This document shows positions 1 to 55,898 of a DNA stretch of 55,898 bases, piece by piece. The stretch comes from Rhizobium sp. Q54 (GTDB taxonomy: Bacteria > Pseudomonadota > Alphaproteobacteria > SMXS01). Positions within the stretch are counted from its first letter, which is position 1, and every line of letters begins with the position of its first letter. The DNA is taken from positions 1-55,898 of the forward strand of contig CAMDTB010000014.1 in NCBI GenBank assembly GCA_945907245.1, given 5' to 3'. Under the pieces are notes generated by a model, which saw nothing but the letters and a program-made list of their open reading frames with translations, was not told the origin of the DNA and made no database searches. Made by a program: the position numbers and the translations under genes.

Positions 1-441
1 GACGGCGTGTTCTATGGCTGCCGGGCGGCGGCGCGGATGATGATCGACCAGGGCAGGGGCGGTCGGATCATCAACCTGGCCTCGACCCAGTCGATCTCGC
101 CCGGTGTCGGCGTCACCTATGACGGATCGAAGGGCGCGGTGCTGCAGATCACCCGCGCGCTGGCGCTGGAACTGGCGCCGCACAAGATCAACGTCAACGC
201 GCTGGCGCCCGGGCCGACCTGGACCCGGTCGCCCGACGCGCCGCCGATCACCGGCCGCCCGCCGGAGCCGACCGGCGAGCCGCTGGCCGACACGGTGGCG
301 AGCCGCATCGCGCGGCTGCCGCTGGGCCACTGGGCCGACCCCATGGAACTTGGCAAGGCGGCGGTGTTCCTGTCCGGCCCGATGAGCGATTTCGTCACCG
401 GCATCTACCTGCCGGTCGATGGCGGCTGGCTGGTGCTGTAG
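1..441 (+). CDS. SDR-family oxidoreductase, 5'-truncated by the window edge
   Basis: This is the C-terminal part (about 146 residues) of a short-chain dehydrogenase/reductase; the reading frame is open from base 1, so the start codon and the Rossmann glycine motif lie outside the window. The catalytic Tyr-xxx-Lys is visible as YDGSK, with the preceding Ser region as NLASTQS and the usual downstream segment ITRALALELAPHKINVNALAPG. The C-terminus (FVTGIYLPVDGGWLVL) is the normal family ending. Enzymes of this family perform NAD(P)H-dependent oxidation or reduction of alcohols and ketones in the cytoplasm; the substrate cannot be told. It lies 94 bases upstream of a flavoprotein on the same strand, which may act in the same catabolic route (inference). 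Confidence 0.9.
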   Translation, partial: DGVFYGCRAAARMMIDQGRGGRIINLASTQSISPGVGVTYDGSKGAVLQITRALALELAPHKINVNALAPGPTWTRSPDAPPITGRPPEPTGEPLADTVASRIARLPLGHWADPMELGKAAVFLSGPMSDFVTGIYLPVDGGWLVL

Positions 442-535
442 CCGGCCGGATTCTCGACCCCATTGATGTAAAACGCGTGTATTACTATCCTCCGCATGCG
501 CATTCGCCGGCGTACCGGCCGGCAGGGGAGGAAGA

Positions 536-1957
536 ATGACACAGGATCGGGATTTCGACGTCATCGTGGTGGGCGGCGGCGGCGCCGGCATGTCGGCGGC
601 GATCATGGCCTCGGACGCGGGCGCGTCGGTGCTGCTGATCGAGGCGGACGCCAAGCTTGGTGGCTCGACCGCCCTGTCGGGCGGCGTCTATTACGCCGCG
701 GGCACCAGCGTGCAGCGCGCCAAGGGCATCGAGGGCGACAGTGCCGAGTTGATGTTTGAATACTACATGACCTTGAATCAGTACCGGGTCGAGGCGTCGC
801 TGGCGCGGACCATCTGCGACAACGCCACGCCGGGCCTGGACTGGTTGATGTCCATGGGCGTCGAGTTCCACCCGGAAGATCTCTATTCGTCGGGCGTGGA
901 AAGCTTCGAGCGTGGCCATCACGCCCACGGCAACGGCGCGGCGATCGCCGCCGCCCTCGACCGCGAGGTCAGCAAGCGGCCCATCGACGTGGCGCTGAAG
1001 ACCCGCGTCCAGAGGCTGCTGATCGACGATGCCACCGGCCGCGTCGTCGGCGTCCACGCCGGCGGGCAGGACGTGCGTGCCGGCGCCGTGGTGCTGACCA
1101 CCGGCGGCTTCGGCGCCAACCCGCATTTCCTGTACAAATACTATCCGGAGGCCGCTGCCCAGGGCGACTGGGCCTGGTATATCGGCAACAAGAACTGTGT
1201 CGGCGACGGCCTGCTGCTCGGCCAGCAGGCGGGCGCCGACATCGTCGGCCACAACCGGGGCCTGCTGCTGACCACGCCCAATTTCCGCAAGGAGCTGGAG
1301 GTGTTCGTGCCGGGCTGGCTGGTCTATGTGAACCGCGAGGGCCGCCGCTTCATCAAGGAGACGGCCGAATACGCGGTGATGTCCGGCGTGGTGAAGGCGC
1401 AGACCGGCGGCTCTTGCTTCGCCATCTTCGACGACGTGGCCAAGCGCGAGGCCAGGCCCATCGAAAAATACGCCGACGCGTTCGCCTCGGGCGTGCTGCC
1501 GCTCAACTGGGTGGCCGACGAACTGGAGGCGCAGGTCAAAACCGGAAAGGTCATCAAGGCCGATACGCTGGACGAACTGGCGATCCGGTGCGGCATCCGT
1601 CCTGGTTCGCTCAATGCGACGGTGGAGACCTACAACGCCGATACGGACGCCGGCCTCGACAGCATGTTCTTCAAGGACCCGGCCGACATGAAGCCCATCC
1701 GCACCGGTCCGTTCTATGCCGTCGAGGTCCGGCCGGCCATCGTCTGCCTCACCTCGACCGGCGTGCGGATCAACGCGTCGGCGCAGGCCCTCGACGAGCT
1801 CGACACGCCGATCCGCGGCCTGTTCGCGGGCGGCGAGACCACCGGCGGCGTGCTGGGGGAGCGTTATATCGGTGGCGGCAATTCCATCGCCAACGCCATC
1901 GTCTTCGGCCGCATCGCCGGCCGGAGCGCCGCGGCCGAGGCCAGGCGCAACGCCTAG
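536..1957 (+). CDS. FAD-dependent oxidoreductase, fumarate reductase/KstD-like flavoprotein fold
   Basis: A 473-residue FAD_binding_2 flavoprotein. The dinucleotide-binding motif VVGGGGAGMSAA sits at residues 11-22, followed by the acidic end of the second strand (LLIEAD) and the GGSTALSGG loop. The C-terminal FAD/substrate motif GERYIGGGNSIANAIVFGRIAG is typical of the fumarate reductase, urocanate reductase and 3-ketosteroid dehydrogenase superfamily. There is no signal peptide and no FMN or heme domain, so it is probably a soluble cytoplasmic dehydrogenase. The ATG is preceded by GGGGAGGAAG, a strong ribosome binding site. The neighbouring SDR gene suggests a shared pathway for a ketone- or enone-containing compound, but the substrate is unknown. 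Confidence 0.85.
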   Translation: MTQDRDFDVIVVGGGGAGMSAAIMASDAGASVLLIEADAKLGGSTALSGGVYYAAGTSVQRAKGIEGDSAELMFEYYMTLNQYRVEASLARTICDNATPGLDWLMSMGVEFHPEDLYSSGVESFERGHHAHGNGAAIAAALDREVSKRPIDVALKTRVQRLLIDDATGRVVGVHAGGQDVRAGAVVLTTGGFGANPHFLYKYYPEAAAQGDWAWYIGNKNCVGDGLLLGQQAGADIVGHNRGLLLTTPNFRKELEVFVPGWLVYVNREGRRFIKETAEYAVMSGVVKAQTGGSCFAIFDDVAKREARPIEKYADAFASGVLPLNWVADELEAQVKTGKVIKADTLDELAIRCGIRPGSLNATVETYNADTDAGLDSMFFKDPADMKPIRTGPFYAVEVRPAIVCLTSTGVRINASAQALDELDTPIRGLFAGGETTGGVLGERYIGGGNSIANAIVFGRIAGRSAAAEARRNA

Positions 1958-2003
1958 AGCGCTTTCAGCCAAGGCGGAATCGCCGTGGCGTCGGAAAGCC
2001 GCT
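1958..2003. repeat. palindromic intergenic repeat, copy 1
   Basis: The 46 bases begin with AGCGCTTTCAGCCAAGGC directly after the flavoprotein stop codon and can fold on themselves: CCAaGGCGG near the left pairs with the CCG-TGG segment, and CTTTC pairs with GGAAAG near the right end. It resembles the short REP-like palindromes starting AGCGCTTTC that are scattered between genes in many alphaproteobacteria. A second copy starts 58 bases later. Confidence 0.55.
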
Positions 2004-2015
2004 GCGATGAATGCT

Positions 2016-2062
2016 AGCGCTTTCAGCCAAGGCAGATTCGCGTTGGCAACGGCAAAGGCCGT
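2016..2062. repeat. palindromic intergenic repeat, copy 2 (direct repeat of copy 1)
   Basis: The first 18 bases are identical to copy 1 (AGCGCTTTCAGCCAAGGC) and 28 of the first 32 match. GCCAA and TTGGC inside it can form a stem. The right boundary is approximate. It precedes the TerB/J-domain gene by about 65 bases. Confidence 0.5.
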
Positions 2063-2128
2063 CCGCGAAAATCGCACTCCGCCTCCGGTTCCGTTCAGTG
2101 CTACACACGCGGCCTTGAAGGAAGCGGC

Positions 2129-2860
2129 ATGAGCATCTGGGGCACATTGGTGGGCGGGGCGGCGGGTCTCATGCTGGGCGGGCCGCTCGGCGCGCTGCTG
2201 GGCGCGCTCGGCGGCTATGCGGCCGTCAAGAGCGGCAACGGCGTCGACGAGGCCGTCGATGGCACCCGCAGCATCAGCTTCACCATCGGCGTGATCGCGC
2301 TGGGCGCCAAGATGGCCAAGGCCGATGGCGCGGTGACCATCGACGAGGTGACCGCGTTCCGCGAGGTGTTCCATGTGCCCGATGAGGAGCTGAAGCACGT
2401 CTCGCGGCTGTTCGACCGGGCCAAGCGCGAGGCGACGGGGTTCGAGCCTTATGCCCAGCAGCTGTCCAGGCTTTTCCGCGACAACAGGACCGTGCTCGAG
2501 GAGTTGCTCGACGCGCTGTTCCACATCGCCAAGGCCGACAACGTCATCCATCCGGCCGAGGACGACTTTCTGTTCAAGGTGGCGCACATCTTCGGTTTCG
2601 ACCGCGCCGAATTCGACCGCATCCGTGCCGGGCACGTCGGCGTGGGCGACGCCGATCCCTACCGCGTGCTGGGGATCGCGCGCACCGCGGCCGACGACGC
2701 GGTCAAGGCCCGCTACCGGCAGCTGGTGCGCGAACACCATCCCGACACGCTGGTGGCGCAGGGCCTGCCGCAGGAATTCGTCAACCTGGCCAACGAGAAG
2801 CTCGCCGCCATCAACGACGCCTGGGACCGGGTCCGCAAGCATCGTGGTCTCGCGCCGTGA
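2129..2860 (+). CDS. TerB-like / J-domain protein, DjlA-type
   Basis: A 243-residue protein with a Gly/Ala-rich hydrophobic N-terminus (residues about 7-33, a probable membrane or glycine-zipper segment), a TerB-like helical domain (about 45-165) and a C-terminal J domain (about 176-243) with the Hsp70-stimulating HPD triad at residues 204-206 (REHHPDTL). This domain order is that of DjlA, an inner-membrane co-chaperone of DnaK. The start is preceded by GAAGGAAG. The stop codon overlaps the GTG start of the downstream permease, so the two are translationally coupled. The client or process served is not evident. Confidence 0.85.
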   Translation: MSIWGTLVGGAAGLMLGGPLGALLGALGGYAAVKSGNGVDEAVDGTRSISFTIGVIALGAKMAKADGAVTIDEVTAFREVFHVPDEELKHVSRLFDRAKREATGFEPYAQQLSRLFRDNRTVLEELLDALFHIAKADNVIHPAEDDFLFKVAHIFGFDRAEFDRIRAGHVGVGDADPYRVLGIARTAADDAVKARYRQLVREHHPDTLVAQGLPQEFVNLANEKLAAINDAWDRVRKHRGLAP

Positions 2861-3744
2861 CCCTTCCCCATTTCGGCCTGGCCGTGGTGGTGACGGTGCT
2901 CTGGGGCTTCAACGTCGTGGTCACCAAGTGGGGCGTCGACATGATGCCGCCGGTGTTCTTCGCCGGCATGCGGTTCTTCATCGTCGCGATCCTGCTGCTG
3001 CCGTTCCTGAAGCCGGTGAAGGGTCAGATGTGGCGGGTGGTCGGCATCGGCCTCAGCTCGGGCGCGCTGCATTTCGGGCTGATTCTGGTCGGCTATTCGC
3101 TGACCGCCCATGCCGCGCCGGTGGCCGTCGCGATCCAGTTCAACATCCCGTTCATGGTGCTGCTCGCGGTGATCTTCCTGGGCGAGAAGGTCGGTCCGTG
3201 GCGGATCGCCGGCATGGCCATCGCCTTCGGCGGGATCATGCTGCTGGGCTTCGATCCGGTGGCGTTCGACACGCCGGTGGCGCTGGTGCTGTGCTGCGTC
3301 GGCTCGTGTTTTTTCGCCGTGTCGGTGATCCTGATGCGCGGGCTGAAAGGCGCCCATCCGATGCAGATCCAGGCCTGGATCGCCGCCGTCAGCTTTCCGG
3401 CGCTGTTCGCCGTCTCGTGGCTTACCGAAAGCGGCCAGATCGAAACGCTCAGCCATGTGGGCTGGGAAGGCGCCGCGACCATCGCCTATACCGGCATCGG
3501 CGCCTCGATCATCGGCCATGGCGGTATGTTCTTCCTGCTGCAGCGCTATGCGGTGACCACCATGGTCCCGTTCATGATCGCGCCGCCCATGCTAGGCATG
3601 TTTTTCAGTATCTGGATCAATGGCGACCCGGTGACGACGAAACTCGCCATCGGTGGCTTGATGACCTTCTCCGGTGTCGCCATTATCCAAATCCGCGAGG
3701 CGCTGAAAGCACGCGCCGCGCGCACAACGGGGAGTACCGCATGA
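2857..3744 (+). CDS. EamA-family DMT permease
   Basis: A 295-residue integral membrane protein with about ten hydrophobic segments arranged as two EamA repeats; the first starts with FGLAVVVTVLWGFNVVVTKWGV and the second begins around residue 140. Such proteins export or import small metabolites such as amino acids or nucleosides in the inner membrane; the substrate is unknown. The GTG start overlaps the preceding TGA, and its own stop overlaps the ATG of the downstream amidase (ATGA), giving a coupled three-gene operon (djlA-like, eamA, amiD-like). Confidence 0.88.
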   Translation: MTLPHFGLAVVVTVLWGFNVVVTKWGVDMMPPVFFAGMRFFIVAILLLPFLKPVKGQMWRVVGIGLSSGALHFGLILVGYSLTAHAAPVAVAIQFNIPFMVLLAVIFLGEKVGPWRIAGMAIAFGGIMLLGFDPVAFDTPVALVLCCVGSCFFAVSVILMRGLKGAHPMQIQAWIAAVSFPALFAVSWLTESGQIETLSHVGWEGAATIAYTGIGASIIGHGGMFFLLQRYAVTTMVPFMIAPPMLGMFFSIWINGDPVTTKLAIGGLMTFSGVAIIQIREALKARAARTTGSTA

Positions 3745-4487
3745 TCACCGACCGGCAGTCGCCGAACTTTTCCGCCCGTCCGCCGGGTTTCGACATCGAC
3801 CTGCTCATCCTGCACTACACCGGCATGGGCTCGGCGCAGGCGGCCATCGACCGGCTGTGCGACCCGGAAGCCAAGGTCAGCTCCCACTATCTGATCGACG
3901 AGGATGGCACCGTCCACCAGCTGGTCACCGAGGACAAGACCGCCTGGCATGCCGGCCAATCCTGCTGGGAAGGCAAGATCGGCATGAACCAGCGCTCCGT
4001 CGGTATCGAGCTGGTCAATCCCGGCCACGAGAATGGCTACCGCGATTTCCCCGAGGCGCAGATGGCGGCGCTGGAGGACCTGTGCCAGCAGGTTCTGTCG
4101 CGTCACCCGATCCCCAGGCGCCAGGTGCTGGGCCACTCCGACATCGCGCCCATGCGCAAGGACGATCCGGGCGAACTGTTCCCCTGGGAGCGCTTCTCCA
4201 GGAAGGGCATCGGCCTGTGGCCGCAGCATGTCGACATGGAGCCGGTGCCGGCGCAGATCCGCGACGTGCAGAACGCGCTGCGCTCGATCGGCTACTGCAT
4301 TCCGGTCGACGGCCAGGATTCGCCGGTCTATAGGGCGATCCTGAAGGCGTTCCAGCGTCACTGGCGGCCCAAGAAGGTCGACGGCGCCGCCGACAAGACG
4401 ACCCGCCAGATGATCGCCGCCGTGCAGGTCGCGGTGCAGGCCGACATGGCAGCCAGTCCGCCGAAGGGCGGGGCGTGCGACCACTGA
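3741..4487 (+). CDS. N-acetylmuramoyl-L-alanine amidase, AmiD-like with PG-binding domain
   Basis: A 248-residue Zn-dependent amidase_2 enzyme that cleaves the amide bond between MurNAc and L-alanine. The first zinc ligand is His25 in LILHYTGM; the C-terminal ligand region is VLGHSDIAPMRKDDPGELFPW, the usual His...Asp ending. Residues about 180-240 (IRDVQNALRSIGY ... KTTRQMI) form a PG_binding_1 domain. No signal peptide or lipobox is visible from this start, so it may be cytoplasmic, recycling anhydro-muropeptides like AmpD; E. coli AmiD is by contrast an outer-membrane lipoprotein. The open frame continues far upstream, but the ATG overlapping the eamA stop and the start of homology at LLILHYTG favour this start. 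Confidence 0.85.
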   Translation: MITDRQSPNFSARPPGFDIDLLILHYTGMGSAQAAIDRLCDPEAKVSSHYLIDEDGTVHQLVTEDKTAWHAGQSCWEGKIGMNQRSVGIELVNPGHENGYRDFPEAQMAALEDLCQQVLSRHPIPRRQVLGHSDIAPMRKDDPGELFPWERFSRKGIGLWPQHVDMEPVPAQIRDVQNALRSIGYCIPVDGQDSPVYRAILKAFQRHWRPKKVDGAADKTTRQMIAAVQVAVQADMAASPPKGGACDH

Positions 4488-4495
4488 CGCTCTGA

Positions 4496-4849
4496 TTACC
4501 GTTTAAGCGCTGCTGCCATGGCGGACAAGGCGGCGTCCAGCGCGGGCAAGTCTACACGGATTGTCAGGATCACTCGCTCATCGAGAGTGTCGTCATAGGT
4601 GTGGGCCAGCGCGTTGCGGAACCCGGCAATTATCCCGGCAGGAATGCGGTGCTCGGCCAAGAGGTCCGCGGGAATGTCCCTGATTGAGGATGCGATGGCA
4701 ATGAACGCGCGCTCGATCGCGTAGCGCACGAGCGTATCGGCTTTGAGGGCTTCGAGATCACGCTCCGTGGCCCATGTTTGAATGAGACGGATGTTCTCCC
4801 GCGCCGCGCCGATGGCGAACGCAACCTTCCCGTTTCCCTCAGAAGACAT
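4496..4849 (-). CDS. HepT-type RNase toxin (DUF86)
   Basis: A 117-residue HEPN protein of the DUF86/HepT family. The hallmark RNase motif R-x4-H-x-Y is intact: Arg78, His83, Tyr85 in RNALAHTY. HepT toxins cut RNA (for example tRNA 3' ends) until AMPylated by the partner nucleotidyltransferase. The gene overlaps the end of the mntA-like gene by 11 bases on the same strand, the usual antitoxin-first arrangement. It converges with the amidase gene. An intact active-site motif argues for a working pair rather than a relic. Confidence 0.85.
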   Translation of the reverse strand: MSSEGNGKVAFAIGAARENIRLIQTWATERDLEALKADTLVRYAIERAFIAIASSIRDIPADLLAEHRIPAGIIAGFRNALAHTYDDTLDERVILTIRVDLPALDAALSAMAAALKR

Positions 4850-5168
4850 TCACGAGCTGGCCTTCCGCAACACTCTGAAGGCGCTTGCCCGGCCTCAGTG
4901 CATCTTTGCGAACAACAAGGTCGACCGGGCGGCCGAGTATTTGCGCGAGTTCGTGCTGAATGCCTCCTACGTCGAAGGCGCTGAACAAAGGCTTGCGTCC
5001 TTGCGGCCCTTCGTCCAGATCGATCATCAGATCCACATCGCTTTCAGCCTCGGCAGCGTCACGCGCCACTGATCCAAAAAGATAGGCGTGTGTCACCCCC
5101 AGCTCTTCCAGCCGGGCGCGGTTCTGATGCAGCAGCTTTATGACTTCGGAGCGGTCCATGATCGGCAT
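4839..5168 (-). CDS. MntA-type nucleotidyltransferase antitoxin
   Basis: A 109-residue minimal nucleotidyltransferase. The catalytic GS-x10-DxD motif is complete: Gly32-Ser33 in LFGSVARD, then Asp44-Val45-Asp46 in SDVDLMID. In known MntA/HepT pairs this enzyme transfers AMP groups to a tyrosine of the toxin. The first ATG (MPIMDRSE) is used here; an in-frame ATG three codons later (MDRSE, from 5159) is an alternative, and neither has a strong ribosome binding site. The frame stays open upstream through the region opposite rnpB, but that part is not coding. Confidence 0.85.
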   Translation of the reverse strand: MPIMDRSEVIKLLHQNRARLEELGVTHAYLFGSVARDAAEAESDVDLMIDLDEGPQGRKPLFSAFDVGGIQHELAQILGRPVDLVVRKDALRPGKRLQSVAEGQLVNVF

Positions 5169-5215
5169 GATACCACGTTCAGGCCGCATGGACGTAGAGG
5201 GGCGGAACGAAACGC

Positions 5216-5464
5216 CTACTTTCCCGCCTTCAGGTCCTCGCCCGAGCGCTTGGCGTTGGCGGTGTCGGCGGGAATATTGCCGGTGGGCTCGTAGACCGGC
5301 CGGTTGTCGTACTTCTTGGCCTCTTCCTTCTTCTTCTGGTCCTTGGTCAGGCCGTCGCCGCCGCCGAAAGGGTTCAGCTTGTTGAGCGTCTCGCAACCGC
5401 CCAGCATCAGGGAGGCGCCAACTGCCAGAAGAATCGCCGATTTCGCAGGGCTGATTTTGATCAT
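5216..5464 (-). CDS. small lipoprotein of unknown function
   Basis: An 82-residue protein with a type II signal peptide: MIKISPAK, a hydrophobic core and the lipobox LGGC with Cys24. The mature part (ETLNKLNPFGGGDGLTKDQKKKEEAKK...) is short, lysine/glutamate rich at its centre and probably disordered. No enzymatic motif is visible. Small lipoproteins of this sort occur in many alphaproteobacteria; I do not recognise a named family. It is divergent from rnpB, about 100 bases away. Confidence 0.75.
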   Translation of the reverse strand: MIKISPAKSAILLAVGASLMLGGCETLNKLNPFGGGDGLTKDQKKKEEAKKYDNRPVYEPTGNIPADTANAKRSGEDLKAGK

Positions 5465-5527
5465 TACCGCCGAGTCCAGGAAAGGGCGGCCATCTTCCGC
5501 AAAAGGCCCTGGGCTTGCAAGGGCTTC

Positions 5528-5556
5528 TTGACCGCACTCGCGGCGCGGCCCATGTT
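5528..5556 (+). promoter_or_regulatory. probable rnpB promoter
   Basis: TTGACC at 5528-5533 is followed after 17 bases by CATGTT at 5551-5556. The predicted start, seven bases on at about 5563, coincides with the first base of the RNase P RNA P1 helix, which supports the call although the -10 is weak. Confidence 0.55.
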
Positions 5557-5562
5557 GCGCCG

Positions 5563-5927
<365 letters not shown>

Positions 5928-5980
5928 GCTTCATCCAATCTACCGTACTATCGGTCGCCGAAACTCTGGGGAGAGCACGC

Positions 5981-7159
5981 ATGACCGTGGAACCGTTCAA
6001 GGTCGCCATACCGGACGCGAAACTCGATGAGCTGAAGCGCCGGTTGCGCAACGCCAACTGGCCGCACGACATGGCCAACGACGACTGGCGCTACGGCGCC
6101 AATGGCGACTACATGCGCGAGCTGGTGGACTACTGGCTGAACGGTTTCGACTGGCGCGCGCAGGAAGCCGCCATCAACGGCTTCAGCCACTACCGCACCG
6201 AGGTGGACGGCATCCCGCTGCACTTCATCCGCGAGCCGGGCAAGGGCCCGAACCCGATCCCGCTGGTGATGACCCATGGCTGGCCGTGGACCTTCTGGGA
6301 CTACCACGAACTGATCCGGCCGCTGGCCGATCCGGCATCGTTCGGCGGCGACCCGAAGGATTCGTTCGAGGTCATCGTCATGTCCATGCCGGGCTTCGGC
6401 TTCTCGTCGCCGCTGATGCACGCCGGCATGAACGCGTGGCGCGCCGCCGACCCGATCCACAAGCTGATGACGCAAAAGCTCGGCTTCAAGCGGTTCGGCG
6501 CACAGGGCGGCGACTGGGGCGCGACCACCACGGCCCAGCTCGGCCACAAATACCCGGATGACGTGATCGGCATCCACCTGACCAGCACGCCGCGGCTGAC
6601 CCATTGGGGCAACCAGCGGCCCTGGGACGTGACCGGCGGCAAGCTGGTGCCCGACGACCTGCCGCCCGAGACCCGGGAAAAGCTTATCGGCATCCAGCGC
6701 CGCATCGCCAGCCACGTGGCTGTGCACATGCTCGACCCGCAGACGCTGGCCTATGCGCTGCACGATTCGCCCGTCGGCCTGCTTGCATGGCTGGTCGAGC
6801 GCCGCCGTGCCTGGAGCGCCAATGACGGCGACGTGGAGCAGGCGTTCACCCGCGATTTCCTGCTGACCACCACCTCGCTCTACTGGTTCACCGACACCTT
6901 CGTGACGTCGGCGCGGCTCTATGCCGAGGCGGGCCGATATCCCTGGCAGCCCTCCCATTCCGGAACGCCGCTGGTCAACGTGCCGACCGGCCTCACCTAT
7001 ATGGAGCACGATGTGGGCCGCAGCCTGTCGACCGAGGCGGAGCAGCAGTTCGACGTGCGCTACCGCAAGGAGCACCCCATGGGCGGGCATTTCGCTGCCG
7101 CCGAGGAGCCCGAAGCGGTCGTGGACGACATCCGGGCCACGTTCAGGCCGTTGCGCTAG
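5981..7159 (+). CDS. epoxide hydrolase, EHN family alpha/beta hydrolase
   Basis: A 392-residue protein of the microsomal-type epoxide hydrolase family. Residues 1-110 are the N-terminal EHN domain (MTVEPFKVAIPDAKLDELKRR...). The oxyanion-hole motif HGWP is at residues 99-102, the nucleophilic Asp178 is in GAQGGDWGA, and the catalytic His lies near residue 370 in HPMGGHFAA. It should hydrolyse an epoxide to a diol in the cytoplasm; the natural substrate is unknown. The ATG follows GGGGAGAGC. It heads a run of metabolic genes; the next gene begins nine bases downstream, so they are probably co-transcribed. Confidence 0.9.
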   Translation: MTVEPFKVAIPDAKLDELKRRLRNANWPHDMANDDWRYGANGDYMRELVDYWLNGFDWRAQEAAINGFSHYRTEVDGIPLHFIREPGKGPNPIPLVMTHGWPWTFWDYHELIRPLADPASFGGDPKDSFEVIVMSMPGFGFSSPLMHAGMNAWRAADPIHKLMTQKLGFKRFGAQGGDWGATTTAQLGHKYPDDVIGIHLTSTPRLTHWGNQRPWDVTGGKLVPDDLPPETREKLIGIQRRIASHVAVHMLDPQTLAYALHDSPVGLLAWLVERRRAWSANDGDVEQAFTRDFLLTTTSLYWFTDTFVTSARLYAEAGRYPWQPSHSGTPLVNVPTGLTYMEHDVGRSLSTEAEQQFDVRYRKEHPMGGHFAAAEEPEAVVDDIRATFRPLR

Positions 7160-7168
7160 GAGAAGACC

Positions 7169-7960
7169 ATGAGCACCAACGAAGCCGTGCTGCTGCGCGC
7201 CGACACGCCCGAAGGCGTCACCACCCTGACCATGAACCGCGGCCCGGCGCGCAACGCGCTGAGCCTGGAGCTGATGGGCGCCATGATGGACGCCCTGTCG
7301 GCCATCGCCGAGGACGACAGCGTGCGCGTGCTGGTCATCGCCGGCGCCGGTCCGGCGTTCTGTGCCGGCCACGACCTGCGCGAGTTGCGGGCGCGTATCG
7401 ACGATCTGGACTTCGTGCGGCTGACCTTCGAAAGCTGCGCCCAGCTGATGCAGGCGGTCGTCGCGCTGCCCCAGCCGGTGATCGCCCGCGTCCATGGCGT
7501 GGCGACGGCGGCGGGCGCCCAGCTCGTCGCGTCCTGCGATCTTGCCGTGGCCGCCGAGGATTCCCGCTTCGCCACGCCGGGCGTCAATATCGGCCTGTTC
7601 TGCTCGACGCCGATGGTCGCATTGTCGCGCAACGTGGCGCCCAAGCATGCCATGGACATGCTGCTGACCGGCGACATGATCCCGGCCCAGCGCGCCCACG
7701 ACATCGGGCTGGTCAACCGGCTGGTGCCGCCCGCGGAGCTGGAAACCGCCACTTATGCGCTGGCGGCGCAGCTTGCGGGCAAGTCGGCGAAGGTGCTGCG
7801 CTTCGGCAAGCAGGGCTTCTACCGGCAGCTGCCGATGAACCTTGCCGACGCCTATGCGTTAGCGGCCGAGGCGATGATCGAGAACATGGGTTTCGACGAC
7901 GCCGAGGAAGGCATCGGCGCGTTCGTCGAGAAGCGCCACCCGCACTGGAAGGACACCTGA
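7169..7960 (+). CDS. crotonase-fold protein, ECHDC3-like
   Basis: A 263-residue enoyl-CoA hydratase/isomerase superfamily protein. The CoA-binding/oxyanion motif is FCAGHDLREL and the second is GVATAAGAQLVASCDLAVAA. Several segments (ATAAGAQLVASCD, FATPGVNIGLFCSTP, the C-terminal RQLPMNLADAY and EGIGAFVEKRHPHW) closely resemble what I recall of the animal ECHDC3 group. The positions corresponding to the two catalytic glutamates of classical hydratase appear as Gln and Gly, so ordinary enoyl-CoA hydration is doubtful and the reaction is unknown. TAGGAGA precedes the ATG. Its stop overlaps the start of a CoA-binding protein gene, tying both to acyl-CoA metabolism. Confidence 0.85.
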   Translation: MSTNEAVLLRADTPEGVTTLTMNRGPARNALSLELMGAMMDALSAIAEDDSVRVLVIAGAGPAFCAGHDLRELRARIDDLDFVRLTFESCAQLMQAVVALPQPVIARVHGVATAAGAQLVASCDLAVAAEDSRFATPGVNIGLFCSTPMVALSRNVAPKHAMDMLLTGDMIPAQRAHDIGLVNRLVPPAELETATYALAAQLAGKSAKVLRFGKQGFYRQLPMNLADAYALAAEAMIENMGFDDAEEGIGAFVEKRHPHWKDT

Positions 7961-8382
7961 TGGCATTCACCAACCCGACCGATGGCGCGATCGCCAGCAT
8001 CCTGCGCGATACCAGGACCATCGCGGTGATCGGCGCGGGCACCGACCGGTTCAAGCCGGTCTACGGCGTCATGAGCTTTCTGATCGCGCGAGGCTACGAC
8101 GTCTATCCGGTCAATCCGACCGCGGCTGGCGAGGTGGTGCAGGGCAGGACGATCCTGGCCGACATGGGCGAGATCCCCGTGCCGATCGACATGGTGGACT
8201 GCTTCCGCCGCCCGGAGTTCATTCCGCCGGTGGTAGACCGCGCCATCGAGGTGGGCGCCAAAACCGTATGGATGCAGCTCGGCGTGATCAACGAGGAAGC
8301 CGCCGCCAAGGCCCGCGCCGCCGGCCTGCTGGTGGTGATGGACCGTTGCCCGGTCATCGAATGGAGCCGCCTCGGTCTGTAG
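7960..8382 (+). CDS. CoA-binding domain protein, YccU-like
   Basis: A 140-residue single-domain protein with a CoA-binding Rossmann fold: the nucleotide loop IAVIGAGTDRFKPVYGVMSFL near the start, YDVYPVNP, and the C-terminal MQLGVINEEAAAKARAAGL and VMDRCPVIEW. These match the YccU/succinyl-CoA synthetase-like CoA_binding_2 family, whose role is poorly defined. Its ATG overlaps the TGA of the ECHDC3-like gene, so translation is coupled and a joint function in CoA-thioester handling is likely (inference). Confidence 0.88.
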   Translation: MAFTNPTDGAIASILRDTRTIAVIGAGTDRFKPVYGVMSFLIARGYDVYPVNPTAAGEVVQGRTILADMGEIPVPIDMVDCFRRPEFIPPVVDRAIEVGAKTVWMQLGVINEEAAAKARAAGLLVVMDRCPVIEWSRLGL

Positions 8383-8441
8383 ACGTCGGCGCGGCCATCC
8401 ACCATCATGGGCCGCTGGACGCTTTGCATGGGGAGGGCGCG

Positions 8442-10892
8442 GTGTCGCAAACATTCGCAACGCTGGACGACCGCGTCGAGGACCTGCTGCACAGGCTGAC
8501 GCTTGAGGAAAAGGCGGCGCTGCTGGCCGGTGCCGACGGCTGGACCACGGTCGCCATCCCGCGCGTCGGCCTGGAATCGATCCGCATGGCCGACGGTCCC
8601 AACGGCTACCGGTCGACCCAGAGCGAACCCTCGACCACGTTCCCCGTCGGCGTCGCCATGGGCGCCACCTGGAATCCCGAACGCATCCGCGAGGCCGCCG
8701 CCGCCATGGCGCGCGAAGCGCGGGCCTCGGGCGTCAACATCCTGCTGGGTCCCAACATCAACATCCAGCGCACACCGCTGGGCGGGCGGAATTTCGAGAC
8801 CTATTCGGAAGACCCGGTGCTGACGGGCGAACTGGCGCTCGCGTTCGTCGAGGGCGTCCAGGGCGAAGGCGTCGGCGTCTCGGTGAAGCACTACGCCGCC
8901 AACAACCAGGAGCATGAGCGGCTGCGCGGCAGCTCCAACGCCAGCGAGCGCACCCTGCGCGAGATCTACTTTCCGGCGTTCGAGAAGGCGGTGAAGCAGG
9001 GCGGCGCCTGGACGGTGATGGCCGCCTACAACCGGGTGAACGGCATCCATGCCAGCGAACATCCGTGGCTGCTCAACCAGGTGCTGAAGCAGGAATGGGG
9101 CTTCGACGGCGTGGTGATCTCCGACTGGGGCGCGACCCATTCGAGCACGGCGGTCAGCGCCGGACTCGACATGGAGATGCCCGGACCTGCGTGGCATTTC
9201 GGCCAGCGGCTGGTCGAGGCGGTCAATGATGGCGCGGTGTCGCCCAAGGCGGTCCACGAGGCCGCGCGGCGCATGCTGCGGCTGATCCTGCGGGCGCTCG
9301 AGGCGAAGGGCAGCGCCGAGATCAACACCGAGCGGCACTGGCATATCGCGCAGTCCGTGGCCGAGGAAGCCATCGTACTGCTGAAGAACGATGGCATCCT
9401 GCCGCTCGACGCTGCGAAATTGAAGACCATCGCGGTGATCGGACCCAACGCGGATGAACCCATCATCCAGGGCAATGGCAGTGCGCATGTGATCCCATTC
9501 CGCGAGGCGACGCCGCTGGACGGCCTGCGGGCCATCGCCGGCGATGCTGTCCAGTTGATCCATGCGCCCGGTGTCGACAACGAGCCGGAGGTGCCGCTGA
9601 TCGACCGGCGCATGCTGAGCCCGGACAAGGACCGCAGCCAGCACGGTCTCAAGGCCAGATACTACCGGGCTGCCGAATTCCAGGGGCCGGTCGTGTTCGA
9701 ACAGGGCGAGCCCTACCTGCACAAGTTCGGGTTCCACGACGCGGTCGCGCCTACCGAGCGAGGCTCGTTCTCGGTGCGGTGGGAGGGCTTCCTCTGGCCC
9801 GACCGGACCGGCGACTATGACTTCATCGTCGAATGCAGCCACCGTCCCGATACATGGGCCGAGGTCCGCATCGACGGCGTGCCGGTGGCTGGCCGCTCGA
9901 CCGAGCAGGAGAGCTTCGCCCATTTCGAAGTGGTGAAGATGAAGCGCGGCAAGGGCCGCATCAGGCTGGAGGGCGGCCGGTCCTACCGGATCGAGATCGA
10001 CTACAGCACCCAGTCCGACCTGATGCGCATCTTCAAGGTCGGTGCGCGCAAACCCGCCGGCAGCATCGACGAAGCGGTTGATGCGGCCCGTGTGGCGGAC
10101 GTCGCGGTGGTCTTCGTCGGCGTCTCGCGCTCGACCGACGGCGAGGGTTTCGACCGTCCCGGCATGGCGCTGTGGGGCGACCAGGATGCGCTGGTCGAGG
10201 CGGTCGCCGCCGCCAACCCCAACACGATCGTGGTGCTGCAGAACGGCGCGCCGGTGACGCTGCCGTGGCTCGACAAGGTTAAGGGACTGATGGCGGCATG
10301 GCTGCCGGGTCAGGAGGGCGGCCACGCCATCGCCCGCGCGCTGCTGGGCGAGGTCAACCCCTCGGGCAAGCTGCCGCACACGGTGCCGAAGCGGCTGGAG
10401 GACAATCCCACCTTCATCCACTATCCGGGCAGGCGCGACGCCAACTATGGCGAGGGCGTCTTCGTCGGCTACCGCTATTACGACAAGGCGAAGGTTGAGC
10501 CGCTGTTCCCGTTCGGCTTCGGCCTGTCCTACGCGACATTCGGCTATGCAAACGCGCGTGGCCCGGCGGCGGTGAAGGAGGGCGAGACCTTCACCGTGTC
10601 GGTCGACGTGGTCAATACGGGCGACCGGCCGGGCAAGGAGGTCGTCCAGCTCTATGTCGAGCAGCTGGCGCCGTCGGAAGCACGGCCGCTGCGCGAACTT
10701 AAGGGCTTCCGCAAGGTGGCGCTGGAGCCTGGAGAGACACAGACCCTCGAGTTCACCCTGACGCCGCGCGACCTGTCGTTCTACGACGTGCACCTGCCGG
10801 GTTGGTCGGCCGAGCCGGGCAGGTTCGTGGCGCATTTCGGCGGATCCTCGCGGGATCTGCCAGTGAGCCACAGGTTCGAGCTGGCCGAATAG
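8442..10892 (+). CDS. GH3 family beta-glycosidase with inserted PA14 domain
   Basis: An 816-residue glycoside hydrolase family 3 enzyme, probably a beta-glucosidase. The N-terminal barrel carries KHYAANNQE (149-157) and the nucleophile Asp228 in VISDWGATHS. The second alpha/beta domain begins near residue 305 and is interrupted by a PA14 domain (about 395-525, with GLKARYYRAAEF and FLWPDRTGDYDF), then resumes; a fibronectin-III-like domain closes the protein (from about 705). A GTG start is chosen because GGGGAGGGC lies just upstream and homology starts at LTLEEKAALLAG; an in-frame ATG at 8268 would overlap the previous gene. No signal peptide, so a cytoplasmic enzyme acting on imported glycosides. 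Confidence 0.92.
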   Translation: MSQTFATLDDRVEDLLHRLTLEEKAALLAGADGWTTVAIPRVGLESIRMADGPNGYRSTQSEPSTTFPVGVAMGATWNPERIREAAAAMAREARASGVNILLGPNINIQRTPLGGRNFETYSEDPVLTGELALAFVEGVQGEGVGVSVKHYAANNQEHERLRGSSNASERTLREIYFPAFEKAVKQGGAWTVMAAYNRVNGIHASEHPWLLNQVLKQEWGFDGVVISDWGATHSSTAVSAGLDMEMPGPAWHFGQRLVEAVNDGAVSPKAVHEAARRMLRLILRALEAKGSAEINTERHWHIAQSVAEEAIVLLKNDGILPLDAAKLKTIAVIGPNADEPIIQGNGSAHVIPFREATPLDGLRAIAGDAVQLIHAPGVDNEPEVPLIDRRMLSPDKDRSQHGLKARYYRAAEFQGPVVFEQGEPYLHKFGFHDAVAPTERGSFSVRWEGFLWPDRTGDYDFIVECSHRPDTWAEVRIDGVPVAGRSTEQESFAHFEVVKMKRGKGRIRLEGGRSYRIEIDYSTQSDLMRIFKVGARKPAGSIDEAVDAARVADVAVVFVGVSRSTDGEGFDRPGMALWGDQDALVEAVAAANPNTIVVLQNGAPVTLPWLDKVKGLMAAWLPGQEGGHAIARALLGEVNPSGKLPHTVPKRLEDNPTFIHYPGRRDANYGEGVFVGYRYYDKAKVEPLFPFGFGLSYATFGYANARGPAAVKEGETFTVSVDVVNTGDRPGKEVVQLYVEQLAPSEARPLRELKGFRKVALEPGETQTLEFTLTPRDLSFYDVHLPGWSAEPGRFVAHFGGSSRDLPVSHRFELAE

Positions 10893-10895
10893 CCC

Positions 10896-11573
10896 TCAAT
10901 CCTCCGGGATTTCCACCACCATCGCGGGATGAGCCCCAAACCGGTCCATGGGCTCGTCGGACGATGACCAGCCGAGATTGACCGCCCGCGTCTGCGTGTC
11001 CCAGAAGCCGTAGGCCGTGCCGCGCGGGCTGACCATGGTGTCGAGCAGCCACATCGGCTGGCCCATGGGACCGTTGCGGTCGAAGCCGTGCTCGCGGGTG
11101 TGGGTGGCGCGGACACGCTGGATCGCCATGTATTCGAACGCGGTCAGCGATACCCAGTGGCGCTCGGCGAACACGGCGCGCAGGTCGTCAGGGCTTTTGC
11201 CGCGCGTCTCGGCCGGGTAGGCGCCCGACAGCATGAACAGGCAGTAGGGGCCGTCGGGACGGTTCAGTGTCTGCGCATTCTTCAGCGTCTCCATGTCCTG
11301 GACGACGGACTCAGCGTATTGCAGCGCCTCGTCCATGTCTTCGATGGGCTCGTTGAGCAGCTGGATGATGGCGAGCCGGAAGTCGAGCTGCTGGCGCTTC
11401 ACCGACGGGAACATCATGGACGCCGTGAAGCCTGCGCCCAGCGCCCGGTTGGCGACCCGGTTCATGGCCTCCGTCGGCTCCAGCGTCATGGGCAGATAGT
11501 CGGCGATGCGCGGCAACAGCACGTCGTCGAAGAACGTGCGGCTGTTGTCCAGGACTTCCTGGAATGACTCCAT
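10896..11573 (-). CDS. conserved-looking protein of unknown function
   Basis: A 225-residue soluble protein I do not recognise. It has no signal peptide or membrane segment. It is rich in Met, Asp and aromatic residues, with segments such as DGPYCLFMLSGAYPAETRGKSPDDLRAVFAERHW and PMWLLDTMVSPRGTAYGFWDTQTRAVNLGW. GGGGAGAG lies seven bases before the chosen ATG; the frame extends upstream to 11705 but that part has low-complexity composition and no better start. It converges with the glycosidase gene with a three-base gap and is divergent from mraZ. Codon use looks like its neighbours, so it is probably a genuine gene. Confidence 0.7.
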   Translation of the reverse strand: MESFQEVLDNSRTFFDDVLLPRIADYLPMTLEPTEAMNRVANRALGAGFTASMMFPSVKRQQLDFRLAIIQLLNEPIEDMDEALQYAESVVQDMETLKNAQTLNRPDGPYCLFMLSGAYPAETRGKSPDDLRAVFAERHWVSLTAFEYMAIQRVRATHTREHGFDRNGPMGQPMWLLDTMVSPRGTAYGFWDTQTRAVNLGWSSSDEPMDRFGAHPAMVVEIPED

Positions 11574-11933
11574 GGAACGGCTCTCCCCTCGAAATGCCTT
11601 CGACCGTCGACAGAGGGGTCCCGCGGGAACCCGGTCATCGCACCGGCCGAAAGCGAACAAAAAATGAACAAATTGAGATGGGATCAGCCGCCGGATGAGG
11701 CGCACCGCGCGACTCGACTGCTCCTTCTTCTTTAGACCCAGAGAAAATCCCTGTCACCCACAGCTTCAATTACTTGTGATTCAGCATTGGCGGGGGCGCA
11801 TCCCATTGACCACCCATGTTTCCCCATGGTATCCCATAATGTCCCAAGGAGAGACGCCGCTGGCCAAACTGAGTCGGCTCGAATCAACGGTGGGGTGAGG
11901 GTGTGAAACGCAGGTAGATCGTGAGGGGCGGCC
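11574..11933. other. 360-base intergenic region upstream of the dcw cluster
   Basis: No convincing gene is seen. It holds the leader of the minus-strand unknown gene, an AT-richer patch near 11658-11690 containing two TTTGTTC-like units on the minus strand, the phased CCCA repeats at 11801-11847, and about 85 bases of mraZ leader including GGTGGGGTGAGGGTG at 11889-11903. Confidence 0.6.
11801..11847 (+). promoter_or_regulatory. probable MraZ operator: five phased CCCA repeats
   Basis: CCCA occurs at 11802, 11813, 11823, 11833 and 11843, giving spacings of 11, 10, 10 and 10 bases; four of the five are CCCAT. On the minus strand they read TGGG, the core of the TGGGN boxes that MraZ of E. coli recognises as direct repeats with 5-base gaps, i.e. 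the same 10-base period. TTGACC at 11806-11811 and TATCCC at 11830-11835 (18-base spacer) could be promoter elements embedded in the repeats, which would fit autorepression. The mraZ start is about 87 bases downstream. Confidence 0.75.
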
Positions 11934-12398
11934 GTGCCGCTGTTTCTGTCGTCATATGCCAACAAGGTGGACAAGAAGGGACGGGTATCCGTTCCCGCGT
12001 CGTTCCGCGCCGAGTTGGAGCATCTGAACGGCTTCGTCGCCTTCCCCCATACCGAGCACGCCTGCATCGAGGGCTGGGATCGCAGCCGCATGGACGAACT
12101 TGCCGAAGCCATGGATCAATTTTCGCCGCTGTCCGAGGAGTCCGACGCGCTGGGCTATCTGATGGGCAAGGCGCGCGTGCTGCCGTTCGACCCGGAAGGC
12201 CGCGTCATCCTGCCGCCTTACCTGATCGAAACCGCCGGCATCACCGACAGCGCGGTATTCGTTGGCCGCGGCAAGTCGTTCCAGATCTGGGATCCGGAGC
12301 GCCACGCCGCGTTCGAGACCCGGATCAAGCCGAGCTCGGCCATCGTTGCCAAAGCCATTTCGCTGGGCAGGACCAGGCGCGGGGCCGTGCATGAATGA
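11934..12398 (+). CDS. mraZ: transcriptional regulator MraZ
   Basis: A 154-residue DNA-binding protein built of two SpoVT/AbrB-like halves, each with the MraZ hallmark: DKKGRVSVPASFR (residues about 13-25) and DPEGRVILPPYL (about 84-95). MraZ forms a ring-shaped oligomer that binds repeats upstream of its own gene and controls the dcw cluster. The GTG start follows GTGAGGGGCGG. The phased repeats at 11801-11847 are its expected target. Its stop lies eight bases inside rsmH. Confidence 0.95.
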   Translation: MPLFLSSYANKVDKKGRVSVPASFRAELEHLNGFVAFPHTEHACIEGWDRSRMDELAEAMDQFSPLSEESDALGYLMGKARVLPFDPEGRVILPPYLIETAGITDSAVFVGRGKSFQIWDPERHAAFETRIKPSSAIVAKAISLGRTRRGAVHE

Positions 12399-13371
12399 CA
12401 CTGGCCGTCATGCTCCCGTCATGCTGCGCGAGGTGGTCGACGCCATCGCGCCGCGGGCGGGTGAGACCGTCATTGACGCAACCTTCGGCTGGGGCGGCTA
12501 CACGCGCGGTTTCCTCGAGGCCGCGCCCTGCGTCGTCTACGGCATCGACCGCGATCCCAGCGCCGCCGCCCGCGCTGCCGTCATCGCTTCCGAATTTCCC
12601 GGCCGCTTCACGTTCATCGACGGAAAGTTCGGCGACATGATCGAACTGATGGACCGGGCGGGCGTCACCGCCGTCCAGGGCGTCGCCTTCGACATCGGCG
12701 TGTCGTCCATGCAGCTCGACGACGCCGAGCGCGGCTTCTCGTTCCAGAAGGACGGCCCGCTCGACATGCGCATGGCGGGCCGCGAGTCCGATGCGCCCGA
12801 TGCGGCCGAACTGGTCAACAACGAGGACGAGGCCGAGATCGCCCGCATCATCTGGCTCTATGGCGAGGAGCGTAACTCGCGCCGCATCGCCCGCGCCATC
12901 GTCGCTGCCCGGAAGGCCAAGCCGATCACCCGCACCCTCGAGCTGGCCGAGATCGTCGCCCGCGTCTCGGGCGGCGTGCTGCCGCACAAGATGCACCCGG
13001 CGACCCGCACCTTCCAGGCGCTGCGCATCCATGTGAACGACGAACTGGGCCAGCTCGAGATGGGCCTGCGCGCCGCCGAGCGGCTGCTGGCGCCCGAAGG
13101 CCGGCTCGCGGTCGTCTCGTTCCATTCCCTCGAGGACCGGATCGTGAAGAACTTCCTGCGCGAGCGGGGCGGCATGGCGCCCTCCACGTCGCGCCATCTG
13201 CCGGAACAGCCTGGTCGCCTCGCCCCCAGCTTTACCCTGACAGCGCGCGGCGCCGTCAAGCCGACCGACGCGGAGACCGATGCGAATCCGCGGGCGCGCT
13301 CGGCCCGCCTGCGCGCGGCCATCCGCACCGCCAACGACGCCTGGCCCGATGACGGGAGGCGCGCGGCATGA
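12391..13371 (+). CDS. rsmH: 16S rRNA (cytosine1402-N4)-methyltransferase RsmH (MraW)
   Basis: A 326-residue SAM-dependent methyltransferase modifying C1402 in the decoding centre of 16S rRNA. It starts MNDTGRHAPVMLREVVDAI, with the SAM-binding DATFGWGGYTRGFLE, the diagnostic FDIGVSSMQLDDAERGFSF, and near the C-terminus VVSFHSLEDRIVKNFLR. The ATG lies within the last codons of mraZ (8-base overlap); the frame is open further upstream inside mraZ, but that is shadow sequence. The stop overlaps ftsL by four bases. Confidence 0.97.
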   Translation: MNDTGRHAPVMLREVVDAIAPRAGETVIDATFGWGGYTRGFLEAAPCVVYGIDRDPSAAARAAVIASEFPGRFTFIDGKFGDMIELMDRAGVTAVQGVAFDIGVSSMQLDDAERGFSFQKDGPLDMRMAGRESDAPDAAELVNNEDEAEIARIIWLYGEERNSRRIARAIVAARKAKPITRTLELAEIVARVSGGVLPHKMHPATRTFQALRIHVNDELGQLEMGLRAAERLLAPEGRLAVVSFHSLEDRIVKNFLRERGGMAPSTSRHLPEQPGRLAPSFTLTARGAVKPTDAETDANPRARSARLRAAIRTANDAWPDDGRRAA

Positions 13372-13841
13372 AGCGCTCGATCACCCTGATCACCCTGTGC
13401 GTGCTGATCGTCGTGTCCTACGGCCTCTACAACCTGAAATACGAGGTGGAGGATCTGCAGGACCACGCCAACGACCTGCGCGCCCAGATGGAAGAAGACC
13501 GCCGCGCCATCAAGGTGCTGGAAGCCGAGTGGGCTTATCTCAGCCGCCCCGACCGGCTGCAGAAGCTGGCGCAGAAATTTCTCGTGCTGCAGCCCACCGT
13601 GGCGCGCCAGGTCGGCGATGTCGCCGACCTGCGGCTGAAGCCGATGGACGAGATCCTGGCGCCGCAGCCCGCCATCGACACGAGCGAGGCGGCCGTCAAA
13701 CCGGCGTCCTCGCAGCCGACGCCCGTCGGCGCGCCGACGCCGGCCGCAGCTGCCGTTGCGCCGCCGGTCGCTGCCGGCGCACCGCTGGTTCCCGTCGCCA
13801 ACACCACGGCAGGTGCGGCGCCGATGGAGGATGTCCAGTGA
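13368..13841 (+). CDS. ftsL: cell division protein FtsL with long Ala/Pro tail
   Basis: A 157-residue bitopic inner-membrane protein. A transmembrane helix covers residues about 5-22 (ITLITLCVLIVVSYGLYNL), then a periplasmic coiled coil (about 24-60, YEVEDLQDHANDLRAQMEED) that pairs with FtsB and contacts FtsQ, FtsI and FtsW in the septal complex. Residues about 100-157 are a low-complexity Ala/Pro/Val tail absent from short FtsL proteins such as the 121-residue one of E. coli. It sits between rsmH and ftsI, as expected, with four-base overlaps on both sides. Confidence 0.9.
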   Translation: MKRSITLITLCVLIVVSYGLYNLKYEVEDLQDHANDLRAQMEEDRRAIKVLEAEWAYLSRPDRLQKLAQKFLVLQPTVARQVGDVADLRLKPMDEILAPQPAIDTSEAAVKPASSQPTPVGAPTPAAAAVAPPVAAGAPLVPVANTTAGAAPMEDVQ

Positions 13842-15526
13842 GGCACATCACCACCATCGAGTTCGACGGTGTCGGCAAGCGTGCGGTGGACAATGCGCGC
13901 GGCCGGGTGCGCGTCGCCATGGCCGTCTTCGCGCTGGCATTCGGCGCCATTGCGATGCGGCTCGTCGACCTGGGCCTGCTCAGCGGCGAGGTCACCGACA
14001 AGCGCGTCCTGGCGGCGGCCACGGATGTGGCGCCGCGCGCGGACATCGTCGACCGCAACGGCGTGCTGCTCGCCACCGATCTGACCGCCGTTTCCGTCTA
14101 CGCCCAGATCCCGAAAGTGCTGAATGCCCACGACTCGGCGCTCAAGCTGGCGGGCGTCCTGCCGGGCGTGTCGGCCGACGTGCTGGAGCGCAAGTTCAGC
14201 TCCGACTCCAAGTTCATCTGGGTCAAGCGCAAGGTGACGCCCGCCGAATATGACGCGGTCAACCGCCTGGGCCTTCCGGGAATCGGTTTCCAGCGCGAGG
14301 TGGAACGGGTCTATCCGCACGGCAACCTGGCCGCCCACATGATCGGCTACACCAACGTGGACGGCCGCGGTCTCGCTGGTGTCGAGCGCTATTTCGACGA
14401 CAGGATGCGCAAGGAAGGCCCGCGCGGCGAACCGCTGCACCTGGCCCTCGACGTGCGCGTCCAGCATGCGCTGCGTGACGAGATCGCCGCTTCCGTCGCG
14501 GAGTTTTCGGCTCTTGGCGGCGGCGGCCTGGTGCTCGACATCCACACCGGCGAGATCATCGCCATGGTCAGCCTCCCCGACTTCAATCCCAACGAGCCGG
14601 GCAACATCGCCAACAATCCCGAGCTCATCAACCGCATGAGCCACGCGGTGTTCGAGTGGGGCTCGACCTTCAAGGCGTTCACCATGGCGATGGTGCTGGA
14701 TGCGGGAAAGGCCGGGTTCCGCGACAGCTACGACGCCACCAACCCGATCCGCATCTCGCGCTTCACCATCAATGACGATCATCCCAAGCATCGCTGGCTG
14801 AGCGTGCCGGAAGTCTTCATGTACTCGTCGAACATCGGCACCGTGAAGATGGCGCTCGACGTCGGCACCGAGGGACAGAAGACGTTCCTGCGCAAGCTGG
14901 GCTTTCTCGACCGGCCGCATGTGGAGCTGAAGGAAACCGGCGCGCCGCTGCTGCCGGCCCAGTGGAAGGAAATCAACACCATGACCATCTCGTTCGGTCA
15001 TGGCCTGTCGATCACCGGGCTGCAGCTGGCCGCCGCTTATGCCGCGGTTTCTGGCGACGGCGTGCTGCATCCGGTTACCGTGCTGAAGATGCCGCCAGGC
15101 TACAAGCCCGCAGGCGAGCGGGTGGTGTCGCAGGAAACGGCGCTGAAGATGCAGGGCCTGCTCCGCCTGGTCGTGGAAAAGGGCACCGGCCGTCAGGCCG
15201 AGGCGCCGCACTATCTGGTCGGCGGCAAGACCGGCACCGCCGAGAAGGCGGGCGGTGGTGGCTATCGCAAGAAGTCGCTGGTGTCGTCCTTCGCCGCGAT
15301 CTTCCCGGCGATCAATCCGCGCTACGTGACCGTGGTGATGCTCGACGAGCCCAAGGGCACCAAGAAGACCTACGGCTATGCCACCGCCGGCTGGACCGCC
15401 GCGCCAACGACCAAGCGTCTGGTCGAGCGCATCGCGCCCATGCTCGGCGTCCCGCCGTCGGACGAGCCGACCCACCCGGTTACCCACGAGATCATGCAGT
15501 TCATCCAGCCGGAGGTGCGCTCGTGA
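13838..15526 (+). CDS. ftsI: septal peptidoglycan transpeptidase FtsI (PBP3)
   Basis: A 562-residue class B penicillin-binding protein that crosslinks septal peptidoglycan. A membrane helix lies at about 25-42 (VAMAVFALAFGAIAMRLV), followed by the pedestal domain and the transpeptidase domain. The three active-site motifs are intact: Ser276-Thr-Phe-Lys279 in WGSTFKAF, Ser330-Ser-Asn332 in YSSNIGT and Lys464-Thr-Gly466 in GGKTGTAEK. The GTG start overlaps the ftsL stop (GTGA); the frame is open upstream but only as shadow. FtsW, encoded downstream in the same operon, is its glycosyltransferase partner. Confidence 0.97.
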   Translation: MRHITTIEFDGVGKRAVDNARGRVRVAMAVFALAFGAIAMRLVDLGLLSGEVTDKRVLAAATDVAPRADIVDRNGVLLATDLTAVSVYAQIPKVLNAHDSALKLAGVLPGVSADVLERKFSSDSKFIWVKRKVTPAEYDAVNRLGLPGIGFQREVERVYPHGNLAAHMIGYTNVDGRGLAGVERYFDDRMRKEGPRGEPLHLALDVRVQHALRDEIAASVAEFSALGGGGLVLDIHTGEIIAMVSLPDFNPNEPGNIANNPELINRMSHAVFEWGSTFKAFTMAMVLDAGKAGFRDSYDATNPIRISRFTINDDHPKHRWLSVPEVFMYSSNIGTVKMALDVGTEGQKTFLRKLGFLDRPHVELKETGAPLLPAQWKEINTMTISFGHGLSITGLQLAAAYAAVSGDGVLHPVTVLKMPPGYKPAGERVVSQETALKMQGLLRLVVEKGTGRQAEAPHYLVGGKTGTAEKAGGGGYRKKSLVSSFAAIFPAINPRYVTVVMLDEPKGTKKTYGYATAGWTAAPTTKRLVERIAPMLGVPPSDEPTHPVTHEIMQFIQPEVRS

Positions 15527-16968
15527 GGCTGTCCGAGCTCATCGACCGCAACGGCGACGCCGCGCGCATCGACATCCGTGGCCTGTCCTCTGACAGCCGC
15601 ACGGTGCAGGGCGGCTATCTGTTCGCCGCGCTGGCGGGCACCCGCAGCAAAGGCTCGGACTTCGTTTCCCAGGCGATCGCCAAGGGCGCGGTTGCCGTGC
15701 TCGCCGATCCCGAAGCGGAGATCTCCGAGCCCGACATCTATGTCGTCACCGACCCCAATCCGCGCCGACGCCTGGCGCTGATGGCGGCCCGCTTCTTCGG
15801 CGGCCAGCCGGAAACGACCGTCGCCGTCACCGGCACCAACGGCAAGAGTTCGGTCGCCGATTTTGTCCGCCAGATATGGGAAACCCTGGGCCATCGCTCG
15901 GCTTCCATGGGCACGCTGGGCGTGCGCGCCAGCGGCCTGGCCACGACGCCGACACTGACCACGCCCGATCCCATCGAAATCCACGCCCGGCTCGCCGAAC
16001 TGAAGCGCGCCGGGGTCGAGCATCTGGCCATGGAGGCCTCCAGCCACGGTCTCGTCCAGCACCGCCTCGACGGCGTCCGGCTGAAGGCCGCCGCGTTCAC
16101 CAACCTGACCCGCGACCACCTGGACTATCACGCCACCTACGACGACTACTTCCTCGCCAAGCTGCGCCTGTTCGGCGAACTGCTGCAGCCGGGGTCGGTC
16201 GCCGTGCTGAACACCGAGACCCATGTCTATGACGAACTGGTCGACATCTGCTGGGGTCGCGGTCTGGGCATCCTGTCGGTGGGCGAAGGTGGCGAGCTGC
16301 ACGTGATCTCGCGCGAACGGAACGCGCGCGGCCAGGAGCTGGTCGTCGGCTTCGACGGGAGGCGCTTCGAGATATTCCTCCCGCTGATCGGCGATTTCCA
16401 GGCTTCGAACGCGCTGGTCGCGGCCGGTCTGGTGATCGCCACTGGCGGCGACCCGGCGCAAATCATCCGCTCGCTCGAAAAGCTCGAGCCGGTGCCCGGC
16501 CGCCTCGATCTCGCCGGTCGCACGGCCCATGGCGCGGTGGTCTATGTCGACTATGCCCATACGCCGGATGCGCTGGAGACCTTGCTCGAGACGCTGCGGC
16601 CCTACACGCAGGGCAGATTGCATGTTGTGTTTGGCTGCGGCGGCGACCGGGACAAGGGCAAGCGTCCGATGATGGGCGAGGTCGCCCGGCGTCTTGCCGA
16701 CAGCGTGATCATCACCGACGACAATCCCCGCAACGAGGACGCGGCGCAGATCCGGCGCGAGATTCTCGCAGCGTGCCCCGGCGCGTGCGAGATCGCCGAC
16801 CGGCAGACGGCCATTGCCGAGGCCGTCCGCGCCCTCGGCGCGGGCGATATGCTTGCGATCGCCGGCAAAGGCCACGAACAGGGTCAGATCGTCGGCGCGA
16901 CCGTGCTGCCGTTCGACGACATGGAAGCCGCCCGCGCGGCGCTTGCCGGGGGAGGCGCCCGTGGCTGA
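15523..16968 (+). CDS. murE: UDP-MurNAc-L-Ala-D-Glu:meso-diaminopimelate ligase MurE
   Basis: A 481-residue Mur ligase adding the third amino acid to the peptidoglycan stem peptide in the cytoplasm. The ATP-binding loop is TGTNGKSS (103-110), and the motif Asp400-Asn-Pro-Arg403 in TDDNPRNED marks a ligase specific for meso-diaminopimelate rather than lysine, so the organism has A2pm-type peptidoglycan. The GTG start overlaps the ftsI stop (GTGA). The end overlaps murF by eight bases. Confidence 0.97.
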   Translation: MRLSELIDRNGDAARIDIRGLSSDSRTVQGGYLFAALAGTRSKGSDFVSQAIAKGAVAVLADPEAEISEPDIYVVTDPNPRRRLALMAARFFGGQPETTVAVTGTNGKSSVADFVRQIWETLGHRSASMGTLGVRASGLATTPTLTTPDPIEIHARLAELKRAGVEHLAMEASSHGLVQHRLDGVRLKAAAFTNLTRDHLDYHATYDDYFLAKLRLFGELLQPGSVAVLNTETHVYDELVDICWGRGLGILSVGEGGELHVISRERNARGQELVVGFDGRRFEIFLPLIGDFQASNALVAAGLVIATGGDPAQIIRSLEKLEPVPGRLDLAGRTAHGAVVYVDYAHTPDALETLLETLRPYTQGRLHVVFGCGGDRDKGKRPMMGEVARRLADSVIITDDNPRNEDAAQIRREILAACPGACEIADRQTAIAEAVRALGAGDMLAIAGKGHEQGQIVGATVLPFDDMEAARAALAGGGARG

Positions 16969-18382
16969 GCCGTTGTGGACCGCCGCGCAGATCGCCGCCG
17001 TGACCGGTGGAACGGCCAGTGGCGCGTTCGACGTCCACGGCGTCGCCATCGACAGCCGCGAGGTCAACCAGGGCGACTTTTTCGTCGCACTGAGGGGAGA
17101 CAGCCAGGACGGCCACAAATATATCGCCGCCGCGCTGCAGCGCGGTGCGTCGGGCGCTCTCGTCGAACGCGGCGTGGAGATCGCGCCAGGTGCGCCGGTC
17201 GTCGCCGTCGACGATTGCCTCGCCGGCCTGACCGCTTTGGGCGCCGCGTCCCGGGACCGGATCGCAGGCAAGGTGATCGGCGTCACCGGCAGCGTCGGCA
17301 AGACAGGCACCAAGACCGCCATCGCCGCGGCGCTCGCCCGCAGCGGCGCGACCTATGCCAGCGAGCGCAGCTTCAACAACCATATCGGCGTGCCGCTGAC
17401 CTTGGCGCGTACGCCCGCCGCGTCGCGCTATGCAGTGCTTGAGATGGGTATGAACCATGCCGGCGAGCTTCGCGCGCTGACCGCCGTCGCCCGCCCACAC
17501 GTGGCGGTGGTCACCACCATCGCCGAAGTGCACATGGAGTTCTTCCCGTCGCTCGACGCCATCGCCGACGCCAAGGCCGAGATCTTCGAGGGCGTCCAGC
17601 CGGGCGGCGTCGCCGTGCTCAACCGCGACAACGCCCAGTTCGGACGGCTCGCCAGCCGCGCCAGCGACGTTGGCGTCGACCGCATCATCTCGTTCGGATC
17701 GGCGCAGGACTGCGACGTCCGGGTGATCAAGGCACGGCTGCGCGAGGACTGCAGCACGGTGAGCGCCGACGTCATGGGCACGCTCGTCACTTTCAAGATC
17801 GGCATTCCCGGCGAGCACTGGGTATCGAACAGCCTGGCAGTGCTGGCAACCGTCGCGGCGGTCGACGGCGATCTGGGCCTTGCCGGCCTGTCGCTCGCCG
17901 AGATGCAGCCACCGCGCGGCCGCGGGCGCCGCCACCGGGTGGATTTCCGGGACGCCGAACTGATGGTCATTGACGAGAGCTACAACGCCAGCCCTGTCGC
18001 CATGCTGGCTGCCATCAAGGGGCTTGGCCAGAGCGTTCCCGGCCGCCGGGGCCGCCGGATCGCCGTCCTCGGCGACATGCGCGAACTGGGCGAGCAGGGT
18101 CCGGCGCTGCATGCGGGCCTGCGCCAGCCGCTGCGCGACGCGGGGATCGACATCGTCGTCGCCGTCGGCCCGCTGATGCAGGAGATGGCCGCGTCGCTGG
18201 GCAACACGATCCAGGCGGTCAACTGCGCCATGGCGCAGGACGCCGTGCGCCAGGTGCTCGATACCGTGATTCCGGGCGACGTCGTCATGGTCAAGGGCTC
18301 GAACGCCATCGGGCTTTCAAAGGTCGTCGACGCGTTGCTGGCCCTACAGGACCAGCCGTCGCTGCGCCGGGCCATGGGCTGA
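16961..18382 (+). CDS. murF: UDP-MurNAc-tripeptide:D-Ala-D-Ala ligase MurF
   Basis: A 473-residue Mur ligase that adds D-Ala-D-Ala to complete the pentapeptide. The ATP loop is GVTGSVGKTGTKTA (about 105-118), followed by the Mur-ligase SFNNHIGVPLTLA and later VIDESYNASPVAMLAAI in the C-terminal domain. The GTG start is chosen from GGGGGAGG immediately upstream and from homology beginning at LWTAAQIAAVTGG; the frame is open further upstream inside murE. D-Ala-D-Ala is supplied by Ddl, encoded 7 kb downstream in the same cluster. Confidence 0.96.
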   Translation: MAEPLWTAAQIAAVTGGTASGAFDVHGVAIDSREVNQGDFFVALRGDSQDGHKYIAAALQRGASGALVERGVEIAPGAPVVAVDDCLAGLTALGAASRDRIAGKVIGVTGSVGKTGTKTAIAAALARSGATYASERSFNNHIGVPLTLARTPAASRYAVLEMGMNHAGELRALTAVARPHVAVVTTIAEVHMEFFPSLDAIADAKAEIFEGVQPGGVAVLNRDNAQFGRLASRASDVGVDRIISFGSAQDCDVRVIKARLREDCSTVSADVMGTLVTFKIGIPGEHWVSNSLAVLATVAAVDGDLGLAGLSLAEMQPPRGRGRRHRVDFRDAELMVIDESYNASPVAMLAAIKGLGQSVPGRRGRRIAVLGDMRELGEQGPALHAGLRQPLRDAGIDIVVAVGPLMQEMAASLGNTIQAVNCAMAQDAVRQVLDTVIPGDVVMVKGSNAIGLSKVVDALLALQDQPSLRRAMG

Positions 18383-18394
18383 AGGGGGAAAGCC

Positions 18395-19486
18395 ATGCTG
18401 TATCATCTGCTGTATCCCCTGGCCGGCGAGATCACCGCGTTCAACGTGTTCCGCTACATCACCTTCCGCAGTGGCGGCGCGGTGCTGACGGCGCTGTTCA
18501 TCTGCCTGATCTTCGGGCCGCGCATCATCAACTGGCTGCGCTCGAAGCAGGGCAAGGGCCAGCCGATCCGCGAGGATGGTCCGCAGAGCCACATCGTCAC
18601 CAAGCAGGGCACGCCGACCATGGGCGGGTTCCTGATCCTGATCGGCATGGCGGTGGGGACGCTGATGTGGGCGGACCTGTCGAACAAATATGTCTGGATA
18701 TGCCTGTTCGTCACCGTGGGTTTCGGCGGCGTCGGCTTCATCGACGACTACCTGAAGGTCACCCGCCGCTCGAGCAAAGGCATCGCCGGCAAGATGAAGC
18801 TGCTGCTACAGTTTTCTATCGCCGGGATCGCCGGCGTCGCGGTCAGCCTGCTGTCGACGCCCAACCTGGCCAATGAGATCGCCGTGCCGTTCGCCAAGCA
18901 GGTGCTGATCGACCTCAGCATCTACGGTTTCGTGCCGTTCGCCATGCTGGTGATGGTCGGCGCCTCCAACGCGGTCAACCTGACCGACGGTCTCGACGGT
19001 CTCGCCACCATGCCGGTGATCATCGCCGCCGCCACCTTCGCGCTGCTTGCCTATCTGGTCGGCTACGTCACCTTCGCCGACTACCTGCAGATCCACTATG
19101 TGCCGGGCGCCAGCGAACTGGCGGTGTTCCTCGCCGCGTTGATCGGCGCCTGCCTGGGCTTCCTGTGGTTCAACGCGCCGCCTGCCATGGTGTTCATGGG
19201 CGACACCGGCAGCCTGGCGCTGGGCGGCGCCTTGGGCGCGGTCGCGGTAATCATCAAGCACGAGCTGGTGCTGGTCATCGTCGGCGGCCTGTTCGTGCTG
19301 GAGACGGTCTCGGTGATCGTCCAGGTGATCTCGTTCAAGACCACCGGCAAACGGGTGTTCCGCATGGCCCCGCTGCACCATCACTACGAGCAGAAGGGCT
19401 GGGCCGAATCCACCATCGTCGTGCGGTTCTGGATCATCTCGCTGGTACTCGCGCTCATCGGCCTCTCGACCCTGAAGCTGAGGTAG
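18395..19486 (+). CDS. mraY: phospho-MurNAc-pentapeptide translocase MraY
   Basis: A 363-residue polytopic inner-membrane enzyme with about ten transmembrane helices; it transfers phospho-MurNAc-pentapeptide to undecaprenyl phosphate, making lipid I. Family motifs are present: GGFIDDYLK-type site as [36 protein letters not shown] and the HHHYEQKGW loop that binds Mg and the nucleotide. Length is standard. AAGGGGGAAA precedes the ATG; the gap from murF is 12 bases. Confidence 0.97.
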
Positions 19487-19493
19487 CGGCACG

Positions 19494-20876
19494 ATGATTC
19501 CCGTCACCACATATCAGGATCGGGACGTGGCCGTATTCGGCCTCGCGCGCAGTGGGATCGCCTCGGCGCGGGCGCTGGCGGCAGGCGGCGCGGTCGTGAC
19601 GGCGTGGGACGACAACCCGAAGAGCCGTGATCTGGCCGCGGCCGCCGGCGTGGCGCTGGTGCCATCGGCCGAACTCGACTGGAGCCGCCAGGCGGCGCTG
19701 GTGCTCAGCCCGGGCGTGCCGCTCACCCATCCCGAGCCGCACCCGATCGTCGCCTCGGCGCGGGCCGCGGGGCTACCGATCATCGGCGACATCGACCTGT
19801 TCGCCCAAGTCGAGCCGGGCCTGCCGCGCCACAGCGTAGCGGTCATCACCGGCACCAACGGCAAGTCGACCACCACCGCGCTGCTCGCCCACCTGGTCAA
19901 GGCTTGCGGCGGCGCGTCGGTCGCCTGCGGCAATATCGGCACGCCGATCCTCGATCTCGAGCCGCTGCCGGCGGGCGGCGTCTACGTCATCGAGATGTCG
20001 TCCTACCAGATCGACCTCACCTTCAATCTCCGGCCCGAGGTGGCGATCCTCCTCAACATCACGCCCGATCATCTCGACCGGCACGGCAGCATGGCCAACT
20101 ACGTGGCCGTGAAGCACCGCATCTTCGATTGGCAGTCGCCGGGCGGCGCCGCGATCATCGGCGTCGACGACGACTACGGCCAGGAAGCCGCCGACCGGCT
20201 CAAGGCCGCGGGCCGCAGGGTCACGCCGGTCACCGTCATGGGCCGCGCGGACGAAGGCGTCTCGGTGGACGACGCGGCGCTGTACGACGCGGACATCTCG
20301 TCCGATCCCGTGCTGTCGCTCGCCGGCATCGAAAGCCTGCGCGGCCGCCACAACTGGCAGAACGCCGCTGCCGCCTATGCCGCCGCCCGCGCGCTGGGTT
20401 TCACGCCCGCGGCCATCGAAGCCGGGCTGCGCGGCTTCCCGGGACTGGCGCATAGGCTCGAATATGTCGGCACCGTGGGCGGCGTCCGCTTCATCAACGA
20501 TTCGAAGGCGACAAACGCCGACGCCACCCAGCACGCCCTCGCGGCCTTCCCGAAGGTTCACTGGATCGCGGGCGGCAAGGCCAAGGATGGCGGCATCGAC
20601 AGCCTCAAGCCGCTGTTCGGGCGCATCGAGCGCGCCTACCTGATCGGCGAGGCCGGGGATGCCTTTGCCGAGACCCTGGACGATTCCGGCGTCGATTACG
20701 AGCGGTGCGGGACCATGGACCGGGCCGTCGGCGCCGCCGCGCGCCATGCCGGCGTGGGCGAGGTGGTGCTGCTGTCACCGGCCTGCGCCTCGTTCGACCA
20801 GTACCCGAATTTCGAAGTACGCGGCGACCATTTCCGCGCGCTCGTCGCCGCGCTCGCCTCGGAGGCCTCCGCATGA
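19494..20876 (+). CDS. murD: UDP-MurNAc-L-alanine:D-glutamate ligase MurD
   Basis: A 460-residue Mur ligase that adds D-glutamate, the second stem-peptide residue. The N-terminal UDP-binding region is VAVFGLARSGIASARAL, the ATP loop VITGTNGKSTTTAL, then EMSSYQID and the C-terminal GRHNWQNAAAAYAAA and FINDSKATNADA, all diagnostic of MurD. It follows mraY by seven bases and overlaps ftsW by four (ATGA). Confidence 0.97.
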   Translation: MIPVTTYQDRDVAVFGLARSGIASARALAAGGAVVTAWDDNPKSRDLAAAAGVALVPSAELDWSRQAALVLSPGVPLTHPEPHPIVASARAAGLPIIGDIDLFAQVEPGLPRHSVAVITGTNGKSTTTALLAHLVKACGGASVACGNIGTPILDLEPLPAGGVYVIEMSSYQIDLTFNLRPEVAILLNITPDHLDRHGSMANYVAVKHRIFDWQSPGGAAIIGVDDDYGQEAADRLKAAGRRVTPVTVMGRADEGVSVDDAALYDADISSDPVLSLAGIESLRGRHNWQNAAAAYAAARALGFTPAAIEAGLRGFPGLAHRLEYVGTVGGVRFINDSKATNADATQHALAAFPKVHWIAGGKAKDGGIDSLKPLFGRIERAYLIGEAGDAFAETLDDSGVDYERCGTMDRAVGAAARHAGVGEVVLLSPACASFDQYPNFEVRGDHFRALVAALASEASA

Positions 20877-22006
20877 TGACCTTCGGCCGCACCGACAACA
20901 GCATCGTCAGCCGCTGGTGGTGGACCGTGGACCGCTGGCTGCTGTCGGCGATCCTCCTGCTGATGGCGGCGGGCGTCCTGTTCGCCATGGCGGCCAGCCC
21001 GCCCAAGGCGCTGGGCCTGGGCCTGCCCGCGTTCCACTTTGTCATGCGCCAGCTCTATTTCATCCCGGTCGCGCTGGCGCTGCTGGTCGGCTTCTCGTTG
21101 CTGACGCCGGTGACCACCAGGCGCATTGCCATCGTCCTGTTCGGCGTCTTCTACCTGTGCACTCTGGCGACCCTGATATTCGCGCCCGAGATCAAGGGCT
21201 CGCAGCGCTGGCTGTTCGTCGGCGGCATGGCGATCCAGCCCTCCGAGTTCCTGAAGCCGGTGTTCATCGTCACCAGCGCCTGGATGTTCGCCCAGACCAA
21301 GCGCAAGGAAGGCTTTCCGGGCACGGCCATCGCCATCGTGCTGTGCTGCATGGTCATGGGCACGCTGTTGCTGCAGCCGGATTTCGGACAGACCATCCTG
21401 ACCTTCGCGGTGTGGGGAGCGCAGTTCTTCCTCGCCGGCCTGCCGATGTTCATGATCTGCGTGCTTGCGGTCTGCGGCGTGGCCGCGGTGATCGGGGCCT
21501 ACCTGGTATTGCCGCACGTGGCCAGCCGCATCGACCGCTTCCTCGATCCGGCGTCGGGCGACACCTACCAGGTCAGCACAGCGATGGATGCGTTCACCGC
21601 CGGTGGTTTCCTCGGGCGCGGCCCGGGCGAGGGCGTGGTCAAGCGCATCCTGCCCGACGCCCACACCGACTTCATCTTTGCCGTCATCGGCGAGGAATTC
21701 GGACTGATCGCCTGCCTGATCATCGTCATGGTGTTCGCCTTCGTCGTGATGCGCGGCTTCCTCAAGGTCATGCGCGAGGAGGATCCGTTCCTGTTCCTGG
21801 CCAGCGCCGGCCTGACGATCCTGTTCGGCCTGCAGGCGATCATCAACATCTGCGTGAACATTCAGCTGATGCCCGCCAAGGGCATGACCCTGCCCTTCGT
21901 GTCCTATGGCGGTTCGTCGCTGCTCTCCATGGCGATCACCATGGGCATGCTGCTGTGCTTCACCCGCCGCAATCACTACGGCGCCGTGGGGAGACCGTCG
22001 CGATGA
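20873..22006 (+). CDS. ftsW: septal peptidoglycan glycosyltransferase FtsW (SEDS)
   Basis: A 377-residue polytopic SEDS protein with nine to ten hydrophobic helices that polymerises lipid II at the septum with FtsI. Recognisable segments include GSQRWLFVGGMAIQPSEFLK and the C-terminal LPFVSYGGSSLLSMAITMG. The start MMTFGRTDN overlaps the murD stop; the frame is open about 170 bases further upstream within murD but only as shadow sequence. Its stop overlaps the ATG of murG by four bases. Confidence 0.97.
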   Translation: MMTFGRTDNSIVSRWWWTVDRWLLSAILLLMAAGVLFAMAASPPKALGLGLPAFHFVMRQLYFIPVALALLVGFSLLTPVTTRRIAIVLFGVFYLCTLATLIFAPEIKGSQRWLFVGGMAIQPSEFLKPVFIVTSAWMFAQTKRKEGFPGTAIAIVLCCMVMGTLLLQPDFGQTILTFAVWGAQFFLAGLPMFMICVLAVCGVAAVIGAYLVLPHVASRIDRFLDPASGDTYQVSTAMDAFTAGGFLGRGPGEGVVKRILPDAHTDFIFAVIGEEFGLIACLIIVMVFAFVVMRGFLKVMREEDPFLFLASAGLTILFGLQAIINICVNIQLMPAKGMTLPFVSYGGSSLLSMAITMGMLLCFTRRNHYGAVGRPSR

Positions 22007-23168
22007 TCGCACGTCCTCCGCGCATCGTCCTCGCCGCCGGCGGAACCGGCGGCCACATGTTTCCGGCGCTCGCCGTCGCCGAGGTGCTGAAGCGCCGCGG
22101 CATCGAGCCGGTGCTGGTGACCGACGACCGCGGCGAGCGCTACGCCGCGCCGTTCGGTGATATCGAGAAGCACATCCTGCCCGCCGCCAACGTGACGCGC
22201 GGCAAGATCTCGGGCGCCGTCAACCTGGTGCGCGCTACATCGGCTGCCCGCAGGCTGTTCGCCGACATGCGTCCCGTGGCGGTGATGGGTCTGGGCGGTT
22301 ATGCGACGCTGCCGGCGTTGATCGCCGCGCGGCTTCGTGCAATCCCAACCTGCATCCACGAGCAGAACGCCGTGCTCGGCCGGGTCAACCGGCTGTCCGC
22401 CGGCATCACCGACCGCATCGCCCTGTCGTTCGCCGACACCCAGCGCCTGGACGCCAAACACCGCGCCCGTACCGTCATCACCGGCAATCCGGTGCGCGCC
22501 GAAGTGGTCGCACTCGCCGACGCCGCCTATGCGCCGCCGACCGCCGGCGGCCCGGTGCGCCTGCTTGTGCTGGGCGGCAGCCAGGGCGCGTCGGTCCTGA
22601 GCGACGTGGTGCCGCCTGCGCTGGCGCTTCTGCCCGAGGATATCCGTGCGCGCCTGCAGGTGACCCAGCAGTGCCGTCCCGAGGACATCGACGGCGTCCG
22701 CGACCTCTACGCCCGCAAGTCCATCGCCAGCGAATTGGCGCCGTTCTTCAACGACGTCGCCGCGCGCCTGGTGTCGTGCCACCTGGTCATCGCCCGCGCC
22801 GGCGCCTCGACCATCAGCGAGCTGGAAGTGACCGGCCGCCCGTCCATCCTGGTGCCGCTGCCGGGCGCCATGGACGACCATCAGACCGCCAACGCCGCGT
22901 CGCTGGCCGCGTCCGGCGGCGCCTGGGTGATCGCGCAGCCCGGCTTCACCGCCGAGGAAGTTTCAGGACGCATCGAGGCGCTGGTGCGCGATCCGGACGC
23001 CCTCTCCGTCGCCTCCTCCGCCGCGCGCGGCCGCGCCAGGCTCGACGCCGCCGAGCGGATCGCCGACCTGGTCCTCGAGCTGGCCAACCAGCGGCTCGAC
23101 AGCCGCGCCGGTGACGCCGTGGACATGCCGGCCGACAATCGCGATCTGTCGCGCGAATGGAGGGCCGC

Positions 23169-23172
<4 letters not shown>
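22003..23172 (+). CDS. murG: UDP-GlcNAc:lipid I N-acetylglucosaminyltransferase MurG
   Basis: A 389-residue GT-B glycosyltransferase at the inner face of the membrane that converts lipid I to lipid II. The N-terminal glycine loop is [17 protein letters not shown] (about 11-27), followed by [27 protein letters not shown] and the donor-site [23 protein letters not shown]. It is slightly longer than the 355-residue E. coli enzyme because of a polar C-terminal extension (about 365-389). The ATG overlaps the ftsW stop; the gene overlaps the GTG of murC by four bases. Confidence 0.97.
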
Positions 23173-24577
<1,405 letters not shown>

Positions 24578-24581
<4 letters not shown>

Positions 24582-25522
24582 TGGCCGCCGCCCTGAAGCA
24601 CGACAGCCTGATCGATCGCCTGCCCCGGGTGCGCGGCACCTACGAGGAAGGCGTGCCGCTCGCCAACCTGACCTGGTTCCGGGTCGGCGGCCCGGCCGAA
24701 GTGCTGTTCCGTCCCGCCGACGAGGACGATCTGGGCGCATTCCTGGCGGGCCGCCCCACCGACGTGCCCTATACCGTGATCGGCGTCGGCTCCAACCTGC
24801 TGGTCCGCGACGGCGGCGTTCCCGGCGTGGTCATCCGCCTCAGCCGCGCCTTCGCCCGGGTTTCGGTCAAAGGCACCAAAGTCACCGCCGGCGCCTCGGC
24901 GCCCGACGTCAACGTGGCGCTCGCCGCCCGCGACTCGGGGCTGGCCGGCCTGGAATTCCTGCGCGGCGTGCCGGGCACCATCGGCGGCGCCGTCAAGATG
25001 AACGCGGGCGCCTATGGCAGCGAGCTGGCCAGCGTGTTCACCGAGGCCGTCGCCTACGCGCCAGACGGCGAGTGCCATGTGCTGACCGCCTTCGACCTGT
25101 CGTTCACCTACCGCCACAGCGCGCTGCCCGACAGCTGGATCGTCACCTCGGTGACCTTGCGCGGCACGCCGGACGATCCGGCCGCCATCGCCCGGCGCAT
25201 GGAGGACATCTCCGGCCGGCGCGACGCCACCCAGCCCAAGTCGCGCACTGGCGGCAGCACCTTCAAGAATCCGCCCGGCGCGAAGGCCTGGCAGCTGATC
25301 GATGCCGCCGGTTGCCGCGGCTTGCGGGTCGGCGGCGCACAGATGTCCGAATTGCACTGCAACTTCATCATCAACACCGGCGACGCCACCGCCCACGATA
25401 TCGAGACCTTGGGCGAGGACGTACGCCGCCGGGTGCTGGAGCATTCCGGCGTCAGCCTGGAATGGGAGATCAAGCGCATCGGCGAAGCGTCGGCGACGCC
25501 ACGGGCCGGAGGCGCGTCATGA
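24578..25522 (+). CDS. murB: UDP-N-acetylenolpyruvoylglucosamine reductase MurB
   Basis: A 314-residue FAD enzyme that reduces UDP-GlcNAc-enolpyruvate to UDP-MurNAc with NADPH. The FAD-binding region shows [14 protein letters not shown] and [18 protein letters not shown]; the catalytic serine lies in [12 protein letters not shown], and the end has [15 protein letters not shown]. The chosen ATG follows GGAAGGAGGGGC and overlaps the murC stop; a second ATG is the next codon. The stop overlaps ddl by four bases. Confidence 0.96.
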
Positions 25523-26439
25523 AGCCTCATGTGGCGGTGATCAAGGGCGGCTGGTCGGCCGAACGGGAAGTGTCGCTGGTGTCTGGCGGCGCGGCGGCCA
25601 AGGCGCTTGCCGCGCGTGGCTACAGGGTCACAGAGATCGATGCCGGCCACGACCTGGCGAGCAAGCTTGTCGAGGCGAAGCCCGACGTGGTGTTCAACGG
25701 CCTGCACGGCCGCTGGGGCGAGGACGGCTGCGTCCAGGGCATCCTGGAAGTGCTGGAAATTCCCTATACCCATTCAGGCGTCATGGCCTCGTCGGTGGCG
25801 ATGAACAAGCCCATGGCCAAACGCGTCTGCGCCGCCGCCGGAGTGCCGGTGGCCGAGGACAAGGTCGTCGCGTCGAAGGAGCTGTTCAAGGCCGACCCGC
25901 TGCCGCGCCCCTTCGTGGTCAAGCCGCTGGACGAGGGCTCCAGCGTCGGCGTCGTGATCATGAAGCCGGGCGACAACACCTTCACCCCGGAGATGGACGG
26001 CCCGTGGCGCCAGAACGCCCAGGTCATGGTCGAGCGCTATATCGCCGGCCGCGAGCTGACCTGCGCGGTGATCGGCGACCGGCCCACCAGGGGCGTCACG
26101 GAGCTGCGGCCCAAGCGCGGCTTCTACGACTACGAAGCCAAGTACAGCGACGGCCTCACCGAGCACCTGATTCCCGCGCCGGTGCCTTCCGCGGTCTACG
26201 AACGGGTTCGTGAGCTGGCCCTGGCGGCGCACCGCGCCCTCGGCTGCCGCGGCGTCAGCCGGGCCGACTTCCGCTACGACGACACCGACGGCGGGACGGG
26301 CGAGCTGATCCTGCTGGAGGTCAACACCCAGCCCGGCATGACGCCGCTGTCGCTGGTGCCGGAAATGGCCGCCTATGAGGGCATGTCGTTCGAGGATCTG
26401 GTCATCTGGATGGTGGAGGACGCCTCATGTCGCCGCTGA
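25519..26439 (+). CDS. ddl: D-alanine:D-alanine ligase
   Basis: A 306-residue ATP-grasp enzyme making D-Ala-D-Ala for MurF. It begins HVAVIKGGWSAEREVSLVSG, has NGLHGRWGEDGCVQG, the ATP-grasp FVVKPLDEGSSVGV and the metal-binding LLEVNTQPGMTPLSLVPE. The open frame extends 1 kb upstream through murB but this ATG, overlapping the murB stop, begins the homology. Residues at the end overlap the start of ftsQ by 13 bases. Confidence 0.96.
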   Translation: MKPHVAVIKGGWSAEREVSLVSGGAAAKALAARGYRVTEIDAGHDLASKLVEAKPDVVFNGLHGRWGEDGCVQGILEVLEIPYTHSGVMASSVAMNKPMAKRVCAAAGVPVAEDKVVASKELFKADPLPRPFVVKPLDEGSSVGVVIMKPGDNTFTPEMDGPWRQNAQVMVERYIAGRELTCAVIGDRPTRGVTELRPKRGFYDYEAKYSDGLTEHLIPAPVPSAVYERVRELALAAHRALGCRGVSRADFRYDDTDGGTGELILLEVNTQPGMTPLSLVPEMAAYEGMSFEDLVIWMVEDASCRR

Positions 26440-27395
26440 ACCCTGGACGGATCATGCCCGGCACGCGCGACAAGGCGATGCCGAGGCGCGGCGAGAAGGT
26501 CAAGCGCGGCGCGCGGCCGCAGATGACCGACAGAGAGGCGCAGGCCGCCTCGTTCATCCATCGCCGCCGCATGCAGCGCGTCCGCCGGATCGGTGCGATC
26601 GTCGGCGGGACGATCCTCGCCGTCGGCAGCCTCTGGATGTGGACGGCCGGTACCTTCACGGCGATCGCCGAGGCCGCGCCGACGATGGTGCCCAGCATCT
26701 CCGACCTGTCGGGGCTGACGGTGAACCAGATCGACGTGTCCGGGATCAAGAGCCTCGAGCCGGAGGAGATCATCATCGCCTCGGGTGTCGAGGACGGCCA
26801 GAAGATCGGCGACATCGACCTCGACGTGGTGCGCGAGCGGGTGGAATCGGTGGGCTGGGTGCGGACCGCGCGGGTGTCGCGGATCCTGCCGGGCACGATC
26901 CAGATCGCCGTGTCCGAGCGCACGCCCTACGCCTTCTGGCAGCAGAACCGCAAGCTGCGTCTGATCGACCGCGACGGCATCGAGATCACCAAGAAGGATC
27001 TCGTCCATTTCGCCAAGCTGCCGCTGGTCGTCGGCGAAGGCGCGCCGAAGCACGCCAAGTCACTGTTCGACCTGATGGATAGCGAGCCGGTGCTGGCGGC
27101 GCGGGTCAAGGCCGCGGTTCGGGTCGGCGACCGGCGCTGGGACCTGCACTTCGACAACGGCTCCATCGTCAGGCTGCCGGAGAGCGACGCCGAGGCCGCA
27201 TGGCATCGGCTGGCCGAAATCGAGAAGACCGCGGGCATCCTGGAGCGCGACATCGTCGCGGTCGACATGCGGCTTGGGGACCGGACGACGGTTCTGCTGA
27301 CGCCCGAGGCGGTACAGACGAAACGCGACGAGGAAGCGGCGGCGGCGAAAGCGGCCAAGGCAGCCAAGGCGCTCAGGGACAATGGCAAAGGCTAG
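26427..27395 (+). CDS. ftsQ: cell division protein FtsQ
   Basis: A 322-residue bitopic protein of the FtsQBL complex. A basic cytoplasmic segment (1-55) precedes one transmembrane helix (about 56-76, IGAIVGGTILAVGSLWMW), then a POTRA domain (about 92-160, LTVNQIDVSGIKSLEPEEI) and the FtsQ beta domain. A charged Ala/Lys tail (AAAAKAAKAAKALRD) ends the protein. TGGTGGAGGACG precedes the ATG, inside ddl. Its function is to recruit and regulate the septal synthase with FtsL. Confidence 0.93.
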   Translation: MSPLNPGRIMPGTRDKAMPRRGEKVKRGARPQMTDREAQAASFIHRRRMQRVRRIGAIVGGTILAVGSLWMWTAGTFTAIAEAAPTMVPSISDLSGLTVNQIDVSGIKSLEPEEIIIASGVEDGQKIGDIDLDVVRERVESVGWVRTARVSRILPGTIQIAVSERTPYAFWQQNRKLRLIDRDGIEITKKDLVHFAKLPLVVGEGAPKHAKSLFDLMDSEPVLAARVKAAVRVGDRRWDLHFDNGSIVRLPESDAEAAWHRLAEIEKTAGILERDIVAVDMRLGDRTTVLLTPEAVQTKRDEEAAAAKAAKAAKALRDNGKG

Positions 27396-27409
27396 AGGAG
27401 GCACAACGC

Positions 27410-28663
27410 ATGTCGTCGGGTAAAGGTGGGTTGGTCGCAGCGCTCGACATCGGGTCGACGAAGATTTGTTGCTTCATCGCCCGCGTGGACGATGACGGCG
27501 GCATCAAGGTCGAGGGCATCGGACACCAGGTCTCCGAGGGCATGCGCTGTGGCGCGGTCGTCGACATCGAGGCCGTGGAATCCTCGGTCCGCGCCGCCGC
27601 CGATGCGGCCGAGCGCATGTCGGGCGAAACCATCCGCCGGGCCTTCGTCAACGTCTCCAGCGGCTTCCCGAACTCGGAAGCGATCCATGTGGAGGTGAAG
27701 ATCGCCGGCCACCAGGTGGGCGAGAACGACATTCGCCACGCCCTCGACGAAGCGCGCCGCAAGGCCGAGCTGCTCGAGCGCGAGGTGCTCCATACCATTC
27801 CGGTTACCTACGCCATCGACGGCTCGCGCGGCATCCGCGATCCGCGCGGCATGTATGGCGACCGCCTCGGCGTCGACATTCACGTGGTCACCGCCGCCAG
27901 CGGCCCGCTGCGCAACCTCCAGCTCTGCATGGAGCGCGGCCATCTCGGCATCGCCGGGCTGTGCGTGTCGCCCTATGCCTCCGGCCTTGCCTGCCTGGTC
28001 GAGGACGAGCGCCAGATGGGCGTCACCGTCATCGACATGGGCGGCGGCACGACCACCATCGCCGTGTTCATGGAGGACGCGCTGGTCTACACCGACGTGG
28101 TGCCGATCGGCGGCCAGCACATCACCAACGATATCGCCCGCGGCCTGCTGACCCCGATCTCCGACGCCGAGCGGCTCAAGACCCTTCACGGCAGCGCGCT
28201 GCGCGGCTCGTCTGACGACCGCGAGATGATCAACGTCGCGCAGATGGGCGAGGCCGAGCGCGATCATACCCAGAGCGTGCCGCGCTCCATGCTCACCGGC
28301 ATCATCCAGCCCCGCGTCGAGGAAATCTTCGAGGCGGTGCATGAGCGGCTGATCTCGTCGGGCTTCGACCAGGTCGCGGGCAAGCGCGTCGTCCTCACCG
28401 GCGGCGCCAGCCAGCTCCAGGGCGCGCGTGAGCTCGCCGCCCGCATTCTCGATAAACAGGTCCGCCTGGGCCGTCCGCTGCGCGTGGACGGGCTCGCCGA
28501 GGCAACCGTCGGACCCGCTTTTGCCACCTGTGCAGGTTTGTTGGCCTACGCGGCACAGGGGTTTGTCCGGAAGGGCACGATGACCACGACCACCATGCTG
28601 GCTCCGCAAGAGTCCAGAAGCACCATGGCCCGCGTAAGCCAATGGATTCGCGAGAACTTCTAA
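27410..28663 (+). CDS. ftsA: cell division protein FtsA
   Basis: A 417-residue actin-like ATPase that tethers FtsZ to the membrane. The phosphate-1 loop is [14 protein letters not shown] near the N-terminus, the second is [12 protein letters not shown], and the adenosine site is [16 protein letters not shown]. The last 12 residues ([12 protein letters not shown]) form the amphipathic membrane-targeting helix. GAGGAGG precedes the ATG, 14 bases after ftsQ; the open frame upstream lies inside ftsQ and is not used. Confidence 0.97.
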
Positions 28664-28694
28664 CCGGGCATCCCCCAGCCCAAGGAGACCGAAA

Positions 28695-30347
28695 ATGGCT
28701 ATATCTCTCAGCACGCCGGCGATCACGGAGCTCAAGCCCAAGATTCTCGTCGTCGGCGTCGGTGGCGCCGGCGGCAATGCCGTCAACAACATGATCCGTT
28801 CGAGGCTCGAAGGCGTGGAGTTCGTCGTCGCCAATACCGACGCCCAGGCCCTCGGCAACTCGGAATGCGAGCGGCGCATCCAGCTCGGCGTGCAGATCAC
28901 GCAGGGCCTGGGCGCCGGCGCCCGTCCCGACATTGGCGCTGCCGCCGCGCAGGAAGCCATCGACTATCTGCGGGAGCCCCTGGCGGGCGCCCACATGGCG
29001 TTTATTACGGCCGGCATGGGGGGTGGCACCGGCACCGGTGCCGCCCCCGTCATCGCCCGGATGGCGCGCGAGCAGGGTATCCTGACCATCGGCGTCGTCA
29101 CCAAGCCGTTCCAGTTCGAAGGTTCCCGCCGCATGACGATCGCGGAAGAGGGCATCGAGGAGCTGCAGAAATACGTCGATACCCTGATCATCATCCCGAA
29201 CCAGAACCTGTTCCGCCTGGCGAATGAGAAGACTACCTTCGCCGACGCCTTCAACATGGCGGACAACGTGCTGCATTCGGGCGTGCGCGGCATTACCGAC
29301 CTGATGGTCATGCCCGGCCTGATCAATCTCGACTTCGCCGACGTCCGCACGGTGATGATGGAGATGGGCAAGGCGATGATGGGCACCGGCGAGGCCGAGG
29401 GCGACACCCGCGCCATCGAGGCCGCCGAGGCCGCGATCAACAACCCGCTGCTCGACGAAGTGTCGATGAAGGGCGCCCACGGCGTGCTTATCAACATCAC
29501 CGGCGGCATGGACCTGACCCTGTTCGAGGTCGACGAGGCGGCCAACCGTATCCGCAGCGAAGTGGACCCGGACGCCAACATCATCGTCGGCTCGACCTTC
29601 AACGAGGCGATGAACGGCAAGATGCGCGTGTCGGTGTTCGCCACGGGTATCGAGGCCGAGCAGGCGGCCCGCGCTTCCAGCACCACGGTCATGTCGTTCC
29701 CGAGCATCCCGGCGCAGCCGAGGGCCACGGGCGGCTACGCCGGCGGCGCTGCTACCGCCGCCGTGTTGCACGCTCCGGGGCGGATCGCGCCGGCCGCGGC
29801 GCCCGCCATGCCCGCCATGATGTCGGCCGCCCCGCTGGTCGCGCCGATGGTCGCTGAACCGGTTGCCGTCGCTGAAGCGGACGAGGAGCTGCTGACGCTC
29901 GACGTCGCCGACATGGTGGCCGAGGAGCCGGCTGCGCCGCGCCCGTCGGAACTGGCTGCTCCCGCTCGCGAAGCCGCCAGCGCCGAGCTGCCGGTCCGTC
30001 CGTCGCCGCGCGACGCCGACGCGTTCTTCGCGCCGCCGAAGCCGATGGAGCCGGAGCGGACCGCCGCCACCAACGAACCGCGCTTCACCACCCGTCCCGA
30101 TCCCTTCGCCGAGGCGGCCATGGCCAATGGCGCGGCGCCCGCGCCCGCCAGGCCCAGCCTGTTCGAGCGGATGACCGGCCGCGGCAAGAAGCCGGAACCC
30201 GTCGTCGAGCGCGGCGGACCGCGCCTGACCCGCGAGGACTCGCCGATGACCCTGCGCAATGCCGGGCCCCGCAGCGATGCGCCTGGCGGTTCGGGACCTG
30301 AGGACCAGATCGACATCCCGGCGTTCCTACGCCGGCAGGCGAACTGA
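28695..30347 (+). CDS. ftsZ: cell division GTPase FtsZ
   Basis: A 550-residue tubulin homologue that forms the Z ring. GTP-binding motifs are [13 protein letters not shown] (21-33) and the tubulin signature GGGTGTG (109-115). The globular core ends near residue 320. A long Ala/Pro/Glu-rich linker of about 200 residues follows, common in alphaproteobacteria but much longer than in the 383-residue E. coli protein, and the conserved C-terminal peptide [14 protein letters not shown] binds FtsA. AAGGAGACC precedes the ATG. Confidence 0.98.
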
Positions 30348-30530
30348 AAACGGGGAAAACCTGTTCCGGGCAAACAAGGACGAGCGGACATCGGATGGCT
30401 TGCTTATCTCCTTACAGGCTCCTTAGAATGCGCGTCTTCGCGGATTTTGACGGGGTCTGGTGTTCGTGCTAAGCAGCCCACCGGTGTCGGCAAGCCAAAG
30501 ACGACCTTGTGAGCCTGGAAAGGTGCCTGT
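30348..30530. other. ftsZ-bamD intergenic gap; lpxC not present
   Basis: These 183 bases separate ftsZ from bamD. In most alphaproteobacteria lpxC occupies this position, but no open frame of that size or remnant of it can be found here. The gap contains only a possible bamD promoter. Confidence 0.7.
30400..30429 (+). promoter_or_regulatory. possible bamD promoter
   Basis: TTGCTT at 30400-30405 and TAGAAT at 30424-30429 are separated by 18 bases; the -10 matches the consensus at five of six positions, the -35 at about three. It would give an approximately 95-base leader before the bamD GTG. Confidence 0.4.
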
Positions 30531-31415
30531 GTGACCGTTGATCGCGTTCGACCTGGATCCCTGATACCCCTGTCGGTCTCCCGGGGGCTGAAGTCCGCCA
30601 GGCGCAAGATTGCTGTGGCCGCCGTTGTGCTTGCGGCGAGCCTCAGTGCCTGCGGCGGCGACAAGATCGAATACGCCGACGCCGACGTTGGCACCCTGTT
30701 CAACAAGGCCCATGAATTCATGGCGGCAGGCCAGTACCGGTTCGCCGCCGTGATGTTCGACGAGGTCGAGCGCCAGCATCCGTATTCGGTGTGGGCGCGC
30801 CGGGCCACCCTGATGTCGGCCTACAACCACTACCTGTCGAATGACTACGACTCGTCGATTCTGGCCTCGCAGCGGTTCCTGGCGCTGCACCCCGGCAACC
30901 GGGATGCGCCCTATGCCTACTACCTGGTCGCCATTTCCTATTACGAGCAGATCTCCGACGTGGGCCGCGACCAGAAGGCGACCCAGCAGGCGCTTGACGC
31001 ACTGAACGAGGTGATCCGCCGTTTTCCGGGCACCGACTATGCCGAGGACGCCCGGCTCAAGGTCGAGCTGACCATGGATCATCTCGCCGGCAAGGAGATG
31101 ACCATCGGCCGCTTCTACATGACCCAGACCGAGTATATCGCCGGCATCTCGCGCTTCCGCAAGGTGGTGAAGGACTTCCAGACCACCAGCCAGGTGCCTG
31201 AGGCGCTGCACCGACTCGTGGAATGCTATCTGGCCGTGGGCCTGAACCTGGAAGCGCAGAAGGCGACCGCCGTCCTCGGCTATAATTTCCCCGACAGCAA
31301 GTGGTTACAGTACAGTTACGACCTGCTTGAGGGCAAGGGCCTGGAACCCGTGGACCTGCCCGAGGACAGGGGACCCAATCGTGGCGCGGGCAATTTCTTC
31401 GAATGGCTGTTCTGA
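30531..31415 (+). CDS. bamD: outer membrane assembly lipoprotein BamD
   Basis: A 294-residue lipoprotein of the BAM complex, which inserts beta-barrel proteins into the outer membrane. The signal peptide is long, with a basic n-region and the lipobox SLSAC, Cys41 being the lipidated residue. The mature protein is made of TPR-like helices (LFNKAHEFMAAGQYRFAAVMF; HPYSVWARRATLMSAYNHY) and carries the BamD/ComL segment GRFYMTQTEYIAGISRF. A GTG start is used; AAAGGTG lies upstream. It is followed by recN after 39 bases. Confidence 0.94.
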   Translation: MTVDRVRPGSLIPLSVSRGLKSARRKIAVAAVVLAASLSACGGDKIEYADADVGTLFNKAHEFMAAGQYRFAAVMFDEVERQHPYSVWARRATLMSAYNHYLSNDYDSSILASQRFLALHPGNRDAPYAYYLVAISYYEQISDVGRDQKATQQALDALNEVIRRFPGTDYAEDARLKVELTMDHLAGKEMTIGRFYMTQTEYIAGISRFRKVVKDFQTTSQVPEALHRLVECYLAVGLNLEAQKATAVLGYNFPDSKWLQYSYDLLEGKGLEPVDLPEDRGPNRGAGNFFEWLF

Positions 31416-31454
31416 GTCGCGTCTGACCGCGTTGGGTCGGAGTCGGGGCGGCGC

Positions 31455-35209
<3,755 letters not shown>

Positions 35210-35281
35210 GGCGCGGCGGTAAAGCCGTTTATCATTGTCCCCGTTGGAAAGGCGATCCACCGGCCGATAGGGCCCAAAGGG

Positions 35282-35656
35282 TCACGCCGAGGCCGGGTTC
35301 AGGCACCACTTCGATCGCTGGGTGAAGAGATAGAGGCACAGCACGGCGAACGCACCATGCAGGACAACATCGGCGAATAGCGTGTCCGCAATCGCCAGCG
35401 CTGTGGCAATGGCCAGGTGAAAACTGAAAAGAATCCCCAGCACGGCGCCAGCGGCCGCGAAACTGTCTCGATGGGGCCATGCCCAGAAAACGGCGCTGCC
35501 GACCGCAAGCGCAACGAACCCATAATTCCAAGCCCACAACATTGCGCTTGTATTGCCGGTATCGACAAGGATTTCCGGCGCCGCGAACAGGACAAACGCG
35601 CCGACGCTTTCAATCAGCAAATTGGCAATGAGGATAGCAGAGTACAACTTCTTCAT
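35282..35656 (-). CDS. small four-helix membrane protein, unknown
   Basis: A 124-residue inner-membrane protein with four hydrophobic segments (about 5-27, 42-60, 68-90 and 94-112), starting MKKLYSAILIANLLIESVGAF. GAGGG lies upstream of the ATG. No catalytic motif is seen. The general look is that of small DoxX/DUF-type membrane proteins, but I cannot assign it. Base composition is a little lower in GC than the flanks (stretches such as AATATTGAGAGG upstream), which might hint at later acquisition. It converges with ligA. Confidence 0.6.
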   Translation of the reverse strand: MKKLYSAILIANLLIESVGAFVLFAAPEILVDTGNTSAMLWAWNYGFVALAVGSAVFWAWPHRDSFAAAGAVLGILFSFHLAIATALAIADTLFADVVLHGAFAVLCLYLFTQRSKWCLNPASA

Positions 35657-35743
35657 GCCGTGAAACCCTCAATATTGAGAGGTGCCTTTTACCATGCATG
35701 CTTGGAATAAACCATCCGCCCTCTGACAAGGACAAGGCGGAGC

Positions 35744-36643
35744 CTAACAAGACTTCGCTTTTTCAAGCACCAGTGTCACCCATTCCCCGACCGGAAACCG
35801 TCGCAGCAGCCGCATCCCGCGGTGTCGATAGGCGGCGAACACGCCCGCTTCCTGCTGCCGCAGGAAACCCGAGAGAACCAGAACGCCGCCCGGCTCCAGC
35901 GCACGGGTCAGATCTCCGGCCAGATTGACCAGCGGCCTGGCGAGGATGTTGGCGGTGATCAGGTCGTAGGGGCCGCGCTCGCGGATCACGGGATGGTGAA
36001 GGCCGACGGCGGTCACCACGTCGATGCGGCCGCCCACGCCGTTATCGCGGGTGTTGGCGATGGCGACCTTCACCGCTTCGGGATCGATATCGCTGGCCAG
36101 CACCCGGCAGGGCCAGGCTTTCGCCATGGCCATGGCGAGGATGCCGCTGCCCGATCCCACGTCGAGCGGATTGCGGGCGGTGCCGGTGCGGGCCAGCGTG
36201 TCGATGGCACGCAGGCAGCCGGCGGTGGTCTCGTGCTGGCCGGTGCCGAAGGCCATGCCCGCGTCGATCAGGATGGCGTAGCGCGACAGCGCCGGCTTGG
36301 GATGGTGGCTGCCATAGACGAAGAAGCGCCCGGCGCTGACCGGCTGGTGGTGCTTGAGAGACTCGGCCACCCAGTCTACCGGCTCCAGCTCGGAGACCTT
36401 CACCTTGACGCTGTCGGCGCCCTGCTCGGCGAGCGCCTTGTTGAGGCGCCGGCTCAGCACCGAGGCGCTGACCGGCTCGTCGACGACCACGGCGACGCCC
36501 CAGAGCTGGTCACCGGTGATCTCGAAGCTCATCACGACCGGCGGATCATCCTCGTCCCCCAGCGTGCCGAAGACATCCTCGACGATGGGCACGACGGATT
36601 TCGGCACCTCGACATGCACCTGCCACGAGACGTTCTCGGTCAC
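35744..36643 (-). CDS. prmA: ribosomal protein L11 methyltransferase PrmA
   Basis: A 299-residue SAM-dependent methyltransferase that trimethylates ribosomal protein L11. The substrate-recognition N-domain (1-110) is followed by the catalytic domain with the family signature DAGMAFGTGQHETT, the SAM loop LDVGSGSGILAMAMA, and ITANILARPLVNLA in place of an NPPY-type motif. The ATG overlaps the stop of the upstream helicase gene by four bases. Confidence 0.93.
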   Translation of the reverse strand: MTENVSWQVHVEVPKSVVPIVEDVFGTLGDEDDPPVVMSFEITGDQLWGVAVVVDEPVSASVLSRRLNKALAEQGADSVKVKVSELEPVDWVAESLKHHQPVSAGRFFVYGSHHPKPALSRYAILIDAGMAFGTGQHETTAGCLRAIDTLARTGTARNPLDVGSGSGILAMAMAKAWPCRVLASDIDPEAVKVAIANTRDNGVGGRIDVVTAVGLHHPVIRERGPYDLITANILARPLVNLAGDLTRALEPGGVLVLSGFLRQQEAGVFAAYRHRGMRLLRRFPVGEWVTLVLEKAKSC

Positions 36644-38973
36644 TTGGCGGGCTCCACGAAGGAATCGAGCACGCGCTTGATGCCGGCCTTCTCGAACTCG
36701 ATTTCCAGCTTGTTGCCTTCCACGTCGATGATGCTGCCATAGCCGAACTTCTGGTGGAACACCCGTTCCCCGACCGCGAAGTGGGACGGCGCGGTCTGGC
36801 TGACCATGATCTTGTCGGCCTTGGCGATGATGGTCGGCTGCGCCCGCTGCGCCGCGGCCCGGCGCTCGCCCAGCGACTGGTAGTCGCCGCTGGCGAAGCC
36901 GCCGCCGGCGTCGGCCGAGCGCGGTACACCGCCGCCATAGGCATTGTAGCTCTGGTAGTCGAACCGGTTGCCCTGGTAGAGGCCGGGCGCCGCGTCGCGT
37001 TCCACGTGGCTCTCGGGCAGTTCCTCGATGAACCGCGACGGGAGCGAGGACTGGTACTGGTTGTAGATGCGCCGGTTTGCCGCGGCGCTGATGAACGCGC
37101 GCTCGCGGGCGCGGGTGATGCCCACATAGGCGAGGCGCCGCTCCTCCTCCAGCCCGGCATTGCCGCTCTCGTCCAGGGTCCGCTGGCTGGGGAACAGGCC
37201 TTCCTCCCAGCCGGGCAGAAACACGGCGCGGAACTCCAGGCCCTTGGCGCTGTGCAGGGTCATGACGTTGACCTTGTCGTCGTCGGCCATCTCGTCGACG
37301 CTGGTCGCCAGCGACACATGCTCCAGATAGCCGCCCAGGTTCTCGAACGGCTCCATGGCGCGGACCAGCTCCTGCAGATTGTCAAGCCGGCCCGGCGCCT
37401 CGATCGACCGGTCGACCTGCCACATCTCGGTGTAGCCGGACTCGTCCAGGATCATCTCCGCCAGTTCCACATGCGGGATGCTGTCGAGCAGCTTCCGCCA
37501 GCGGGAGAAATTCTCGACCAGCGTTCGGAGCGCGTTGCGCAGCTTGGGGCGCTGGTCCTCGCTCTCGGCCAGCATGCCGGCGGCAACGATCATCGGCACG
37601 CCCCGTGCGCGCTGGATATCGTGCATGGACCGGATCGCCACGTCTCCCAGCCCGCGCTTGGGCACGTTGACGATGCGCTCGAACGCCAGGTCGTCGTCGG
37701 GCTGCTGCACCACCCGCAGATAGGCGAGGGCGTCGCGGATCTCCTGCCGCTCGTAGAACTTCAGGCCGCCGAGCACCCGGTACGGGACGCCGATGGTCAT
37801 GAAGCGTTCCTCGAACTCGCGGGTCTGGAAGCCGGCGCGAACCAGCACCGCCATGTGGTTGAAGTGCATGCCCTTGCGGTGCAGATCCTCGATGGTGTCG
37901 CCGACGACGCGGGCCTCCTCCTCGCTGTCCCAGACGCCGGTGATCCTGATCTTTTCGCCGGCGGCGACTTCGGTCCACAGCGTCTTGCCCAGGCGGCCGG
38001 CGTTGGCGGCGATCAGGCCGGAGGCTGCACCCAGGATGTGCGGCGTCGACCGGTAGTTCTGCTCCAGCCGGATGATCTTGGCGCCGGGGAAATCCTTCTC
38101 GAAGCGCAGGATGTTGCCGACCTCGGCGCCGCGCCAGCCATAGATACTCTGGTCGTCGTCGCCAACGCAGCAGATGTTATGGTGCTTCTGCGCCAGCAGC
38201 CGCAGCCAAAGATACTGCGCCACGTTGGTGTCCTGGTACTCGTCGACCAGGATGTACTTGAAGCGACGGTGATACTCGGCCAGCACGTCGGGGTGCTGGG
38301 TGAAGATGCTGACATTGTGCAGCAGCAGGTCGCCGAAATCGCAGGCGTTGAGCGTCTTCAGCCGCTCCTGGTACTGCCGGTAGAGCAGGCCGCCCTTGCC
38401 GTCGAAGGAATAGATGTCCTCGTTGGGGATCTTGTCCGGCGCCAGCGCGCGGTTCTTCCAGCCGTCGACCAGCCCAGCGAACACCCGCGCCGGCCAGCGC
38501 TTGTCATCGATGTTCTCGGCCTGCAGCAGCTGCTTGATCAGCCTGATCTGATCGTCGGTGTCGAGGATGGTGAAGTTGGAGCGCAAACCCACCAGCTCGG
38601 CATGCCGGCGCAGGATGCGCGCGGCGACGGCGTGGAACGTGCCCAGCCAGGGCATGCCCTCGACCGCCTGGCCGATCAGCTCGGCGACGCGGTGCTGCAT
38701 CTCGCGGGCGGCCTTGTTGGTGAAGGTCACCGCCAGCACCTGTCCGGGCCAGGCCTTGCCGGTGTTGATGATATGGGCGAGCCGGGTGGTCAGCGCCTTG
38801 GTCTTGCCCGTGCCCGCGCCCGCCAGCAGCAGCACGGGGCCGTCCAGCGTGGTCACCGCCAGACGCTGCGGCGGGTTCAGGCCGCGCAGATAGGGCGGTT
38901 CCGCGCCGAATCCGGGGCGGTTCGCTGGTCCCGGATCGGCCGGGAAATCGTCGAGGTCGAAGGGGTCTGACAT
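36640..38973 (-). CDS. uvrD: UvrD/PcrA-type superfamily I DNA helicase
   Basis: A 777-residue 3'-5' SF1A helicase for excision or mismatch repair and clearing of protein-DNA complexes. Motifs: Q motif LNPPQRLAV, Walker A AGAGTGKT (51-58), Walker B VDEYQDTN, GDDDQSIYGWRGAE, motif IV LEQNYRST, VNVMTLHSAKGLEF and VGITRARERAF. The C-terminus (EFEKAGIKRVLDSFVEPAK) is the Tudor-like segment found in UvrD/PcrA. It is the first gene of a helicase-prmA operon and is divergent from the AsmA-like gene. Confidence 0.95.
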   Translation of the reverse strand: MSDPFDLDDFPADPGPANRPGFGAEPPYLRGLNPPQRLAVTTLDGPVLLLAGAGTGKTKALTTRLAHIINTGKAWPGQVLAVTFTNKAAREMQHRVAELIGQAVEGMPWLGTFHAVAARILRRHAELVGLRSNFTILDTDDQIRLIKQLLQAENIDDKRWPARVFAGLVDGWKNRALAPDKIPNEDIYSFDGKGGLLYRQYQERLKTLNACDFGDLLLHNVSIFTQHPDVLAEYHRRFKYILVDEYQDTNVAQYLWLRLLAQKHHNICCVGDDDQSIYGWRGAEVGNILRFEKDFPGAKIIRLEQNYRSTPHILGAASGLIAANAGRLGKTLWTEVAAGEKIRITGVWDSEEEARVVGDTIEDLHRKGMHFNHMAVLVRAGFQTREFEERFMTIGVPYRVLGGLKFYERQEIRDALAYLRVVQQPDDDLAFERIVNVPKRGLGDVAIRSMHDIQRARGVPMIVAAGMLAESEDQRPKLRNALRTLVENFSRWRKLLDSIPHVELAEMILDESGYTEMWQVDRSIEAPGRLDNLQELVRAMEPFENLGGYLEHVSLATSVDEMADDDKVNVMTLHSAKGLEFRAVFLPGWEEGLFPSQRTLDESGNAGLEEERRLAYVGITRARERAFISAAANRRIYNQYQSSLPSRFIEELPESHVERDAAPGLYQGNRFDYQSYNAYGGGVPRSADAGGGFASGDYQSLGERRAAAQRAQPTIIAKADKIMVSQTAPSHFAVGERVFHQKFGYGSIIDVEGNKLEIEFEKAGIKRVLDSFVEPAK

Positions 38974-38983
38974 GATCTTCGCG

Positions 38984-39011
38984 GTTATAACACGGTGCTC
39001 CGTCCGGTCAG
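38984..39011 (-). promoter_or_regulatory. possible uvrD promoter, close to the start codon
   Basis: On the minus strand CTGACC (39006-39011) and TATAAC (38984-38989) are 16 bases apart, with four and five consensus matches. Transcription would begin about four bases before the ATG at 38973, implying a leaderless or nearly leaderless message; no good ribosome binding site is seen before that ATG. Confidence 0.35.
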
Positions 39012-39054
39012 CAGTTTTCGGGCGGGGTTCTGAAGCCTACATATTAAAGTGTGA

Positions 39055-40935
39055 GTGCCGCGATCCAAGGGCTGGCAAGGTGTGTCCGACGTGCTGAAAA
39101 AGGTGTTGATCGCCATCGCCGTGGTGTGGGGACTGGCCGCCATTGGCCTGATTGTCGTGCCACGGCTTCCGGCGTCCATCGATTACCGGAGCGTGCTGAT
39201 CGACCAGATCGAGGCGCGCACCGGCCGGCAGGCCTATATCGACGGGGAGGTGACGATGCAGATGCTGCCGTCGCCGGAGATCACCGCCGAGAACGTGCGC
39301 ATCGCCAGTATCGACGGCGCGCCGTCGCCCGACTTCATGCGGGTGCGGCGCGCGGTCTTCAAGGTCGACCGCGGATCGCTGCTGTCGCGCAAGGTCCGGA
39401 TCACCGGGATCGACCTCAGCCAGCCGAAGATCTATCTCGACGTGCTGGCGGACGGCCGCAAGAGCTGGGACTTCCAGCCTGTCAAGAAACCGGGCAAGAC
39501 GCACAACGTGGCGTTCGACGCCTTCAAGGCGACGGACGCGACGATCATCTATCGCCGGGGCGAGGCGCAGATGATGCTCACCGGCGACCTGTCCTATGAC
39601 GGCGCCGGCGAGCGGCCGGTGCTCGACGCCAGCCTGAAGGCGGGCAAGATCGACCTCGATCCGTTCCTCGGCCAGCGCAAGAGCGGCCCCGACCGGGCGC
39701 GTGACGGCGGCAATCGCTGGTCGGACGAGTCCATCGAGATCGGTATCCTTCGCGCCGCCGACGGCAGGATCGATATCCAGGCCGACGAAATCCGCTTCCG
39801 CCGGTATCTCCTCGCCAAGCCGTCGCTCGCCGCCACGCTGGGCAACGGCCGGCTGCGGATCGAGAAGGCGAGCGCCGGGCTGTTCGGCGGCGCCGCGACG
39901 GCGACCGGCATGGTGGACGCTCGCGACGTGCCGGCGCTCAGGCTCGACGTCACGCTGGCGAAGGCCTCGGTGGACAAGGCGCTGAGCGACTGGGCCGACA
40001 CGCCGGTCGCCAGCGGTGAGTTCGGCATGACCGCCAGCGTTTCGGCCACGGGCAAGAGTCAGCTCGCCATGGTCCGCAGCCTGTCGGGGACGCTGAAGAT
40101 CGACGCCGCGGACGGCGTCGTGCGGGGCTTCGACGCGGCGCAGCTCAGCGGCGAGCTGGCGCACCTTACCCGGTATAGCGATTTCATCGATCTGGCCGAT
40201 GCCGCGCTCGGCGGCGGCCAGACACGCTATGCGACGATTTCGGGCGGCGTGGCGATCAAGGACGGCATCGCCCGCTTCGAGGGCGTCAAGGCAAGCCTGG
40301 ACGCGTCCCGGGCGACCGTGACCGGCACCGTCGACCTGCCACGCTGGACGGTGGACATGGACGTCGTGCTGACGCTGACCGGCGCGCAGCACGCGTCGAC
40401 GCCGGCGGTCGGTGTGAGCCTGAGCGGGCCGCTCGATTCGCCCGACAGGAAGAACCGGCTCGGCGACATGGGCAAGTTCATCGGCAAACGGTTCGTCGAC
40501 ACGGTGATCCGCGACGTACTGGGCGATGACGAGCCCCGGCGTGACGACGCCGCGCCGGGCGAACGCCGCGAGAAAACCAAGCGCGTGGTGAACCGGCTGA
40601 TCGACAAGCTGGAGAAGCGGAAAAGCCGCGAGCGCCGCGACCCGGAACACGCCGATCGCGGCGCGCCGCCTCGGCAGAGCTATCGGCTCGAGAGCCGGCC
40701 GCGCGAACAGGACTATCCGGCCGATCAGCCCGCCTACGAGGACGACCCGGCTTATCCCGCTGATGGCGGCTATGCGGAGGATGGCTATTCGGTGGAGCAG
40801 GACGACATGGGGCGGACCAACGAGGACCAGTATCCGCCGGAAGAAGACTATTCGGCGCGGCGCGGCTATCCACCCAGGTATGACTATCCGCCCGAGCCTT
40901 ATTACGGGCCGCGCTATCCGGACGAGCGTTACTGA
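39055..40935 (+). CDS. AsmA-family protein with Tyr/Pro/Asp-rich tail
   Basis: A protein of up to 626 residues in the AsmA family, inner-membrane anchored proteins with a large periplasmic part thought to carry phospholipids toward the outer membrane. One membrane helix (VLIAIAVVWGLAAIGLIVV) is followed by the AsmA N-domain (RTGRQAYIDGEVTMQMLPSPEI) and a C-terminal AsmA_2 domain (about 330-480). The last 130 residues are unusual: a Lys/Arg-rich stretch (REKTKRVVNRLIDKLEKRK) and then about 80 residues with roughly 14 tyrosines, plus many Pro, Asp and Glu. The start is uncertain; GTG codons at 39055, 39082 and 39091 are all possible. Confidence 0.85.
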   Translation: MPRSKGWQGVSDVLKKVLIAIAVVWGLAAIGLIVVPRLPASIDYRSVLIDQIEARTGRQAYIDGEVTMQMLPSPEITAENVRIASIDGAPSPDFMRVRRAVFKVDRGSLLSRKVRITGIDLSQPKIYLDVLADGRKSWDFQPVKKPGKTHNVAFDAFKATDATIIYRRGEAQMMLTGDLSYDGAGERPVLDASLKAGKIDLDPFLGQRKSGPDRARDGGNRWSDESIEIGILRAADGRIDIQADEIRFRRYLLAKPSLAATLGNGRLRIEKASAGLFGGAATATGMVDARDVPALRLDVTLAKASVDKALSDWADTPVASGEFGMTASVSATGKSQLAMVRSLSGTLKIDAADGVVRGFDAAQLSGELAHLTRYSDFIDLADAALGGGQTRYATISGGVAIKDGIARFEGVKASLDASRATVTGTVDLPRWTVDMDVVLTLTGAQHASTPAVGVSLSGPLDSPDRKNRLGDMGKFIGKRFVDTVIRDVLGDDEPRRDDAAPGERREKTKRVVNRLIDKLEKRKSRERRDPEHADRGAPPRQSYRLESRPREQDYPADQPAYEDDPAYPADGGYAEDGYSVEQDDMGRTNEDQYPPEEDYSARRGYPPRYDYPPEPYYGPRYPDERY

Positions 40936-40957
40936 CCGATTGGGTGCGAGGTCCCGA

Positions 40958-41178
40958 TCACGCCGCTTTCGACAGTTCAGCGCGAAGCCGCTCGACCAGC
41001 CAGGTGCGGATCGCGCTCGACAGGTTGGCGGCGCGACCCTCGTCGATGGACGTGACGAGACCGCCGATGCTTTTACCCTCTTCTTCAGCCGCTTCCGTCA
41101 GCAGCGTCCAGAACACGGGCTCCAGCGACACGCTGGTGCGATGCCCCGCGATGGTGATGGATCGTTTGACTGGTCCGC

Positions 41179-41182
<4 letters not shown>
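40958..41182 (-). CDS. ribbon-helix-helix protein with TTG start
   Basis: A 74-residue protein (initiator, then [21 protein letters not shown]...) with a predicted ribbon-helix-helix DNA-binding fold of the RHH_4 type: the beta strand [16 protein letters not shown] followed by helices [20 protein letters not shown] and [14 protein letters not shown]. The only suitable start is TTG, which overlaps the fumC stop (TTGA) and has GGAGG eight bases upstream. It is coupled to fumC, a neighbourhood that recurs in alphaproteobacteria. The regulatory target is unknown. Confidence 0.75.
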
Positions 41183-42579
<1,397 letters not shown>

Positions 42580-42617
42580 CGTCTCTCCTTCGGCAAGGGC
42601 CGGAGAGCAGCCCCGCG

Positions 42618-44228
42618 TCAGATGTCCGCGAAGAAGTCGTTGCCCTTGTTGTCAACGACGATGAATGCCGGGAAGTTCTCCACGTCGATCTTCCAGACAG
42701 CCTCCATGCCGAAGTCCTCGAAGTCCAGCACTTCGACCTTGCGGATGTTGTTCTGCGCAAGGATCGCCGCCGGGCCGCCGATCGAGCCGAGATAGAAGCC
42801 GCCGTTCTGGGCGCAGCTGGTGGTCACCTGCTTGCTGCGGTTGCCCTTGGCCAGCATGACCATGGAGCCGCCCAGCGGCTGGAACGTCGGCACATAGCTG
42901 TCCATGCGGCCGGCCGTGGTCGGGCCGAACGAACCGCTGGCGTAGCCGTCCGGCTTCTTCGCCGGGCCGGCGTAGTAGACGATGTGGTCCTTCATGTATT
43001 GCGGCATGGGCTCGCCGGCCTCGATCTTCTTCAGGATCGCGGCGTGCGCCAGGTCGCGGGCGACCACGATTGAGCCGGTCAGCGACAGCCGGGTCTTGAT
43101 CGGATAGCGGTTCAGCGTCGTCAGGATCTGTTCCATGGGCTGGTTCAGGTCGATCTGCACCACGTCGCTGTGGAGGTCGGCGTCGCCGGGCTCGGGCAGG
43201 TAGTGGGCCGGATCGGTCTCGAGCTGCTCGAGGTAGATGCCGCTGTCGGTGATCTTGCCCTTGGCCTGCCGGTCGGCCGAGCAGGACACACCGATGCCGA
43301 TCGGCACGGAGGCGCCGTGGCGGGGCAGGCGGATCACCCGCACGTCGTGGCAGAAATACTTGCCGCCGAACTGGGCGCCGATGCCGGTCTTGGCGGTCAG
43401 CGCGTGGATCTTGGCTTCCATCTCGATGTCGCGGAAGGCGTGGCCGGACGGGCCGCCCTCGGTCGGCAGATTGTCCAGGTCGCGCGCCGACGCCAGCTTC
43501 ACCGTCTTCAGGGTCATCTCGGCCGAGAGGCCGCCGATCACCACGGCCAGGTGATAGGGCGGGCAGGCGGAGGTACCGAGCGTCCGGATCTTCTCGTCGA
43601 TGAATGGCAGCAGCTTGTCTTCGCGCAGCAGGGTGGGCGTGCCCTGGTAGAGGAACGTCTTGTTGGCCGAGCCGCCGCCCTTGGCCATGAACAGGAACTT
43701 GTAGGCGTCGCCCGGGGTCGCGTAGATGTCGATCTGCGCCGGCAGATTGGTCTTGGTGTTGACCTCCTCGAACATCTTCAGCGGCGCCATCTGCGAGTAG
43801 CGCAAATTGGTGTTGGTGTAGGTGTCGAGCACGCCGCGCGACAGCGCCGCCTCGTCGTTCTCGCTGGTCCAGACGTACTGGCCCTTCTTGCCGACGACGA
43901 TGGCCGTGCCGGTGTCCTGGCAGCTCGGCAGCACCATGCCGGCGGCGACATTGGCGTTCTTCAGCAGCTCCAGCGCCACGAAGCGGTCGTTGTCTGAGGC
44001 TTCCGGGTCGTCGAGGATCATGCGGAGCTGGGCCAGGTGGCCGGGGCGGAGCAGGTGGGCGATGTCGCGCATGGCGTCGCGCGCCAGCAGGGCGAGGCCG
44101 TCGCCGTCCACGGTCAGGATGGATTTCCCGCCGATCTTCTCGCGGCCCACGAAATCCGTGGTCAGCTTCTTGTAGGGCGTGGTGTCGTCGCCCAACGGGA
44201 ACATGTCCTGGAATTGGAAAGCGTTCAT
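42618..44228 (-). CDS. class I (4Fe-4S) fumarate hydratase
   Basis: A 536-residue iron-sulfur fumarase. Three cysteines that ligate the cluster are at Cys103 (LPSCQDTG), Cys222 (SACPPYH) and Cys316 (GVSCSADR), close to those of E. coli FumA/FumB (105, 224, 318). The N-terminal catalytic and C-terminal fumarase domains are both full length. The enzyme is efficient but oxygen sensitive, whereas FumC next to it is stable, so the pair can keep fumarate hydration going with or without iron or under oxidative stress, as the fumA-fumC arrangement does in E. coli. Confidence 0.96.
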
Positions 44229-44355
44229 CGGTGGTCTCGGCTCATGCGTTTGGTGCCAGGAGGCGGCGATCTGGTCCCGTCGGGACGGTCCCGCGGCCGG
44301 CGCTGCTCCATCCGGCAGTCAAGGATGCCGGCGACTCGGGGTGCCGGCGGGCGGA

Positions 44356-44844
44356 TTATTGTTTGCGGAAGATATCGAGGGCAATCACGTTGTTGCCGCC
44401 GTCGGCCGCGGGCCCGGCGGCCGTGTCGGTCGGCGCGGACTCGGCCGGGCGATCCGCCGGTTTGCCGTTCACTTCGCGGAACTGCAAGGCAAACTGCACG
44501 CTGGGGTCGAGGAAGCCGACAAGGGCGTCGAACGGGATCACTAGCTTTTCCAGCTTGCCGGAGAAGCTCAGCTTCACCGAGAACCACGCGTCGTCCACCT
44601 CCAGGTCCCAGAACTGGTTCTGCAGCACGATGGTCATGTCCTTCGGATGCTGCTGGCGCAGCCGCTCCGGCATCGCCACGCCCGGATGGGTGGTGCTGAA
44701 CGCCAGATAGAAATGGTGGTTGCCGATCAGACCGCTTTTGGCGGTGTCGGCGAGCAGGTTGCGGACCACGCCGACCAGCGCCGAACGGATCAGCGCGTCA
44801 TAGTCGATGTCACCGCCATCGGAGGATTTTTGCCCGGAAGTCAT
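44356..44844 (-). CDS. sspB: ClpXP adaptor SspB
   Basis: A 162-residue alphaproteobacterial SspB. The N-terminal domain (about 12-125, DYDALIRSALVGVVRNLLADT, then GNHHFYLAFSTTHPGV) binds the ssrA tag; a flexible Ala/Pro/Thr linker leads to the C-terminal ClpX-binding end NNVIALDIFRKQ. It delivers tagged proteins to ClpXP. The ssrA gene that encodes the tag lies only 2 kb away. Divergent from arsR. Confidence 0.9.
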   Translation of the reverse strand: MTSGQKSSDGGDIDYDALIRSALVGVVRNLLADTAKSGLIGNHHFYLAFSTTHPGVAMPERLRQQHPKDMTIVLQNQFWDLEVDDAWFSVKLSFSGKLEKLVIPFDALVGFLDPSVQFALQFREVNGKPADRPAESAPTDTAAGPAADGGNNVIALDIFRKQ

Positions 44845-44925
44845 GCGCTAGAGACTAAGCCCGCGGGGGCAGGAGTCAATCGCGCGCGGGCTAAAGCGCG
44901 TCAATTCTGTGTGTTTCAGGGCAAC

Positions 44926-44968
44926 TTGACTTTGGAGCCGGGACATCTAACATATGAACAGGTATTCA
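44926..44968 (+). promoter_or_regulatory. arsR-type promoter with overlapping operator
   Basis: TTGACT (44926-44931) and TAACAT (44948-44953) are 16 bases apart. Starting two bases after the -10 is the near-palindrome TGAACA-GG-TATTCA (44955-44968), the TGAA-N6-TTCA pattern of SmtB/CzrA-type operators, in an AT-rich setting (CATATG ... TTATATAG). Binding there would block transcription initiation. Confidence 0.6.
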
Positions 44969-44984
44969 GTTATATAGGTTTGCC

Positions 44985-45299
44985 GTGCCCGACGACCTGA
45001 TCCCGCAAGTGGCCGATACGTTCAAGCTGATGGGCGATCCTTCGCGTCTCGCCATCCTGATGCTGTGCCTCGACGGGCCGGTGCCGGTGGGCGAGATCGC
45101 GCTGAAGCTGTCGCTGTCGCCGTCGCTGGTCAGCCATCATCTGCGGCTGCTGCGCGCGGCGCGGCTGGTGCGGTCGGAACGCCGCGGCAAACAGGTATTC
45201 TACGAGGCCGAGGATCATCACATCCGCTGCGTCGTCGCCGACATGTTGGAACACGCGGCCGAGGAAGCCGGGATCGACACCGGCAGGAGCGCGGCATGA
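44985..45299 (+). CDS. ArsR/SmtB metal sensor, alpha5 Zn/Co type
   Basis: A 104-residue winged-helix repressor. The HTH is VGEIALKLSLSPSLVSHHLRLLRAARLV. The metal site of CzrA/SmtB-type sensors in the last helix is complete: Asp77-x-His79-x10-His90-x2-Glu93. There is no alpha3 Cys-x-Cys motif, so arsenite or cadmium sensing is unlikely and Zn(II) or Co(II) is expected. GTG start; the operator lies just upstream and the stop overlaps the transporter gene (ATGA), giving a self-regulated sensor-efflux operon. Confidence 0.9.
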   Translation: MPDDLIPQVADTFKLMGDPSRLAILMLCLDGPVPVGEIALKLSLSPSLVSHHLRLLRAARLVRSERRGKQVFYEAEDHHIRCVVADMLEHAAEEAGIDTGRSAA

Positions 45300-45961
45300 G
45301 CGCGGGATGCTGCGGCGGCGACAATCATGGGCATGGCGCTCATGGGCACGATCAGGCCCACGATCTGGACGGCGTGTACCGCAACGTCCTGTGGATCGTG
45401 TTCGGCGTCAACGCGGCCATGTTCTGTATCGAGGCCGTGGCCGGCGCCATCGCCGGGTCGGTATCGCTGCAGGCCGACGCGCTCGACTTCCTGGCCGACG
45501 CGGCGAACTACCTGATCGCCCTGTTCGTCCTTGGCAAGGCCATCACCTGGCGTGCCGGCGCGGCGCTGGTCAAGGGCGGCGCCATGGCGGTGTTCGGCTT
45601 CTACGTGCTGGGCTATTCGGCATACATGGCGACCACCGGCGGCCTGCCGGAAGCGCCGGTCATGGGCATCGTCGGCGCCATGGCGCTGGTGGCGAATGTA
45701 GGCTCTGCGGTGCTTCTGTACAAATTCCGCGGCGGCGATTCCAACCGCCAGTCGGTCTGGCTGTGCAGCCGGAACGACGCCATCGCCAACGTGGCGGTGA
45801 TCGGCGCGGCGGGCCTCGTCTACCTGACACACAGCCACTGGCCGGACCTGGCCGTCGGCTTCCTGATGGCTGTTCTCAGCCTGCACAGCGCCTGGCAGAT
45901 CATCCGCCAGGCCATGGGCGAACTGCGGCAGGAGCGGCTGCACGCGTATCCGGCAGAGTAA
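45296..45961 (+). CDS. CDF-like cation efflux protein
   Basis: A 221-residue membrane protein of the cation diffusion facilitator superfamily with about six transmembrane helices. The N-terminus is a Cys/His metal-binding tail (SAGCCGGDNHGHGAHGHD). In TM2 the usual His-x3-Asp is replaced by Asp61, Asp64 and Asp68 (QADALDFLADAAN), and TM5 has CSRNDAIANV instead of a His/Asp pair. The cytoplasmic C-terminal domain of typical CDF proteins is missing. It should export Zn, Co or a similar ion under control of the upstream sensor. Confidence 0.85.
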   Translation: MSAGCCGGDNHGHGAHGHDQAHDLDGVYRNVLWIVFGVNAAMFCIEAVAGAIAGSVSLQADALDFLADAANYLIALFVLGKAITWRAGAALVKGGAMAVFGFYVLGYSAYMATTGGLPEAPVMGIVGAMALVANVGSAVLLYKFRGGDSNRQSVWLCSRNDAIANVAVIGAAGLVYLTHSHWPDLAVGFLMAVLSLHSAWQIIRQAMGELRQERLHAYPAE

Positions 45962-45962
45962 G

Positions 45963-46469
45963 TCATCGGATCAGCGCGTAAATGTCCTTCATCAACAGGT
46001 AGAGGTGAAGGGGATCGGACGGGCTTGAGACAAAGTTGAAGTGCTCGTACCATTGCCGGGCGTTTTCGTCCTTGGCGTGGACCAGCAAAGCCCTTATGCC
46101 GGCAATGTCCGCGGCTTGTGCCGTCCGGAGAAGGGCGTCCTTGAGAAGCGCCTGACCCAGCCCCTTCCCTTGTTCCGTACGATCGACCGCAAGGCGGGCG
46201 AGCAGCATCACCGGAACGGAGTGGCGGGCCAATCCATGCGCCACGCGCAAAGGAACGTCGTCCCATTCAACGCTCCCAACACTGAGGCTGTAGTAGCCCC
46301 TTACGCTGCGATCCGGGGAACACGCGACATAAGTCTGCGCGCTGTTGGCTTTTTGATTCATTAGTGCGAACCGCTGAAGAAACCGGTTCAGAACGTCCTG
46401 GCCGCAATCGAAATTGTCGGTCCTGTGATCGGATGAAAGTTTTTCGACCGGGTCTGAAACCGGCATCAC
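45963..46469 (-). CDS. GNAT toxin, TacT-like
   Basis: A 168-residue GNAT acetyltransferase. After PVEKLSSDHRTDNFDCGQDVLNRFLQRFA it shows the acetyl-CoA region LLARLAVDRTEQGKGLGQALLKDALLRTAQAADIAGIRALLVHAKDENARQWYEHFNF, with the Q/RxxGxG/A loop as EQGKGLGQA and the C-terminal Tyr typical of TacT/AtaT toxins, which acetylate aminoacyl-tRNA and stop translation. Its ATG overlaps the antitoxin stop (ATGA). It converges with the cation transporter gene, one base apart. Confidence 0.88.
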   Translation of the reverse strand: MMPVSDPVEKLSSDHRTDNFDCGQDVLNRFLQRFALMNQKANSAQTYVACSPDRSVRGYYSLSVGSVEWDDVPLRVAHGLARHSVPVMLLARLAVDRTEQGKGLGQALLKDALLRTAQAADIAGIRALLVHAKDENARQWYEHFNFVSSPSDPLHLYLLMKDIYALIR

Positions 46470-46741
46470 TCTAGGACGCTTGGCTCGGACAGCAATCTGG
46501 CAAGTCTCGGCTTTGGACGAACCGGTGCATCCAGTGCCTCCTGGAATTCACGCCACTGTTCATCGGACAGCATGAACGTCCGCCGATCCATCAATGCCTC
46601 GGACGCGGCGGCCAAACCGGCTTCCAGGAGGAATTCGCTTACGTTCTTTCGCGTCATTGCAGCCGCCTGCTGCAATGTTTCCTTTGCCTCGGGCGTCGTG
46701 CGGACGTCGATACGTTCAGATTTCAGGTTGGTCGCGGCCAT
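46466..46741 (-). CDS. DUF1778 antitoxin, TacA-like
   Basis: A 91-residue antitoxin. The N-terminal half is a ribbon-helix-helix DNA-binding domain (SERIDVRTTPEAKETLQQAAAM and TRKNVSEFLLEAGLAAASE); the C-terminal part (RRTFMLSDEQWREFQEAL, then a Pro/Arg/Leu tail) is the toxin-neutralising segment of the DUF1778 family. It precedes the toxin gene and overlaps it. It should autorepress through the palindrome in its promoter. Confidence 0.9.
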   Translation of the reverse strand: MAATNLKSERIDVRTTPEAKETLQQAAAMTRKNVSEFLLEAGLAAASEALMDRRTFMLSDEQWREFQEALDAPVRPKPRLARLLSEPSVLE

Positions 46742-46758
46742 GGATCACCTCTGAACCG

Positions 46759-46787
46759 AATATAAGGTCCGGACATTGTCCGTACAA
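46759..46787 (-). promoter_or_regulatory. toxin-antitoxin promoter with operator in the spacer
   Basis: On the minus strand TTGTAC (46782-46787) and TATATT (46759-46764) are exactly 17 bases apart. The spacer is almost filled by the palindrome CGGACATTGTCCG (46770-46782), a natural binding site for the RHH antitoxin between the -35 and -10 elements. Confidence 0.7.
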
Positions 46788-46799
46788 GAGGAAGTGACG

Positions 46800-47085
46800 G
46801 GGCTTCTGTTGCCCGGTGCCCCGCCGAACCGCGCTTAAGCATGCTTATTAGGCAGCTACTGCGAATGCCTCATTATCGTTGGCATTTGTGCGTTTGGCCC
46901 GATGACGGCGGTTACCATACCGAGCAAAAAGCTTGTCTTTACCACGCACGTCGATCCTGTTTCGCCCCCATGAACCCGCCTTTGGAAGGGAGGGTGAATG
47001 GTGGAGGCGCCGGGTACCGCCCCCGGGTCCGTAACGCTTATTCCACAAACCGTTTATCGCCATAGTCGGGTTACCCCGACACGAC
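46800..47085 (-). ncRNA. ssrA: circularly permuted two-piece tmRNA
   Basis: The gene reads acceptor piece first. The acceptor piece ends with GGCGCCTCCACCA, its CCA at 46999-47001; a spacer of about 29 bases to be removed follows; the coding piece begins GGGGGCGAAACAGGATCGAC at 46969. GGGGGCG and CGCCTCC pair as a 7-bp acceptor stem (one G-T pair), leaving A-CCA at the end. The tag frame is GCC AAC GAT AAT GAG GCA TTC GCA GTA GCT GCC TAA, encoding ANDNEAFAVAA. The hairpin CGGGGTAACCCG near 47075 is in the acceptor piece. Both outer ends are approximate. A weak -10 (TATATA, minus strand near 47087-47092) lies upstream. tmRNA rescues stalled ribosomes and marks products for ClpXP with SspB. Confidence 0.92.
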
Positions 47086-47194
47086 TTATATAGGCCTATG
47101 CGCGGGAACATTAAAGGGGCAGCAGCATCCCAATGTGACGGCCAAATCCGAATCGGCTATACTCCTCATCCACAATTTGCGGCCGGAGCGGCGG

Positions 47195-47989
47195 GTGAAA
47201 CAATATCTTGATCTGATGCGCCAAGTCCGCGACCACGGCGTCGTCAAGACCGACCGAACGGGCACCGGCACGAAGAGCATATTCGGCCATCAGATGCGCT
47301 TCGACCTGTCGGAAGGCTTCCCGCTCACCACCACCAAGAAGCTGCACCTGAAGTCCATCGTGCACGAGCTGCTGTGGTTCCTGTCCGGCGACACCAACAT
47401 CCGCTACCTGAAAGACAACGGCGTCAGCATCTGGGACGACTGGGCCGACGAGAACGGCGACCTCGGCCCGGTCTACGGCCACCAGTGGCGCAGCTGGCCG
47501 ACGCCCGACGGACGGCACATCGACCAGATCGCGGGCGTCATCGAGCAGATCAAGGTCAAGCCGGACAGCCGGCGCCACATCGTCAGCGCCTGGAACGTGG
47601 CCGAGGTGGACAACATGGCGCTGCCGCCCTGTCACTGCCTGTTCCAGTTCTACGTGGCGGACGGCAAGCTGTCGTGCCAGCTCTACCAGCGCAGCGCCGA
47701 TATCTTCCTCGGCGTCCCCTTCAACATCGCCTCTTACGCGCTGCTGACCGAGATGGTGGCGCAGGTGTGCCGGCTGAAGCCGGGCGAGTTCATACACACC
47801 TTCGGCGACGCGCACCTGTACCTGAACCACCTCGAGCAGGCCGACCGGCAGCTGCGGCGCGAGCAGCTTCCCTTGCCGACCCTGAAGCTCAATCCGTCGG
47901 TGACCGACCTGTTCGCCTTCACCTATGACGACATCGTTATCGAGAACTACCAGGCGCACGGCCATATCGCCGCGCCCGTCGCCGTATGA
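47195..47989 (+). CDS. thyA: thymidylate synthase ThyA
   Basis: A 264-residue enzyme, exactly the length of E. coli ThyA, converting dUMP to dTMP with methylenetetrahydrofolate. The GTG start gives [11 protein letters not shown] and places the catalytic cysteine at Cys146 ([11 protein letters not shown]), the E. coli number; GGAG lies seven bases upstream. A GTG at 47135 in the same frame would add 20 residues without a ribosome binding site. Other motifs: [36 protein letters not shown]. Its stop overlaps folA by four bases. Confidence 0.96.
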
Positions 47990-48483
47990 CCCTCTCGCTG
48001 GTGGTCGCCATGGCGGCGAACCGGGTGATCGGCCATGCGGGCGGCATGCCGTGGCGGCTGCCGGAAGACCTAAAATTCTTCAAGGCCGTCACCATGGGAA
48101 AGCCCATGATCATGGGGCGCAAGACCTACGAATCCATCGGCCGGCCGCTGCCGGGGCGCGCCAACATCGTGGTGACCCGTACCGGCGAGGTGAACGGCGA
48201 GGGCATCACGGTCACCCATGATTTCCATGAGGCGGTGAAGCTGGCCCGCGCCATCGCGGCGGGCAATGAGACCGACGAAATCATGGTGATCGGCGGCGGC
48301 AACATCTACGAACAGGCGCTGCCGCTGGCCGACCGCATCTACCTGACCGAAATCCACGCCGACTTCGACGGCGACACGTTCTTCCCTGTGCTGGGCGACC
48401 AGTGGCGCGAGGTGTCGCGGACGCCCGGTAAGCCGCCGGAAGGCGGGCCGGCCTATGATTTCGTGGTGCTGGAGCGGAGCTGA
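47986..48483 (+). CDS. folA: dihydrofolate reductase
   Basis: A 165-residue DHFR that regenerates tetrahydrofolate from the dihydrofolate made by ThyA. It starts [21 protein letters not shown], with the acidic active-site residue Asp28 in RLPEDLKFF, the NADPH segments [16 protein letters not shown] and [24 protein letters not shown]. The ATG overlaps the thyA stop, so enzyme and cofactor recycling are coupled. Its stop abuts that of the convergent mrp gene with no gap. Confidence 0.96.
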
Positions 48484-49575
48484 CTACGAGAACGAGATCG
48501 TCGGCCCGCGCCTCGCGCCGGCGCCGATCTTCGCTGCGACCTTGCTGGCGATCTCCATATAGGCCTTCGCGTGCGGGCCGGTCGGGTCCTTGACCACGAT
48601 GGGCGTGCCGGCGTCCGAGGTTTCGCGGATCGCCATGTGCAGCGGGATTTCGCCGAGGAAGTCGACGCCGAGCTTTTCCGCCTCGGCGCGGGCGCCGCCA
48701 TGGCCGAAGATGTGGGATTCGTGGCCGCAGTTCGGGCAGATGAACGTGCTCATGTTCTCGATGATGCCGAGCGTCGGCACCTTGACCTTCTCGAACATGG
48801 CGAGGCCGCGCCGCGCGTCGAGCAGCGCCAGATCCTGCGGCGTCGAGACGATCACCGCGCCGGTCAGCGGGACACGCTGGGCAATCGTGAGCTGGGCATC
48901 GCCGGTGCCCGGCGGCAGGTCGAGGACCAGCACGTCGAGCTCGCCCCAAGCCACGTCGCCGAGCATCTGGCTGATCGCGCTGACCACCATGGGGCCGCGC
49001 CAGATCATGGCTGTCTGCTCGTCGACCATGAAGCCCATGGACATGCATTTTATGCCGTAGTTCTCCATCGGCAGCAGCACCTTGCCGTCGGTCCTGGGCT
49101 TGCCGGACAGGCCCATCAGGCGCGGCACGGACGGGCCGTAGATGTCGGTGTCGAGCAGGCCGACGGTCAAACCCAGCGCCTTCAGCGCCAGCGCCAGGTT
49201 GACGGCGGTGGTCGATTTGCCGACGCCGCCCTTGCCGCTGGCGACGGCGACGATGGCCTTGACCTTGCCGATGCCCTCGCCCTTTTGCGGGGCGTCGAGC
49301 GGCGCCGGCTTCTGGCGGTCGCCGCCGCGCTCGGCGGTGAGGACGGCGGTCACGCCGGTGACGCCGGGAAGCGCGGCCACGGCCTTTTCCGCGGCCTGGC
49401 GCAGCGGCTCCTTTTCAGGCCCTTCGCCGGGCCGGACGGCAAGCGCGAAGCGCACGCGGCCGTCCTGGACGTGAATGCCCTGGATCCTGCCGTCAGCCAC
49501 CACGTCGCGGCCGCTGGCCGGGTCGACGACGCCGGACAGCGCCTTGAGGATATCGGATTCACTGATGTTCGGCAT
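48484..49575 (-). CDS. Mrp/NBP35-type Fe-S carrier P-loop ATPase (ApbC)
   Basis: A 363-residue Fe-S cluster carrier. An N-terminal MIP18-like domain (1-85, SESDILKALSGVVDPASGRDVV) is fused to a P-loop ATPase with the deviant Walker motif GKGGVGKST (114-122), DTDIYGPSVPRLMG and the cluster-binding Cys280-Pro-Asn-Cys283 near the C-terminus. GGAGAG lies before the ATG at 49575; the frame is open upstream into the hflK leader but is not coding there. Divergent from hflK. Confidence 0.94.
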   Translation of the reverse strand: MPNISESDILKALSGVVDPASGRDVVADGRIQGIHVQDGRVRFALAVRPGEGPEKEPLRQAAEKAVAALPGVTGVTAVLTAERGGDRQKPAPLDAPQKGEGIGKVKAIVAVASGKGGVGKSTTAVNLALALKALGLTVGLLDTDIYGPSVPRLMGLSGKPRTDGKVLLPMENYGIKCMSMGFMVDEQTAMIWRGPMVVSAISQMLGDVAWGELDVLVLDLPPGTGDAQLTIAQRVPLTGAVIVSTPQDLALLDARRGLAMFEKVKVPTLGIIENMSTFICPNCGHESHIFGHGGARAEAEKLGVDFLGEIPLHMAIRETSDAGTPIVVKDPTGPHAKAYMEIASKVAAKIGAGARRGPTISFS

Positions 49576-49726
49576 GGTTGGACTCTCCGGAAGGCCGCCT
49601 GATATAGAACGTTGCGAGGAAGTTGATAAGAGGTTCTGGTCTACGGATAGAGGCTTCCTATATAGAGGGTCATCGAACGCCCCCGGATTGTGCGGGGCCA
49701 ACCACCTGACGGAGGACAATCCGCCG

Positions 49727-50827
49727 ATGCCTTGGCAAAACAATTCCGGTGGCGGTGGCGGCAGGGGTCCCTGGGGACAGGGGCCGCGCCCGACCGGACC
49801 GACGCCCCCCAACCTGGACGAACTGCTGCGGCGCGGCCAGGACCGCATGAAGAACCTGTTTCCCGGCGGCAGCGGCGGGTTCGGCGGCACGCGCGGCATC
49901 TTGATCGGCCTGGGCGTGCTGCTGGTCCTCTGGATCATCAGCGGCGCGTTCGTGGTCAAGCCGGGTGAAAAGGGCACGGTCCTGGTGTTCGGCGCGGTGA
50001 GCGGCGATCCGAGGGGCGAAGGCTGGCATTGGGCGCCTCCCGCGCCGATCGGCCGGGTGCTCAAGATCAGTACCGAGCAGGTCCGGCGGCTGGAAATCGG
50101 CTTCTCGACCCCCGAAGGCGCACGCGGCGCCGTCGCCGAGACCAATCGGCCCAGCGAGAGCATGATGCTTACGGGCGACGAGAACATCATCGACATCGAC
50201 TTCGAGGTATTCTGGCGGGTCGATAACGCCTACAAGTTTCTGTTCAACATCCAGGCCCAGGAAGAGACGGTCAAGGCGGTCGCCGAGAGCGCCATGCGCG
50301 AGGTCGTGGGCCAGCGGCCCCTGGAGACGGCGTTGACCAAGGGACGCCTGGAAGTCGAGAATCAGACCCAGCAGCTGATGCAGAAGACATTGAACTCCTA
50401 CGACGCGGGCGTCCTGATCAGCGACGTGAAGCTGCGCAAGGCCGACACGCCGCCCGAGGTCATCGACGACTTCCGCGACGTCCAGGCCGCCGGCGCCGAC
50501 CGCGAGGCGAAGATCAACGAGGCGCAGCGCTACCGCGCCGAGGTCATTCCCGCCGCACGAGGCCAGGCCTCGCAGATCGTACAGCAGGCCGAGGCCTACA
50601 AGGCAGAGGTGGTCGCTCGGTCACAGGGTGAAGCGGCGCGCTTCGTCTCGGTGTATGAGCAGTATCGACAGGCATCCGACGTCACCCGCAAGCGCATGTA
50701 CATCGAAACCATGGAAAGCGTCCTGAAGAACGTGAACAAGGTCATCATCGACAGCAAGGGCGGCGTGGTTCCATACCTGCCGCTGCCGGAAGTTCAGAAG
50801 CGCCAGCAGCAGGGGGCCACGCCATGA
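49727..50827 (+). CDS. hflK: FtsH protease modulator HflK
   Basis: A 366-residue SPFH/band-7 protein. A Gly-rich cytoplasmic N-terminus (MPWQNNSGGGGGRGPWGQGP) precedes one membrane helix (about 60-80, ILIGLGVLLVLWIISGAFVV) and the SPFH domain (about 80-250), followed by a coiled coil. With HflC it builds a cage around FtsH in the inner membrane. GGAGGA lies about ten bases before the ATG; the earlier open frame is leader. Overlaps hflC by four bases. Confidence 0.95.
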   Translation: MPWQNNSGGGGGRGPWGQGPRPTGPTPPNLDELLRRGQDRMKNLFPGGSGGFGGTRGILIGLGVLLVLWIISGAFVVKPGEKGTVLVFGAVSGDPRGEGWHWAPPAPIGRVLKISTEQVRRLEIGFSTPEGARGAVAETNRPSESMMLTGDENIIDIDFEVFWRVDNAYKFLFNIQAQEETVKAVAESAMREVVGQRPLETALTKGRLEVENQTQQLMQKTLNSYDAGVLISDVKLRKADTPPEVIDDFRDVQAAGADREAKINEAQRYRAEVIPAARGQASQIVQQAEAYKAEVVARSQGEAARFVSVYEQYRQASDVTRKRMYIETMESVLKNVNKVIIDSKGGVVPYLPLPEVQKRQQQGATP

Positions 50828-51699
50828 ACCGGAAATGGGTCGTTCCCGCCGTCGTGACCGCCGGCGTCCTGGTTTTCCTGGCGTTCACCTCGCTCTATAC
50901 GGTCACCGTCACCCAGCAGGCCATCGTGCTTCGGCTGTCCAGTTTCGACCGGATGGTGCAGAAGCCCGGTATCCACCTGAAGGTGCCGTTGATCGAAGAC
51001 GTGATCTACATGGACAAGCGCATCCTGGCGCTTGACCTGGCGTCGCAGGAGGTGATCGCCGCCGACGAGAAGCGCCTAGTGGTCGACGCCATGGTCCGCT
51101 TCCGCATCGAGGATCCGCTGCAGTTCTACAAGACCGTCCAGGGCGACGAGGCCACGGGGCGCGCCCGCATCAGCACCACGGTCGTGTCGAATCTGCGCCG
51201 GGTGCTGGGCAGCGAGGACTTCAACACCCTGTTGACCGGCGAGCGCGGCGTCCTGATGAACCGGATCCGCGACCTTGTGGCCGAGGACGCCAAGCGTCTG
51301 GGCGTGCAGGTCGTCGACGTTCGCCTGAAGCGCGCCGATCTGCCCCCCGAGATCAGCGCGGCGATCTTCGAGCGGATGCAGAAGGAATACAACCAGCAGG
51401 CGGCCGGCCGGCGCGCCAGCGGCATGGAAGAGGCCCAGCGCATGCGCGCGGAAACCGACCGTGAGAAGGCGGTCATCGTCGCCGAAGCCAGCAAGCAGGC
51501 CGACATCCTGCGAGGCGAGGGCGACGCCGAGGCTGTGAAGACCTTCGCCGCGTCGTTCGGCCGGGACGTCAACTTCTTCGAGTTCTACCGCTCGATGCAG
51601 GCGTACCGCGAGACGGTGGGCAAGGACGACACGGTGATCCTCTCGCCCGACAGCGAGTTCTTCAAATACTTCCGCGACGCCAACTCGGGCGGCCGCTAG
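50824..51699 (+). CDS. hflC: FtsH protease modulator HflC
   Basis: A 291-residue SPFH protein, partner of HflK. It has an N-terminal membrane helix (about 5-27, VVPAVVTAGVLVFLAFTSLYTV), the band-7 domain (TVTQQAIVLRLSSFDRMVQKPGIHLKVP) and a coiled coil (RMQKEYNQQAAGRRASGMEEAQRMRAETDREK). The ATG overlaps the hflK stop (ATGA). It ends FFKYFRDANSGGR. The order hflK-hflC-DUF2065-degP is common in alphaproteobacteria and groups envelope proteolysis genes. Confidence 0.95.
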   Translation: MNRKWVVPAVVTAGVLVFLAFTSLYTVTVTQQAIVLRLSSFDRMVQKPGIHLKVPLIEDVIYMDKRILALDLASQEVIAADEKRLVVDAMVRFRIEDPLQFYKTVQGDEATGRARISTTVVSNLRRVLGSEDFNTLLTGERGVLMNRIRDLVAEDAKRLGVQVVDVRLKRADLPPEISAAIFERMQKEYNQQAAGRRASGMEEAQRMRAETDREKAVIVAEASKQADILRGEGDAEAVKTFAASFGRDVNFFEFYRSMQAYRETVGKDDTVILSPDSEFFKYFRDANSGGR

Positions 51700-51708
51700 T
51701 ACGACGCG

Positions 51709-51897
51709 ATGTTTCAGGATCTGTGGGTAGGGTTCGGCCTGCTTCTGGTGCTGGAAGGCATTCTCTACGCACTGGCGCCCAACGCCATGCGGCGAATGCT
51801 CGACACGGTGTTGCGCCAGCCCGAGCAGACCATCCGGATGACCGGGATCGCCGTCGCGGTCGCCGGGCTGGTTGTGGTGCTGCTGGCGCGGCGGTAA
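51709..51897 (+). CDS. DUF2065 small membrane protein
   Basis: A 62-residue protein with two membrane helices (about 4-24, LWVGFGLLLVLEGILYALAP, and 43-60, MTGIAVAVAGLVVVLLA) separated by a short basic loop MRRMLDTVLRQP. This is the DUF2065/YjeT pattern, regularly found next to hflC; function unknown. Nine bases separate it from hflC, so it is in the same operon. Confidence 0.85.
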   Translation: MFQDLWVGFGLLLVLEGILYALAPNAMRRMLDTVLRQPEQTIRMTGIAVAVAGLVVVLLARR

Positions 51898-51939
51898 GTT
51901 GCCTGACCATGTGATCACCACATCCGGGCCATGCGGTTT

Positions 51940-51967
51940 CTTGAAAGCGCCGGCCGCGGACCTTAAT
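51940..51967 (+). promoter_or_regulatory. possible RpoH-type (heat shock) promoter for degP
   Basis: CTTG at 51940-51943 is followed after exactly 17 bases by CCTTAAT (51961-51967), close to the alphaproteobacterial heat-shock pattern CTTG-N17-CYTATNT. It lies about 93 bases before the degP GTG, in the 162-base gap after the DUF2065 gene. Confidence 0.45.
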
Positions 51968-52059
51968 TTCTCCCATGCCCCACTGGCGGGCAACTCGGCG
52001 GAGGCCAATAGCCGTTGAGGGTTTCCCTCTCGCCAGGTCCATAGATAAGGAGCGGCTTC

Positions 52060-53604
52060 GTGAGCCCAGCAGACCATATGCCGGAAGCCCGTCTTTTCCG
52101 GAACACGCGCGCATTCAAGGGAATTCAGGCGCTGGCCGTCGCCGCGCTGCTGGCCGTGTCGGCCGCCGCGCCGGCCGCGGCCAAGCCCGTGCCGGACGGC
52201 TTCGCCGACCTGGTCGAGAAGGTGATGCCTTCGGTCGTGAACATCTCGACCACCCAGGAAGTCGGCGGCACCGACGCCACCGCCGGCGAAGAGGACAGCG
52301 AGCAGCAACTGCCGCCGGGCATCCCGGACTTCTTCCGCGACTTCTTTGAGAACCGCAAGATTCCGCCGCAGGAAGCGCACGCCATGGGATCGGGCTTCAT
52401 CATCGACGCGTCCGGCCTCGTCATCACCAACAACCACGTGGTCGACAATGCCGACAAGGTGGTGGTGATCCTCAATGACGGCACCGAGATGGACGCCGAG
52501 GTACTGGGCCGCGACCGGCGTACCGATATCGCCGTGCTCAAGGTAAAGCCCACCAAGCCGCTGCAGGCGGTGCAGTTCGGCGACTCCGACACGCTGCGGG
52601 TCGGCGAATGGGTGATCGCCGTCGGCAATCCGTACGGGCTGGGCGGCACCGTCACCTCGGGCATCGTCTCGGCCATCGACCGCGATATCAACGCCGGTCC
52701 CTATGACGATTTCATCCAGACCGACGCGGCCATCAACCAGGGTAACTCGGGCGGCCCGCTGTTCGACATGGACGGCAAGGTCGTCGGCGTCAACAGCGTC
52801 ATCTACTCGCGCACCGGCGGCAATGTGGGCATCGGCTTTGCGATTCCATCCCAGCTGGTGCAACGGGTGGTGGAAGATCTGCGCAAGCACGGCCAGGTGC
52901 AGCGCGGCTGGCTCGGCGTCGGCATTCAGCCGGTCGATCAGGCCATCGCCGACAGCATAGGCCTCAAGACGCCCAAGGGCGCCATGGTGACCAATGTGGT
53001 CGAAGGCGATCCGGCCGAAAAGGCGGGCGTCAAGAGCGGTGACGTGATCCTGGAATTCGACGGCAAGGAGGTCGCCGACACCCGCGCGCTGCTGCGCGCC
53101 GTTGCCGATGCCGAGGCGGGCCGCAAGTCGCCGCTGGTGGTCTGGCGCGACGGGGCGAAGAAGACGCTCTCCGTCCAGGTGGGCCAGATGAAGCCCGACG
53201 ACGAAGCGCCCGCCGCCGAGGCAACCGGCGCCAAGAAGAAGGAGCCGGCGCCTGCGGTCACCGGCTCTGTCGAGGCGCTCGGCCTGACCATGGCGGCGAT
53301 CAACGACGAGACCCGCAAGCAGATGCAGCTGCCGGACAAGGCGACCGGCGTGGTGATCACCAAGGTCGACCGGACGAGCGAAGCGGCGCAGAAGGACATC
53401 AAGCGCGGCGACATCATCGCCCGCGTCGGCGACAAGGAGATCAGGACTCCGGCCGAGGCGAAGGCGGCGTTCGACGCCGAAAAGAAGTCCGGCCGCGCCA
53501 CCATCCTGCTGCGCGTCCGCCGCGGCGACAACTTCCTGTTCGTCGCCCTCAAGGCGAACCCGGAAAAGAAGACCGAAAAGAAGAAGCCGGCGGCCAGCGA
53601 GTAG
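52060..53604 (+). CDS. periplasmic serine protease DegP/HtrA (Do family)
   Basis: A 514-residue HtrA protease/chaperone. A signal peptide (about 20-41, ending APAAA-KP) directs it to the periplasm. The catalytic triad is His126 (TNNHVVD), Asp156 (RRTDIAVL) and Ser230 (NQGNSGGP). Two PDZ domains follow (about 275-370, QRGWLGVGIQPV, and about 400-505). The region 375-395 is a charged Ala/Lys linker, and the tail is Lys-rich (EKKTEKKKPAASE). A GTG start with AAGGAG eight bases upstream is preferred; an ATG six codons later is possible. Confidence 0.95.
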   Translation: MSPADHMPEARLFRNTRAFKGIQALAVAALLAVSAAAPAAAKPVPDGFADLVEKVMPSVVNISTTQEVGGTDATAGEEDSEQQLPPGIPDFFRDFFENRKIPPQEAHAMGSGFIIDASGLVITNNHVVDNADKVVVILNDGTEMDAEVLGRDRRTDIAVLKVKPTKPLQAVQFGDSDTLRVGEWVIAVGNPYGLGGTVTSGIVSAIDRDINAGPYDDFIQTDAAINQGNSGGPLFDMDGKVVGVNSVIYSRTGGNVGIGFAIPSQLVQRVVEDLRKHGQVQRGWLGVGIQPVDQAIADSIGLKTPKGAMVTNVVEGDPAEKAGVKSGDVILEFDGKEVADTRALLRAVADAEAGRKSPLVVWRDGAKKTLSVQVGQMKPDDEAPAAEATGAKKKEPAPAVTGSVEALGLTMAAINDETRKQMQLPDKATGVVITKVDRTSEAAQKDIKRGDIIARVGDKEIRTPAEAKAAFDAEKKSGRATILLRVRRGDNFLFVALKANPEKKTEKKKPAASE

Positions 53605-53624
53605 CCCAGGCTTCACCCACGATC

Positions 53625-53654
53625 AGGGCGGCCCGGCGACGGGCCGCCCTTTTT
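53625..53654 (+). terminator. intrinsic terminator after degP
   Basis: AGGGCGGCCCG (53625-53635), a GCGA loop and CGGGCCGCCCT (53640-53650) form a perfect 11-bp stem directly followed by TTTT, 20 bases after the degP stop. Confidence 0.92.
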
Positions 53655-53748
53655 CGTCATGGCGTCGCTGGAGCATGAAGCCGCTTCGCTGCGCTCGCAG
53701 AGTCACCGGTGAAAAAATTCTGTTGGAAACGGACCAGCCTTACCGCCC

Positions 53749-55898
53749 TCAGAACCTCACATCCGCCTGGAACATGACCAGCAACGCGTCGGCGGCCGTG
53801 GCGAAATGGTTGGGGTTCATCCGGTAGATCAGGTTGGTCTGCAGGCTGAGCGGGCCGCCGTTCCAGAAGCCGTGGCTCAGCTCCACGTCGACCTCGCGGC
53901 CGGTGGGCGCCAGGTTCAGGGTGCGGCTGTCGTAGAGGATGCTGTCGCTGGCGAAGTCGCGGCCGGTGGCCACGTCGAGCGTGGCGCGGCCGCTTTCGAC
54001 ACGCAGCGGCTGCGAGATGGCGAAGCCGAGCACGTGGCCGGCAAGCGGTGTCTGCCAGACCGCGCCGACGCTGTAGGACGAGGTCTCGATCCCCGAATAG
54101 GAATGCAGCAGGGCGCTGCCGTGCTCGGACACGCCGGTCCAGCCCCGGCTGGCGCCCGCAACCAGGGTCAGGTCGCCCAGCCGGTACGATGCGCTGAGGG
54201 TGACAAAACGTGTGGTGGCGCCCTCGATGCCGTCGAACGCGCCGGTGGCGACGGTGTCGAGCATGCTGCCGCGTTCGTGCAGCGCGCCGAGCTGCGCGCC
54301 CAGCACGACATGATTGCCGACGGCACGGTTGACCTGGACGGCGGCGAACTCGCGGCCGACCGGTTCGGCGCCGTCGAACGGCTCGAGGCGCGCCGAGCCC
54401 GCGGCGAAGCCGATGGTGGTCCGGCGGTCGAGCTGGTGCAGCAGCGTCAGGCCGGTGCCGTCCTGGGCGAAACGCATATAGGCGCCGCCCGCATCGACCG
54501 AGCGCAGAATGCCGGTCTCCGGCGCCGCGTCGAAGGTGTTGGCGAAGGCCGCGCCGTGGGTCACGCCCACGGACGTCTTCGCATCGAGTGCATGGACGAA
54601 GCTGAACGACAGATTCTCGAAGCCGCGGTCCTGCGCCAGGTTGGGAAACAGCGCGGCTTCGCCCAGCGCACCCCATTCGTCGGTGAACGACATCTGGAAG
54701 GCGCCGATCCCCGGCACGAAGCCGCTGGTGCCACGGCGATAGACGCTGCTGCGGGCGAACGAGGCCAGGTCGAAGCGGCTGTCCGGCATGCGGGTGAAGT
54801 TGCCGGTCAAGTCGGCCACATAGGTCCGGTCGTACTTGTCGGTGATGATGCCCGAGCGCAGCAGCGACGCGGCGGCCTGGTCGCCGACCACGGCGTCGCC
54901 GAAGGCCGTGCCCATCGCCACGGTGCTGCCGGTTGCCGAGGCGCTACCGCCGAACGTGGGCAACGATAGCGCGCCCTGCGGCGCCAGCGCCGCCTCCAGG
55001 TCGATGAGGCCCGCGCCGTAGATCGCATCCCGGCCCGGCGTGCCCAGGTCCACCGCCGTGTCGATCAGGATCTGGACCACCTCGGCGCCGCTCAGGTTGG
55101 GGAACTTGTCGAGCAGCAGGGCGGCCGCGCCTGCGATCATCGGCGCCGAGAACGACGTGCCGCTGACCAGGGTCGTGGTGCTGCCGGTGTCCGTGGTGCG
55201 CACGTTGGCGCCGGGGGCGACGAGGAACACGTCCTGGGTCGTGCCGGCCCGGTCGCTGAACGACGCGATTCCGTTGCCGATGGTGCTGGCGCCGGCGATG
55301 ATGCCCAGGCCCTTCGCATCGGCGGTGGCGGCGAAGCGGCTCGAGGCGTCCGGCAGCGAGCTGCCGTCGTTGCCGGCGGCGAACACCATGATGACGCCGG
55401 CGTCGGCTGCCCGCTGCAGCGCGGCCAGCAGCGCGCCGTCCGGCGAACTGTTCCCGGCCTGCGAGAAGTTCATGACCTTGGCGCCGTTGTCGACGGCGTA
55501 GTTGATGGCTGCCGCGAGATTGGTGTCGCTGAAGCTGCAATTCGGGTCGCAGCTGCCGGGCGTGTCGGCGCGCACCATCAGCAGCGTGGCGTCGAACGCC
55601 ACGCCGTGGACGCCGACGCCATTTTTTTCCGCGGCGATCAGGCCGGACACGCGGGTGCCATGCAGCGAGTCGGGCAGCAGGCTGTTTCGGGCGGCGACGA
55701 TGTCCTTGCTGAGCGGCGACAGGTTGGCGTCGAACTCGGAGTGGCTGGGATCGATGCCGCTGTCGACGACGCCGACGACGATACCGTTGCCATTCAGGCC
55801 GTCGTCATAGGCGGCGAGCGCGTTGATGCTGCCAAGGCCATAGTTCAGCCGGTACTCGCTGGTGTCGAACGGGCTCGTCGGCGTTGGTGTCGGTGTCG
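53749..55898 (-). CDS. subtilase-family autotransporter, 5' end beyond the window
   Basis: The frame stays open to the right window edge, so the start and signal peptide are missing; about 715 residues are visible. First comes a TPTPTPTS linker, then an S8 peptidase domain with all three catalytic residues: Asp in VVDSGIDPSH, His in LHGTRVSGLIAA, Ser in SGTSFSAPM. The C-terminal roughly 280 residues are an autotransporter beta-barrel ending in the outer-membrane signature LLVMFQADVRF. The enzyme should be displayed on or released from the cell surface and degrade or process external proteins. It converges with degP; its own terminator is not obvious. Confidence 0.93.
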   Translation of the reverse strand, partial: TPTPTPTSPFDTSEYRLNYGLGSINALAAYDDGLNGNGIVVGVVDSGIDPSHSEFDANLSPLSKDIVAARNSLLPDSLHGTRVSGLIAAEKNGVGVHGVAFDATLLMVRADTPGSCDPNCSFSDTNLAAAINYAVDNGAKVMNFSQAGNSSPDGALLAALQRAADAGVIMVFAAGNDGSSLPDASSRFAATADAKGLGIIAGASTIGNGIASFSDRAGTTQDVFLVAPGANVRTTDTGSTTTLVSGTSFSAPMIAGAAALLLDKFPNLSGAEVVQILIDTAVDLGTPGRDAIYGAGLIDLEAALAPQGALSLPTFGGSASATGSTVAMGTAFGDAVVGDQAAASLLRSGIITDKYDRTYVADLTGNFTRMPDSRFDLASFARSSVYRRGTSGFVPGIGAFQMSFTDEWGALGEAALFPNLAQDRGFENLSFSFVHALDAKTSVGVTHGAAFANTFDAAPETGILRSVDAGGAYMRFAQDGTGLTLLHQLDRRTTIGFAAGSARLEPFDGAEPVGREFAAVQVNRAVGNHVVLGAQLGALHERGSMLDTVATGAFDGIEGATTRFVTLSASYRLGDLTLVAGASRGWTGVSEHGSALLHSYSGIETSSYSVGAVWQTPLAGHVLGFAISQPLRVESGRATLDVATGRDFASDSILYDSRTLNLAPTGREVDVELSHGFWNGGPLSLQTNLIYRMNPNHFATAADALLVMFQADVRF

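Follow-up and report, generated by a model that had tools for sequence, protein, structure and literature searches.

The region directly upstream of mraZ carries an array of helically phased CCCA boxes. Very probably, this array is the dcw cluster's MraZ operator, at which MraZ would cover the promoter and repress its own operon (negative autoregulation). An operator function had been proposed in a first-pass annotation of this DNA, and it is supported by the conservation of the phased cores, by the uniqueness of the array and by its tie to mraZ, from which we infer binding. The function is an ordinary one; the layout, with the boxes inverted across the class Alphaproteobacteria, is less so.

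A phased CCCA array at the head of the dcw cluster

In the window, i.e., the whole stretch of 55,898 nucleotides analyzed here, CCCA lies at positions 11802, 11813, 11823, 11833 and 11843, in steps of 11/10/10/10 bp. These positions and spacings are exactly those given in the first-pass annotation, and the possible -35 hexamer that it had placed within the array, TTGACC, is present at 11806-11811. Read on the minus strand, the boxes are direct repeats with a TGGG/GTG(G) core at steps of one helical turn (three of 10 bp and one of 11). The features of the locus are listed below, with conservation values from the class-wide analysis.

11802-11805, minus strand: box 1 (TGGG on the minus strand), abutting the -35, 11 bp to box 2
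11806-11811, plus strand: predicted -35 hexamer TTGACC; TTGA in register in 105/128 alphaproteobacteria, retained where mraZ is lost
11813-11816, minus strand: box 2; class-wide CCCA columns mostly 93-96%
11823-11826, minus strand: box 3; class-wide columns mostly 94-99%
11827-11835, plus strand: predicted extended -10, TGGTATCCC (TGn + TATCCC), 18 nt past the -35 and overlapping box 4
11833-11836, minus strand: box 4, overlapping the -10; class-wide columns mostly 95-97%
11843-11846, minus strand: box 5, at the predicted transcription start; class-wide columns about 80%
11934-12398, plus strand: mraZ, GTG start; PF02381 at 63.7 bits, cut-off 23
12391-13371, plus strand: rsmH (mraW), second dcw gene; PF01795 at 316.9 bits

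The array is genuine and non-random. The pattern CCCAN6CCCAN6CCCA has two overlapping matches in the 55.9-kb window, both of them in the array (0.02 expected), and a scan of the 3.34-Mb genome found it nowhere but there. A chain of five CCCA at steps of 9-11 bp did not arise in 40,000 Markov-1 simulations of the intergenic region, in which a four-unit chain arose once, and a five-unit chain of any non-homopolymer tetramer did not arise in 3,000 simulations.

MraZ, an oligomeric ring with AbrB-like domains, is among the most widespread bacterial regulators. The cognate protein is encoded beside the array, with both of its DxxGR DNA-binding loops intact (DKKGR and DPEGR), and is somewhat divergent, since all matches to the NCBIfam MraZ models fall under their cut-offs. 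Solved MraZ structures include 1n0e and 9qlg as well as 9qlr and others. No start earlier than 11934 is possible, given the in-frame TGA at 11922. The remaining dcw genes follow rsmH, as judged from the ORF list and a domain search. A stretch of 87 bp separates the array from the mraZ start; from the position of the -10, transcription is predicted to begin near box 5, with a leader of about 91 nt.

Other elements were seen around the array. An imperfect palindrome, TTCAATTACTTGTGATTCAG, lies at 11765-11784, some 22 bp ahead of the -35. Its TTACTTG is retained in 7/7 congeners at a nearly constant distance to the -35, and at one locus (L009) its counterpart, GGAATTACTTGTAATTCC, directly abuts the -35; the element may be bound by a second regulator. 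Just before the mraZ start, the leader block GGGTGTGAAACGCAGGTA(A)GATCGTGAGGGGCGGCC at 11895-11933 is near-identical in 7/7 congeners, a degree of conservation that seems to exceed the needs of ribosome binding. An RNA element in the mraZ leader was considered and rejected: Rfam gives only RNase P RNA (5564-5930, plus strand, upstream of the dcw cluster) and a permuted alpha-type tmRNA (46793-47119, minus strand) in the window, and on the loci of 20 relatives it gives RNase P RNA alone and no leader RNA element. The alpha-type tmRNA agrees with an uncultured alphaproteobacterial host. RNase P RNA likewise lies near mraZ at locus L017.

The array is conserved and inverted throughout the class

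Four of the six congeners compared have all five boxes with the 11/10/10/10 spacing unchanged. Another (L007) has five boxes at 10/10/10/10, and the sixth (L006) has kept boxes 1, 4 and 5, with boxes 2 and 3 degraded. Identity across the seven congeners is 98% in the core columns of boxes 2-5, 87% in the spacers and 76% in the downstream flank. The first-pass annotation had suggested aligning close relatives to see whether the cores are conserved while the spacers vary, and this is what we found, both here and across 128 alphaproteobacteria, with 1.38 bits per column in the box cores versus 0.39 in the spacers (counting only spacer columns without a promoter element).

We then surveyed the mraZ upstream regions of 128 alphaproteobacteria and of 41 Pseudomonadota from outside the class, E. 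coli among them. On the mraZ sense strand, 89/128 alphaproteobacteria have at least three CCCA spaced by exactly 10 bp, and 116/128 have at least two. When all 256 tetramers were ranked by phased count, CCCA and the overlapping CCAT came out top in this class, where at least three phased TGGG occurred in 1/128 regions and at least three phased GTGG in 0/128. In the 41 other Pseudomonadota the top tetramer was GTGG, with at least three phased copies in 18/41 and at least two in 34/41; at least three phased TGGG were seen in 4/41 and CCCA in 0/41. Comparison of the alphaproteobacteria with the others gave Fisher p values of 3e-17 and 3e-13, which are descriptive, species being non-independent. 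The arrays also differ in length: at least four phased CCA cores occur in 92/128 alphaproteobacteria and at least five in 44/128, as against at least four phased TGG cores in 9/41 of the others and at least five in 0/41.

These counts make the inversion and the longer array traits of the class, beyond a single genome. The reading of TGGG on the strand opposite to mraZ, reported in the annotation for this locus, is thus not only true but class-wide. The orientation is unambiguous, because the class profile scores at most 0.2 bits on the reverse strand of the same regions versus a median of 48.1. The layout of E. coli and Burkholderia type, with TGGG/GTGG on the mraZ sense strand and boxes downstream of the -10, does not describe alphaproteobacteria on either count; their boxes begin at the -35, with the promoter elements as predicted from conservation.

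Boxes and predicted promoter elements share bases

An ungapped profile of the 128 regions reads CCAT-TGACgC-CCATAAAATC-CCATGnTATC-CCATnnnnnC-CCA. It was seeded with the pattern of the first loci, toward which its exact values lean, whereas the tetramer count was unseeded. Boxes 2, 3 and 4 are conserved at about 93-99%, box 5 at about 80% and box 1 at 50-70%, and spacer columns lacking promoter elements are weak. Two further blocks are conserved, TTGAC right after box 1 and TGnTAT right before box 4, and both share bases with the boxes (CCCAT|TGAC at the -35 and TGnTAT|CCCA at the -10); conservation of boxes 1 and 4 may be partly promoter-derived. TGnTA is present in 107/122 regions. The spacing from the -35 to the -10 (TATCCC), which carries the TGn extension, is 17 nt in the consensus and 18 nt in the genus of the window.

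The annotation had not recorded the -10, which we place at TGnTATCCC, 11827-11835. A -10 at CATAAT (11835-11840) was rejected, being 23 nt from TTGACC, which is too long, and unconserved both in L007 and in the class. A sequence-only sigma-70 promoter scan found no promoter at the array, because TATCCC matches TATAAT at just 3/6 positions.

Could the conserved feature be only a housekeeping promoter, made up of TTGAC and an extended -10, with the CCCA period as a by-product and MraZ binding elsewhere, for example at GGTGGGGTGAGG at 11889, the stretch whose protection by MraZ the annotation had named as evidence against the array? We consider this very unlikely. TTGAC and TGnTAT do stand in fixed register with the boxes and persist in genomes of family f69 that lack mraZ. 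However, boxes 2 and 3 lie between the hexamers and yet are among the most conserved columns, box 5 lies beyond the hexamers, and ordinary promoters lack the phased pattern, since it is unique in the genome. The 11889 stretch is neither phased nor conserved in congeners, TGGG being absent from it in L004-L006, and was rejected as an MraZ site.

If the array is an operator, the role of its first box needs separate consideration. In 71 genomes TTGA precedes box 2 by 6 nt, and in 34 it does so by 7 nt, as in the window. The 11-bp first step thus comes from box 1 and the -35 sliding together by 1 bp, and is common to about a third of the class. The annotation had taken this step as a sign of a weaker outer site. 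At 0.56 bits per column, box 1 is indeed weaker in general, but no effect of the 11-bp step is visible, the CCCA of box 1 being complete in 11/34 regions at 11 bp versus 28/71 at 10 bp (p=0.52). Similarly, the five units claimed for the locus are there as five CCCA, and we refine them to a conserved four-box core plus a box 1 fused to the -35.

A further step would be to regard box 1 as -35 context only and the operator as one of four boxes rather than five, a reading to which we give somewhat less than an even chance. It fits with the lower information content of box 1 (0.56 vs 1.38 bits), with its sliding by 1 bp together with TTGAC at unreduced frequency, and with the four repeats of Burkholderia (PMC7761207). 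Against this, the CCCA of box 1 is perfect in 7/7 congeners, even in L006 with its degraded boxes 2 and 3, and five phased CCA cores occur in 44/128 alphaproteobacteria while five phased TGG cores occur in 0/41 others.

The array follows the presence and loss of mraZ

A scan of 211 genomes of the class for CCCATGNTATCCCA gave 109 places in 102 genomes. Among the 101 places in genomes with listed mraZ coordinates, 96 were within 450 bp upstream of mraZ, with CCCA on the sense strand in 96/96. The five other places were in G010, G091, G117, G114 and G192. Three of these five outliers were read (G010, G091 and G117) and lie inside coding frames, and a wider regulon based on these second matches was thus rejected; in G114 the motif and mraZ each lie at the end of a contig, on two different contigs. 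The motif was present in 101/183 genomes with detected mraZ versus 1/28 without (p=5e-8; species non-independent), the sole exception being G028, a fragmented assembly also without rsmH. The array is thus essentially confined to the position just ahead of mraZ, where the dcw cluster begins.

Where mraZ is lost, the site is absent or decayed, except in G134 and in family f13. Three f69 genomes without mraZ (L208, L209 and L210) have retained TTGACG, GTTGACGG and CATGnTACC before rsmH, with decayed boxes, and an mraZ-bearing relative in this family (L143 / G184) has four perfect boxes; the promoter is therefore separable from the operator. The remnant promoter of L208-L210, about 250-300 bp before rsmH, constitutes a natural operator-loss experiment. 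In G134, mraZ is lost, yet three boxes and TTGACG are retained, which reads as a recent loss; another binder could also maintain them.

The f13 genomes scored as lacking MraZ actually carry a divergent MraZ ORF together with a phased CCC(N) array. The mraZ-less set is thus imperfect, as the PF02381 profile misses these proteins, and the f13 case extends rather than contradicts the tie between array and mraZ. Two f13 loci (L224 and L225) have, some 680 bp upstream of rsmH, CCC(N) boxes that lack the conserved A ahead of the divergent MraZ, possibly reflecting an altered box specificity. Elsewhere, two copies of CCCATGATATCCCA lie 250 bp apart upstream of one mraZ (L236; G024:C6:190731 and 190981), a possible duplicated promoter-operator.

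The same evidence bears on whether another dcw regulator binds the array, such as the response regulator CenR. ChIP enrichment of CenR upstream of mraZ was reported in Rhodobacter sphaeroides (PMC9275681), its site likewise has TGA directly repeated at roughly one helical turn (TGA-N8-TGA), and the three boxes retained in G134 without mraZ would suit a different binder. Nonetheless, no CenR motif was found at the mraZ promoter in that study, the CCCA array is near-exclusive to mraZ and tracks its presence, and the TGGG core is that of the E. coli MraZ box. We regard this alternative as very improbable.

A model for MraZ repression and the origin of the layout

MraZ would bind the boxes, as suggested by the identity of their core with known MraZ sites and by their phase, exclusivity and co-loss, and the element would serve as the dcw promoter, as suggested by its fixed -35/-10 spacing, conservation and position. 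On a single face of the DNA, the MraZ ring would contact one TGGG box after another, each a helical turn from the next, and bound MraZ would span the promoter from the -35 as far as roughly the start site. With boxes occupying the -35, the extended -10 and the stretch up to the start site, MraZ and RNA polymerase would exclude each other, and MraZ would thus repress its own operon. Repression is also the expected outcome from the overlap with both hexamers, together with MraZ self-repression in E. coli and dcw repression in M. genitalium (PMC8475190).

For the origin of this layout, we propose a scenario that we hold to be evenly balanced between right and wrong: at the base of the Alphaproteobacteria, or close to it, the operator was turned round and shifted upstream, so that up to five boxes and the hexamers came to interlock in a single 45-bp element. 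An inversion shared by the whole class would be previously undescribed; MraZ would then repress by occupying the core promoter in its entirety instead of the start-site region, and its ring would run in the opposite sense.

In the open literature, MraZ sites are little mapped outside E. coli, Burkholderia and mycoplasmas. The class-wide element provides a ready motif for Alphaproteobacteria and defines their dcw promoter, and the variety of arrays is a natural experiment on a ring-shaped repressor that reads either polarity and three, four or five units.

Comparison with known MraZ sites

Our search of the open literature, with subscription journals and RegPrecise outside its scope, returned no description of an inverted site or of an alphaproteobacterial MraZ site; priority for the inverted site is uncertain. 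The mraZ/UpsM promoter of R. sphaeroides (PMC5089854) is, like that of the window, an alphaproteobacterial dcw promoter, but its leader is 268 nt long and includes an sRNA, as opposed to the predicted leader of about 91 nt here. A text search of PMC5089854 turned up no mention of a repeat or an MraZ binding site.

MraZ sites with GTG repeats are found in Burkholderia, B. subtilis and mycoplasmas (PMC7761207, PMC8475190), and the TGGG core of the window agrees with them. The Mollicute site, AAAGTG[T/G] (Fisunov et al. 2016, as summarized in PMC8475190), is by that summary likewise made up of serial direct repeats in the mraZ promoter, occurring nowhere else in the M. genitalium genome; its core, AAAGTG(T/G), differs from the ATGGG of the window, and it belongs to another class, the Mollicutes. 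In B. cenocepacia, 7-nt repeats with 3-nt spacers were shown by EMSA to bind MraZ (PMC7761207). The 10-bp step is the same as in the window, with GTG as the core, whereas the four repeats, termed the GTG motif, lie past the -10 and over the start site (PMC7761207).

The closest comparison is with E. coli, whose MraZ boxes at Pmra/mraZ1p were described by Eraso et al. 2014 (as cited in PMC8475190 and PMC7761207). The annotation was correct that TGGG is on the sense strand there, in cagTGGGaaattgTGGGgcaaagTGGG shortly before the ATG (NC_000913). With a leader of 38 nt (PMC5089854), boxes so near to the ATG lie around the start site, after the -10. Both systems have the TGGG core, direct repeats at a 10-bp step and a position directly upstream of mraZ as the first dcw gene. 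However, E. coli has three boxes with TGGG on the sense strand after the -10, whereas the window has five, with CCCA on the sense strand, extending from the -35 to the predicted start.
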